From the NCBI GenBank assembly GCA_900095095.1, contig FMBT01000385.1, positions 124,001 to 188,000 on the forward strand: a stretch of 64,000 bases of DNA. The letters are read 5' to 3'. Below, in pieces: positions 1-64,000 of the stretch. The translations under genes were made by a program, and so were the position numbers. Origin of the DNA: Fragilariopsis cylindrus CCMP1102 (taxonomy: Eukaryota > Bacillariophyta > Bacillariophyceae > Bacillariales > Bacillariaceae). Every line of letters begins with the position of its first letter. Position 1 is the stretch's first letter. The notes beneath the pieces are model-generated. The model searched no databases and was not told the DNA's origin. It was given only the letters and a program-made list of their open reading frames with translations.

Positions 1-789
1 CAACAAGCAATAAAGAAACTTCCTCAAGGGCAAAAACGATGGTTATCCAAACAAGCTTCAGGTTGCATAGGAGTAGGCCACGTGTTAAAAATAAGAAAAT
101 GGCAAAACCACTCCCGCTGCCCTCTCTGCAACAAAGACGAGGAAAAAACGTCACACGTTCTTACATGCCAAGATAAAGATTCGAAAGCCAACTTCAAGAA
201 AAACCTCGATACCATTCTGAAACCAACCCTAGATTCCACCAATACAGCACCGTCACTGTCAAAAGCAATCTTAGAAATCCTACAGATATGGAGACAAGAT
301 AAGAAAGTCAACCCTTCCGATTTTACACTAAATTTTGGCATACGAGCAGCCATCAAAGACCAGAACAACGGATTGGGATGGACCAACTTCGCACTAGGCA
401 GATGGAGTCGTAAATGGCAAGTTTCCCAGCAACAATTCTACGACAGAATAAGATCCAAGAAAAAATCAAAGCGATGGGCCGCAGCTATCATTCACAAATT
501 ACTCTTAACAGCATGGGACCAATGGGATTTCAGAAACAAAATAGCACATAGCGACGAGGGACCAGGAGCAATTGCCCTTCGGCAAAGACTAGATGCAGAA
601 ATGCTAGAAGAAACGCGCAGCGATAATCGACAAATTCTACGCCAAGATACATTCCTCTTTACAAAATGGACGTACACCGAACTTCAAGCCCTTCCAAGCC
701 AGCAAAAACAACAATGGCTAAGATCAGTCTTCCAAGCAAGAAAAGCAATTAACTACAATGCACCTACCGTCCCTTATATATCGCGATGA
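1..789 (+). CDS. C-terminal end of a reverse-transcriptase-type retroelement protein (partial)
   Basis: The frame is open from the first base, so the gene starts outside the window; the GTG at 82 is not a real start. Just inside the edge is a zinc-knuckle-like cluster, CPLC, followed by DEEKTSHVLTC, giving a C-x2-C-x(n)-H-x4-C spacing. It is preceded by a basic, Gly-rich stretch (KRWLSKQASGCIGVGH). This arrangement resembles the zinc-binding tail that follows the reverse transcriptase domain in non-LTR-type polyproteins of diatoms. The remaining 180 or so residues are Lys/Gln-rich and unassigned. An A20 tract follows 120 bp after the stop, as expected at the 3' end of a LINE-like copy. No RT catalytic motif is in the window, so the family call is inference. 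Confidence 0.5.
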   Translation, partial: QQAIKKLPQGQKRWLSKQASGCIGVGHVLKIRKWQNHSRCPLCNKDEEKTSHVLTCQDKDSKANFKKNLDTILKPTLDSTNTAPSLSKAILEILQIWRQDKKVNPSDFTLNFGIRAAIKDQNNGLGWTNFALGRWSRKWQVSQQQFYDRIRSKKKSKRWAAAIIHKLLLTAWDQWDFRNKIAHSDEGPGAIALRQRLDAEMLEETRSDNRQILRQDTFLFTKWTYTELQALPSQQKQQWLRSVFQARKAINYNAPTVPYISR

Positions 790-909
790 GCGTGGCAATG
801 CAAAACTATTTAGACTAGCACGACTGCCTCGACCTGCTCGTTACCTGCCGGCTGCCAACAGACCCCAATAAGCAACACAGGAAGAGCGCGCGCCAACGTT
901 CACCGCACC

Positions 910-929
910 AAAAAAAAAAAAAAAAAAAA
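910..929 (+). repeat. A20 tract, possible retroelement poly(A) tail
   Basis: An uninterrupted run of 20 A residues lies 120 bp after the stop of the RT-type reading frame, on the same strand. A genomic poly(A) tail is the usual 3' end of a LINE-like insertion. A simple A tract cannot be excluded, and I did not find a clear target-site duplication. Confidence 0.45.
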
Positions 930-1217
930 GATGGTCCAAGAAACACTAAGCTACTGTATCAAAAAAAAAGGGAGAAACGTCTTTCGAAAATATAACATAT
1001 TCCGTTTCGAAACCATGGAGTTTACATCAAAACCAACACAGGCAAACCAGTACACAGGTCTCCAAACAACCTCCCCAGCAAAATACACAGTCATGGCAAC
1101 GTCAACTATCCCTAGGGATCTCTCACAATCCTCAGTTCAGCAATTACAAAAGCAACTTTCACATTCGCCTTACCGATTTCTATTTTCGATAACATCATCA
1201 ATCCCGACATACCAACA

Positions 1218-2579
1218 ATGGCGAAAATAACGAAACCAAATGCATTATGGAACACCTTTAAACCCACCATTGCAGAGCTCCTCAAGAACGACGAAGCAAT
1301 CAAGCAACTAACAGCCGAGTTAGCCACACTGAAAAGAACCGATGCCGCCCTAGACGAAGAAATGAGAGATATCTGTCAAAAATTTTGGGACGAAACCAAT
1401 GAAGTAAAGAACCTACACACAAACGCCACCTCCCACTTCAACTCCTTGCAGGGACAAATCACTGATTCAAAATCTACCATCATGACCATTTACGGGGCCA
1501 TCTCCGGCATTCACTCAACTCTGAAGACACGCCAAGACCAACAAGAGGCAGCCAATACAGCGCACAAGATAGCCGAAGGAGCAACTATCAGTAGACACGA
1601 GCATCTCAAAAGAGTAAGAGAAGCAATAGACTCATACAGACAAGGAGTCGATGCAGCAGAAGGATTACATGCAGATGCAATAATCAAAATTAACGAACTT
1701 CAGGAAACACTTCAGGAGTCACAGTCTGCCACCGAGGAAATTAGCAAGTCTATCGAGGGCCATTTGCCATCATTGAAGAATTTAGATACCAAATACGAAA
1801 AAGTCAAAAATGCGCAAGAGGCAGCCACCTTAAAAACTTCCAACAAGGATAACGAGCTCACAGATGCAACGGAGACAGCGCTAGATGTGTTAGCGGATGA
1901 GATACTCATCAGCGATGGACTCAGAGTTATCAAAAGAGTCCTACTCAGATCATTAGGTAAAAAATTTGGATTCAAGAAGTGGACATGCAGCGACCCCAAC
2001 TATAACAGAATACTGTGGCCTCAAGTAGAAGGCATCCTATGCATCCTCGTCGAACTCCCACTTTTCTTCTCACTAGCCGAAATCCAAACACTCTTAGGAT
2101 ACAGCCCACACAACAACAACGTCAAGTTGGCTTTGAAGAAAATGACTGAAGAAGAAATGCTCATCGTCGTAGAAGACAAATCGCTGACAGAAAATTACTA
2201 CCTTGGAGAAACGGCACGGGCCATTCTGGGTCGCAAAATCATCCCAGACATTAGTGTAGCTCGACCAGCAGACCTTGTAGCGACCATCCAAGAACATTTC
2301 GACGCCGGTATCCTACAAGCCAACAAATATAAAAAAAGAAAGGCAAAGACAGCCACACCAAAACATACTACCGATACACCATTCGCAACGCCCTCCCCAA
2401 AGAAGAAACGCAAGCTTACTCTCGAAGAAGAAGCAACAACCGACTCGGAAAAGAAAGGCAGTACCTCAGATAACGCCTTGCACATCTCATCGGAAGAATA
2501 CACGTCGGATTCAGACACGTCGGATTCAGACAACGATAAGTCAGCCAACGAAGTACCACAAGACCGCGCTGAAGTATAA
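1218..2579 (+). CDS. Hypothetical coiled-coil protein with nuclear localisation signal
   Basis: This is a 453-residue single-exon frame starting at an ATG. I do not recognise a family. Residues about 20-230 are heptad-rich, charged and helical (repeated Glu/Lys/Ala/Leu), predicting a long coiled coil. Residues about 230-380 look globular, with hydrophobic segments such as VEGILCILVELPLFFSLAEI that suggest a winged-helix-like or adaptor fold. The tail has a strong basic NLS (PKKKRKLTLEEE) and ends in an acidic Ser/Asp stretch containing a duplicated TSDSDTSDSD. It lies 290 bp after the A20 tract and just before a transposon, so it may be cargo or a second protein of a mobile element. That link is only positional. 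Confidence 0.5.
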   Translation: MAKITKPNALWNTFKPTIAELLKNDEAIKQLTAELATLKRTDAALDEEMRDICQKFWDETNEVKNLHTNATSHFNSLQGQITDSKSTIMTIYGAISGIHSTLKTRQDQQEAANTAHKIAEGATISRHEHLKRVREAIDSYRQGVDAAEGLHADAIIKINELQETLQESQSATEEISKSIEGHLPSLKNLDTKYEKVKNAQEAATLKTSNKDNELTDATETALDVLADEILISDGLRVIKRVLLRSLGKKFGFKKWTCSDPNYNRILWPQVEGILCILVELPLFFSLAEIQTLLGYSPHNNNVKLALKKMTEEEMLIVVEDKSLTENYYLGETARAILGRKIIPDISVARPADLVATIQEHFDAGILQANKYKKRKAKTATPKHTTDTPFATPSPKKKRKLTLEEEATTDSEKKGSTSDNALHISSEEYTSDSDTSDSDNDKSANEVPQDRAEV

Positions 2580-3115
2580 GTTGCTTAATTCCAAAATCAT
2601 CTTCAGTTGACTACCCCTACTACCCGATAAGGCAGCCACACCTAATCTACCGAACATCAACATAACCATACAATTCTACAAACATACAATTCTATAAACA
2701 CAAGACATCATCGAACAGGTGCCATACCCTGCTCTATTACAACCATATCACCACCAACGAGTTCTATTTTCAAATCAAGTACAAGAGGAACCGGCCTACT
2801 ACTACAATTGAAGAGGTGTTGATACTATTACATATCATTTACAATCACCACCATCGAATCACCATACATATACACATACATACATATACACACCATCACT
2901 GTCGTTCTACCGAAGTTGTATTATTCTTCACTTATCGGAGGCGAGTTTAAAGACGTTATAGTCTGCTATACATATCTACAAAAAGGCAATTAGCTAGATT
3001 AATAAAATATACTTATATGCCTTATATATATTTATGAGTATCTCATCATATATATATACATATATTTATACTACATAGTAAATCAATGAGTTAAATTAAA
3101 ATCGTATACATTTCT
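2580..3115. other. Intergenic, low-complexity CA/TA-rich
   Basis: No credible gene is seen. The first half is C/A-rich on this strand, then come ACATA/TATACA microsatellite-like runs around 2870-2900 and 3045-3070. This is probably the boundary between the element(s) at 1-2579 and the transposon-type gene that follows. Confidence 0.6.
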
Positions 3116-5849
3116 ATGGAATCCACCATCAGGCACCAGTTTTGCTCGGAGCACCCACCCAATGAATTTCTTCCGTTTTCACATTCAGTCCACGCCCATA
3201 CACCTCGTGGGAAAGAGCTGCTCAATCCGAGTGTTGTCTTGGGAAGTATCTTACAGGACCGTAATAATAGTGGCCATCCCATCTTGCCAATCAAGATTAT
3301 ACCTTGGACGGATGACTTTCAACCTTTTAGTGTTATTAAGAGCACCGGATCATCCGCTAGTCTCGGAATGGTCACCATTGGAGCACTCGATGGGGATCAT
3401 TCTGGCCGGCATTGTCATCTTCTTTGGATTGGGCCTGCAAAATCATCCACCACAGCAGCAGAAAAAATGTTTGCTGACGAATTAAACAAGTTGACCCAAA
3501 GACCATTCCTAGTCTACAGTCGGCAGCACAAGTGTGTCGTGGATGTAAAACCCAAGCTGTATGCATTTCTTGCTGACAGACCCGATAAATCTAAACGTTT
3601 GTCACTGCTTAATGGTGGTAACACACACGCTTGTTGGTCCTATGCGGGAGAATTTTATGACGTCATTGATCAAGCAGTTTTGTGTCCCCGTTGTTACGCC
3701 CAGTTTATGAACAATCCAGATATAGGATCCAACGCCAATACACCCTGTGCTGTTTGTTTCTCAATGGATCTTAGTTTGATGAAATATAAAATACCTACCA
3801 ACTATCCAGAAGATATGCGTCCCCCCTCCACATCACCACAATTATTACCAATTAAGAAAGTTACAATTGAGGGGTTGAAGGCGGCATGTCTGATTAGTTT
3901 CAATAGGATAAAGGAGAAACGATGGACCCACAAAGCGTTCGAATGTTACCTTAAGTGCGAAGGTGTGAACAAAGAATTCTTAAACTCTATTTATGTTAAT
4001 GGGCTCAGGGCTCATCTCGAACTTTCTCAGGCAGGAAATGCATCCCCCGAACTATTAGAAGAGCTACAGTCAGATCCCGCCTCTTTCCGGATGCCTAACT
4101 TTCCCCCTCTATGGGAGATTTCCAAACATGTTGGAGTGGCAGTTTTTGTAGATTGTATAATGCATATGCTTTTTTTGGGTACATATAAGAAACTCAATAC
4201 TATTCTTCTGGTGAGGTTTTTAACACCTATACACAAGCTGGGCGCTGGAAGCAAGTTCGTTAATGCCAAACTAAACTGCCTCACACTCAAGTCTGGGATT
4301 ATTCAGCATCTGACCACGCATCCCTCAGTTACTTGCCGCTGCACCCTATTTGTGGTACTAACGATATGAAGTACGGGAATTGGTTGTCCAAAAATTGGAT
4401 CTCTCACCAACGCATATCCAAGTGGATCCACGCAGATCTTCCCGACTATGGCACGCAGGATTTCAATACCACTGATTTGGGAAAAGACTTTAGTTTGTAC
4501 AGCCTCGCACAACTAAAAAAGTGGTGTAAGAAGAGGAGGGTGGTTCTACCTACCAATGTTGACTTTTCAGTGGTAACTCCTGCCCGTGCTTGGTTTGTCA
4601 ATGTAGTAAACGACTACCCTCAATTATTTTCTGGCTACACGGAAGATGATATATTTGACTACATTAATGGCAAGGTAGCCGCAGAGGAATACGAACAAGT
4701 TCAGAAAATGAACTCCAGAGACTGTCAAGCTTGGTTTGATGATTTTGTGACGAAAGCGGAGAATATCCTCCCGAAATTCCTCCTCAATTCAACGTTCATT
4801 CAGCACGCAAGGGCATCCTCGAGTTAATATCCCTGCATTTATGTATTGTTTCCCGTGTTATGTATGGTTGTTCCGGGAAATCCGTTGGCAGGCACGTGAA
4901 GTTATTTCTAACTATCTATCACCGTATTGACAAACAAATAGGACCTGCAACGGGACCCAATTCAATATCAGTGATAAGACAAATGAATCTTATTACACTG
5001 CTGAACCTTGAACCAACTATAGAGAGGTTTGGTCCTCTCCGGTACCTCTGGGAGGGTGGTGGCATGGGTGAAGGAAGCATTCCAAAAGTGAAACAGTTCA
5101 TACGCGATATGAAACCCAAATTTGCCAACAATGCTGCTCTCAGCCATCTGCAAAAAGTGGCTCTAGACACTTTGTTAGCCTCAGCGTACAAGGAGGTGGA
5201 AACTGAAAAAGACAGTAAAGACAATGTTGATCAAAAAGAAATGTATGATCGCCTGCTGAGGTCTGCTACTGAAACAATCGAAAAAGAATCGAACAGGAAT
5301 GGTGTCTCGGATAGCTTCATTGGATCTGGTAAACTTGAAGAACCATTTTCAGGCATAGATAAAGGAGGTGATACGGTATCCATTTACAATGTATACGACG
5401 CCCTGTTATCCTGCCCACTGAGACGTCAGGATGAGTGTATCCCGGTTGTAATTGATCTAGTGGCGGAGGAAGTCTTTATCGTCATCAAGGATAAAACCCT
5501 AGTGATGGTTCACTTGAGTTACCAAGACCATATTGAGTTACTGGATGGCTGTTATTTCCATGCTACAATAACGGGTACCAAAAACTGGGTTGATAAGAAG
5601 AGAGGCAACTTAGTTTGTGGTTTGATGCTGCGCCATTCTAGCCAACAAACGCACTATTATGTGATAGCTATGAATTGGTTGGAAGCCGTCTTGGTTCAAG
5701 GTCAAGTTGCATTTAGGCTGCCACGTTTTAAAGGGGCAACGTACGAAGATGGTGTTGATGAGAAATCAGCGGACCAATTCCTGAAAACCCACAACAACGA
5801 CACTAACAAAGATCATTTCAAGAAACAGCCGCTTCCGACTCAGCTGTGA
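3116..5849 (+). CDS. Transposase-like protein (KDZ/Zisupton-style), three frames joined by apparent 1-bp deletions
   Basis: Three consecutive frames (3116-4369, 4333-4827, 4860-5849) read as one protein of about 900 residues. They join if one base is missing near 4262-4280 and another in the CCC at 4770-4772: the upstream extension of the third frame is open and continues the second. Features in order: an N-terminal domain; a zinc cluster (VLCPRCYAQF ... TPCAVCFSMDL, CxxC...CxxC); a metal-site-like DCIMHMLFLGTYK resembling the D-x-MHLLFLG core of large eukaryotic transposon proteins; then LEPTIERFGPLRYLWEGGG near the C-terminal third, which I also associate with those transposon families. It is convergent with the minus-strand gene 5946-9528, with which it probably forms one element. 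The family name is recalled from motif resemblance, so treat it as tentative. A true pseudogene is the alternative. Confidence 0.55.
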
Positions 5850-5945
5850 TATAAGTACAGGTATAATCAATACAGAATTGGAGAATAAATTCACAAATAA
5901 TGTTCTACTATGTTACTATTGCTACAAATAACTCCAAGATGATCT

Positions 5946-8900
5946 TCAAAATGTAAACAATAGACTAGAGGATTGTTGATTGCCAGGAAAGGAGTGGTTG
6001 ACCCGACTGATATCAACGGATCTCATCAACTTATCCAAAGTTGGGAATCTATCCACCGACTCAAATACTAGTTCAAGTTGGAGATAGTTTGCTATTTCTG
6101 GTGTTGGCACCATTGCCTGACCCACCACCTCCCATTGGTTGCATAGACTGTTGGTAGACAACTGGACCACCTTCCCATTAGCAAAATGAATAGAATACCT
6201 TGACTCCACTTCCACAATTAGAATTTGATCATTGCGATGAATGTCAACAAATGCCGAATCGCTGCCATTGGGATTGATGAGGCGGTAAACCTTACATAAC
6301 AGGTTTTCGACCCTTAAAATTTCCCAAATATCGTGGAACCGGTTTTGCAAGTATGTCTGGATGCCAGATAATGTTTTTCTTCCTGCAAGTCCGGTCCATG
6401 CTAGTTTTGGGTAACGTTTCTCAAAAAACTCAAGGACACGACCCTCCACACTAGTATATGTTCTTAACCATGAAGGAACGCACCCAAGTGCAGATAGAAC
6501 TGACAACTGATGTTTTGCCGAAAGGGGACCCATTCCATGAACTGTGTCCTGAAATAAAGCTGAACAGGAATCGTAGATGCCATCAATGGTTGTAAGATTA
6601 GGTTTCGTGGGCGCTCTCTTCCATATGAAAAGGCACACAACCAGTTTCTTTACTGCACATTCAATCCAATCCGATGGAGATAGTAAATGCAGAACCAGTG
6701 GGAACTGCTTGGAGGAGTGGTATCGAAAGACCCCCAACTTGAGACGCTTTCCTGTTCGTGTTGTTTTATGAGCATAGTATAGATCGCGGTAGTGAACCAT
6801 TCGGGTAGCAAGGTGCTGTCCAATTGCTGCCGCCTCTCCATGATACAAAACTTTGCGCTCCACTAGCTCGAACACAGCCAGATCAAAGAAATAAGCGCTG
6901 TTTGGGAATATATCCATGCACATTAGAACGCTGATAACCTGCAGCAACGACAAGTGAAACACGTGCTGAAGAACACAGGTCGGGTGAATGAACAATGTTA
7001 GGAAGCCTGTTTACATTTGAGCATTGAACAGTAATAGAGGGAGTGATGTTAGGTGAACAGCAAATGCAAATATCATATTCTAACGGATGGAGAAGGTGCA
7101 GCAAGAACTTCATTATTACTTACCCATAGGATCGATGTTACATGGAATGGTGAAATGATTGTGTCCAGGTGACACCCCTCCTTATGCGCTTCTTCAAAAG
7201 TTGTAGGATTCAAATGACGTCGGTGCAGTGGCAACTTGGAGTACACTGTGGTTAATTCTTCCAGCAGTGGTGCCATAACATCGCTGCGCACCATGCTTAC
7301 TGATATACTCTTGCGAAAGTATGCCGTAGTACCAATTCGATTCCCGTCAACCCAACGGCATGCACCAACAACAAGCGCTAACTGTGAAGTTTCGTCATAT
7401 ACTGGGTTATTCACATCCTTGTGTGGTAGAAGAAGATTTTTACGATTAGTGAGATGAATAGTAAGTCCTTCCAATACGTTGTCTGGCGCAATTGATGCAG
7501 CAAATGGAAGGCGCTTCGCATCAGGGATGAACTTAGCCCAGATGGGAAGCATCTCCAACCGAAAAATAGAGGACATGGACACAAACAAGTCCTTGATAAC
7601 TGGTTCGAGTGTATTTTTGAGCAGATTTGGAACAGATGTTCCACATTCATCACGGCGAGTGCATCTACTGGAAGCATATCCATAGGAGATACTGCTCCTT
7701 TTCGCTTGTCGGAGACATCCATATACATTGAGTGGATCGACCTCTGACAGTAGGCGATTCAACTTGTTGAAATCCATCGAATCGAGAATAGGACTATTGT
7801 ATTTGACTCATTGAATATCACACAAAAGGATGTGACATGGTTTCGATTCATGCGATACAGTAACACAGGGAAATCCTTTGCAAATCCTGCCTTCAAAAAA
7901 GCAGCCAACTCAGAATCAACCTGCTGCAAATGTACAAGAGATGATAGTTGTCGGAAAATATATACCTGTCCTGCTGGACAATCTTGAACCACATGGACTT
8001 CAGTTTCCGTTTGAACTACAAGACATATACCTTTTGGACAAAGGGGTCCCGACCAAATCTTAGAACCAGCACAGTAACGTTCAATGGATTGAGGCGGAAT
8101 ACCTTTCGGTGCACAGGAAGGTTTTTTAGACTGACGTTTCTTGGAACGTTTCCTTGGCTTGGAGTAATAGCGGTTGAAGCCAAAGCCGAAGCTGACTTCT
8201 CCATCTTCTTCATCGTCGTCATCGTCATCTTCATCATCTCCCCCTCAAAGTAGGAAGGAAGTGGCACATTAGGTGGAATCCGAGTGCTGCGTCTGGCAGA
8301 TGGTATAATGGTTTTAGCACCCGCATCCGTACTGTCCTCATCGCTCTCCTCGTCACTGCTGCTGTCGCAGCGTTGGCCAGACACCAAATCAGGCATGTCA
8401 TCAGGCATGTCACTATCACTTCACTATCACTTGATGACAGTAGGTCAATGAAAGTGTCAGCTGTGCGTCCAAGAATTGGAACTGTAACTGGACCAGTGAA
8501 GGAGGGAATAGTTCCAGAAGGACATGGTGGACATCCGGGAGAAAAACTGGAAGATTTCAAAGGAGAAGAGGAACGTTGTTTCGGGTGGAAGATTTCAAAG
8601 TAGAGGAGAACGTTCCTTCCGGTGAAGATTTCAAGTAGAGGAAGAACGTTGTTCAAGGTAGAAGATTTCGAAGTAAAGGAAGAACGTTGTTTCATGGTGG
8701 AACTTTCGATGTAGAGGAGGAACGTTGTTTCATGGTGGAAGATCTCTTAGTAGAGGAGGAACGTTGTTTCATGGTGGAAGATTTCGCAGTAGAGGAGGGA
8801 GGGTGTTTCATGGTGGAAGATTTCGCAGTAGAGGAGGGAGGGTGTTTCATGGTGGTAGCAGAATTAGAAACATCTGGAGCAAAGCTGGAAGCTTTCGAAG

Positions 8901-9528
8901 TAGAGGACCAGGTAACTTGCGAACCAAACCGGGAAGCTTTCACAGAAGAGGCAGTAGTAGATGGAGATGACCAGGACTGGGAGGCAGTAGTAGATGGAGA
9001 TGACCAGGACTGGGAAGCTTGGGACTGAGACAGTTTCGAAGATTGGGAAGCTTCGAATGTAGACGATGGTGATGAGTGGTTCAAGGTGGATGTCGAGGAT
9101 GGAGGTTGTTCCAAGGTGTAGCCACGTTCCATAGTATAACGTGCACGTGGTTTCCCATAGGATTGTACGGTGGCGGTAGCTGAATTGTCAGTATAGGATG
9201 AGGAATGGGAAGCTATAGAACAGCATTGCGGATCGAAGTGGATGGATGTATCAGAGCTGGTTGTAATGTTGGATGGAATGATCTTTGCTAAACCATCAAG
9301 GTCGGAAATGTCATCTGAAATATCCAACCCATAACCGCGGTATCCTTTATCGTCAATCGAACCAGGGGACACGCGCTGTTTCATACTGGTACTGACAGTG
9401 GAAAGCACGGACTTCTTTGAGGAAGTTGCCGGCTGTTTAGTATCAGCAACAGTAGAGGAGAGCATATGGTGTCCATCACCGGGAGACGTTTTGAATGTTC
9501 GTGGTGGACCAAAAGTGGTTTGGGGCAT
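5946..9528 (-). CDS. Companion gene of the transposon, frameshifted, one clear intron
   Basis: Reading down the minus strand from ATG 9528: a Ser/Thr-rich N-terminal region with 13-residue repeats (SSTMKHPPSSTAK-type); an acidic region (SSSDEESDEDSTD) followed by a basic one; then a globular region with PHKDVNNP (HxDxxNP), ACRWVDGNRIG and YFRKSISVSM; and a long C-terminal domain. A spliced junction is clear: donor GTAAGT at 7123, acceptor CAG before 6938, phase 0 (intron 7123-6939), joining ...TSILW to VISVLMCMD.... Single-base deletions are needed near 7800 and at several points in 8000-8690 to link the N-terminal frames. The HxD..NP...RKSI block resembles proteins accompanying large transposase-like genes in diatoms and fungi, but I cannot name the activity. 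Convergent, 96 bp from the 3' end of the transposase-like gene. Confidence 0.45.
8595..8866 (-). repeat. 39-bp coding minisatellite in the companion gene
   Basis: Units with the core GTAGAGGAGG start at 8711, 8750, 8789 and 8828, a strict 39-bp (13-codon) spacing, with more degenerate units to the left. On the minus strand each unit encodes a 13-residue SSTMK[HQ][PR].. repeat. Confidence 0.85.
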
Positions 9529-9750
9529 GGAAACACCACCAACCTGCTTTTAGAACCAGTCCGTACGGAGGGAGAGTTTTTGATTTTCCTTTGCATGATT
9601 TATATATTGGTTTTATACAATTTGGAATTGTAAATTATGAAACTGAAATGAGATGATATAAAAGCAGGAAATATTCATTTTGTTGTTTTAATATTTTATT
9701 ATGGCGAGGGACATGGAACAGGAGGACTAAACGGTTCATGTATGCGAATG
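9529..9750. other. Putative upstream region of the transposon companion gene
   Basis: AT-rich spacer between the minus-strand ATG at 9528 and the start of the satellite. A TTTATATATT stretch near 9600 and a GATATAAAAG near 9655 could serve as core-promoter elements for the leftward gene. No gene is seen, and I could not identify terminal inverted repeats here. Confidence 0.35.
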
Positions 9751-11870
9751 CGTGATACTAAAATACGGCGAGAGACAACCGTATGCAGTCTTCAATGGGT
9801 ATGCGACATGAGCAGCACTATGACAGAGCATGCATGATCCATGCATTCTAATTCTATATCATATGCTTGACGCGATAGTAAAATACGGCGAGAGACAACC
9901 GTATGCAGTCTTCAATGGGTATGCGACATGAGCAGCACCATAACAGAGCATGCATGATCCATGCATTCTAATTCTATATCAAATGCTTGAGGGGTGCAGT
10001 GGGTGTTATTATTATTATATACGCGATAGTAAAATACGGCGAGAGACAACCGTATGCAGTCTTCAATGGGTATGCGACATGAGCAGCACCATAACAGAGC
10101 ATGCATGATCCATGCATTCTAATTATATATCATATGATTGACGGGTGCAGTGGGTGTTGTTATTATTATATACGCGATAGTAAAATACGGCGAGAGAGAC
10201 AACCGTATGCAGTCTTCAATGGGTATGCGACATGAGCAGCACCCTAACAGAGCATGCATGATCCATGCATTCTAATTCTATATCATATGATTGACGGGTG
10301 CAGTGGGTGTTATTGTTATTATTATCTACGCGATAGTAAAATACGGCGAGAGTCAACCGTATGCAGTCTTCAATGGGTATGCGACATGAGCAGCACCATA
10401 ACAGAGCATGCATGATCCATGCATTCTAATTATATATCATATGATTGACGGGTGCAGTGGGTGTTATTATTATTATTATATACGCGATAGTAAAATACGG
10501 CGAGAGTCAACCGTATGCAGTCTTCAATGGGTATGCGACATGAGCAGCACCATAACAGAGCATGCATGATCCATGCATTCTAATTATATATCATATGATT
10601 GACGGGTGCAGTGGGTGTTATTATTATTATTATATACGCGATAGTAAAATACGGCGAGAGTCAACCGTATGCAGTCTTCAATGGGTATGCGACATGAGCA
10701 GCACCATAACAGAGCATGCATGATCCATGCATTCTAATTATATATCATATGATTGACGGGTGCAGTGGGTGTTATTATTATTATTATATACGCGATAGTA
10801 AAATACGGCAAGAGTCAACCGTATGCAGTCTTCAATGGGTATGCGACATGAGCAGCACCATAACAGAGCATGCATGATCCATGCATTCTAATTATATATC
10901 ATATGATTGACGGGTGCAGTGGGTGTTATTATTATTATTATATACGCGATAGTAAAATACGGCGAGAGTCAACCGTATGCAGTCTTCAATGGGTATGCGA
11001 CATGAGCAGCACCATAACAGAGCATGCATGATCCATGCATTCTAATTATATATCATATGATTGACGGGTGCAGTGGGTGTTGTTATTATTATTATATACG
11101 CGATAGTAAAATACGGCGAGAGTCAACCGGCGTATGCAGTCTTCAATCGCCGCTCAACGCTTATTACGCGATCTTACGAATATTCCATGGAGGTGCAGCT
11201 TGACGTACGCGATAGTAAATAAAAAATTCCATGGAGGTGCAGCTTGACGTACGCGATAGTAAATAAATATACTTCAATGGGTTTGCGACATGAGCAGCAC
11301 CCTAACAGAGCATGCATGATCCATGCATTCTAATTCTATATCATATGATTGACGGGTGCAGTGGGTGTTGTTATTATTATTATATACGCGATAGTAAAAT
11401 ACGGCGAGAGACAACCGTATGCAGTCTTCAATGGGTATGCGACATGAGCAGCACCCTAACAGAGCATGCATGATCCATGCATTCTAATTATATATCATAT
11501 GATTGACGGGTGCAGTGGGTGTTATTATTATTATTATATACGCGATAGTAAAATCGGCGAGAGTCAACCGTATGCAGTCTTCAATGGGTATGCGACATGA
11601 GCAGCACCATAACAGAGCATGCATGATCCATGCATTCTAATTATATATCATATGATTGACGGGTGCAGTGGGTGTTGTTATTATTATTATATACGCGATA
11701 GTAAAATCGGCGAGAGTCACCCGTATGCAGTCTTCAATCGCCGCTCAACGCTTATTACGCGATCTTACGAATATTCCATGGAGGTGCAGCTTGACGTACG
11801 CGATAGTAAATAAAAAATTCCATGGAGGTGCAGCTTTTGACGTACGCGATAGTAAATAAATAGAGCTCAT
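9751..11870. repeat. Tandem satellite, unit 151-156 bp, about 12 copies, with a higher-order variant
   Basis: The phrase CGCGATAGTAAAATACGG recurs at 9871, 10022, 10173, 10329, 10483, 10637, 10791, 10945, 11099, 11387, 11541 and 11694. Spacings are 151, 151, 156, then a constant 154 for five units, and 154 and 153 later. The first copy (from 9751) is a 120-bp unit lacking the ATT-trinucleotide segment. Each unit holds a near-palindrome GCATGCATGATCCATGCAT and a variable (ATT)n run. A different segment with CGCCGCTCAACGCTTATTACG is inserted twice, about 595 bp apart (11141-11280 and 11738-11860), showing higher-order structure. Short open frames across the array are by-products of the repeat and are not annotated. 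Confidence 0.95.
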
Positions 11871-12100
11871 TTACGAATATTCCATGGAAGTGCATAAAAG
11901 ACAAGCCACACATCTATTACGACTTATCATTGCAAAGCTTATTACGATCTTACGAATATTCCACTAAGGTGCATAAAGGACAAACCACATCGAATTGATT
12001 GATTCTAATTACACTGGATATCTATCACGTGGGTGCATCTGTTACGGCCGATTATTGCGAAGCTTACGATCTTACGATCATTCCACTCACGAGGTGCATT
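11141..12100. repeat. Second degenerate repeat family (TTACGAATATTCCATGGAGG-type)
   Basis: A core reading TTACGAATATTCCATGGAGG plus TGCA recurs, complete or shortened, near 11172, 11227, 11769, 11818, 11871, 11950 and 12072. It decays to the right and loses the satellite unit altogether after about 11870. The last degraded copy ends about 10 bp before the ATG of the H3-tail-like gene. Confidence 0.75.
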
Positions 12101-12106
12101 ATTATT

Positions 12107-12503
12107 ATGGCACGAACAAAAGAAGTAAGTAGAAACTGAACAAAACCAGGGGATTATATTCAATTGAATATACCAGTACAAACCAATACCAATTCGTAAC
12201 TAACATAATTATTTATTTGTTTCCATTTCTTTTTTTCAACTTAATAATTATAATAAGACTGCTCGAATGTCCACGCCCCAGCGTAGGACCGAGGCACAAC
12301 GGAGAACTTGGAACAGGAGGCCACGCATGAGTACCACTACCGAAACAGAGGGGAGACGTCGTCGGATACGAAGTCTTCGAAGTTATTATCGTCCTCCCAT
12401 CCATGAGCCCTCAGTCTCACCTGCATCAATCAGACAACACCGCATGCCACCGACTCCAATCACACCCGACCATCAGTACGAGAACAAAAGTGTTGCTGAT
12501 TAG
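12107..12503 (+). CDS. Histone H3 tail-like small protein, no histone fold, Met at the K9 position
   Basis: Exon 1 (12107-12124) encodes MARTKE and runs into a consensus donor GTAAGT. The 133-bp intron ends in a pyrimidine-rich stretch and AAG at 12257. Exon 2 (12258-12503) continues TARMSTPQRRTEAQRR. Spliced (phase 0), residues 1-11 after Met are ARTKETARMST against canonical H3 ARTKQTARKST: 9 of 11 identical, with Q5E and K9M. Similarity continues weakly: EAQRR for KAPRK, PRMST for ARKSA (again Met for the K27 lysine), and YYRPP for RYRPG. The 87-residue product then ends in a Pro-rich tail with no H3 alpha helices, and the alternative frames downstream contain none either. Without splicing, the frame stops 5 codons after GAA. 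The gene abuts the satellite. Alternatives: a degraded H3 gene copy or an expressed H3-tail mimic. No expression evidence is available. Confidence 0.6.
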
Positions 12504-12668
12504 TTATGCTTTGTTAAACAGTTCAATTAGGATATTTTTCATGGCAAGAAAATATACAGAAATATGTTTCCAAACTAGGAACAATATAAATCAAGTAACA
12601 TGAAATAAATAATAAACTAGTTAAGTTAAAACAAATTCCTTAGACACATACTTTTATAATATATAAGA
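12504..12668. other. Short AT-rich convergent spacer
   Basis: Lies between the H3-tail-like gene and the 3' end of the following minus-strand gene. It contains AATAAATAATAAA around 12604, plausible as a polyadenylation signal for the plus-strand gene. Nothing else is seen. Confidence 0.4.
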
Positions 12669-14998
12669 TTAATCAAGGTTCCTTGGTACCCTGTTTCTCC
12701 TAGTCTTACTTAATCCGGGCAACTTGCCATGTGTGTCTGTCGTGATAGAGTTGTAACACGGTGTGCACATGATAAATGGGATAAAATCGCCACCTTGGTC
12801 AGGCCTAATGAATTGACAGGAGCTACACATGTAAAGAACATATTTTTTAGTTCCTTTTTTCCTAACGTCTTCATTTCCATCTTTTAAGACGCAGTTGCCG
12901 TTGGCGGAGGGGTTTGTACAAAAGGAACTCCTGATTTACCTATTTGGGGAAAATAATATTTATTATTATCCAGTTCCTTTAAACAACTAAATTCACACGG
13001 CATATTGGGATGAAGATGAGATTGGAGGCAATAACTAACCTGATTTTTTTTTGCTTGGTCTACTTTAGCCAGTGCTGCTGTAAGTTCTGCTTCCATTTTC
13101 TTGAGTTTGGCCCCCACCACCCCCTTCCTTTTGGGAGATTTTTTTGTTGGCTTCTTTTTAGTCGCAGCCTCCACTAGATTCTTTTTTTGGGCAGTACCAT
13201 CATCCATTTTGGACTTCCCTCTAGGAGGAGAGCTCTCAGAATCTGTAGTTACTGTTATCGTTACAGCAGCCGTTGCCGCTGCTGCTGCAGTTACTCCCGC
13301 TGTTGCCTTTGCTTTGGCCTCCGCCTTGGCCGCCTCTTCATCCGCTTTCTTCTTGGCCTCGGCTTCAGCTGCTGCCTTTGCTTCGGCCTCCGCCTTGGCT
13401 ATAGCAGCTGCCTCTTTGTCTGATTTCTTCTTGGCCTCGGCTGCAGCTGCTGCTTTGGCTTTGTCAGCTTCCTCTTCTTGTGCCTTGTTCTTAGCCTCGG
13501 CTTCGGCTGCTGCCTCTACTTTGTCAGCTTCCTCTTCTTCTACTTTTTTCTTTGCTTCGGCTAGTGCTGCAGTTACTAAAGCTGTTGGTGGTGCTGGAGC
13601 TGCACCAGTGACTGTTATTGTTGCTGCTGGAGTTACTACTGCTGGTGCAGTAACTACTACTGGTGCTGCTGCTGGTGTTGGTGGAGGTGCACCACCAACA
13701 ACGTCAGTCGCTGCTGCACCACTAAAAGTAACTGCAGCATCAATAACAGTCACTGCTGCAGGTAGATTCGATGCGGACTGATTAGATGCATCCACATCAG
13801 AATTGGTTGGTGGAGTCGGTGCGGACTGATAAGTTGCAATCGTAGAAGATTGAGACATATGATCTATATGGTTCCTTCCATCATTGTTACCAGGTGAGCC
13901 ATCAGCCGATGGGAAAAATGTTGATGTTGATGACGGTGACACACTTGAGGAAGAGGAAGATTGAATGGAGAAATTTGGGTTGGTTTGACCTAGTTGGTTC
14001 ATAGACGTTTGCTGGAGGTTCCTTGTTCCGTGAGGCGGTTGGGCATAATGTAAAGGAAAAGTATGATTGAAGCCATTACTATTATTGGGAGGCGTCACAT
14101 AGACCACATGGCCACCAGCATGTGCACTATATTGACTAGGTGCTGCCACCTGATTATTCGCCGGGAATGGATGCGTTAATGGGTTTGCTGGATGGGGAGT
14201 GTTTTTGAACTTTTTTGTTTCCCATAAACAGCCAGGTTTAATTTTTGAACCAAACCGTTGTGCGAATTGGGAATGTAAATCCGTCATGGCAGATGAAATA
14301 AGACGTGTAGCGAAGTTTTGTCTTTCCTTTGGTCCAGAATAATTATCTATGACCATACCACGGTGTTTCATTACGCTGTCCTCCAAGTACTTAATATAAG
14401 TTGGTATTTTAAGGCATGCTTTAACCTGGTCTATAACAAATCTCAAAATATAGAGAATTTGAATATCATCTGCAGCCAGTTTCAGAGCATCTTTATAATT
14501 AGTCACCTCTGTCCGTCTTGGTATTTTCAACAAATCCAAAACTTTGCAATAATGCGCATAGAATAGCAGTTGGTAGGTCGACAGTAGATCCTTTCTAATG
14601 ACATCAGCAATACCTTTAATAATTCCAACAAAACTATCCATTTGAGCTTTTGCATCTCCTGTTGTTACATCCGTCGAGGGAAAATGCATACGGTACAAAA
14701 TTTTACCATGTTCTTTTACCTCATAATGGGTACCAGCGGATATTTTAAAAGCCGCTCTTAATGATTTATGATGCAGCAAATAATACGGAACCCTCAATGT
14801 GCTGTCATCTACGATGTACATTGGAAAATCCTTTTCCTTACAAAGTTGATGAGCACGTAGTTCAACGGTAGGTAACTGTCGGTGTAAAATAGCAGTTGGA
14901 TCAAGGTGAATTTTTCCCCCATCAGTAGTACTGGTATTATAACCAGGAAGGTTGCGACCCGAAGTTGGATCAATGTAGCGTACATTGTGAACGTTCAT
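12669..14998 (-). CDS. Hypothetical Ala/Lys/Glu-rich protein with C-terminal CxxC-x16-CxxC zinc ribbon (one frameshift)
   Basis: An ATG at 14998 opens a 704-residue frame: a globular N-terminal domain (about 1-250), a Gln/Pro/Ser/Asn-rich linker, an Ala/Pro/Val stretch, a long AEAKKKADEEA-type helical segment like TolA-style linkers (about 480-600), then a basic NLS-rich part (KKKPTKKSPKRKG). The frame stops at 12884. If one base is missing in the GGGG at 12909-12912 (CCCC on the coding strand), it continues for about 75 more residues with MCSSCQFI ... IMCTPCYN, a CxxC-x16-CxxC zinc-ribbon pattern, ending at 12669. The coherent extension argues for the longer product. The function is unknown. 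Its position next to the satellite and transposon suggests an element-associated, possibly multicopy, gene. Confidence 0.5.
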
Positions 14999-16353
14999 TT
15001 TTAAATTTTATAAAGATGGTTATACAGTGGCGGTGTGATGAGGTCTTGTTCTTTTTTCCTGAAAGGACGACTGTATTATGAGACTATGAAATAAGTATTT
15101 CCTTTCCGAAGCTTAATATGATCAATAATATACTCTATACAATTACTGTAGTATTGCTTTCAACATTAAAAAAAGGTACGGCGAAGATCCAAATTTTGTA
15201 TAATTGGCCACAAAAATTTAGGACGTAAGTATTTCTGGTGACTGCTATACGTTGCGATTGGAGTATGCGTTAGAATAGGCTTTGGAACGGAAAGAGCATA
15301 AAGTTGGTTATTGTATAATCATTATATAATACTGCATATATATTATATATATTACATTCATAATTTTAGTGACCATATAAAAATATATGGTGAAGTATAT
15401 ATAATAGTGCAACGGTTCCATATGGCATGAATTGCAATAGTAGAATTTTGGGGTTCAACAAAAATCCAAATTCAAAATTGAGAAAATAACGGATTAGGAA
15501 AAGTTAACGGATTTTTTTAATCACATAGAGAATAGGGATTGCCACAACTGTAAAGGGCATATACATAACATAAACATGTGAAATAATCCAATAGTGACTA
15601 AATGCAAATTGCGGTCCCGGAGAATGGCCTGTAAGTAAAAAATATTTTTGGTGAAGAATTGTGGGAATTCGCCGGGAATATACCAGATGTTGGTCGCAAA
15701 CGAAAAATTGGAATTGAACGGGAATTGATGAAATAGAGAGGGAATATTCCAGTAGAATTCTCCCAATATTTCGGTGGAATTCCGCGCACTTTCATTAAAC
15801 TATCATGTTCTTCGTTTGCTGTGTCATTGCCACTCCTCAGAGAATTAGTGTTTCACTTCATACCCGACTCATTTTGACTACTTGGATTAAAAGAAAATTG
15901 TAAGGAACTTAGTCGAACACAAAAAATACCGTTAATCGTGGAGATGAGTCTTGTCAGATTTTGTGGAAGGGAAATAAACAAATATGAATCATCAGCAAGA
16001 AAACATCGGAGTGTCACATACATATATATATATTAATATCTACGCTAAAATACCAAGGCGCACTTCGCTCCTCACTCCTGAATTTCACGTTCGGAATAGC
16101 TACCATCGTCACAACCCTACTCGTACCAGTATCGTTCGAATAGTGGTCGCCGCTGAGTATCAGTAGACAAGCAAGCAGGAAGGCTTCACAATCTCATAGA
16201 AACAATACAATAGAATACATCCCAGTATTTTAAATCCACACTAACGTTACAAGAAATTAATCAAATTAAAAAGAATTTAAAAGAAAATCGAAACAACGGA
16301 GTTTGAAAAAAGAATAGAATAGAAAAGAAAAACAAATCCCAACCTGCCCAAAG
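14999..16353. other. Intergenic, AT-rich, no gene recognised
   Basis: Upstream sequence of both flanking genes, which are divergent. There are AT-rich tracts (for example around 15330-15400). Short open frames around 15520-15795 have no recognisable content. I see no RNA gene or repeat that I can defend. Confidence 0.5.
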
Positions 16354-18565
16354 ATGAAATTGTACCAGTACTTTGTTCTTCGCTATTGGTATTACTAATT
16401 TTAATAATCCAGTAACACAAGTCGATGCGACTATATCTATTATTGACTCCGGAAAGACATTTAATACGAAACCAGATCGAAAAATTGGACAACAACTATT
16501 AAGAGGGTATGCCTATATGGGTCGATTACAATACGTGACAAACAATCCAACACTTTGTCTGGTATATACAATCCAAATCAAAAATTTAATATCGTCCCAC
16601 CGAATGATGGTCTACCAGGTACGTACAGTGGCACTACTGTATAAATAACTACAAATACATGATGTGAACAACTTTTTTGTGGATTTTTCAATGAATGAGT
16701 TATAATTTAGTTTCTAAAACTAACTTGTGTCTATCTTCTTCCTCTTCTTCTCCTGCAAATACATTCACATTCCTCTTATATCATAATCAGTGGCATTAAT
16801 CGCACAAAGTGGTGGATGTAGTATTCTCGAAAAGGCCCGAGTTGCATCCACAATGATCAATCCACCGAATCAGGTACAGTATTTGATTATTCAAGATTCC
16901 AGCAAGCGGGGTCGTAAAAATCTACTCACAGGAGGAGAAATTTCGACGACGAAGAAGAAGAACAACAACAACAACTAAATGGGTCGTTCATTAGTAGTAC
17001 AATTAGCCGGTACGGTCATTTATATTCAGTGGTGGTGAAAGTAAAATCGATGATGACGTGAACGACGACGAATCGTACTACGTTTCGATGGATTCTCTAC
17101 TGGACGATGGCGATGATGGCGACGGCGAACAAAAAACGTCGACTATTGAAAAATTTGTGGACTTTAATGATTCTACAACTAATAATAATAATTATGGTGA
17201 TGATATCAATTTGGCTGTGTTACACGTTTCTTATTCTGCGGGACAGACGTTGTTCAATTGGATTGCAAACGCTGATCCACAAATCCATCGAGAGGGAGGG
17301 TAAGTAAAGAAAAAAAATACGAGTAGTTCTTGAGAATTTGTGCTTATACTGAAGAAGAAGAAGAAGAAAGAAAGAAGAAAAAAAAAAGCGAAGAAGAATT
17401 GACTTCCACTAACGACTTTATTTTCCTGTTTTCTCTCTACCATGCGTTTTAAAAAAAAAACTATCAAACGTATACGTAATAATATAAAAAATAGACTGAG
17501 AGTGCTTTTGAATTCGAGAGAATCAAATGTAAGCGCACGAACTGTAATCATTTGGATGCTGTTACATTTACTCTATGCGCCTGTTTTTGTTGTTGTATGC
17601 TGGTGTTTGTACAGTCAAGTTTTGAGGAAGATCAGCAACAAAATGCTCCTAGAAGACCGGTCCGACGTCGATTAACTTTAGAACAAGTCCGAAGTAAATT
17701 CCCAGCTTTTCATTTTGATCCAACAGAACATCCTCAGAATCATCCTTCTACTTCTTCCAATATCAACAATGATGGTGAAGATAATGATGGTAATGCCGAC
17801 GAACCGCCACAAAATCGATATTGTCAACTTTCGGATGAGTGTACAATTTGTTTAGATGAATTCACACACGGTGTACGATGTAGACAATTACCATGTGATC
17901 ATGTATTTCACTCTACGTGTATCGCGAAATGGTTAATTGAACGGTCAGCTGTTTGTCCACTTTGTAAACTTGATCTATATGAAGAAGAGGAAGTTGTTGA
18001 AGACGAAGAAAATACTAATGATAATTCTGGTGAGGAATCAGCAGAACCATCATCACCATCACAATCGTTGTTAAGCTGGTGGTCGAATTTTTCTATACGA
18101 AGAGTACAAAGTTCAGCCAACAATAACAATGAGGGGGCTACTAGACAAATTGAAATCCCTTCTGGAAATCAAGAGGAGAGAACAGCACTGATTGCTGGAA
18201 TTGACGAGATTACCACTACCGTAGAAACAACAACTTCTACATCGTGGTGGCCTTTTTCTGTAGAGAGTGGGTTATCTAATAGTGCTGAAGAGGAAATGCA
18301 TGATGATGATGAGAACATACAAAGGTCATCATCATCATCAGGTTTTTGGGGTGGTTGGACTATGAATTTATTTGGACGACGGAACCGATCACCAACTAAT
18401 AATGATATGTTAACAGAACTGACAGAACCTCTTGTTTCTTCTTCTCCTTCTTCCGGAGAACAACAGCGTATTGCGACTACTCAAGAAGAGGAAGTGGATT
18501 ATTCTACCGGGGGTAGGAACGAAACCAACTCGCCTATAAATTTGAACACATCGGCAGAAATTTAG
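16354..18565 (+). CDS. PA-TM-RING-H2 E3 ubiquitin ligase (GRAIL/RNF13-like), with several apparent 1-bp deletions
   Basis: From ATG 16354 the reading gives, after allowing missing bases, a signal peptide (VPVLCSSLLVLLILIIQ), a protease-associated domain (ATISIIDSGKTF ... YVTNNPTLC, then SGIYNPNQKFNIVPP ... VALIAQSGGCSILEKARVA), an intron 16619-16789 (donor GTACGT), an acidic loop, a second intron starting with GTAAGT at 17301, a TM helix (TVIIWMLLHLLYAPVFVVV) and a cytosolic RING-H2. The RING (CTICLDEF ... LPCDHVFHSTC ... CPLC) has the full C3H2C3 ligand set. A Ser/Glu-rich tail of about 190 residues follows. Family members are membrane E3 ligases of the endolysosomal system. Frame changes near 16358, 16412, 16556, 16960, 17027 and 17613 are all single-base deletions. 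The second intron's acceptor is uncertain. An alternative is pseudogenisation of the 5' half. Confidence 0.75.
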
Positions 18566-19585
18566 TATAATCTAAATTATTATGTTGAATAACCTATATT
18601 AAAAAGCACGCTACCTGTAATTAATAAGAAGCTTCAGTATACTGTTTAGATATTCTTTGCTTACTTGTCTATGCAATATCATGTGTAGAATGCGTTTGTA
18701 TGAATGAATCCCAATTGAAAGAGTAATAGTTTACTTGGCTGACAATTCCATGATTCGCATCTCTCCGAATAGAGTGTGCGAATCGAATGGATAGGAAATA
18801 GGTCTCTCTACTGCAAGATGGTAGCTCATAGTTTAATTCGTCGATACTTTTGTCTATCAGCCTTCTTAACTATTTCACCAGCTTATTTTTCAAAGGTTGT
18901 CCTTACAAATACATAAATCAGATGAAAATAGATGGTGAAAAACGCTTAAATTTGCTAAGTAAAATAGAGGGGGGGGGGGGGGGGGATCACTTCGATTCGA
19001 ATCCATTGGATACCCATATACCTGGTATGGATTCGAAGTTAGCGACCCCGGGCTTGCTGTTGATACAGATGAATTGGTGGGTGCTTCTTCGTGAAGATCC
19101 GATAAATAGTAGCGAATTTAAGGTATAGAAACTACAACATGCTTAAGTTTTGGGTGGTTGTACTTGTACCATCGAACCGTGCGCAAGCAAATCGATACAA
19201 GTAGAAGTTAGCCAATCAAAAATGGGAAATGTGTGCGCCAAACAGCACCGGCAAAGACGACCATCATCGCAACTATCAAGTATGTACTCTATTCGAATGC
19301 GTTCTCTCGGATTGTTCACTTCTTGTGGTGAGACTAGTAGTTTGCTGCGTCATCTCATCATACAGTGTTCCAATTCTTGCTTTGTTTTCGATATGTATAT
19401 ATATATATCAGATATTTGCAAGCCGTCACAGTTTTAGCTAATGAATTTTATTTCAAGTTGTTGATTATTAGTTAGACGATAGGTAATGTATTTACACGCA
19501 TACACCGAATCGTTATCTACTGATTTAATCACACGCTAATATTATGTTCTGCTTAAAATTCGTTAACCCGCAACGAATACACTTT
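18566..19585. other. Intergenic between convergent genes
   Basis: No gene is recognised between the RING gene and the LUC7-like gene, whose 3' ends face each other. It contains a 17-G tract and a TATATATATATATC run near 19396. Confidence 0.55.
18969..18985 (+). repeat. G17 homopolymer
   Basis: Seventeen consecutive G residues in an otherwise AT-rich spacer. The exact length is likely unreliable, given the homopolymer deletions seen in neighbouring genes. Confidence 0.9.
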
Positions 19586-21334
19586 TTATCGTCTCCCATA
19601 ACCGCCTCCGCCTCCACCTCGGTAGTCTCTACCTCTATCACCGCCACGATAGTCGTCACCATGCCTTCGATCATCCCGTCCTCCTCTCCCATCATAGCCA
19701 CCGCCGCCGCCACCGCCACCACCACCACCGCGATCATAGCCTCCGCCACGCTCCCAACGACCGTCTCCTCCTCCTCCTCGGGATGATCCTCGTCTATCGT
19801 CACCTCTCCCACCGCCACGATAATTACCACCACCACCACCACCACGATCATAGCCTCCGCCGCGAGATCCTCCTCCCCCGTCTCGGCCACCTCCTTGCTG
19901 CATTTGCTGGTATGACACCAAGGGTGCACCACCACCGCCCCGTCCTCCATTTGGTGGAGGTGGTCGCGGTGGCCCATATCGACCATATTTTTGGACAATT
20001 TCTTGAAATTTGTCACGTACCAATTTCCATCCTACGTACTGCTTACCAGCATAATGCGCAGCGATTCTTTCATCCGCATCTCGAGCACTCATGAAATTGC
20101 CTGATACCTCACAAACAGTTTTGTCTGTAGTAGTATCAGATCTAACAAAATTCAATTTCAGGTGTTGGACTTCTATCGATTCTTCCAACGGACCAAGTTG
20201 ACTGATTAGATTTGCAATTTGACATAGCAGTCTTTGTTTTTTCAAGGTAAGTCGACCTAGTTCTTCGAGAGCAGCAGCAGCATCACTTGACGACGACGGG
20301 GAAGGTTTATCAGTCGTCGTATCGTTTGCTCCGCTAGGATCGTTGTCATCATTTGTTGTTGCATCTGGATCTTTCTTTATAGGATCAGCTCCTTCATGAT
20401 CTATATTATTTCGAACCTTCCTCTTTCGGTTCGATTTTAATTGGATTTTCTAGTTTTATTTGTCTTCTTATCTACTGCATCGTCCTTGTTATCTTCTTTA
20501 TTGCTCTCGTCGTTCGTCTGATCTTTCGTCTTTTCTTCATTCTTTTCTTTTTGCTCTTGTCTTTGTTGGTCCAGAACGGTTTCCTCCTTTGTTTGTAGTT
20601 CCATCAGATTTATTAATGCCTTTTCTAGCTCGACTTTCATATCTTCCAACTGCATTTCAGCCCGAACTAACTCGTCCACTTTTTCCTCGCTGACATCGAC
20701 AACGTAATCATTCCCACCGCGTGTTTGTGATTGTCTTGATAACTCTCGTTTGAGTTTTTCATTATTTCGAGATACCGTCCTTCACAATGCTGTACTAATT
20801 CTTGCAGTTTCGAAAATAGACGATGATCGTATCCTATTTTTTCCTTTTCGTCTCTAGACAATGCTACGTATTCTTTCCGTGCCGCCTCATCGACGGTGTA
20901 CGGGTTAGGTCCGATATCTGATTTCGTATTAACGAATAATTCGTACACATCGATCCCCCATGCACAAAACAAAGGATCGATACCTCGATCGTAACACGAT
21001 TTACTTCGTTTCGTACCGGGTAAAATCATTCCACCTGCCCCATCTCCCGTAAGTGGTCTTTTACTTTTTCTGGGAAGAGCGGCACCTATTTTCAATGAAA
21101 ACCAAAATAAATAAATGTGAAAAATTATTGGTGAAATTTGTTTTTAAAATGGTTTTAATAAAAAAGTTTAAAATCAACTACTTATGCATATTTACAAGCT
21201 ACCAATCGATATACAAACACTTGAAACACATAGACACATATGAACAACAGGTTCTTACCTGCTGGAAGAAGGGCATTTCGATCCGCTCCCATCAAATTAT
21301 CGAGTAAAGACCGGGCTTCAGCATTAGCGGTCAT
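19586..21334 (-). CDS. LUC7-like U1 snRNP-associated splicing factor with RGG tail
   Basis: Exon 1 (21334-21259) encodes MTANAEARSLLDNLMGADRN, the classic LUC7 N-terminus; intron 21258-21086 (GTAAG...ATAG). Exon 2 carries ELFVNTKSDIGPNPYTVDEA, matching the LUC7 DLF.NTK.DLG block, then a Glu/Lys-rich coiled coil (VDELVRAEMQLEDMKVELEK) and the second conserved region VCEVSGNFMSARDADERIAA...GKQYVGWKLVRDKF, ending in a 100-residue RGG/DRGG tail where other LUC7 proteins have RS/RE. LUC7 proteins help U1 snRNP select 5' splice sites. Frame breaks: one missing A in the five-T run at 20755-20759, and two more near 20400-20455. Most zinc ligands of both fingers are absent (CPH to DVY, GEC to GPN, VHD to VDE; CEVC to CEVS, GKQH to GKQY). 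Convergent with the RING gene. Confidence 0.8.
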
Positions 21335-22840
21335 GGTGATACGATACGATACGATCAGGTCAGGACTTCCTAATAAACGCCAATTCTATCGCCTTCGATG
21401 TCTCTGATTCACTAATGTGTTAAAAGTACTGATTGTTCTACCGGTAACCTTTCTTGGGGGGTTGATACCGTACAATATATGTATGCTTTCAATAAAATAA
21501 ATATATGTTTGCAATACCGATTATACAAGTGTATAGTAATAACAACGTCAAACGCGACCCGTGCAAAATTTCTCTTAAAGAAGTGGACGGATGGACAGAC
21601 AGACATAATGCTGTATAAATTTTAAACCTTCAATAAGGAACAACAAAATGAAAAGCACCATAATTTTTCACTAGATGAATATGTTGTATGTGGCTGTTTC
21701 CACACACACAAACGACTCATTTATTTCATCATCTCCTTATTGCAACATAATTCAACTGATTTCACTTGGATGGTCTAGTTTCTTCAAGCGTGGGGAAGCA
21801 TGGGAGTAAGTCAAGATTCGCTAGTGAATGACCACATAGTAGTATGAACCTCAGTAGATCGTAGGCACTATTGAGCACCTATGCTCACTCTCTATATAGT
21901 ACCACACTATTGTATGTATTATTAGTTGTAGTATATATGGATTTTGAATGCATTTACGCATTTACGCTTTCACTTCTCCAGACTGGGCTTTGACATCCTT
22001 GACTTAGATTCTCTGTGGTGGCAGAGTCGGCAATAAGAGCAAGACATCCTTGACTTAGATTCTCTGTGGTGGCAGAGCAGGCAATAAGAGCAACTATGAT
22101 TATTTGATACATGATTGGTTTGAACTGACTCAATACCCATAGCAGAATATTGACTGTGTTGGTCAAAATAGGAAACCTTTAAGTAGATTGTGACAGGTGA
22201 CATGCATGTTTTATTACTATGTACATTTTTGATATCCTATTTTACATTTTTAGTCCAGAAGGTGGGCCAGCCAGAAAAGTGCTTACTACTACATCACTAC
22301 AGAAGTTAATCATGTCAATAGATCTGTGGAGAATTTAATTTTTATTCAAGTTAGAATGGTACATGATGGGAAGCTAAGATATAATTTGAGGCTACCCAGC
22401 CGGATAGACATCATATTAGAAATAATGCAACAATGGAAACCCCTAAGTTATGACATAAATAATGCAATCTCACTCTGTCACATGGAGCAATATGTATGTA
22501 TATGACACCTTTCATGCTATTCTAAGCAAAGTAGTACTATATGATGCACATTGGTGAAATATCCATAATGATGTTTACTAGAATTATTTAGGTTCCAAAA
22601 AAGTGCCATTAAAGTGAAGTTGAGCAAATAATGCTATGTATATAGATTGTGTGAGGTCTGTGTTCTAGCCTGATTACTATGGCTGTTTATCAAAATGCAT
22701 TGTATACAATAGAAGGTTTTTCTTTCCTACATACGGTACATACGTCAGTTAAAGTTTCGGTAGATTAGTATTTTTGAGCAACGCAAATAGAAGTATTCCC
22801 AAGTTCTTTCCACTCCTCGTCTATCTCGATATTACTGTTA
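21335..22840. other. Intergenic, with a 51-bp tandem duplication
   Basis: Upstream of the LUC7-like gene and downstream of the leftmost dehydrogenase gene. No gene is recognised. A direct duplication lies at 21992-22093. Confidence 0.55.
21992..22093. repeat. Tandem duplication, 2 x 51 bp
   Basis: GACATCCTTGACTTAGATTC begins at 21992 and again at 22043. The two 51-bp units, each ending in GGCAATAAGAGCAA, differ at only a few positions. Confidence 0.85.
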
Positions 22841-25800
22841 TCAAAAGGAAGACGACGAGCTTGTCTCATATGTATCATTGAGGACATCTTGATCCGAGCC
22901 TAACGAGGAATCTAATTTGACAGCTGTTGTATTAGTAGCAGCAACATTTATATTGGTATCGGGAATGTCTGAGGGAAGATTTTCTTCGTCTCCATGATTG
23001 GAGTGAAAATCGCCAGTTTCAGGGATTTCATCAACGTAGCCTCTCAAAATAGTAGCAGGAGTCTTTTTCCTCTTTCTTTTTTTCCTCAAGCAACCTTCTA
23101 GTAGAACTACAAATAAAATTATCAGACATGCCATGACGATTAAGACAATACCGGTAATTCCCAGGCCAGCGTTTTCGTTGTTGTGCTTATTTTCTTCAAT
23201 TTGTGCACTTGCCTGCATCATGTCTGCCATACCATCGTTCAAACTGGAAATTTCCTGAGAATTTACCTCAACACTTTCTCCAGTGTCTTCTAAATTAATT
23301 TCAACATCTTCCTGGATATTTTTCTTTTCGTCTGCGTCGAAGCCTTCTTTAATATCATTCTCGTTACCTTCCAAGACGTCATTGATATATTCATTAATTG
23401 GGTGATCCTCACCAGAAATGATGTCAATCTTACTTTCGTCATCGTCTTGTTCGGATTCAGGTTCGTTATCCGACGCATCATCCACTTGCTCTGGTTCTTC
23501 ATCAATACTCTCAGACATGCATGCCATCGATACACATGACCCACTGCAACATTCCTCGTCTGATATGCATATCCAGTAATCCTGAGCACAGTAGATAGCT
23601 AGTACGGTAGGCTTGGTGTCTGAGAGTGTAATCTTGCGTTCACGTTGTGTATTTCCGTCCCACCACGACTGGAATGGTAGGGTGGTTGATCCTTTGCGAG
23701 TACATTGAGTTTGTGATCTTTCCAAGAAACGATTTGATTATTGGTTTGCAACGGATAAAGGTCAACAGACACTTCGATGCCTGGTGGCACGCTTTCGATA
23801 TCAACATTTATCTTCCAAGGTTGTATCAGACGATCAACTTCAGTGGTAAGTCCATCACTATCTGTAGCCTTTAGAATGACTTGTAGATAACTGTTGGTAG
23901 AAGCGAAGAAGTCTTCTGGCTCGGGAGCGGGGAAAAGCATCACATCATTACCATCAGTAGGATCTTGAAAAGGATGATAGTGATCGGCATGATGTTTGCG
24001 TACTTCCCAAGTGAGTTTCGAATCATCCAAGCGGTTGCCTTGGTGATCGAATGCCTTCCTTTGAGCTGAAGTATTTGACCAACATAGAATTCATCACCTT
24101 CAAGTGGAGATGAAATGGTAACAGTGGGAGGTTACCTATTGTGATCACCATCGAGCTCTGTGAGCAAGTCCTGCAGTGTCAGTGACCACCAATATAACAT
24201 CATATTTCCCCGGTTCTTCAAAAACATGCGCTGGCTTCCTATTTGTGGATGTTGTGCCATCGTCGAAGTCCCAAGCATAATCTAAATCATCACCGTCTGC
24301 ATCACTACTCGAACTTCCATCGAACTCAAATGTCTCCCCACTGTGTAATTATAGTCCAGATCTTTCAATTTGATTCTAGGAACCGGTGGCGTATTATCAA
24401 CGTCATCGGTGTATCGGATACGCATTACCTGTTCGGTACCGTCACGAGAAATAACGTACAGGGCTTGCGTATCCTATAATAATGTAGATTTGAATATTGG
24501 CATTGATATATTTGTTAGAGAGCTACTTCGCATAATGCATGGAATAATAATAGCAACAGCAGCAGCAATGTTAACAATAGATAATCGAACATCGATTTAC
24601 CTTGTAGGGTCCGAAGAAAATATCGGTGATTCCACCCTGCTTGATTCCGTCGACTTTAGGGACTTGATAAAATGTTTCATTTCTGTATCCAGACGCTGGT
24701 GGTCTACAAGAGCGACAGTGCGAATCTGCGTCTTCGATCATACTGTAGATTTCAAGGAAAATAAAATCGGCATAGAAAAATTTATACTCGGAAGGCCATC
24801 CTAAGTTATTCGGTACAATAGCCGCTCCTGAGATACACCCACCCTCTTTAAGGTCGCGATGTTGGTACCAATGAAATGGTTCAAGAATATTTTTATCACC
24901 AGGGAGTTGACACCGATAATCGTAACCGTGTAAACAAGGACCCTCATGCACGGGATAGCCATAGTTGCGACCGCGAAAGTCATCTCCGCCCCAACTAAAA
25001 TACAATGAATAAGTCGAGAATAGATGGGATATCCGCATCGATTAGAAATGAGAAATAGTTGCTTCTCTTTTGAGAAACTAATAGTCATCTGATACATTAT
25101 CGCATACAACAAACAAAAACAAATTACCCTAACCCTACAGATTCAACAAAATTGATATGTTATTGACTTACTCCAATTCTTCCCAATACGAACCTCCCAC
25201 ATCAGATATGGTAACTTCACTTTATCTTCTTCATTCGGGTCCATTACCATCCTAAATGGATTACGTAATCCATTTGCAAATACTTCAGAACAAACCGCAT
25301 CATCCGGGCATCTTTTGGAGTATATCCTTCCGTATCTGCACATCGATAACTATTATATTCATCTTGATCTGCAAACGGGTTATCATCAGGGACAGTTCCG
25401 TCTTCATTTAAACGATAATCGACCCATGGACATTATTTAATGGTTGGACCGTATCTTGATTACCACTATCACCGGTCGTTATATACAATTTTCCGTCATT
25501 GCCGAATTCCATAGCACCACCATTATGAACATTTTTATATGATTTCCCTCCTCTCCAAATTATTTCTTTACTATCCATATCAAGTTCTAACGTATCGGGA
25601 TCCATACGGAATCGAGCTACTATATTCCATGGTGCATCATCTGTTTTTTCGGGACAACCCTATCATATCATATGTATGAAGAATAAGATGAAGATGAAAA
25701 TGGATTAGCGCGGACTAGGACGAACATTTAGAAGCAAATCAAAGCAAATTGAATATATTCAATTCATTTCACTTGTACGGTACGCACCTCTACGTAGACT

Positions 25801-26362
25801 GGATAGAATATATAAACAAGGTTATTCTCCTCAAAGTCGGGATGTATGGTTATCCCTTGAATACCTCGTTCTCCGTTAGTACAGAGATCTTTATTATCAA
25901 ATCGAAGATCAATAATGGTCGTAGATTGATCAGACTCATCAGGATTTTCAAGTACCTTTATTCTTCCGGTTTTTGATGCTAAAATTAACATAGGTTTTCC
26001 ATTTTGTCTTGGATTTGTTGACTATGTATAATAGTAGCCGATAAGAGATAAGGAACAGAAAAAACATGTATATTATTATACAACATAGGACATATACCAA
26101 TTTGTTATTCATATCGGTATTTCAAAAACGAAGAAGAAATTTTAGAAAAGTTAGCCTTGGCTTGTGACAACAGCTTGTAAAAACTTCTCAACAATGCAAA
26201 TTATGTTCCTTGCTTTTTTCTGTTATGATATCTTACCCATACACCTGTAACTGCGGGGATATTCCCGACTATTTCTTTAACAAATCCAGGAGGGAGAGAA
26301 TATGCTAAATAGGGCAGTATCAACAAAAGAAGAACAAACGAACATGACAATGACGACGTCAT
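22841..26362 (-). CDS. Glucose/sorbosone dehydrogenase-like + PKD + TM protein, copy A (five exons, frameshifted)
   Basis: Exons: 26362-26237 (signal peptide SCSFVLLLLILPYLAYS), 26021-25788, 25659-25172, 24994-24601, 24473-22841, all with GT-AG junctions and frames matching the two paralogs. Blocks: CTNGERGIQGITIHPDF, HNGGAMEFGNDGKLYITTGD, SEVFANGLRNPFRMVMDP, then WGGDDFRGRNYGYP and PFHWYQH, typical of PQQ-type sorbosone dehydrogenase/HIP-like beta-propellers; then a PKD domain (YAWDFDDGTT ... PGKYDVILVVTDTAG), a Cys cluster (CISDEECCSGSC), an acidic stretch, TM (GIVLIVMACLIILFVVLLE) and a short basic/acidic tail. Single missing bases are inferred near 25423, 25309, 24337-24340 (C run), 24155, 24130, 24060 and 23670. 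Probably a cell-surface or secretory glycan-binding or oxidising protein; catalysis is unproven. Confidence 0.75.
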
Positions 26363-28210
26363 GATTCTTTGCATCGTCATCGTCTACCAACAAGTTTGTA
26401 TTCGGGTCGTCGTGAGTACAAAGCAAACTGTACTGCAAAGATATGCGAATTTATGCTTAGCTAACGTTACTTCTATTATAGTAGCTATTGTTTCAGAGTT
26501 CATAGGTAGATTTCTTTCTCTATCTTACTTTAGGGGAACTATTACAAAATTACAAAATTGGAAGGGTATGGATGAATGATGGATTGCTAATACAACGATA
26601 CGACACATTTAGCACATCAGTTTCCGTTGGCGGTTTTGGCGCGCCAGTCATCACGCCGCGAGCTAAAAATCTGGCTGGTTAGCTGTTCAATTTTTACAGG
26701 ATTATTACAGTACACATTATCATTATTTGCGCCTTTGCTGAGCTTATCAGTAAGTAACAGATTAATAGATTTCAGCAGAAGAAGCCACAACCAAGAACTT
26801 CAGCATAGACTGGCTGCATGTTAATGCTTTTGCTGGTGACTGTTACCTACAAAATATAGTCAATTTTTGCTCAAAAGAAACCATATGCATCTATCTTGTG
26901 CACATCCAATAAATATTGAACAGGAGACTGTGAGATATCATAGTAAGAATGATGATATATCTACTTTCTTAAAGAAAGCTAATACTCTAGAAACACGAAG
27001 CTAACAAAACATTTATGCCAACAACAACAATCTACTAAAAAATACATTCATTGTTTTCTTCTACATTCGTTGGTAGGATTGGTGTAATAGTTTTTTAGCT
27101 TCTTCACTGATGCACATAATTTACACCATAAACAGGTGGAGACCAGTCATCGACCATAGTATGAAGACAGTAAAAGAGATGGCGCAATCACAAAGTATAC
27201 CAATATGGAGGCACTATACTGCTGACAAGCCAGCAAAGACAAAGTAACTAGGCGAGCATCCACAAGAAAACATGACCTCCCAAAGAGACTGTTAAACAAC
27301 CCACTGGCAAATGTATTCGCCAGAAATAAACCAAAACGGTTGACCAGTAAGGCCCCCACACCAATCCAGAAACAGAAGTACAAGGTAGATAACATACTTA
27401 CTAAGATGTTTAGAAATTTGGGGAAACGGAGATCAACGAGCAGAGTGCACCCGGTATAGGGAGTGGAGGAACAGTCCATTGATGACAGATTCGGTGATGT
27501 ACCAACTTAATTGTGTACTAATAATATAGAGTAATCATAGGCAGGTCGACTGTTGACTTACTTGTCTTTCTAAGGTGGTAAGGAGCAGCGCGGCAGCTTC
27601 TAAATAACAAGTTATATAATTTACACCATGAGGCCCTCCTCATTAACCTAAACGACCAAAAACAATAGTACTTGCAGCAGTTACAGTAATAGCAACAATA
27701 AAAGTAATAATCAATGACAATATTGAATGGGGAGGGGGGGGGGAGGGGGCTATTAAATAATTAGTTAGGAGCAGTTTATAGACAATTTGGTAGTAAGTTG
27801 CATTATTTTGATATAAGATGTGTAGAGAATATTGTACTAGTCAAACCTACATTGATGGTAGAATAACTTTCTAAAAGTGCATCTCTGATGGAGCACATTA
27901 TTTCGCAATATGAATATCTATTAGAAAGCAGAGCTATTCATCATTTTTAACTCGCTGGGTTCAATCAAACCGATTTTGTTCTAATATTTTGTTTGCTACT
28001 TCATAGTTCTGAAAGTCAGCAGCAGCGTTTTATTGCAAGATGGATTAGGTGCAACATGAGCCGTAGTCGCCTTCACAATCACGCAAAATAGACCTCCATC
28101 TCCACAGTGCTGGTAGCTGGTGATTAAACGTAATCCATTGAAGTCCGGCTAATTGTTATCCAAGAATTGGAAATGTAATGATTTTTCTTTCTTTTCTGCT
28201 GATTGTTGTT
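26363..28210. other. Intergenic, no gene recognised
   Basis: Contains a G-rich tract at 27731-27748 and a faintly coding-like segment at 27150-27480 that matches no family I recognise. Possibly old element remnants. Confidence 0.45.
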
Positions 28211-28857
28211 CTATAGTGTTCTTCCTTTCATAACTCTTCTATGTTTCCGCCATTTACTAGTTGTCGTCTTTCGAACAATCCATGATATGAAAATACCAGC
28301 CAAAACCAGTGCAGCAATCAATAACTGACCAACAGTTTTCGGTATATTCGACGATGTTACATTATTCTTGTGATGATAATATTGGTCATCGTGATTAATT
28401 GCAGAATGACCACGAATGCTACGTCCAATTTTTCTCTCAGGGGTGCCATAATCGTAATTGATTCTTTCGTGAATTCCCGTGATGTGATGCTCTTTATTGT
28501 ATGCATTCTTACTTTGTAACGGTTTGTCGTCTTCCTTTTCATCTAACAATTCCTTTTTAGTCGTAGTTTTTATCTCTTTTTTTGATGTCGCAAATGAATA
28601 TCTTCTTTGCGATGCCACCCAACGTGTTCGTTCCATTCTTTTTTTTCAAGAAAACGATTGATTAGAATTATTTATAAGCAAAAATAAAAAGGACAGAAGA
28701 ATAAGTAACAAGAGCGAAACGTTTTTAAAAATAACTCACCTTCTCTCTCTCCTATTTCATCTCTTTCACCACGACCTTCTCGCAAAACTTCTTCCAGTAT
28801 AAGCTGCGCTTCAATCTCCTCTGTCGTCTTCTCTTCTTTTCCACCCCGAAGCATCAC
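28211..28857 (-). CDS. Small single-pass membrane protein, unknown function
   Basis: The main exon (28637-28211) encodes about 140 residues: a basic N-terminal region (TSKKEIKTTTKKELLDEKED), a His/Asn/Tyr-rich middle, one TM helix (TVGQLLIAALVLAGIFISWIV, about residues 102-122) and a basic tail (RKTTTSKWRKHRR). An upstream ATG at 28857 opens a Glu-rich exon (28857-28740; EEIEAQLILEEVLREG) ending in donor GTGAGT. Joining it to the AG before 28637 puts ATGGAACGA in frame if one A is missing at the junction. The longer model is therefore likely but not proven. No family is recognised. The topology suggests a tail-proximal anchor. Confidence 0.45.
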
Positions 28858-29248
28858 TAAGCATCAACCATCAATCGCCAGCCAACTCAACTTTACAGTA
28901 TTGTAAACTGCTATAATTGATGTATGTTTTCTCCGTGATGTAGAAATTTGTTAGATATTTTGAAGTTATTTTTATTTTTTTAATAAATTACGATCGATAT
29001 TTTCCGTTCATACGTGGATAAAAAATTATATGAAAGATCCGAAAGATTTCGAGATTTAAAACATTGTTCTTGTTGACGAGAAATCACATTTTCAGAAAAC
29101 AATTTGAAATTTGAGAGCCGCAGCACACAACAACTACGGTAACTTTTGATTACTAAGACAGGGGAAGCAATAAAAACCCCTCTCCTTTCATAACCAACTC
29201 TCCTATACACTAATCTCTGCTATAACATCGATTCCATCATCGTCAACA
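28858..29248. promoter_or_regulatory. Divergent intergenic region between the small TM gene and the F-box-like gene
   Basis: 390 bp separate two divergent ATGs (28857 minus, 29249 plus), so it should carry both promoters. It is AT-rich, without a clear TATA box at a defined distance. Confidence 0.4.
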
Positions 29249-30286
29249 ATGCGTCGAGCAAACACCAACAAAAATAATAGTCATAATCGTAATCGTAATC
29301 GTAAACGTCGTCCTCCTCCTTTTCTACCACCATCGATTGTTATTGGTGATGATAGTATTGCAGGTAGGACACGTCGTCAAAAAAGAGCGATTGCTTCGAA
29401 TTGGGATTTACAAACATCTATTATAATTGAAATTATTAGTTGGTTAGATCAAGATAGTCTTATGACTATGAATGTAGTTTCAAAACAATTATATGATATT
29501 ATTACTACTAATGAACCTGGAAATAAAAATAAAATTTATCCTGTTTTTGAAGTTAGTGGAAGTTCGACACTAAAATTCTATCAGAACTTACACAACCATT
29601 TTTTGAACAAAGAGACAAAGAACAAGTTACAACGTTACCAGATTATGAGGTTCAAGGATTTAAGCAAGTTTAAGAGCGGTTCCTTTGAATTACGCCGGAT
29701 GGAGGAAATTCAAATGAATGGAATTACATCGTTATATCTTTCTTCATCTTCATCAAGAGATAAGACTGACGGCTGCCTCCTGCGCACCCTCCCGAATATT
29801 TTACCAAAATTATATGAAGTCGATTTTTCAAATATTGTTCTTGGTCATATGGTCCTTGACCGATTCTCAAATGAATGTCCTCTCTTGGAAAAAGTAACCT
29901 CAAATAATCATCGGAATCACTACCGCGTAAATGGTTTTGGGATGCATGCTTCCAAAAATTTAAAGGAAATCAATATGAACAATTCAAGGTTTATTGTATA
30001 CGCGAGCGATCGTAGGATATCGGACTTAAACAACCACCACGAAATCTTTATGTTCCATCGTTGTTGCAAAGCTCTTGAACGTGTTTCGATTCGGAACATG
30101 AACTGGAGTGTTAATTACGGTGACCATCACACCGATTTGGATCAAAGGCTAATTTTCAAACAAAATGTATTAATCAAATTTGTTCGAAATGCCCCTTCAT
30201 CCTTACATTGGTTTCGAAGTGATTTAACTCCAGATAATATGACAATGCTACGAATGGAACGACCTGGAATTGAATTATTGAATTGA
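29249..30286 (+). CDS. F-box/LRR-like protein
   Basis: A 345-residue single-exon gene with no frame break. The N-terminal 50 residues are basic and disordered (NRNRKRRPPPFLPPS). Residues about 52-90 read DLQTSIIIEIISWLDQDSLM followed by TMNVVSKQLYDIITTNE, an F-box-type helical motif (L.....I..WL....L......SK....). The rest has irregular leucine-rich segments (LPNILPKLYEVDFSN, CPLLEKVTSNN, SKNLKEINMNN, CKALERVSIRN) as in diatom F-box/LRR proteins. Family members usually supply substrates to SCF ubiquitin ligases. The F-box is weak, so assignment rests on the order F-box then LRR. A short frameshift-free gene next to damaged ones shows that the base errors are patchy. Confidence 0.6.
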   Translation: MRRANTNKNNSHNRNRNRKRRPPPFLPPSIVIGDDSIAGRTRRQKRAIASNWDLQTSIIIEIISWLDQDSLMTMNVVSKQLYDIITTNEPGNKNKIYPVFEVSGSSTLKFYQNLHNHFLNKETKNKLQRYQIMRFKDLSKFKSGSFELRRMEEIQMNGITSLYLSSSSSRDKTDGCLLRTLPNILPKLYEVDFSNIVLGHMVLDRFSNECPLLEKVTSNNHRNHYRVNGFGMHASKNLKEINMNNSRFIVYASDRRISDLNNHHEIFMFHRCCKALERVSIRNMNWSVNYGDHHTDLDQRLIFKQNVLIKFVRNAPSSLHWFRSDLTPDNMTMLRMERPGIELLN

Positions 30287-30756
30287 ATTGAACTGAACTG
30301 AACTGAATATTTGTACAATTAATTATTAAGATTTAAATATCGCATCCCCCAAAAATTGAAGGGTAGAGACTTTGAGGCAAATAGAGACATACTGTACGAA
30401 TTATCTCTTAGTGCTATTGCTCAGTATACATATATGGCACTATTTCTCAGGGATCTAAGAGAATCTAAGGATGGGAGAATAGAGGATGGTCAGGATTTCT
30501 TATTTTGTTGGTGTCACTATTCAATGGTACTTCGTACTTTACTATATTGAATATGAAAAATTGTAATTTGATTTTCCAAGTGGACAGGTCACATCAAGTA
30601 CAAAACGATACATGCAGCACAAGATAGTGATAGTATAGAACTATGTTGCACTTGATTTCTTTATTATTAATGATGGTAAAAGTACAAAAAAGATCTAAAT
30701 TTGTTACTATGTAACATTGTTATTTTCTCTCGTTTTACATCTCCTCTAGCTACTAG
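30287..30756. other. Intergenic between convergent genes
   Basis: No gene recognised. A repeated AATTG/AACTG run (30283-30306) follows the F-box gene stop. Confidence 0.5.
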
Positions 30757-33071
30757 CTAGAAACACTTGGTACAACAATCACATGTGACCTTGCCGTCCT
30801 CGCAATCAGCACCTAGATAGGTTAAATCTTCGTCAGAAGTTAATGAACAAACTTCCTCTGGTATACTCCCTGTAAGATCATTAAAATATAATCGAGCCTG
30901 CTTGAGGGTTCTAATGTTACCAATCTCTGAAGGAACTTCTCCCTCCAATTGGTTTGATTCAAAATGAATTGCTACCAAACGATGTAAGTATCCGATCTCG
31001 GTTGGGATTGCACCTAAATAATTGTGTTGTAGAGAAGTGGGGAGGGGTTGAAATGAGAATGCATCGAGTTCAATATCAACCAATAGGATTGTGATGATAT
31101 TATACATCGACAGGTTATTGTTATTTATTTAAATTTTAGTTACGTACCTGTTATAAAATTTCTACTTAGTTGTAGCCCTCCAAATCATTAAGCGCAGATA
31201 TAATACTAGGAATAGTGCCTCCAATTTCGTTGCCGTGTATTTGAAATTGGCGTAAGTCTGCCATAAGCCCAATTTGACTGCAAAGGAAGAAAAGTTAAAT
31301 GAACATACGGAAGATGTGTGAGTTTACGTTTCATTATTACATCGAGACTATACTGCACAACAACATAAAAATGATTATACCGACACGAATAATTTAACAT
31401 ACCGAGGGATCGTTCCAGTAAACTTATTGTCACCCAAGAAAAAGCCTTGTATATCTTTCAAGTGCCCAATAGAGGTCGGGATCTGTCCGCTAAACTTGTT
31501 ATTCTGGAGAGAAAGTTCGGTCAATCGGGTGACAGTCTTGAACAGATTGCTTGGTAAAGTCCCTTGTAAATTGAGATGGTTCAGGATCATTTTTTCTGTT
31601 ATCAAGGGTTTGAGAATTGGGTGTTCAATGGGATTGAGTCAGTCATAAAATGAGGATATATCTGATGATTTCGAAGAGAAAAATTGACAACACCGAAATG
31701 TTTGTTCATCATCATCTTCCCTAATATCGTATATATATATATATATATATATATTGTGTTACTTACCAAGTCGTGTCAGTTTTGCCAATTCCGCTGGAAG
31801 AAATCCCGTAAGATGATTATTACTTAAATTGAGTTCTACTAGTGATGTCAATTTTGCTACACTGTCGGGAAAGGGACCATCCAAATTATTCGATTCTAGA
31901 TATAGCATATTTAGTTTACTCATATCTTCTAGATCAGGAATATTCCTTGTAATTGATTCCGTTCAAGTCCTAACGATCTAAGCTCGACCATGTGTTCAAT
32001 TTGTCTAGGGATAGGTCCATTCAATCGATTAACTCCTAAATTGAGTTGTCTCATATTGCTTAAGCGGATACCATAATCAGTTGGAATCACACCAGAGAAG
32101 TCGTTTTCTCGTAAAATTAAATCCCTCAGTTCATGCAGTTCAGAAAGTTTTTTCGGTAATGTCCCCGTTAGACCGTTTACTGAAAGGTCAAGTTTCGACA
32201 ATAATGTTAGAGCACTTAATTCAGAAGGCAAACCTCCATTCAATCCATTAGATGGCAACTGCAAAGCCGCAACGAATCCATTATCATTATTATTAGATTG
32301 TTCTGATGATCCATCATCTAATATGTCTCCTTCACATTGTACCCCGTGCCAACTACAAAGTCCATTCGATGTCATCCAATTCTTTTGATTAATCCAGTTT
32401 CCCTCTGGATTGATCTGTTCTTCTGTTCCGGATGTGCTATAAAATAGGCAAGCTAGAGCATACAGTTCCATTGCGTGTACGTCATTCGCTTTCATTTTAG
32501 CACCATCAACATTCGCCAGCCATTGAATAGCATTGTATTGAGGTGATCCGATTGTTTCAAGATCAGATCTAGAACTGATTTCTAATTCAATGATTGCAGT
32601 ATGGAATTCATTGAAACGTTTTTGGTTTGAATGTTCTTTATTGCCGCCGCCACCATCATCGTCGTGTCCTCCTCCTCCTCCTACGAGCGAAGCAATCCCA
32701 AAGATACAACCCAACATAATTCCAACAACTACTGTCGCATATAATAAACGTTTTCCACCGTAACCAATGCAGGTGCTCATTGTAGCTATACATGCACCTG
32801 CAAATGTGTTTGTACTACGTCTATTATTATTATTGTTATTATTATTGTTACTAAGATTGGTCGGACCACCTAATCTTGGTGGAGGAGGAAATGCACTACC
32901 ACCGCCACTAGTACTGCTACTATTGGAGATAGTAGGTAGAGGCATATTTGCTGGATTTCCCATAGCTTCGTCTTCATCATAAAGGAATCTCCGGGCACTT
33001 TCTATCTTCGAATTCGACAACGCACCTTCCGTACCAGCACGACGCATCAAACCATCACCATCAGAGCTCAT
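30757..33071 (-). CDS. Membrane-anchored leucine-rich repeat protein, copy A (four exons)
   Basis: Exons 33071-31767, 31595-31403, 31277-31148 and 31013-30757, with GT-AG introns and matching phases. An N-terminal disordered cytosolic segment carries the motif ARRFLYDEDE (shared with copy B) and a poly-Asn run; TM LLYATVVVGIMLGCIFGIAS (about 109-130); then an extracellular region with CSWHGVQC, a plant-type LRRNT cap, followed by roughly a dozen plant-type LRRs (LxxLxLxxNxLxGxIP) and a Cys-rich end (CDCCTKC). Single missing bases are inferred in the CC at 31945-31946 and the CCC at 31176-31178; repairing each restores perfect LRR register. This topology matches the large type II TM-LRR families of diatoms, whose ligands are unknown. 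The intron at 31766-31596 contains a (TA)n run. Confidence 0.8.
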
Positions 33072-34099
33072 TTTTGGCTTATTATTCGATGTTATTTTGA
33101 GAAGAATACGTTGACTAGAAATAAATTATGTTGTTAGCTACTACAATGGTTACGATTTTCTTTGTCCTTCTCTTCTTTATTCTTCGTTCTACAAGAATGT
33201 ACTAAAGCTACGACAAGTGTGATAATAGTTGTACAAAGAATAAAATGATTGCAACATCATTGCAACAGAATAAAGTCTAGGACTGACTACTTTCACGCGA
33301 AGTATGTATTATACTTAACAAATTATGGTCATTTCGATGACCTCCAAAATCAACAGTAAACAAAGCCTATAATCTTGAGTCGTGTTCGAAATTTGAGTCG
33401 TACGGATGTTTTTGTGATGCGCAAAGGTACTGTAGTAGTTTTAGTTTTGGCAATCCAAAACTCTGCAGCAGAACATTATTACGATTAGGAATCATGGCAA
33501 TATTTGGAAATGTGTGTAGTTTCTTACTTATTTTTGGTCTATTACCAGCAAGAATCAATACATTATTATATTCGAATAGGTATATTCAAGAGTGATGCAT
33601 TACTACTAAATGTAGGCTAGTACCAAAAAGCCATCTGCATATTGGGATATAGTATATAAAAGTATTAGTATGGAGATATTGAATATCCTTCTTTCACTAC
33701 AATTGTACCACCATAGACCACCACAACTACTACACCTAGATAGTCTAAAGAGATAAGAATCTTGTACCACGAGAGTAGTAATGAACAGAAAAAAACTTTT
33801 GAGCTTAACTTATTGAGATAAAAGATTTTCTTTTTCCCGTTACATTCTAATCCAAGGGATTTTCCTTTCTTTCACTCATCATCACAAGTAGTAATTATTG
33901 TACTGTATTTGGTATGTATGTATGTATGTATGTATGCGTGTACCTATATGCAATATTGTTGTGTGCGTTCGTGTGTACCAGTAGTAGGTGCGTGTAATAA
34001 ATAACAATAATGAAGTTGAATTGAATTGCACTATTGTTGTTGCTTTGCGCAAAAACAAAATAGATGCTCTGTTTCTTATTATTACTATTTTTTTTATTT
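33072..34099. other. Intergenic; (GTAT)n microsatellite
   Basis: Upstream region of LRR copy A and downstream region of the COPI-associated gene. A (TATG)n microsatellite lies at about 33912-33936. No gene is seen. Confidence 0.5.
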
Positions 34100-35253
34100 T
34101 TACACCACATTTTCAGACATATTCGATCCTTCATTAACATTGGAGGATGTAATTCCTAATGTTGGTGCTTGATATTGCATTGCAGTTTCAGGACGAAAGA
34201 AAACAACAAATAAATGTGATAATCCGCCAGCTAGGAATGATGCACCAGTTGCATAATTTAATATTGCAACTTTTGCTTCTTTCCCTAATCCAAAACAAAG
34301 GAATGCCACAAAAATTAAATATAAACCTTTGCCACGTAATCCATACATAAAACCAAAATTTTTCCTCATATCTTTATTTAATTTTGGTACTGGTGACCAC
34401 CACATTAATTCATAAATGAATAATAATGCTGCAAATAATACCATATAAGCTGCAAGGAATGGTTCACTTAGATCTCTGTTGGAAAGTAAACAAATAGTAT
34501 AGAAAAATTACACACAGATCGAGGAGAAGAAGAAAAGAAAAAAATGAGCGAACGTTTGTCATTTAAAAGACACACACACCCCACGAACAACATTGTATTA
34601 AATTCGCGTAGTTCATTCATATGCAAATTTTAATGCAATACAATATCCAATACGAAGCAACACAAATATCTGCAGCTATTACCAGAAACTAACTTTGTAT
34701 TATCAAAAAACTACTCACCCCAATCCAGTACGATGAACTTGAATGATCGTTAATACACCCAATGCGGTCATCATAGCAGCTAGACCCATATTCATTAATG
34801 AAAGTAAACAAAGGACGCATCCACCCTTACTCTTCGTTCCTTGGTTACTATATATATATATCATACCGGGTAGTAATCGTTATAGTTATCGTAAAAGTAT
34901 AAAAATAATATTGTAGCGAGTTGTATTTATTTTGTTTTGTTGTCATATTTTGATCGTACGTGTTGTATTCGTGGGAAGTAGGCAATAATATAGAAGAGTG
35001 AGTGAAGAATGATTTTATTCGAATACTGCAGTAGTGGGTCGTCATTGAAACTTCTTGATAAAAATAATTCTTGTAATGTACTTCTTAAACGAACTTTTAC
35101 ATGTAAAAACACTTACCCACCCGTCGCCGACGATGCACCAAGTCCCGCAGCAATATTCGGATCAATATTAGCATCTGCTACAACTGAAGTTGTATTACTT
35201 TGTCCTTGGGGGTTACCAGTATTTACCCAATCCGGTTCACCGTATCCTGCCAT
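34100..35253 (-). CDS. COPI-associated membrane protein (COPI_assoc family)
   Basis: Three exons: 35253-35117, about 34829-34719, and 34475-34100. Spliced product: MAGYGEPDWVNTGNPQGQSN and an Asn/Ala-rich N-terminus, then TM segments LCLLSLMNMGLAAMMTALGV, FLAAYMVLFAALLFIYELMW, GLYLIFVAFLCFGLG and ILNYATGASFLAGGLSHLFV. The SEPFLAAYMVLFA block and the loop with GFMYGLRGKGLY are typical of the four-TM COPI-associated / TVP-like Golgi proteins. Expected location is the Golgi/ER membrane. The exon 2 acceptor has several nearby AGs; I chose the one that preserves phase 2. It sits at the centre of the mirrored LRR/dehydrogenase arrangement and is divergent from LRR copy B. Confidence 0.65.
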
Positions 35254-35799
35254 ATTAACTTTTATTATTATTATTATTTGATGTATTTATATCCTCTTGC
35301 TGCCTTGTTCGTTCTACTGTATTCTGATTATTGCTACCGGTGTATGTTTTGAATTCTGTGTCTTTTGTCTTTTCCATGCCGTTCCGTTGAGATGTCGTTG
35401 TTGTTTTATTTAAAAAAATTACAACCCTAACCCTAACTCACGATGAGAACGGGGGAAATTCGAGATTCTTATTTTAGATTGACCGACCCCAAATGAGAAA
35501 TTATTTTAGTCATAAGTACATAGATGACCGTTAAATAAATATATTGATAAAGACTATTATTTTAATCATACTTTTTTGATACTTCTCGTATCGTAATTCG
35601 TTCCATTACACCGTAGTTCCATTTTACTACAATCATAACAAATCAAGGAAGGAAGGAGTGTTGCTAATATAGTAAAGAAGTATCGATTATTCAAAGCAGA
35701 ATATTATTATCGTCGTTGACCCAGGAACTAGGAAATCATACACATAAACACACATAAAGAAGAAGGACAAAAAAGAATCAATCATATCATATCATAATA
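35254..35799. promoter_or_regulatory. Divergent promoter region between the COPI-associated gene and LRR copy B
   Basis: 546 bp between two divergent start codons. It includes a CCCTAACCCTAAC telomere-like stretch at about 35425, probably chance or a scar. No gene is seen. Confidence 0.4.
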
Positions 35800-37281
35800 A
35801 TGTCATCATCATCAAATAATAATAATAAGAATGTTGAGAATGCGCGACGATTTCTTTGGGATGAAGATGAATCAGTATCAACTGCACGATCTAGAGCATC
35901 ATCTTCACAAATGTCTCGTGGTGGTATGAGTGGTGTTAGTGGTGGATTTTCTACACGTGATTATGTTGTTGATCAATCTGTTAATCTTATGGATATAGGA
36001 GAAGAAGCACAAGGTGGCGGTGGTGGTGGCGGCGGCGGCGGCGGTACAACACGTCTTAGTGCTGCTGCTGCTGGTGGTGCTACTGGTGGTGCTAATACTG
36101 CCAGTAGTATGTTTTCTTCTATTAATCTGTCTGGTTTATTCCGTGCGAATACGGGTGTTAGAAACGTTGGTATTGATGAATATGGTGATGCTGAACCTAG
36201 TGCTGATGCCGAAGAATACATCGATAATGACAAACGACGACGTGGACGAATAAGTCCATTATGGGTAACACTTCGTTCAAAACATTGTATGACGTTATTG
36301 GCTGCATTACTTGGATTCATTCTAGTAATAGTAACCATAACCGTAACATTTACGAATAGTAGTAGTGAAGTTAGTGGTGATAATAAGAACAATAATAACA
36401 ACAATAACAATAACAACACCGCTGGTGGAGACAGTAGACCACGTTATGTCCAAATTATGACACGGATTGTCGATGAGGAGGTTACATCGAAAGATGTGTT
36501 TGATGAAACTTCGAAAACAGCATCATCATCATCTCCACAACAATCGGCCTTGAATTGGTTAGTTAATGATGATCCTGCAAAGTTGCCATATGATCATCCA
36601 GCTTTGTTAGACCGGTATGGACTTGCTGTATTTTATTATAGTAGTAGTAATTCAATTCAAACATCATTCAAACAAGGTGGATGGAAAAATTCAACTAATT
36701 GGATGACATCATCGGGGATGTGTAATTGGTATGGCATTGAATGTATTCCAAGAGAACAGGAAGCGACTGTAGAAAATAATTATACACCATATACGAAAAC
36801 ATATGATGACAATGCAATGATAACAGGAATTAATTTATCTGGGAATAATATTATTGGATATTTACCAACTGGATTTGGTAGTGGTAATGCATTATCAGAA
36901 TTGATCCTATTGGATATAGAAGATAATGAATTAAGTCATACATTACCAATTACGTTAGGGAAATTACCAAAATTACGTGATTTATTATTAAAAGGAAATA
37001 AAATTGTTGGTACATTACCTGAACAGTATGGTGAACTAACTACATTGCATCAGATAAATTTAGGTCAAAATCAATTAGAAGGATCAATTCCAGATTCATG
37101 GAATCAATTAAAAGAATTACGATACCTATCTTTATCACAGAATTTATTAACTGGTACGAATTTTCCAGATCTATCAAAGATGACGCGTATGACAGGTTTA
37201 TTCTTAGAAGATAATGATTTACAAGGAACATTACCTGAATCATTAGGAACCCTAACTGATTTATGTAAGTTATATGTTATA

Positions 37282-37312
<31 letters not shown>

Positions 37313-38286
37313 CTTTATGTGTAATTTGATTCTGTTAACGAATCGTTATACTTAAAAACGACCGTCGACTGACTTTCGATATATTGTTTCCTTTTACGTT
37401 ATTACTAAATATTTCTACCATTCTATTATAATAGTGGACTTGAGGTTAGGTCTAAATAAGTTTAGTGGACCATTAACGGCACTTACATCGTTACAAAACT
37501 TAGAGACGTTACATTTGAATAATAATGCATTCAATGGTACCATACCAAATATGTTTGATCAATTGTTTCGTTTGCATGAACTTATGATACAGAGGAATCA
37601 ATTTGTTGGATCGATACCACTTACATTAACACATCTGCAGTCAGTTAGTAAGTACAAGTGCAAAAATACACATGGAAGTAAAAGTAGTGTTCCCGGCAGC
37701 GGCGATAGCAGAGACAATTTATGTCTTTATCCTGCTGATAGTGACGTGAGATCTAACCCTGTTCTGTCTTTTTTCATTTTGATTCTGGTTCTCTCTTTGT
37801 CTGCTACTATCTGTATTACTTTTACAATGATTAGAAACGTTAAATCTTGCTCATAATCAACTTGATGGGTCTATTCCTCCAGGTCTTGGTCTATTGACTG
37901 ACGTTGTTAGTATGTACCTAAACCACAACAAATTCAATGGGAATATTCCTACTCTTCTGGGGAAACTAGATGATATAACAAAGTTGACACTGAACAACAA
38001 TTCATTGTCGGGTATGATCCCAACTGAATTAGGATTATGCTTTAGATTGATTGAGGTGCATCTTGAATCAAATCAGTTGACTGGAGAAATTCCACCACAA
38101 CTTGGTGAATTAAATTCGTTAGAAACCTTACGAATAGAATCAAATAAGATGGCAGGTGTTACTATGCCTCCACAAGTATGTGCGCTAAGAAAAGATGATC
38201 TTTTAGTTTTAACAGCTGACTGCTTAGTGGAAGGGGATGATAATGGCGAGCAGGTTTCGTGTTCATGTTGTACAGAATGTATCTAA
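35800..38286 (+). CDS. Membrane-anchored leucine-rich repeat protein, copy B (three exons, intact)
   Basis: Exons 35800-37264, 37435-37647 and 37835-38286 (2130 nt, 709 residues) join in frame with no indel. The N-terminus has NVENARRFLWDEDE, the same motif as copy A, then a poly-Gly run and an Ala/Ser-rich segment; TM TLLAALLGFILVIVTITVTF (about 164-185); an Asn-rich stalk; the cap W..SSGMCNWYGIEC; about 13 LRRs of plant-like type; and a CSCCTEC C-terminus. Architecture is identical to copy A, but intron positions are only partly shared. Intron 1 (37265-37434) carries a (GT)n microsatellite at about 37287-37311. It is the intact reference against which copy A's frame breaks can be judged. 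Probably a surface receptor-like protein; no kinase domain is present. Confidence 0.85.
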
Positions 38287-39283
38287 TTTTAATAGCAGTA
38301 ATATTTTAACAGCTATCTTATACTCGTTGTCAACGCGAGTTATATATGAAGAGAGTTCCCAATTGTGAATAGCTATTGAATAGTCACTACGGTACTGTAG
38401 GCTCAATTAACTTCTAAAACTTTATAGAGGGCAAGAATGACAGTCAAACTTGCAGCCTACGAGACAAAAGTAGAGCAGCTACTTTAGTCAATAGTCAAGG
38501 AGCTTCTGTTTGTTCACAATTAATTATTCAGTCACTAGTGATTCACTCGTTGTTTCGAAAGAGAGAGATCATGGCATTGCCGGTGCTTTCTCGCGCGTAG
38601 ATATACCATACACGCATATTTGAATTTTGCAATCGGAGAGCTCGAGATTGAAGGATTTCGAGCTAAAATAAATTAAAATCGATCGAGCGAGGAGCCTTTT
38701 GAATTTTGCAATCCATGGAGAGAAACGCGATTGAAAGATTTCAACGTGCTAAGTGGAAATAAAATAAATTAAACAAATGAAATTTTCTCGGCTCCTCCAT
38801 GATCGATTTTAATTCTATTTTACTTCCACTTTAGCTCGTGAAAATCCTTCAATCGTGGGCTCATCCAGCTCGGTCCATAAAAATTCAAAAAGCGGGAAGA
38901 TAAAAAGAGCTCACAAAATTTTGATTTGTTTCTAACTTAGCTTTGCACATTTTTTGCTATCGTCTACAGTACTACTTTTACGTGCTACTATATATATTGC
39001 TTCAGTCTACAGCATCCTCCTTCGATTCAATTCTGATGCCAGCACAGGGTTGAGATTCTTTCTTTCTTTCATTCAAAAATCATCAACGACGAATCAATCA
39101 AATTATTTAGTCTACCAGTGATCATACCCGTAGACCAGCACTCTTCGTTAATCCTACGTACTTACGAACGTTTTGCTTGACAAATCTTTTCCTTCGCTCG
39201 TAATTTGTTTAATACCATACAGTACATACAACATACTAGTACATTACATCATTGACACCGAGCAAGCAAAAAAACTCACTGTC
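38287..39283. other. Intergenic with an inverted/direct repeat cluster
   Basis: No gene is seen. A fold-back structure lies at about 38620-38860. Confidence 0.5.
38620..38860. repeat. Fold-back (inverted plus direct repeat) structure
   Basis: GATTGAAGGATTTCGAGCTA followed by AAATAAATTAAAATCGATC (from about 38647) reappears as an imperfect inverted copy at about 38801-38855 (GATCGATTTTAATTCTATTT ... AGCTCGTGAAAATCCTTCAATC). A direct copy of the left arm, beginning TTTGAATTTTGCAATC, is at about 38698. Possibly a small non-autonomous element or a transcribed hairpin. Confidence 0.6.
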
Positions 39284-42200
39284 ATGATCCATCGCGATTC
39301 GTCGTCGTCTTAACGACGTCATCCTTTTCAGCAGAACGATTCTTCCTTCTCTTCGTCCTCCTGACATTATCGTACGTTCAGGCTGCTGTTCTGCATGATG
39401 GGTTTATTGATGAGGTTGTTACTAGCACCAAAGCTATGTCAGGAACATTCGCACCGAATCCACGTAATGAGAACAAACCGATGATGATATTAAATGCGAA
39501 GAACGGTCAAATTAATGTTTAGAAGATCCAGATGAGAGTCCTGATTCGATGGAAATATTAGATCTATCCGATGGAACGAAATTATGTACAAATGGTGAAC
39601 GTGGGTTACATACAGTTATTCCATCACCGAACTTTAGTGAGAATCAACATTTGTTTGCATTCTATACTAAGTATAGAGAAGATTGTTTAGAAGATCCTAA
39701 GGAAGGAGCTTGGAATGTTGTTTCACGATTTACTATGAATAAAGAGACATTGATGTTAGATTTTGATGAAGGTACCATAATATGGAGAGGTACGAAGCAT
39801 CTGAATTGAATTGAAATGGAATGGAAAGGAAAGGAATTGAATTGAATTGAATTGATGGGACTTTTCACAAAACTAGAACAATGAAGTGCTTATCTAACCC
39901 TTTGTCTTTCGTCATTGTATTGTATTGTATTATATCATATCATATTATATTGTATTATACTCGAAACAGGCCCACCTATGGATGAACGTTTACATAATGG
40001 AGGTGCTATGGCGTTCGGAAATGACGGAAAATTGTATGTAACAACCGGTGATGCAGGGAAAAGAGAGAATGCTCAACCACTTAATAATGTACATGGGTCG
40101 ATTATTCGTTTAAATGAAGACGGGACTGTCCCTGATGATAATCCGTATACGGTATCAGGTGGATATACCAATTCATACAGATGTGGTGATACCGGTGGAC
40201 GTGTTCCAATTGATGCTCCGGATGATGCGGTTTGTTCTGAAGTTTTTGCAAATGGATTACGTAATCCATTTAGAATGGATATGGATCCAAATGTTAAAGA
40301 TAAAGTGAAATTTTCATTTGGTGTTGTTGGTGCACAACACATTGAATCCATTTTTTATGGTGGTACTGATTATAAAGGAACCAATTACGGTTGGCCGACA
40401 TATGAAGGTGTATGTAAACCAGGAGACATAGAAAATTGTCCTGTTAATACAGATGAAGGTATTACTATGCCCTTCCATTGGTACGAACATATTAGTTACG
40501 AAGATGGGGGTTGTATTGGTGGTATGGCTCATGTCCCCGATGGTTTATGGCCGAGTGCATTCAAATATCTTTTTATTGATTTTATCTTACTAAAAATCTA
40601 TTTATTGGAAGATAATCGACCGGACCGTGCATGTCCTGATTGTTTCCCACCATTGCCACCAACACGGAATGAAACATTTTATCGATCTACTCGCAAAGAA
40701 GGAGCGAATGTTAATGAGGCACGTATGACAGAAATGTGGTTTGGCCCATACAAAGATACACAAGCATTATATGTGTCGAAATTTGGTAACCTTGATACGA
40801 TTATTCGAATTCGATACAATGGTATCTTGAATAAACCACCAAAACCAGCATTTGTTTGGAATTATAATGGAGAAACGAATATCGAATTCGATGCTAGTCG
40901 TTCAACAGATCCTGAGAATGATTCTTTAACATATGAATGGGATTTTGGTGACGATACAGAAGAATCAACAGATATGATAACATCTCATGTATATACTACG
41001 CCAGGGGAATACGATACTACTTTAACTATTACTGATCCAGATGGACAAGCCCAACAAATTTCTAAAACAATTAAGATTGGTCAGGTACCAAAAGTTAATA
41101 TTATTTCACCCATTGAAAATATTACATTCAGCGTAGGACAAGTTATACGTCTTCAAGGTGAGGCGTACGATTTTTTGGGCAATCCGATTCCAGAAGATCA
41201 ATTAACTTGGGAAGTTAGACAACATCACGCACAGCATTTCCATCCCTTTTTGGACATAACTAAGGGTAACAATTTTGATTTATATCCTGCTCCAAAACCA
41301 GAAGATTATTTAGCGGCTACCAATAGTTTTTTGAAAATTATCCTCACTGCAACGGATGAATACGGACTGTCTAATACGTTCTCTATGGATGTACAGCCTA
41401 ATATTGTCATGGTCAATGTAACTACGGCACCATCTGGATTAGATATTGTTGTTGACGATTTTAGTATGGAAACGCCCGAGTTATTTACGTCGTGGGATGG
41501 CTTTAACTTACCTGTCCGTGTGGACGATCAGCCTCCATACTTATTTCGATCATGGTCAGATGGTGATAAAAATCGGACTCGTAACATCCCTATTGTATCG
41601 AACATCAACAACAAAAATGCCACAATGATCAAGGCCATCTTTTGTATGGATTTTGGAACAAGATGTGAAAATAATGAAGATTGTTGCAGTAGTTACTGCA
41701 GTGGAGTCAACAATATATGCGCCACCATGCCTATTACCATTACCCAATCACCCTCAATGAAGGCTACTAGTGGTCCGACTAGTAGATCACCGACTATCAA
41801 TCCCACGATGAGACCAGTATCATATACTTCGTCACCCTCTACAACCTACCTACGACCTACTATTCTAGCCCCTGACCTCGAACTCGAAATCAATGTAGAA
41901 ACTCCACCGATGAGTAGGCCACCACCACCTAATCTCGAAATCGACGCGAAAAAACCTTTGGAAAATGAGCTCGATGAGAATATAGAAAGTATCAGTATTA
42001 CTGTTGGTGTAAATGACAATAGCAACATCGACAACAATAAAGGTCTGGATACCAAGGGGGCTTTGATCCTAGCCTTATCATCAATTATCTTGGCGTTGCT
42101 TGTAATTGGTTGCTGTTACATGAGACTTGTAATGCAGATGAAGGACAAGTACTGTATTGATTCTGTTGTAGGACCTGTTTACAGAAAAGGGTATTCGGAC

Positions 42201-44012
42201 GAAAAATCTGACGACGAAAATGATACTGGTTCAAAGTCGGGTAGTGATGAATATTTCTACCAACCAGAAAATGAGATCAAGATTACTGGTACTAATTCCA
42301 CCGAAGAAAGCCATGACGAACACAATGCCAACTCTTCTTCAATGTCCTCTGACGATAATGAACGTGATATGTCACTTTCGTTTTTGATTCCCGAATCCAT
42401 CTCTTCGGAGCCACGTTATGTTGACGATGTAGAAAACCCGACTCAAGTTGCTGCAACAGAAATAGTTCAATCTTATCTGATGCCTCCATTGTCACCTGCC
42501 AAGAAACGGGGCTCGGAAGTAGATTTCGAAGAATCATCCGGCGATAACGTTACGCAGATATCCTTTGAAGGGGCGCCTGCAATGCCCTCTTCTAAACAAA
42601 ATGAAGTCGACGAGATGTTGGAATACAGATTTGATGCCGCTTCAACTTCACAATCATCTTTGGTGCCTCCTCGTCTTATGCCGTCAGATCGGAACTCATT
42701 CGATGGGGTAGCAGCACAACAATCGAATTCGACTTCTTTCTGTCTATCTATTCCCTCGCCCGAGAGTGTGAAACAAAAAGATAATTGTACGGATAATAAT
42801 TTGGATCAATTATCTTACACATCCGATCGATCCTTCCCCCTTTTGATCCCTCACTCAGCTGTATCAGAAGAAAGCTTTATTGAGAACGATAGAGGTTTGG
42901 ATGATCCATCTGATGCAGCAGAAGCGCTTGTCGAAGATTATATGCGTGAGACTTCACTTGCTTTGCCGGTCGACTCTCAGGTTGAAGAGAATAATACTCC
43001 GTGGGAGGATTCAACAGCTCTGCTTCATCCTTCCGAGAATAGTAATAACATTTCCAGGGATGCATCTGTTGTCAGCGATAAACTTGACGAGGTTGCTAGA
43101 GAGCTTTCTCTCCTCTTAGTCGATTCATCGGATTTTGAGGAGGAAGTTTTAGCCGAACGAAATATGAATTCGTCGACCAGTGCAGATCATAATCTTCCTC
43201 AAAGTCAAGAAGAAGCTACCGAAGGTGACAGCAATATGATCGAACACAATCAGAGTAAAGAAGACACCATTGAAATTTCTATTATTTCACAGGACGCTTC
43301 GTTTAGTGTCACAGAAGAAAGTGACTGCGACTTAACGTTGAATGAGAACTCCATTGAACATGAAACTGCAGCAAGTCCAACGGAGTCAGATCAGGAGCAG
43401 CGTCGCACTAGTACTAGTACAGGCGTTAACTGTATGGCAGGCTGCGATAGCGAGGCTTATCTTCTATCGATTCTCAACACTTCCTTGTCAAATCAATCGG
43501 AGGATGAGAATTTGATCGATTTATCACAAGAATCACCAATCAACACATCCATTACAAATGAATCGGAAGTTGCTACACACCTTGCTGAACACAAGTCGGA
43601 CACAGTCTCTCATAACGATGCTGATGATTGTGATGGAGACGACGAAAAAGAAGTTGACGACAACGTCAACAGTCTCAATATCGATCCTTCATCGCTCGCG
43701 TCACCTCAACACCAAGTGAATCCACAGAGAGCATTTAATCAACCTGAATTCTTCTCACCGGAAGTCCTCCGACATGAAGCTAAACCAGAATATGATACGC
43801 CTGAGACTCAGATACTTTCATACGATGTCGATTCATCCTTAGAGTCTATGTCAGAATATATCAGTGAATCCCAAACTCCACCTAATTTCCAATCCAAATC
43901 AGTAACAAACTTGCAATCATCCTTCGTCGCTTCTGTTACGGATGCCACGTCTAATATTTTGTCGGAAAACCAAGGTGTAGAAAAATCTTTGGAAAGTAAG
44001 TTGTTCCAATAA
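39284..44012 (+). CDS. Glucose/sorbosone dehydrogenase-like + PKD + TM protein with long tail, copy B
   Basis: ATG 39284; signal peptide RFFLLFVLLTLSYVQA; exon 1 ends 39789, exon 2 39970-44012 (intron opens GTACG, ends CAG; phase 1). Two missing bases are inferred: near 39305 and in TTT at 39518-39520, where VLEDPDE is restored. Propeller blocks: CTNGERGLHTVIPSPNF, LHNGGAMAFGNDGKLYVTTG, VCSEVFANGLRNPFRMDMDP, TNYGWPTYEG, PFHWYEH. A PKD domain (YEWDFGDDTE ... PGEYDTTLTITDPDGQ) lies at about 465-550, a CMDFGTRCENNEDCCSSYC cysteine motif follows, then a Thr/Pro stalk, TM (ALILALSSIILALLVIGCC, about 865-885) and a Ser/Glu/Asp-rich cytosolic tail of about 630 residues with many SxxE sites. About 1515 residues in all. 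Probably a surface protein binding or oxidising sugars; the tail suggests signalling or scaffolding (inference). Confidence 0.8.
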
Positions 44013-44189
44013 TTTAACTACGTTATGAAAATAATAAGAATCCACATTTCTGATTCTACCTTAAACCATCATTATCGTGGCATACCATGAATTGTGTTTA
44101 TGTCAAATTCTTTTTCAAACGTCACGAGATAAATTTAACATTAATACCATTATTTAATATACTATGTTTACTATTGAATTCACCGTATA

Positions 44190-45485
44190 TATATGTAACC
44201 ATAGCATGTTAGAATGCAAGAAACTAACAACTATTGAGTTGTTTAAAAATTTACGAAAGGGAAAAATTTTGGCCAGCCCCCGGTTGGTGCGAGTAGTTTA
44301 ATTGAGATGACGCTTAGTTTTTGATGGCATGAACCGGACCATCCCCATTTTTGTCCATATAGATTAGTAGTATTATCAATAAGAGCACCGGCTGCTGGAA
44401 AGTTTTCCAGTGAAGGTCCATTATCATCATCAACATCTAATCTTTGACTACAAGCCAAAGCAATATCTTCACTTCTTGTTGATCAACCCATCTTGTCAAT
44501 CACAGATGTGTCAATTCGCTTATTGAGATTTCCAACAGTGGTTTGAGCATTAGCAATAATAGGCAGGTCCAGTTTCTTATCAAAGAACCCATCAGGTTCC
44601 CCCTGAACCTTAACTTTTTGTGTATTGTTCAGCACAATAGATTGCTGATATACCAAAAGAAGGATGTGTCACAACAATCAACTTTTGGTTTCCTATCAAT
44701 ATTCTTTGCTTTGCGGCTAACAACAACACAATCCTTTATATCCAGATTTGGGATACTTTGAACTGATTAGTACTTGAGGATGTAAGTATTTCAATAGAAT
44801 GTTACATCGAGTACCAACACCTCTTTCCTTGGTGGCACTGTTTTTCTTTTCTGGTGGCATGATATTTAATTTTTTTCAACAAGTTGAGTCAATAGATATT
44901 GTACTAGTACTGTATGATGTGAACATGCAAAACCAACAAACTTATCAGACATTGTGTTCAGAAATAGAAGTGATGCTACATTCAAATATTGGTTCAACAG
45001 CATCAGAACAGAAGTTACATGGTATTTAGATGACATTTAGAACAGTTGGCAAGTGTTTTGAATTTTGTTGATTTTTTGAAATATTACAAAGTATGGCAAA
45101 TGACACATTACATATCAATTACACTTTATCTAATAACATTCGCCTAAAATGAAAAATCAAGTCCCGGCTATTACAACTCAATTTAAAAAAGTATTGAATT
45201 CAATTAGAAATGTATTATTGGCACAGTTGCCCAGGTAGGTATGAATGTGAGGAGCAATGTCATTGAATTCAATTAACTGTGTCTCAAGGACTTATACTTC
45301 CTCTACTCTTCCAGTAAGGTCATTGAATTCAAAGAAAATCATTGAATTCCATGACCTCCACTGATTAGCCGGGTATATCTATGTAACCATAGCATGTTAT
45401 ACAGTACTGTACTGCAAGTAACTAACAACTATTGAGTTGTTTCAAAAAGTTTATGAAAGGGATAATTATTGGCAGCACCCCCGTA
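44190..45485. repeat. Direct repeats of ~100 bp flanking a ~1.1-kb segment
   Basis: TATGTAACCATAGCATGTTA ... ACTAACAACTATTGAGTTGTTT ... GAAAGGG occurs at about 44190-44290 and again at about 45376-45485, same orientation, with a small insertion in the second copy. This is compatible with a short LTR-like or segmental duplication. Confidence 0.7.
44243..44640 (-). pseudogene. Decayed element-like coding fragment
   Basis: On the minus strand, KVQGEPDGFFDKKLDLPIIA then NAQTTVGNLNKRIDTSVIDK is followed, after a stop and frame change, by ACSQRLDVDDDNGPSLENFP and YGQKWGWSG. The sequence reads like a protein interrupted by a TGA and an indel rather than random DNA. I cannot name the family; its position between direct repeats suggests a mobile-element relic. 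Confidence 0.3.
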
Positions 45486-45832
45486 GCGGCGCGCTTCCAA
45501 TAAAAGCGCATGTCAAACATTTAAAACCAATCAACATTATTACTTACCACACTCATTCTGTTCGCGCCATTTCAATTCACAAAAGAACGTACAGTATGAC
45601 GTTATTACTGCCGATAGTTTGAAATTGTGATGATTTGACGTTCATAACTTCACATACGACTGTACAGTAAACACATCTCGTCTTCTTCCGTATTAATGCT
45701 CTATTGAAGGAAAGGAGGTTGACTACTGTATATTACGACCAGAATAAAGAGTACGATCATCAGAATAAGAGAAAGCGCTACGGGCATCGCACGACGCGAC
45801 AACAACAGCAACAACCACATCAAATATCAAAC

Positions 45833-48800
45833 ATGATGAGAACGACGACGACGACGACGACGAGGATGTTATTCTCGATGCATACTCTTTTGTTGATGGT
45901 GACAATCATGACGGCATTGTCTCAATTCACATTTACTGGCGTTAATGGACTGCCCCAAGGATTTATTAGTGAAATTGTTAGTTCACGAACGAAAGCAATA
46001 ACTGGTTTATTTGTACCGAATCCACGTCGTGATGATTCGGTACAAATGTTATTAGTTGCTTCAAAAAATGGTAAAGTTAAGGCATTAGAAAATCCTGATG
46101 AATTCGGTTCAACTACATTAGAAGAAGATTCCGAAACAGTAATTTTAGATCTATCTAAAGAATATATTATGTGTACCAATGGTGAACGTGGAATACAATC
46201 TCTTGTTGTTCATCCTGGTTTTGGTTATGATAATTTGTGGGTATATATATATTATAATCAATATGCTGCTGGTTGTTTAGAAGATAAGACTAATGGACCA
46301 CGTAATATACTGGTTAGATATACAATGAATGAACAAACGCTACAATTAGAAAATGAAGAAATCTTATTAATTGGTTCACCATTACAGCACCGTTACCATA
46401 ACGGTGGGGCTATGTTGTTCGGTACAGATGGATATTTATATTTAACAACTGGTGATGATGGTGATCGATTTAATGTACAAAATCATAATAACTTACTTGG
46501 TAGCTTGCTACGTTTAAATGACGATGGATCAATCCCATTAGATAATCCATTTGCCATGAATGGTATTCCATGTGGACAACAATTTAATAAGGGAGGAGAA
46601 GGAGGAGGAGATCCACGACGTGATGATGACAATGACAACAATGATGATATATTTTGTAGTGAAATATATTCGTGGGGATTCCGAAATCCATGTCGTATGG
46701 CCTTAGATACTATACGTAGTACAGAAAATAATACAATATTTACTATAAGTGATGAGGGTGCGGAACAATGGGAAGAAATTAGTTGGGGTGGGAGTGATTA
46801 TTCTGGAAAAAATTATGGTTGGCCTGATTACGAAGGCCCATGTGTACCAGCAACAAGTAATGATTGTCCAGCCCCAAATTCAACAGGTATGGAAGATAGT
46901 AACAGAATTGATCCATTTCATTATTATGAACATCAATCAGAAGAAAATGTAAGTAAAAATGATACGGAAATAAATATTCCACAAAGAAGAGAGATGTCAA
47001 AGAGAATACATAATATTATAATTTTTTTCTCCTTAATCTAACTTGTCACTGGCAAATCTACTTATGTTCCCTGTCATCATCTTTATCACCATTTTCGCTT
47101 TCTGTTGTTACTTTACACAACAACAACAAAAATTCAATGTACTGTAGGGTGGTAGTGTTGCAGGATCGACATTTGTTCCAGAGAATGTTTGGCCATCTGA
47201 ATATAAATATTTATTTATTGATTTTATTCTTCTGAAAATATATAATCTAATTGAAGATTCAGATTTAGAATGTCGGACATGTACACCACCAATCCCTGGT
47301 TATCGTAATACAACCTGTAAGTTGAAATGTGTCTTCTAAATACAGATTATTATAACATCAACTTGTATGTTTCGATTTTTTTTCTTTGCTAATTTAATCT
47401 ATTACCTTCTTTTGCTTCTATTTTATAGTTTACGAATCTATACATAAAGAATACGATAATATCAATGAAGCACGTATGGTCGAAATGTTCTTCGGTCCAT
47501 ATAAAGGTAAGGAGGTTTGAATATGTAATATATCATTTTTAATGGTTCAATGAATGATAATTCACTCAATGCTTTGCTCGGTTTCATTTTTTCTCTGAAA
47601 TTCGGTACCATAATATTTTTTTACTCTATACTGCTATGAATGAATAGATACACAGGCTCTTTACGTCATTAAGTACGGGAATATCGATTCGATCATTCGG
47701 ATTCGATATACGGGAAATTTAGGCCTACCACCGGTGGCTAAGATCGAAATCAAACACAGTAGCAAGGAAAATAACGATGGTAGTAGCGGTATGCTCATTT
47801 CACAAGAACAATTGTATAATGTTGCAGACGAATCATCTAATCTGACCTTGGTGGGACACGTTATTACATTTGATGGGAGTGGGTCTTCGGACCCTGATGG
47901 GGATGAATTAATATACAAGTGGGACTTTGGGGATGGGAATAATTCAACTACTAGCAAGAGTCCTAGTCACGTATATGACGAAGCGGGAGAATACCGCGTA
48001 ACCTTGACTGTAACAGACGAAGAAGACCAAGCACAACAGACTTCTATTACGGTGGTGGTTGGAAAACCACCAACTGCTACCATTTTATTACCAGCTGAGG
48101 GAGAATTATTCAGTGTAGGAGAAATCCTTCGTCTTAATGGTGAAGCCTTTGATTACAAGGGGAATCGTATCCCGGACAATCAATTATCTTGGGAAGTCCT
48201 TCAACAGCATGCCGAACATTTTCATCCCTTTTTGGATGAGACAGCTGGTAATGACTTCGATCTGTTCTCTGCTCCAGAACCTGAAGGGTCCCTTGCCGCA
48301 ACGAATAGTTACCTGCAGGTTATCATGTATGCTACCGACGATAACGGTTTGACGACTGAAATATCTAGAGATATCCAACCTGAAATCGTCTTATTGGATG
48401 TAACAACTGAACCAAAAGGTCTTGAAATAATCATCGACGATTACGGAGTTCAAACACCAACACAAATCACCTCTTGGGTTGATTCTGATCTTCAATTAGA
48501 AATCTCCGATCAGCCACCATACGTATTCGTCGCATGGTCAGATGGGAACACCAATACTAGTCGCACAATTGCTACGCTGTCCAATGATGGCAATGCTACG
48601 ACGACTGTAACAGCAATATTTTGTTTGGACTACAGCGCATCTTGTATCGTTTGTTTAACCGTTAGTTGTTGTACTGGATCTTGCAATGAAGGTGGATTAT
48701 GTGATGATGAGCCAGAGCTAAAACCTCCGATCGAAACTATACTACAACTTTCTGATGAACCTGACGAAATAGACGTTGTATCTAGTACGGCTCCTCCGAG

Positions 48801-49986
48801 TATTCGTCCTAGTACTCTGCCTAAGGAAGCTTCAACAAAAGAAGACGATTTTGAACCTGATAAAAAAGAAACACTTTCTGGTTCTAGTAATCCTTTTGAA
48901 GATGAAGCAACGAATGACTTGGCGACAAGTAGCACAAAGTTGGATGCAGATTTACAAGACAATTATAATGACAGCAACAATAACAATGGACTGAAGCCAT
49001 CAGGAAAATGGCTACTTAGCTTGGCGGTGATCTTACTCTGTTTGGCCCCATGTTATCTGGGCTATAAATATATGCAATTGTATCGTCAGATGGAGGCCGA
49101 ATTAAAAAAGAAACCATCATATAATGATCGTCGGTGTCAATTACCGACACTATGTCCTTCGATGATGTATACTTCTACTATTGACGAAGAGGACGATATT
49201 GGTATTCGATCAGAATCACATGATGCCTCGCCAATCGTATCTAGCATCCGTAACAATAATTTCGACAGTCCAATTTGGGAGAAGATTGCTGAGGAAAATG
49301 ATAGACGTGTTAAATTACGAGCCAAGTTAAGTAGCAAAGACTTTAGCCCTACGCCGTCGGGGACACCGGAGACGACGGTTTTGTCACCAGGAACCCCAGG
49401 TAGCATAGATTCAACTGCTACTACTGAAGTTCTAACTGCCAACATTGATGAAACATTAGTTCGATTAGACGACTTACTATCAAAAACATTTTCAAGATCA
49501 TTCTCAAGAAGTAGCAGGAGATCACGTGTAGAGAACACCAGCAACAATGATTTGGAATCCCAGTCACATCAACAACCTGCTGATGATTCCATTGCAACTG
49601 GAGCCATGTTAGATGTTGATTTAGATACTTCCACAAACAAATCCAATTTAGCTCCGCCACGTGCACTTTGGCTTGCATCGAACAATACATCATCTCCACT
49701 CAGAGAGGAGAGTGCTATTGATACGGTGGAGGAAGTAAATGACCCATCGAGTTCTATCTGTACTGATGATGGGTCGGATAGGATGATTCCCTACGTAGGA
49801 GATATAAATGAATCGCTAGTAGTCGAACCTACGGACGTTTCAATGAATACATCTCTCATTGAAGACTTGAAATCAATTGATAAAGGTACTATTATCGATG
49901 GGAACGACGACGACGACGACGACGGGAACGATGATGTAACTAATGATAAAATGGGATCTGAAGTTACTGGAAACGGGAATAAATAA
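45833..49986 (+). CDS. Glucose/sorbosone dehydrogenase-like + PKD + TM protein, copy C (four exons, intact)
   Basis: Start chosen at ATG 45833, which gives a signal peptide (MLFSMHTLLLMVTIMTALSQ); the frame extends upstream but without an ATG. Exons 45833-46948, 47148-47316, 47429-47506 and 47648-49986 total 3702 nt (1233 residues) with no break. Blocks: MCTNGERGIQSLVVHPGF, YHNGGAMLFGTDGYLYLTTG, YSWGFRNPCRMALD, KNYGWPDYEG and PFHYYEH; PKD (DPDGDELIYKWDFGDG ... AGEYRVTLTVTDEED) about 520-590; a Cys-rich motif (CLTVSCCTGSC); TM (WLLSLAVILLCLAPCYLGY, about 906-925); and a Ser/Asp-rich tail of about 300 residues. Same orientation as copy B, 1.8 kb downstream, so probably a tandem duplicate; introns 1-3 are absent from copy B, which instead has one further upstream. 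Function as for copy B. Confidence 0.85.
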
Positions 49987-50654
49987 AATTGAAAAAAATG
50001 TTGTACGTGGTTCTAGTAGCATAAAATCGAGCATTAGAATTGAATAGCATTACCAACCACATTTCACACGCACGTAGGAATAGTATTATAGATCCTTTAT
50101 ATAGCCCTATATGTATATATATATATTATATCAATCTAACTGCCTTTGGCTGAGGGACTGTTATTCATACAACATAATACTTATTTATATTTTACAGCTT
50201 CTAAATTTTTGATATCATTATTTTTCTTGTTAAAGTGCTATCGTCAGTATATTTTGGAATAATATTTGGGGGAGAGGGAAGAAAATTGCATCTTGGGATT
50301 TATGATATCTGGTGTGCAGCCAAACGTGTGTAGGTCCTACTGTATACGTGCGTTCACGTGAATTTTCACCGTCATCAATATTTTTCCGCGACACTTAACG
50401 GCACATAATAACGTTACTAGTACCGTGGAGATTCATCAGCAAGCAGAGATTCATTCATTCTTGTCATTCTTGTTTTGTCTTTATGTCGCGGCCCATAAAA
50501 CACATTATTATGTCCATATAAAGTGAATGGACACAACACAATCGCACAATCATTATTCCGATCAGAAAAATACAAGGCAATCTCCAAGTGCACAAGGGAC
50601 ACATTCAGACTACAATACAACAACATACAATATTTCCATCATTCATCATTCATC
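49987..50654. other. Intergenic, promoter of the TLC gene expected here
   Basis: AT-rich with an alternating TA run near 50110-50132. No gene is seen. Confidence 0.5.
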
Positions 50655-51611
50655 ATGTGTTCTCCCGATGGTTCTACTACAAAAGACACACCAGCACAAG
50701 TACCTTTCGTGGCAAAAGTATGGTTAACAATATATGAGGGTCTACCTGCAGTATATGTACCATTTACGAATTTTAATATCTCATTTACATTATTGAGTGC
50801 AGTATTCCTAACAGGATGCCGATTCTTATCAGAATATATTTTAGTAAATTATTTGGGTTGGCCGGAAGATGGTACACCCTCAAAAGAATGTGCTGCAAGT
50901 TGTGCAGGAATATGTCATTCCACAATACTGTGTACTGGACTGATTGTTGCTTTTTCCACAGAAAAATATGATGTGGCGGCGAAAATTGATACCTTCACTA
51001 AAACTACCGGATGGTGGAAAAAATTTGTTGATGCCTTATTACAATTCTGTACGGCCTATATGCTGTATGATGCGATGATTAATGTCTTATGGTTGCGATA
51101 TAATCCAACATTGGTAAAATTTGAATTTTCGAATGATGATGTTTTATTTTTAGCACATCATCTAGTAACATCCTTCTATATGATCAGTGCTCGTGTGATC
51201 GGTGCTGGACATCAATCGGCCATGATATGTATGTTACTCGGTGAATTAACAAATCCCTTATCTAATTTATATCTCATTGGTGAACTTGCTATGAAACTTG
51301 ATTGTTGCAATGGACCGACCGCACAACAATTACGCTACGTTATTAAGATAACATTTGCTATCATGTACAATCTATTTCGTGTTATTATTGCACCACCATT
51401 CTTTGCTCATACAACATATTCTTTACTACTCACAAAGAAAGGACGAACGAACGTACCATTGCCATTAAACATCTTTTGGAATGTTTTGATTTGGGGTGTT
51501 TGTTTCGGTAGTGCATCTTGGATAATCATGTGCAATCAAATTATAGTAGATTATATGTCTGAACTGGGTCTGACGACGACGATTATGACGATGATGGGGC
51601 AAGAACTCTAA
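50655..51611 (+). CDS. TLC-domain multi-pass membrane protein
   Basis: I start at ATG 50655 (MCSPDGSTTKD, 318 residues); the frame upstream has only a GTG. About seven hydrophobic helices are seen, including ISFTLLSAVFLTGCRFLSEY, CHSTILCTGLIVAF, LLQFCTAYMLYDAMI, ITFAIMYNLFRVIIAPPFF and VLIWGVCFGSASWIIM. The block DDVLFLAHHLVTSFYMISAR followed by LLGELTNPLSN is the TRAM/LAG1/CLN8 signature: the HH pair in one helix and the (G/E)xSxPxxN-like turn in the next. TLC proteins include ceramide synthases and regulators of membrane lipid composition. No Hox domain or Lag1 motif extension is visible, so a TLCD-type rather than ceramide synthase role is more likely. ER membrane location is expected. Confidence 0.7.
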   Translation: MCSPDGSTTKDTPAQVPFVAKVWLTIYEGLPAVYVPFTNFNISFTLLSAVFLTGCRFLSEYILVNYLGWPEDGTPSKECAASCAGICHSTILCTGLIVAFSTEKYDVAAKIDTFTKTTGWWKKFVDALLQFCTAYMLYDAMINVLWLRYNPTLVKFEFSNDDVLFLAHHLVTSFYMISARVIGAGHQSAMICMLLGELTNPLSNLYLIGELAMKLDCCNGPTAQQLRYVIKITFAIMYNLFRVIIAPPFFAHTTYSLLLTKKGRTNVPLPLNIFWNVLIWGVCFGSASWIIMCNQIIVDYMSELGLTTTIMTMMGQEL

Positions 51612-51911
51612 TTAATAAAATAAAATAAAAAAGGAAAACTAAAAAAGATTATATTCTTATTATTATTTTCAAACCAGTTCACACACTGCAACCGAAGATA
51701 ATGAAGGTTATGAATAATAAAGAAATAAGTAGCTAAGGCATTTTTATTGTGTTTTGTACTACAGTCAAAAAACTTATGGGTGAAAATACGGAATTGTGCC
51801 CATTATAGCATTGTGTATTGTAGTGTACTGTAACGTCATTCATGGTTGAGCTAGTAATGTACAGAAGCTAGTAGTGTGCGCGGTACTTGCTACTAGTATA
51901 TTTTATATCTT
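51612..51911. terminator. Convergent 3' region with AATAAA signals
   Basis: Immediately after the TLC stop there is TTAATAAAATAAAATAAAAA, giving overlapping AATAAA-type polyadenylation signals. The 300-bp spacer separates it from the 3' end of the 7.3-kb minus-strand gene. No gene is seen. Confidence 0.5.
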
Positions 51912-54900
51912 TTATGACTGTCCTAGTAGCCCCATCTCCCCTCCCCCGTAGTTATCATCGTCATAGTCATCGTCCATCATGAGCCCTCCACCACCAAACT
52001 TACTTTTTTTCTTCCCTCCTGGTAATTTAAACTTGCCGAGTAGACTTTTACTGTTGTTTACTTTACTACCCATAGCTTTCAAGACAGACACGCCACCTCT
52101 AATACTATAGGCACGTTTACTATTCCTGTCTCCTTCTGGTGTTCCTGGTACCTGTAGGGGTTCTTGAAGAAAACCACCCCCTCCTCCAGCAGCTGCATCG
52201 CTATGGAATGCACCACTAAGTCCGGAATTATTATTATAGTCACTGCCGCTACCGCCACCGTGTTCTGCCACATCCAATAGACCACCACCAGGCGAAGATT
52301 TCTTTGCCTTAAATGAATTGAATGGATTCTTCATAGGCACCATTATCGAGGATGCGCCGTTACTGCTAATGCCTCCAGCAGTATTGCCAAAAAACTTTGG
52401 TAAGTTTGGTAACCGAGCTTTGGCTCCTATTTTGGACCTATAGTTGTTCATATTACCCTTGAAGCTATCCATAGCACCAAATTCTTCACTTTTGAGTCTA
52501 CCACCAGTTAGAAACGCGTCTTCTTCCTCCTCTTCCTCTCCATCATCTTCCTGGATTGTTCCTGGAGGGAGGAGTCCATTAAGCTTCTTCTTTCGTGCTC
52601 CTGTCAGAAGACCTCGATTGCTTCCAGTAGAAGTTACAGATCGTTGTGACTGTGACGACGCTGATCGTCCAGATCGCTGACGATGTTGTTGCAAACTTTC
52701 AGGACCCTTCGATAGAGATGTGCCGAAAGTGATATTATTTTTTGGTTTTGGAATCTTCGCTTTTTTGATTCTCAACGGTGCTATTGGCTTAATACCAAAT
52801 CCTCCGCCACCAATACTATCATTATTATTACTGAAGGCATTGTTCTGCTGCTGATTCAAATCATCTTCCATTTCCTTTCGTAAATCAGCAATCGTAAAGG
52901 TTTTCTTTTCCTTCATCTTTTCGAGTGCTTGTGCATAGACCTCGGCTGGATCAATATCGTCAATTGCTAATTCTCCGTCCTTTTTCCTCTTGAGCATACG
53001 ACGTGTAGAATGGTATTTGTAATCCCCCTCATCAGATGAAAGACTCAGATCACCAGAGCTCTCACTTTGAACACTTTTATGACTCATCAGATTCCGACCA
53101 CTCAGCATCCTTTTTACGTCCTGAGGCATCGAACGAGCCTGTAATCGTTGTAGGTACCCACCATCGAATTTGGCACTTCCTTCGTCTGAGTCTGCTGATC
53201 CATGCTCACTAACACTCTTCTCAGAAGGATCGTCGTAGATGCTGAGATGGTCATCTACACTTTGGATCCTCGTTGCCGTAGGCCCAATATGGTAATCTTG
53301 AATTTCATCGTAATCGTCATCATCGATCTTGAAGTCGTCATCGGAATCAGAATCGAATACGTCCTGCATTGCCTTACGAAACTCCTTAGTTAGAGTCCTA
53401 TCCAATTTCTTTTGTGATTTCTGTCTCTTTTTGTTTCTGCTTCTGTTTCTGATATTGATCTTCTCTCCTTCGAACAAGAATAAGCGGGGTACATCCTGCA
53501 GACCGTTACTTTCCTTCTCTTCCTTTTTATCTTGCTTTTTTTCGTCTTTGGTACTCTCTTTCACTCGTTTTCTTTCCCTGAGCCGTTGATTGATTTGTAC
53601 AATAACATTTTCATCGGCAACAACACTCTCCCAAGTTGTATCGAATTCAGCTCTTTTGCTTTCGAGCTTTCCAGCAAGACGACTTTCAATAATTTCATAT
53701 TCTTGAAGACCAAGGTCGTAGACCTCATCACCGAGTGATGTTATGGAGTTCGACTCATGCATCGACTGTTCTGCCTCTGCCTCTGCCTCTGCCTCTGCCT
53801 CTGCCTCTGCCTCTGCCTCTGCCTCTGCCTCTGCTTCTGCTTCTGCTTCTGCTTCTGCTTCTGCATCAACATCTTCAACTATGCTATCAAAATCTCCCTC
53901 TTTATTGCTTGAATCTATATTGCTTGATTTATTGCTTAGATCTTTATTACTTGAATGTAAACTTGTCACAGATTCTGCTTCTACTTCTGCATCTTCCTCA
54001 GGTATCCGGGAAATAAACGATTGAGCTAGTTGGTAGGAATTATCCGAGATACTGGTACTAGAAGGCTTCTCGTTCTCTTTCTTGATCGTTATCCCCTGTA
54101 TATTTGACTGGTCGACGTCAATGAGATTCGTAGCCGCAATCCAAGGTCGCTCTTGTATTTTGTTCGCATCATCTGGATGAATTTTAACGCGACGTCTTCT
54201 GTCTGACTTGTCCTCTTTTATCGATTTTGATAGCTGTAATGTTCCTAGACTAACGTCATCGCCATACTTTGTCTTTGTACTTCTACTTTTCTTCTTCTGC
54301 TTTCTAAGATGAGCTCCAAGGGTGAATGATTTCGTTTTTTTCTTTATATTTGCTGATCTCGGTTTTTCCTCCCTGCTAGGTATACCGGGTTTTCCGGTAC
54401 TTGTAGACTGATCGGATGTTTTCTCTCCAACAGATACTGACACTGGTTCTGGAACAGTTGGACCCGAAGCATTGCGAGGTGGGGGTTGAGTTAGTTCCTT
54501 TGACTCGTAAGACGATTCGGTTGGAAAACCCGCAATATCCGGGGACGCCGAATCCACATGCTTGAGCTTTGTTTGGTAGTCAACTTGATTCCCACGGTTG
54601 TCCTCATTTCCAGCTTCATGATTAATCTTGTTTGGGATGATTTCTTCTTTTTTGCTCCCAAAAATTTCTTCAGATTCAGATGAGTTACTACTGATGCTGC
54701 TATCCCACGAGCTCAACGACGAGTCGTCTTCACCTTCCATATCCTTATCTGCCGTATCGGTCTCCCACGAAGATGATCCGATAGATTCATCAGCTTTCTT
54801 TTTATCAATTGTCTCTTGAACAAGCTGCTCTTGCATAACCTTCTCTCTTTCAAGTCCTTCAACTTCGTTGTCAAGTTCCAATGCCTTCATCTGCTCCTTA

Positions 54901-57900
54901 ATCAATTCCTCTTGCATACGTCTTGCGTCCTCAAGCTGTTGCTTCTTCTTGTCTTTATTTCTGTTACCAAATACCCCACCGAACACACCCCTTTTGATTT
55001 CTTCCTTCTCTCCTCCTTTAGAGTCAAGATGTTGCACTGGCGGAGACCCTATGATCTGGACTGTATGAGCTGTACCAAGTGAAGGCAATCCATCAAGTTG
55101 TTTTTCATTTGGAGGCTGTGTACCACGGTCACCTTCAGAAATCCGGGTAGCTTGGTCACCTTCGCGTTTGGTTTTCTTCTTTCTCCTCAGTTTCTTGGTC
55201 ATTTGCTTCTGTTCTATCCTCTTTTTCCGCTGCTCCCTTCTCTCCTCCTTCTCTATTCGTCGCTTTTCTTTTTGTTCCCGTTTAGCTTTCTTTCTTAGTT
55301 CTTCCTCCAACAATCGCCTCGTATTTACGAACTCCACTTTTGTAACACTTGTTTCGTTTCGTTGATTTCTCATTATTTCTAATTCGTCAAGATCATCTTC
55401 AAGAAGTTCTTCATTTCGATATTTCTTCATCAGAATCTGTAACCATTGAAACTCTTTTTTATCAAGTCTCTTTCCTGCCATCTGTCTTTCAGTTAGATCG
55501 CGCCTATATACAGAATCGTCGTCTTCAACCATGATATTTTCTACTTTATCAGACTGACCGTCAATGATACGAAGATTCAGTCTTGTTTTCCTTAATAAAT
55601 CGAGTTCATCCAAATCATCCTCGTTTAGTTTGTTACCATCTATTCGTCGCTCGAAAAGATAAAGTTCGAGCAATTCGTCCTCAGAGAGAGTTTCACCGTT
55701 TAGGTTTCTATGGAAAAGTTCGACTTCATATAGCAAGTCTTCGTTGACTGCTTCACCACGAGAATTCCTATCAAGGAGGTCCCGCAAGTATTCTTCGTCC
55801 AGAATCGTCTCTATTCTATCTCTCTTGAAAATCTGAAGTTCTGCTATTTGCGTTTCCGATATAGCTTCTCCTTCCCGCGTTCGCCTTAACAACTTGAGCT
55901 CAAAGCTCTGCCTGTCACTGAGTTGCTCCTCATCTCTCATTCGAGTGAGCAACTCGAGCTCGTAGAGAAGATCCTTGTCAATGTCTCCTCCGCTAGTTGT
56001 AAGCATACGAATATCGCCACGGCCGTCGAGTAGACTGTACTCCTCTCGTACTTCCACATCAGGTAATTCATCATCCGATATTATTTCAGTCGGGTTGGAT
56101 TCAGACTGATCGTCTTCATCAATCACTTCTTCACCTCGAACTTTCGGGCTGGATATATTGCCGTTTTCGTTTTCGTCTTCTTCTTCTTCATTCTCTCGTT
56201 CTTCCGCATCAGGCGTTCCACTATCCGATATTATTCTAACTGGGTTGGATTCTGTTGGGTCTTCTTTATCAAGAGGTTCTTCTCCTCGAGTTCTGGGGTT
56301 GGTAATGTCAATTTTCAGTGTTTCTCCGTCTTCTCCGTCGTGTATAGAACTGCATGCTCCTAGAGGCAGATTAGTTTTCTTGTGTTCTTGATTAGAAGGA
56401 GCTTTACTGTCCGTTTCACCATACACTTCAAAAATGCCATATTCGTTATCAAGCTCATGCCCCGGGTCTTCGTCCAAATTAAATTCGTTATCCACTCCCT
56501 GATGTAAGTTATGAACATCCTTCTTGTTTGTATCCTCATGTTCACTCAATTGCCTCAAAGCATTCGTCTCTTCAATCTCAAAATCTTGAAGATCATCGTC
56601 CTGCCTTGTGTATTCCAAAGACTCTGTCTCTTGCAATTCATGAGATACTTCTCCAGTTTGAATTTGCTCCGTCAATTTTTTGTCATCTTTGTCCTGTCCG
56701 CCTTCGAGTTGCTCCCTGATCTGTTTAAGCCACTTCAATTCTTCAATTTCATCCTCTAAAAGATCCTCGCCTTGTTTTATCCGTTCCAAAAGTTCTAGCT
56801 CGTACTCTTCGTCTTCCTCAAGCGGTTTTCCGCTTTGAAGTCGTTCCATCAATTTATTATATTGAATGTCATTGCCTACATAGTCAATGCGTGAATGCGT
56901 AGAGTTGTTTCCTGTATCTTTTGAAAATGATTCAGTCTCACACATGTTGAGCTCAAAAATATCATGTACTGTCGTGTCCGAATTTTTCTTTTCTTCTTCG
57001 ACTACGACAATTTTCATAGTTTGAGGCGTTTCAACCACCACAGCATTTTCGGACACAGCATTGTCTTTTGCTAAAGAAGCATCAAAAATAATAGCCTCAA
57101 CCTCTTGATCCACACGCAAGTTCAATTTTTCGTCCATGGAACGCGATCCTTCGGTTGATATAAGCGTTAATGTATCAACAACATCAATTGCGTCTTTATT
57201 GTCCGATGTTTCTTCCTTTATTTCTTCGCTTTCTGAAATGTCGATCTCTGATTCTCTTGCGTCAATCTGCAAATCTGGTCCTTCACGTGGAAGAGGATAT
57301 TGTGGTTCTTCTTTTGTCACATTCTCAGTTTCCTCAGTTTGTGATATTTCGTCAATATATTTGTCGTCCGTGCGTTGTAACTGAAATAGATCGAGATCCA
57401 TCAGCTCGTCTTCCGTGAGGTCCTCTCCCTGCCGTTGCCGAAAAGTTAGTTCTAGTTCATACAATCGATTTTCGTCTACAGTTTCACCTCGTTCTTTTCG
57501 AGTCAATAACTCATCGAATTCATCTTCATTGAAGGAATCGTCTACGGCTGGACCGTCTCCTTCATCGTTGATAGAATCTTTTTTCGTGCGTTGTAACTGA
57601 AATAGATCGAGATCCATCAGCTCGTCTTCCGTGAGGTCCTCTCCCTGCCGTTGCCGAAAAAGTAGTTCTAGTTCATACAATCGATTTTCGTCTACAGTTT
57701 CACCTCGTTCTTTTCGAGTCAATAACTCATCGAATTCATCTTCATTGAAGGAATCGTCTACGGCTGGACCGTCTCCTTCATCGTTGATAGAATCTTTTTT
57801 CGTGCGTTGTAACTGAAATAGATCGAGATCCATCAGCTCGTCTTCCGTGAGGTCCTCTCCCTGCCGTTGCCGAAAAAGTAGTTCTAGTTCATACAGTCGA

Positions 57901-59207
57901 TTTTCGTCTATAGTTTCACCTTGTTCTTTTCGAGTCAATAACTCATCAAATTCATCTTCATTGAAGGAATCGTCTACGGCTGGACTATCTCCTTCATCGT
58001 TGATGGAATCTTTTTTACTGCAGTGGTCGTTGTCAACCTTGTTAAGTTCACGGTCTTCTTTGTCGGCTAATATCTCGATTAGTTCGGAAATACGTTCTGC
58101 ATCAACACTATTTTCCTCACCTCTATCCCTCTTGTCAAGAAGCATTGTCATCTCGATGTTGTCAAAGTGTTCATCATCTCGAAGTGTGAAATAATCTTCC
58201 ACAATATTATTCTCTTCTTCAGAAATATCAACTTTGCAACGTTTCCGATCCAACAAATTCAAAAGATAAAATCGATCTTCGTCTACGTCTTCACCTTTTT
58301 CTTTCAATTGCAAAATTTCATTGAAGTCTTTCTGGTTAATTCGAGCATCCTCACGACGTAATTCCAATAATTGTAGTTCTTCATTCTCTTCTTCGGTCAT
58401 GGCTTTGTCACCTTTACGTTTTCTATCCAACAGGCTGAGTTCATTTAGTCGCACTTCATCAACATCATCGTCCCCATTTTTCTTTTTCCATTCAAGGTCT
58501 AATAAATCTGTTTTGTCTTGCCTTTTTTGTTCCAAATATTGTAGTTCTTCATTTTCTTCGTCGGTTAGTATTTCCCCCATACGCTGACGCGACAGTAACT
58601 CTAAATGGTACGTTCGATCCATGTCTACCTCATCATCCACTTCTAGCTCGGTCTCGTCTTTTTTAGCTTGTTTGCATCTATCGGCTAAAACAAGTAGTCG
58701 TTCCAGTTCTTCGTCACTCAATTCGTCTTTCCCTGAGCGTTGGGTATTGAACAGTTCTGACGCGATATTATCGTCCTTAGACAACGAATCAATACCATCT
58801 ATCGATACACGTTCTTGCAAATCCTCTTCGTACCATTCTATTTTTTTAAATACCTTTTTTCTTCGTTTCTCGCGTATTTTTGTGGCGGTACTACTGTCAT
58901 TTTGTTGAGAGTCATCCTTCTTTTTCTTTTTTGAATTAGATTTCTTGTTCTTTTTGCTTTTTCCCGGCACAATCGCTTTTTTACTAGTAGATGATGTGGT
59001 CTGGGGTGACACCGACTTCGGACTGGGAGGATGTAGTGGATTATTATTTATTGGTGTTTGGGATTGTGTAGAATCATCTGCCGTCTGGGATGCACTGGCT
59101 TGATTTTTCTCTGGTTCTGGTTTAGTATCCGCATTATTGTCATTATTATTGTTCTTTCCCCCTTTAAACAACCCAAGTCCCCAACCTCTCTTCTTCGGGC
59201 TTGCCAT
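51912..59207 (-). CDS. Giant acidic repeat protein (2431 aa), ~20-residue SHOCT-like helical repeat
   Basis: A single uninterrupted exon from ATG 59207. The N-terminus is basic/Gly/Asn-rich (KKRGWGLGLFKGGKN). Residues about 120-1300 are dominated by a repeat of about 20 residues with consensus ELxLLxRxRxGExLxEDELx, for example ELELLFRQRQGEDLTEDELM, LLDRKRKGDKAMTEEENEEL and ELYLFERRIDGNKLNEDDLD. It alternates with Ser/Glu/Asp-rich spacers; three spacers plus repeats form 72-residue units nearly identical in DNA (57370-58017). Then come a KKK/RRR-rich coiled coil (about 1310-1420), disordered segments, an (EA)n run, and a Gly/Ser/Lys-rich C-terminus. No enzyme domain, TM or signal peptide is recognised. 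The repeat recalls the short SHOCT helical pair in shape only. Probably an intracellular scaffold or filament-associated protein (inference). Confidence 0.7.
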   Translation of the reverse strand: MASPKKRGWGLGLFKGGKNNNNDNNADTKPEPEKNQASASQTADDSTQSQTPINNNPLHPPSPKSVSPQTTSSTSKKAIVPGKSKKNKKSNSKKKKKDDSQQNDSSTATKIREKRRKKVFKKIEWYEEDLQERVSIDGIDSLSKDDNIASELFNTQRSGKDELSDEELERLLVLADRCKQAKKDETELEVDDEVDMDRTYHLELLSRQRMGEILTDEENEELQYLEQKRQDKTDLLDLEWKKKNGDDDVDEVRLNELSLLDRKRKGDKAMTEEENEELQLLELRREDARINQKDFNEILQLKEKGEDVDEDRFYLLNLLDRKRCKVDISEEENNIVEDYFTLRDDEHFDNIEMTMLLDKRDRGEENSVDAERISELIEILADKEDRELNKVDNDHCSKKDSINDEGDSPAVDDSFNEDEFDELLTRKEQGETIDENRLYELELLFRQRQGEDLTEDELMDLDLFQLQRTKKDSINDEGDGPAVDDSFNEDEFDELLTRKERGETVDENRLYELELLFRQRQGEDLTEDELMDLDLFQLQRTKKDSINDEGDGPAVDDSFNEDEFDELLTRKERGETVDENRLYELELTFRQRQGEDLTEDELMDLDLFQLQRTDDKYIDEISQTEETENVTKEEPQYPLPREGPDLQIDARESEIDISESEEIKEETSDNKDAIDVVDTLTLISTEGSRSMDEKLNLRVDQEVEAIIFDASLAKDNAVSENAVVVETPQTMKIVVVEEEKKNSDTTVHDIFELNMCETESFSKDTGNNSTHSRIDYVGNDIQYNKLMERLQSGKPLEEDEEYELELLERIKQGEDLLEDEIEELKWLKQIREQLEGGQDKDDKKLTEQIQTGEVSHELQETESLEYTRQDDDLQDFEIEETNALRQLSEHEDTNKKDVHNLHQGVDNEFNLDEDPGHELDNEYGIFEVYGETDSKAPSNQEHKKTNLPLGACSSIHDGEDGETLKIDITNPRTRGEEPLDKEDPTESNPVRIISDSGTPDAEERENEEEEDENENGNISSPKVRGEEVIDEDDQSESNPTEIISDDELPDVEVREEYSLLDGRGDIRMLTTSGGDIDKDLLYELELLTRMRDEEQLSDRQSFELKLLRRTREGEAISETQIAELQIFKRDRIETILDEEYLRDLLDRNSRGEAVNEDLLYEVELFHRNLNGETLSEDELLELYLFERRIDGNKLNEDDLDELDLLRKTRLNLRIIDGQSDKVENIMVEDDDSVYRRDLTERQMAGKRLDKKEFQWLQILMKKYRNEELLEDDLDELEIMRNQRNETSVTKVEFVNTRRLLEEELRKKAKREQKEKRRIEKEERREQRKKRIEQKQMTKKLRRKKKTKREGDQATRISEGDRGTQPPNEKQLDGLPSLGTAHTVQIIGSPPVQHLDSKGGEKEEIKRGVFGGVFGNRNKDKKKQQLEDARRMQEELIKEQMKALELDNEVEGLEREKVMQEQLVQETIDKKKADESIGSSSWETDTADKDMEGEDDSSLSSWDSSISSNSSESEEIFGSKKEEIIPNKINHEAGNEDNRGNQVDYQTKLKHVDSASPDIAGFPTESSYESKELTQPPPRNASGPTVPEPVSVSVGEKTSDQSTSTGKPGIPSREEKPRSANIKKKTKSFTLGAHLRKQKKKSRSTKTKYGDDVSLGTLQLSKSIKEDKSDRRRRVKIHPDDANKIQERPWIAATNLIDVDQSNIQGITIKKENEKPSSTSISDNSYQLAQSFISRIPEEDAEVEAESVTSLHSSNKDLSNKSSNIDSSNKEGDFDSIVEDVDAEAEAEAEAEAEAEAEAEAEAEAEAEAEAEAEQSMHESNSITSLGDEVYDLGLQEYEIIESRLAGKLESKRAEFDTTWESVVADENVIVQINQRLRERKRVKESTKDEKKQDKKEEKESNGLQDVPRLFLFEGEKINIRNRSRNKKRQKSQKKLDRTLTKEFRKAMQDVFDSDSDDDFKIDDDDYDEIQDYHIGPTATRIQSVDDHLSIYDDPSEKSVSEHGSADSDEGSAKFDGGYLQRLQARSMPQDVKRMLSGRNLMSHKSVQSESSGDLSLSSDEGDYKYHSTRRMLKRKKDGELAIDDIDPAEVYAQALEKMKEKKTFTIADLRKEMEDDLNQQQNNAFSNNNDSIGGGGFGIKPIAPLRIKKAKIPKPKNNITFGTSLSKGPESLQQHRQRSGRSASSQSQRSVTSTGSNRGLLTGARKKKLNGLLPPGTIQEDDGEEEEEEDAFLTGGRLKSEEFGAMDSFKGNMNNYRSKIGAKARLPNLPKFFGNTAGGISSNGASSIMVPMKNPFNSFKAKKSSPGGGLLDVAEHGGGSGSDYNNNSGLSGAFHSDAAAGGGGGFLQEPLQVPGTPEGDRNSKRAYSIRGGVSVLKAMGSKVNNSKSLLGKFKLPGGKKKSKFGGGGLMMDDDYDDDNYGGGEMGLLGQS
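53770..53864 (-). repeat. Coding hexanucleotide (TCTGCC/TCTGCT)n encoding (Glu-Ala)n
   Basis: About 16 tandem hexamers, first CTCTGC-type then TTCTGC-type, read on the minus strand as alternating Glu-Ala in the giant repeat protein. Likely length-polymorphic. Confidence 0.9.
57370..58017 (-). repeat. 216-bp tandem repeat, three copies
   Basis: CGTGCGTTGTAACTGAAATA starts near 57372, 57588 and 57804: exactly 216 bp (72 codons) apart. The three copies differ at only a handful of positions. They encode KKDSINDEGDGPAVDDSFNE ... LDLFQLQRT units. Confidence 0.9.
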
Positions 59208-59673
59208 GATCGATTATTCTTGTTCTTATGTTGTGATTTAATTTTAAATATGTTCTTTGCAATGACTACCACCGTTTTTATTGGAAGTGAAACATTAGCA
59301 TATCCGCTCTAATGGCCAAGTAAGAATGAATATATCGTTTGCAATAATGTAAACAGCTTTGGCGAATAAAAGTATTGTCAACGCCTTCACTGCTACTGTG
59401 ACTTATGGGTTTGTGATGAGAATGTTATTGTTATTGTAATAATGAAACACAATGTTAACGAAAAATAATACGTGAATTGATTTAAAAACTTGACTCGTGA
59501 ACTGCTCGAACTCATTAATTAATTAATCGCCTAAAAAAGAGAGAAAAGGGCGACAAAAGTCTTCAACGCTCTATTTTTTGTTTATAGTGACGGTCAAAAA
59601 TATAAGTCATAGTTTTAAGGGCTTATCGGCATCATTATCCATATTTATAGAATATTGGCTTATTGTAGCTTGT
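59208..59673. other. Intergenic
   Basis: Upstream of the giant repeat protein gene and downstream of the 2OG oxygenase gene. AT-rich; no gene seen. Confidence 0.5.
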
Positions 59674-60951
59674 TCAAATAAACGACCATCGTTCTGAAAC
59701 TGTAAGTTGTTCATGTTTCTCGTAGGATGAAGTTCTAACATATCCATCCTTACCGTGAAGCCAAATAACAAGATTATTCCGTTGTCCGCTCTGTAACGGA
59801 ATTGATCCGTGTCGTGTCATTCCGCGATGTAGAAGTGCAGTTCCAGATTCGAAGTTGAATTCCCTTCTTTCTTTTTTATCTCCATCATCTTGTACAAAAT
59901 ATAAAGAAGATCCAGTATATTCCTCATCTGGAAGATTGAGATTGATATTTAAGGAAATAATGGATGCATCAGAATGTTCCTTAAGTTCTAAATCTCCTCC
60001 TGTTTCTGTTGTAGATAATGGATCATGACCATCATCACCGTAGCGAATAGTAAATGCGTAATGTTTTATATCGTCTTCCGAATTACCACAAAAAGTAGGA
60101 AAGAATGATCGTCCTAATGGCCGTACAAAATCACGTACTAGAATATCTAAAAAATTATGAATGGGCAAATTTCCGCCCACTCCACCTGGAACGGTTGGAT
60201 CTAATAACAACCCATGACGGTTCATTGCATTCGGCCTACGCGTTGGTATACCTGAGTCATATGTAATTGAATCTAAATGATCCCGAAGTACTTGTACTCC
60301 TTCAGGTGTTAAGAAATTTTGATATCGAAAAACTTCGTGTTGTTCTTGTTCTTGTTCCTGTTTAATAGTATCGTTGTCGTAATTAAGAATTGGCATCGTC
60401 GTCTTTGTCATCGTCGTCTTTGACGTCGTCGATAATAATACTTCCTCCCATTTTCGATGGATCCTTTCTTCATTCTCCAATGTTGGTTCCTTCCAAGTTT
60501 GATAAACATCACGATGAAGGCTGTGATCAATCAATATTGAGTTAACATTCAAAGGTGGTAATGAGCGTTGCTGTTGCTGTTGCTGATGCCATTGGGTCCA
60601 TGCACGTTGTAACAAAGCAGAATGTTCCATCCACCAATCTGCAGATTCAGTATCACCATTCTCGATTGATTCAACTGGCGGTGGAATTAATTTTCTTGCT
60701 TGAATCAAATAGTCATATTGCTCGTCATTGACACATTCCTGTTGTTCTTCGGTCATCGCAGAAGTAGCATCACGTGTTAACACCACGACGTTGTTGTCTT
60801 TACTCTTCTGTTCCTCGATTCTTTCTACTTGGAATGACGATGACATGGTAAAAGTTCTATCAGGGAGCACAATAATCAATAGCAACATCAGTGGTAGTAA
60901 TGGCCTAAGCGCCAGGCATAAGTTACATGTTACAATCATGGATACTCTCAT
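59674..60951 (-). CDS. Fe(II)/2-oxoglutarate dioxygenase, prolyl 4-hydroxylase-like, signal-anchored
   Basis: 425 residues, one exon. The N-terminal 35 residues hold a hydrophobic segment (ALRPLLPLMLLLIIVLPD), a signal peptide or anchor. A Gln/Glu-rich middle leads to the catalytic double-stranded beta-helix in the last 200 residues: KHYAFTIRYGDDG (strand with the Tyr/Arg typical of P4H), then LKEHSDASIISLNINLN with H326 and D328, SGTALLHRGMTRHG with distal H381, and GQRNNLVIWL with R391 as 2-oxoglutarate anchor. All four catalytic residues are present. P4H-like enzymes hydroxylate prolines or related substrates in the secretory pathway; the substrate here is unknown. It is head-to-head with the JmjC gene (472 bp apart). 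Confidence 0.75.
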   Translation of the reverse strand: MRVSMIVTCNLCLALRPLLPLMLLLIIVLPDRTFTMSSSFQVERIEEQKSKDNNVVVLTRDATSAMTEEQQECVNDEQYDYLIQARKLIPPPVESIENGDTESADWWMEHSALLQRAWTQWHQQQQQQRSLPPLNVNSILIDHSLHRDVYQTWKEPTLENEERIHRKWEEVLLSTTSKTTMTKTTMPILNYDNDTIKQEQEQEQHEVFRYQNFLTPEGVQVLRDHLDSITYDSGIPTRRPNAMNRHGLLLDPTVPGGVGGNLPIHNFLDILVRDFVRPLGRSFFPTFCGNSEDDIKHYAFTIRYGDDGHDPLSTTETGGDLELKEHSDASIISLNINLNLPDEEYTGSSLYFVQDDGDKKERREFNFESGTALLHRGMTRHGSIPLQSGQRNNLVIWLHGKDGYVRTSSYEKHEQLTVSERWSFI

Positions 60952-61423
60952 GCTTTTATGATATCAGCAAGAACATCTTAATATATGACATGTACTTTAG
61001 TGAACATTTTTGATTTTGATTTTAATTTTTAAATTTAAATCGTGCTTCGAAATTAACAGGTGTCAGTTTTATTTAATGAATTGTCTTCAAAAGGACTGAC
61101 CAAGAACAGACCATAAATAACCATTCTTGTACACTTCTAATAAACACAACAGTATTTACTGACGTTAATAGTATAGAAGTCTTCAGTCTAGTGAACTTAG
61201 GTAGCTAGACACATTTACAAGACATACAATACATATTATGGCAAAAAACAAAGCTAATGATGACAGTAGACAATAATGATGGTAATAATGAATGGAAAAA
61301 TCAATTATCGGCAAAAGATTGTTGTTGACAACACACATTTTATACCGAAACATTAATAAACCCAACAAGCATTTACTATTGACGATTATTTTACTGCAGT
61401 GTTGAGCCGCAATTGCTCACATC
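60952..61423. promoter_or_regulatory. Shared divergent promoter region of two 2OG-oxygenase genes
   Basis: 472 bp between the minus-strand ATG at 60951 and the plus-strand ATG at 61424. AT-rich, with several AATT runs near 61015-61045. No defined motif can be assigned. Confidence 0.45.
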
Positions 61424-62731
61424 ATGCGGACGTTTCGTCGAATAAGTAGACTGGACAACAATTCGAAGCTCTCTTCCTTATGTCAACAAGGCAACGACGA
61501 AATATTCCATTTACGTCGTCATCATCGTCAGTTTCGACGACCCATATCTTTATCGAATTTTCGTAGCTATCGCACAAGCATAGACACAACAACAAAAACT
61601 GCAGCTACGCGTACCATTAGTACCATTTCAGTACAGGAAGTAAACATTGGTAATTATGATGATGATGACGGTAACGATAGCAACAACTCTACTACGATAA
61701 TGTCACAACAACAACAACGCATGCAGCACAAGTTAGCAGAAATTATTCGACCATATTTCAAGGAACAAAAACCGGTGGTTGTAAGAGGAGCTGTTTTAAG
61801 TACACCTGCGACTACCCTTTGGTCGTCGTGGAGATATTGGCAGAAAAAAGGAGGAGAGCAAGAACATAACGTTTCAGTTGAAATGGGTGGATCATACGGA
61901 AATAGTACGGATGCAGAATCAAAACGAGTGGAAATTTCATTTTTAGCCTATCTTCAATTCTTACAACTATTTGAAGAACGACACGGTCGGACAGGTTCTA
62001 TCAACGAATTTTATCATCATCATCAGAGTGATGAAGGTGATTCTTCTAATAATTCAAAGTCATCGTCTTCGACAATTCCAACCAATAATGAACTTGTATA
62101 TATGGCTCAAAATGACTTATTCCCATCTCTATACGAAGATGTGATGATTCCAGACTTTTGTTGTGCTGATGATAATGATGATGGTAAAGAATCGACTAGC
62201 AACAAAGACAGCGACAAGAATAATAATAGTAACAATAACAATACTTCTGTGAAGGCGGTCGGGTATGGTCGACTTTATTCTGTCATGATGTGGTTGGGAC
62301 CCCGAGGATGTGTTTCTCCACTTCATTTCGACCCTCTTGATAATTGCTTTATGCAACATCAGGGTCGTAAACGAGTACTTTTATTTCCACCATCATCATC
62401 TCCATCATCTAATGAGCCTTCATTTTGGCATTATGCCGGTCACGAGGGACAGCAATCTAATACTAGTCCAATCAATCCAGAAATATTAGACTGGCAGCAA
62501 TCAACAACTGAGCAACAACGACAGGACAATTATTCTAGCAGTGATAGTACTATTTACGATACCGCCACCTTTAAATCGTACTCGAAAAAGTATCCATTGT
62601 TTTTCAACGATGCTCCTACAAGACAGGAATGTCTCTTGTATCCAGGAGATTTACTATATATTCCTAAAAAATGGTGGCATCATGTTCGATCTATTGATAC
62701 GGCTGCTAGTATCAATGTTTGGTGGAGATAA
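61424..62731 (+). CDS. JmjC/cupin-like 2-oxoglutarate hydroxylase, probably organelle-targeted
   Basis: 435 residues, one exon. The first 60 residues are Arg/Ser-rich without acids (MRTFRRISRLDNNSKL), a mitochondrial-type presequence. Core: KPVVVRGAVLSTPATTLWSS (the entry strand of cupin_8 proteins), then VMMWLGPRGCVSPLHFDPLD with H301 and D303, RKRVLLFPPS, and the terminal CLLYPGDLLYIPKKWWHHVR with H419, ending SINVWWR. This is the layout of JMJD5/FIH/JMJD7-type protein or RNA hydroxylases. A poly-Asn/Ser insertion (about 210-280) and a Gln/Ser loop separate the conserved parts, as is common in diatoms. The protein ends right after the last beta strand. The substrate is unknown. It shares its upstream region with a P4H-like gene. 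Confidence 0.75.
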   Translation: MRTFRRISRLDNNSKLSSLCQQGNDEIFHLRRHHRQFRRPISLSNFRSYRTSIDTTTKTAATRTISTISVQEVNIGNYDDDDGNDSNNSTTIMSQQQQRMQHKLAEIIRPYFKEQKPVVVRGAVLSTPATTLWSSWRYWQKKGGEQEHNVSVEMGGSYGNSTDAESKRVEISFLAYLQFLQLFEERHGRTGSINEFYHHHQSDEGDSSNNSKSSSSTIPTNNELVYMAQNDLFPSLYEDVMIPDFCCADDNDDGKESTSNKDSDKNNNSNNNNTSVKAVGYGRLYSVMMWLGPRGCVSPLHFDPLDNCFMQHQGRKRVLLFPPSSSPSSNEPSFWHYAGHEGQQSNTSPINPEILDWQQSTTEQQRQDNYSSSDSTIYDTATFKSYSKKYPLFFNDAPTRQECLLYPGDLLYIPKKWWHHVRSIDTAASINVWWR

Positions 62732-63415
62732 AACAACATAGAGTAAGAATAGAAGACCATTCATTTAAAGATAAAATAAAAGTAATCAAAAAAAATGATT
62801 TGTAAAAAGGGAAAGCAATGACAATGCAATATTTTGAATATATCAAAGGAAATAACACAGTAACAAAATAAAATATTTCCAATTATTATGATTTGATTTC
62901 AAAAGATACAGTGGGTGTATGTGTGTATGTATGCATTGAAGTATTGAATGGAATCTATTTTTTCTAGTTCTTTTTCTTGCATTTTGTTGTTGTTGTAAAT
63001 TTGTACTGTTTTTTTTAGTCAATCAAGGAAATGATCCCCCCCCCCCCGGCGCCCCCGCCCCCAGAAGGAACCTCGAAAGAGAACATTGAATGCTGTTAGT
63101 TATTTTAGCTTATTTATTGGGCGTACATTCCCATATCAAACATTTGTGCCTCACGTAGAAAGAACAAAGAACATGTCCATGGGACGCACGCGCGGGTTGA
63201 AGGTATGAGATTATTTCACCTTTACAATTTGATGCTATCTGCTACAAATACCGGAACTAAAAAGTGACACTTAGTGACACTCTTAGCTATTACGAATTTA
63301 TGCATTGGATATTGCGATTCATTCGAAGATCGCTAGCATCATAATCTTCACTTGATATGCAATGATAGTGTGATACTGTACGACGAGAACGTTACGAACA
63401 TCATAAACCGTGATT
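62732..63415. other. Intergenic with C-rich tract
   Basis: Contains CCCCCCCCCCGGCGCCCCCG at about 63038-63057 in otherwise AT-rich sequence. No gene is seen. Confidence 0.5.
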
Positions 63416-64000
63416 ATGTTCGTACTTGTCTTGTTCATTGTTACATTATGTTGTGCTAACAACATTGTTGTTGTTGAGCCTTTCCAGAGTAATAATGCTA
63501 TTCGTACAAATAATAATAGTAATAGTAGAAGGCAAGAAGATAGTTCCGCTTCCACAGGAAAGTTGCAACATATTGTAAAAGATAGTCGAGTCTTCGTTTC
63601 ACCATCGGATGATCAGAAGGAACTAATTGTTGGGGACGGCGACGATGATGATGATGATCCAGAGAAAAGTAGTAACACTGATCGTGCTTTGTCTAATCTT
63701 CTGGGTGATATGTTCCAGCAGAAGTTAGAAATGTCACAAGAAATGAAAGAAATCGAAGCTTTACAAGCAGCTTCGTCCCAACAACAAAACGAAAGCAATG
63801 GTAACAATGTCATTGATATGCCAGTTCTTGATAAAGATGGGATATATCGTATCCTCAATGAAGATCAGTTCCAGTAAGTAGTAGAACAAAACAAGAAGAA
63901 AGAAAGAAGCAGGAATTTGTCGCTTTCTATTACCTGCTGTACATACATATTTGATGGTAATTATCTCACTATACACACTGTCTACTCGTCTCGTCAACGA
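63416..64000 (+). CDS. First exon of a secreted or organelle-targeted protein (3' partial)
   Basis: ATG 63416 opens a frame with a clear N-terminal signal peptide (MFVLVLFIVTLCCANNIVVV) and then an Asn/Ser-rich stretch, a poly-Asp run, a helical Gln/Glu/Leu segment (LGDMFQQKLEMSQEMKEIEA) and DKDGIYRILNEDQF. The frame meets a stop at 63877, but a consensus donor GTAAGT sits at 63874, so exon 1 is 63416-63873 (phase 2) and the gene runs off the right edge. IYRILNEDQF at the end of the exon resembles the start of a thioredoxin-like domain in diatom proteins, but no CxxC is in the window, so that is a guess. Bipartite plastid targeting is possible; no ASAFAP motif is visible. Confidence 0.5.

Follow-up and report, generated by a model that had tools for sequence, protein, structure and literature searches.

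Does a short predicted gene that starts with the residues of the histone H3 tail and lacks a histone fold encode an H3 mimic, or is it what remains of a decayed H3 copy? The locus lies in a 64,000-nt stretch of the Fragilariopsis cylindrus genome (67.9 Mb, 818 contigs), C311:124001-188000, referred to below as the window. The simplest reading of the sequence is that the gene goes back to the 5' end of an H3 gene with an intron. To judge by its relatives, it belongs to a family and is no isolated remnant of a decayed H3. The best reading of this family, to which we give a probability of about 0.4, is a set of H3-tail mimic genes made with the 5' end of an H3 gene.

The candidate gene and its alleles

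The coordinates and the 12124/12258 junction of the first-pass annotation are correct at the sequence level, with a splice donor, a splice acceptor and a stop codon in the second exon (Table 1). The product of exon 2 begins with TARMSTPQRRTEAQRRTWNRRPRMSTTT, and the whole predicted protein has 87 residues. Its tail, ARTKETARMST, agrees with the H3 tail ARTKQTARKST at 9 of 11 positions, as had been claimed; K4 is kept, and there is one predicted intron. The H3-tail module stops right after TARxSTP. An H3-like sequence stands at the exact N-terminus of a non-histone gene model.

A second allele of the window gene was found on contig C649. Over 2 kb starting at the ATG, the alleles agree at 1901 of 1921 aligned bases, with 158 gap columns. 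Within the gene, exon 1 differs at one base of 18 (Gln5 in C649, Glu5 in the window), the intron differs at two bases of 133, and exon 2 is identical. With Gln5, the C649 tail matches H3 at 10 of 11 positions.

Table 1. Features of the window around the candidate tail gene
Feature	Position	Strand	Remarks
Exon 1	12107..12124	+	ATGGCACGAACAAAAGAA; codes MARTKE (MARTKQ in the C649 allele)
Predicted intron, 133 nt	12125..12257	+	GTAAGT...AATAAG; after codon 6, phase 0
Exon 2	12258..12503	+	81 codons and stop; TARMSTPQRR...KSVAD
H3-tail module common to C83	12103..12278	+	157/171 aligned bases, from the ATG to nt 21 of exon 2
Short 3' flanking block	12504..12545	+	related to the 3' flanks of C83 (27/40; 29/39 in another alignment) and C299 (27/40)
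Upstream motif CTTACGAATATTCC, copy 1	11173..11186	+	found before the C649 and C83 genes too
Upstream motif CTTACGAATATTCC, copy 2	11764..11777	+
Upstream motif CTTACGAATATTCC, copy 3	11949..11962	+
Large partner gene	5949..9549	-	divergent from the tail gene; conserved part in three frames, N-terminal part in several (window haplotype)
Tandem array	9754..11860	.	120-154-bp and 44-46-bp units, between the two genes

Three other features of the window were recorded. A 707-residue ORF with an Ala/Lys/Glu-rich repeat region lies downstream of the tail gene (12887-15007, minus strand; no Pfam match above noise). At 1-789 (plus strand), the end of an ORF contains a zinc finger of the reverse-transcriptase type (zf-RVT, E=1.3e-4, below the Pfam cut-off). 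A 2433-residue ORF at 51912-59213 (minus strand) contains a 216-bp repeat in three copies, and TCTGCC about 16 times (57369-58016, 53770-53864).

Probable origin from a histone H3 gene

A search of the 67.9-Mb genome with ATGGCNMGNACNAARNNNGTRNGT, which stands for ATG-A-R/S-T-K-x followed by a splice donor, gave eight matches, against none in a backward control, and thus the window tail is not a chance similarity. The matches are two intron-bearing H3 genes with two alleles each, the loci on C83 and C299 described below, and the C311/C649 pair. At least 39 histone-family matches were found in the genome, and 30 of them were fetched as loci and read. Thirteen are of the H3 type (L001-L013), seven of these without an intron. 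In L008/L009 and L010/L011 the intron follows MARTKQ (MARTKQ/TARKS), exactly as in the window gene. This position, after codon 6 in phase 0, is common to the window gene, the two H3 genes and the two paralogs. Exon 1 and the intron position of these H3 genes match the window gene; however, H3 has a histone fold and the window family has none.

The absence of the fold, claimed initially from the window sequence, was borne out by a Pfam scan of nine family sequences, some of them partial or near-identical, in which PF00125 was not among the families listed at E<=10. Among the at least 39 histone matches listed, none is a fold remnant downstream of the tail on C311, C649, C83 or C299. A PDB sequence search with the tail protein gave one match, a histone H3 chain at E 4.4 covering residues 1-44.

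A recent fragment of an extant H3 gene, which had been named as an observation that would speak against a functional tail gene, was rejected. The 36-nt heads of the C311, C649 and C83 genes agree with five H3 sequences at 27-29 of 36 positions, and that of C299 at 18-21. The bodies of the family align to one another, which argues against an unprocessed H3 pseudogene. Between the family introns and the H3 introns there are only short T-rich matches, the best with E 0.001, of doubtful meaning.

A CENH3 tail fragment was considered and rejected too. The divergent H3 of this genome, which is probably CENH3, is a split gene in apparently two alleles (L012/L013, on C55 and C535), and the tail in its upstream frame, MARYKQSGPRRSTG, differs from the window tail. 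A true H3 relic looks different again: an H3 fragment was noted near L028, where a C-terminal H3 piece lies within a 69-residue open frame at C773:14199-14300.

Paralogs and environmental relatives

Two paralogs were found in the same genome, both with open frames: C83:196114-196739 (161 aa, starting MARTKETARKSTPKKKTEAEQEIWDRSPG) and C299:171916-172505 (162 aa, starting MARTKADSGRKTPKPRTEAEQVRWDSMPK). Exon 1, the intron, exon 2 and the 3' flank can be aligned across C311, C83 and C299, which indicates that the ancestor probably already lacked the histone fold. The C83 tail matches H3 at 10 of 11 positions. The C299 protein has only ARTK plus scattered matches; most of its H3 likeness past ARTK is missing (ARTKADSGRKT), which counts against the mimic reading.

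A database of 5.8 billion proteins yielded five environmental relatives. One search gave one relative among 70 candidates, another gave two of two, and an alignment search gave at least five among the 8000 best-word candidates. P0001 and P0002 resemble C299. P0003 and P0004 resemble the window protein (97% and 92% identity, over 90% of the query); P0004 differs from window exon 2 by an in-frame repeat of seven residues, with no frame break. P0005 is a diverged relative with 23 of 74 positions identical to the window body (E=2e-08 in a single comparison); it shares RPPxxExSVSP and PITPD with this body. Since all five are exon-2 frames on contigs of 790-4808 bases, they bear on sequence and not on splicing.

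The C-terminal part of P0005 (KILKVTESIL...) recurs in two other genes, on C674 and C72 (L058, L059), close to their N-termini, and is possibly another module moving between genes.

Near the C-terminus, the proteins of C83, C299, P0001 and P0002 contain V(V)DL(S/I)SGDSNSDPVDLT, and P0005 contains VVDLTGSDSN. The SIM consensus, as given in the available text of PMC8616421, is a hydrophobic core (hhXh or hXhh) with acidic or phosphorylatable residues next to it. The segments VVDLSSGDSNSD, MVDLISGDSNSD and VVDLTGSDSN fit it. Thus a SIM-like sequence is present in C83, C299, P0001, P0002 and P0005, that is, at two of the three genomic loci. The window member is shortened: it has no Ser tract and no SIM, and ends before the position of the SIM-like segment. 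A search for SUMO-like folds gave 37 matches, in which SUMO was not told from ubiquitin. Pattern scans of viral contigs gave 9 and 57 matches, none of them confirmed as relatives.

To judge by these searches, the family is so far known only from this genome and the five environmental proteins. Among the literature matches listed for H3-tail mimics, fold-less H3 and diatom H3 variants, mostly titles and abstracts from a collection with subscription journals largely outside it, nothing resembles it.

The divergent partner gene

At all three loci the tail gene stands head to head with a large partner gene. On C83 the partner (198179-202121) is open for 1314 codons. On C649 there are 820 and 377 open codons around a predicted GTAAGT intron that holds four stops, and the C299 partner changes frame at the same place. 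A frameshift in C299 was therefore rejected as an explanation, since the break lies where C83 and C649 have the GTAAGT donor. In the window haplotype the partner is frame-broken; one of its frame changes falls at this predicted intron. A fourth partner copy, on C89 (from 382285, minus strand), is open and has no recognisable tail gene beside it; sequence of the tail-gene 3' flank remains there. Distant partner relatives with 26-27% identity were observed on C636 and C531 (L065, C636:1-2000; L066, C531:3600-7200), one of them with a SIM-like FTIDLTDESDSES. This makes four close loci and two distant ones.

The close copies are under purifying selection, as pairwise omega is 0.09-0.31 among C83, C89 and C299 (two domains, 214-354 codons). 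The N-terminal part is repeat-rich and probably disordered, with SIM-like IVDLTSS and FIDLLSSSDSESD. These large genes form a low-copy family, and their conserved part has about 700 residues. Five partner pieces had no Pfam match at E<=10, and a PDB sequence search gave peroxin 19 (E 0.4-0.6). An AlphaFold model of the exon-1 domain, made from four sequences, had a mean pLDDT of 31 and is worthless.

The first-pass annotation had also placed a satellite beside the gene. The tandem array is indeed present, but a genome-wide satellite was rejected: the at least 27 matches found are all on C311 or C649. Tandem repeats occur also in the corresponding place at C89. The upstream regions of C83 and C299 are homologous over 3.1 kb (83.5%).

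Probable exchange of the tail module

Between the ATG and base 21 of exon 2 the C311 and C83 genes are 157/171 identical (120/132 in the intron), and past this point only 46/87. This break, which directly follows the H3-like STP, is sharper than in any of 2000 column shuffles. The tail piece was probably exchanged between the loci, as it is this similar although silent sites of the neighbouring partner genes have reached saturation (pS 0.78-0.79 when C83 is compared with C649 or C311, 0.74-0.82 for all such pairs). Positive selection as the cause of the drop in exon 2 was rejected: silent sites there are equally diverged, and module exchange fits better.

C83 and C299 show the converse. Their partner dS is about 0.2 and the C-termini of their tail genes agree at 154/174 positions (15 gap columns), whereas identity drops to 11 of 21 bases in the exon-2 tail codons and to 75 of 101 aligned bases in the intron. 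Thus the C83 gene carries a C311-like tail module on a C299-like body, its module being close to C311 and its partner and C-terminus close to C299. The upstream motif CTTACGAATATTCC matches 13 of 66 loci scanned, all on C311, C649 and C83, and is absent from the C299 and histone loci. The mosaic is best explained by gene conversion or an exchange of that kind.

Selection on the tail protein

The dN/dS comparison proposed at the outset gave a divided answer. Between C83 and C299, omega is 0.91 over 140 codons, 1.23 over the first 39 and 1.73 over codons 14-39. For the body without the tail module it is 0.99 (81 codons; bootstrap 95% range of pN/pS 0.49-2.41), that is, near 1. Only the C-terminal 57 codons, with omega 0.45, lean to constraint. 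Where C83 and C299 differ in length between conserved blocks, the reading frame is preserved. The window gene compared with the paralogs gives omega 0.58-1.1 over 24-36 codons. The 13 tail codons are too few for such a test. Taken together, the evidence on constraint is mixed and mostly against strong constraint.

Methionine at the position of lysine 9

Methionine in place of K9 had been noticed at the outset, and ARMST is indeed present in both window alleles. C83 has ARKST at this place, and the change from AAA to ATG needs two bases; C299 reads GRKT, with the Lys one place on. Thus two loci keep Arg-Lys in the K9 region and one of three has K9M. A similar claim for K27 did not stand. The Met of the second RMS is residue 29, and relatives have PKIT (C299, P0001, P0005) or PGMR (C83) there, so that this site probably never was ARKS27.

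The parallel with H3K9M turned out closer than first proposed. Residues 1-11 of the C649 product, ARTKQTARMST, are those of the H3K9M peptide ARTKQTARMSTGGKA, which, according to the available text of PMC5030085, was crystallised with G9a and SAM. The same text reports that with SAM, H3K9M peptides bind the SET domains of Clr4 and G9a better than the wild-type tail, that a phosphate on S10 lowered binding to Clr4, and that methyltransferase assays with Clr4 included pre-incubation with an H3K9M peptide. This identity is the firmest ground for the idea that Lys-to-Met tails trap methyltransferases, although by analogy, as the enzymes are those of other organisms and the peptide was free. The mutant histone H3K9M has the same eleven residues as well, but it is a full nucleosomal histone and the window protein is fold-less.

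In another diatom, Phaeodactylum, western blots showed H3K9me2/3 and the marks were mapped to transposons, but they escaped detection by mass spectrometry (PMC4504042, from the part of the text available). In our data, a Pre-SET family search gave no match, and none in the controls either.

Possible function and alternative explanations

The course of events may have been the following. An unrelated coding sequence, probably for a disordered protein, would have received the 5' end of an intron-bearing H3 gene, namely exon 1, the position of the intron and the opening codons of exon 2; the homology is observed, and the donor event would account for it. The tail gene stands head to head with the conserved partner, and the tail module would have been copied between such cassettes by conversion. 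The predicted products start with ARTK and lack the fold of a histone; those of two loci out of three end in a SIM-like segment. After removal of the initial Met, the H3-like N-terminus would face the readers, writers and erasers of H3K4 and H3K9, and the SIM would tie the products to SUMOylated chromatin complexes. The tail genes may thus be decoys for enzymes that read or write chromatin marks. The window product, if made, would be a soluble competitor of the H3 tail, possibly held tightly by SAM-bound H3K9 methyltransferases, as is the H3K9M peptide.

Drift of a decaying family is a close competitor of the mimic reading, and the explanations are not all exclusive. As a decayed H3 gene, the window copy is poorly explained. 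Tentatively, it may instead be a decaying member of a family that arose by duplication of an H3 5' end and has drifted since, with no product that matters. The omega values near 1 in the tail body, and of 0.58-1.1 between the window gene and its paralogs, are what such drift would give, and it would also account for the missing SIM and Ser tract of the window copy, the broken partner frame of its haplotype and the absence of a tail gene at C89. It explains less readily why every tail-gene frame is open, at each of the three loci and in either window allele, why exon 2 is identical in these alleles, why P0004 differs by an in-frame repeat of seven residues and not by a frame break, why P0005 retains a related body and a SIM-like end, and why the GT...AG splice sites are kept in all copies.

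Another view, compatible with mimicry and in itself rather unlikely, is that of a low-copy selfish or mobile two-gene cassette, whose genes are copied together and whose tail protein shields it from silencing. The head-to-head pairs at three loci, the lone partner at a fourth and the two distant partners are consistent with it, as are the 3.1-kb upstream homology of C83 and C299, the swapped tail module, and the tandem repeats between the genes at C311 and C649 and in the matching place at C89. The copies are few, however, the partner has neither a Pfam match nor a usable structure model, and the viral-contig scans confirmed no relative. Less likely again is that the window product mainly traps H3K9 methyltransferases in trans, which is the initial idea without K27M. 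The ARMS context and the match of the C649 allele, over residues 1-11, to the peptide crystallised with G9a and SAM speak for it, as does the use of an H3K9M peptide with Clr4 (PMC5030085). Against it, K9M occurs at a single locus and Glu5 of the window haplotype departs from that peptide; moreover, fission-yeast Clr4 was trapped on chromatin at nucleation sites, and the window protein cannot enter a nucleosome. The most speculative and least likely variant joins these elements: a natural gene for a soluble H3K9M peptide, being the captured H3 5' end of a cassette, would have its Lys and Met forms swapped by conversion; it would occupy the H3K9 silencing machinery, or trap it, so that cassette and partner stay out of heterochromatin, with the SUMO-binding members as chromatin anchor.

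If the mimic reading is right, a fold-less family built from an H3 5' end, with SIM-like ends, a constrained partner and a travelling module, would be a natural experiment in which the histone code serves as an adaptor, and its K9M member would be the natural counterpart of a laboratory inhibitor peptide. Even if nothing binds these proteins, they would be a clear example of a chimeric gene with a histone as parent.

Comparison with known histone-tail mimics

Earlier examples of histone-tail mimicry are viral motifs and short docking segments. A paper by Chen et al. of 2021 reportedly deals with mimicry of the H3 N-terminus. The SNAG domain, another such mimic, is not known to derive from an H3 gene. 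As described in the available text of PMC10208167, NS1 of influenza H3N2 is a non-histone protein with an H3-tail-like stretch, ARSK, that engages the chromatin machinery, which is how the tail family may act. However, ARSK is a short motif at the C-terminus of a viral protein, whereas the family has the H3-like sequence at a true N-terminus, together with the intron position of the host H3 gene. The SNAG domain of Snail1 and GFI1 is likewise an H3-tail mimic, which recruits the H3K4 demethylase LSD1 (PMC12612597, available text). It is part of a transcription factor, whereas in the tail family the H3-like N-terminus is followed by a probably disordered body with or without a SIM.
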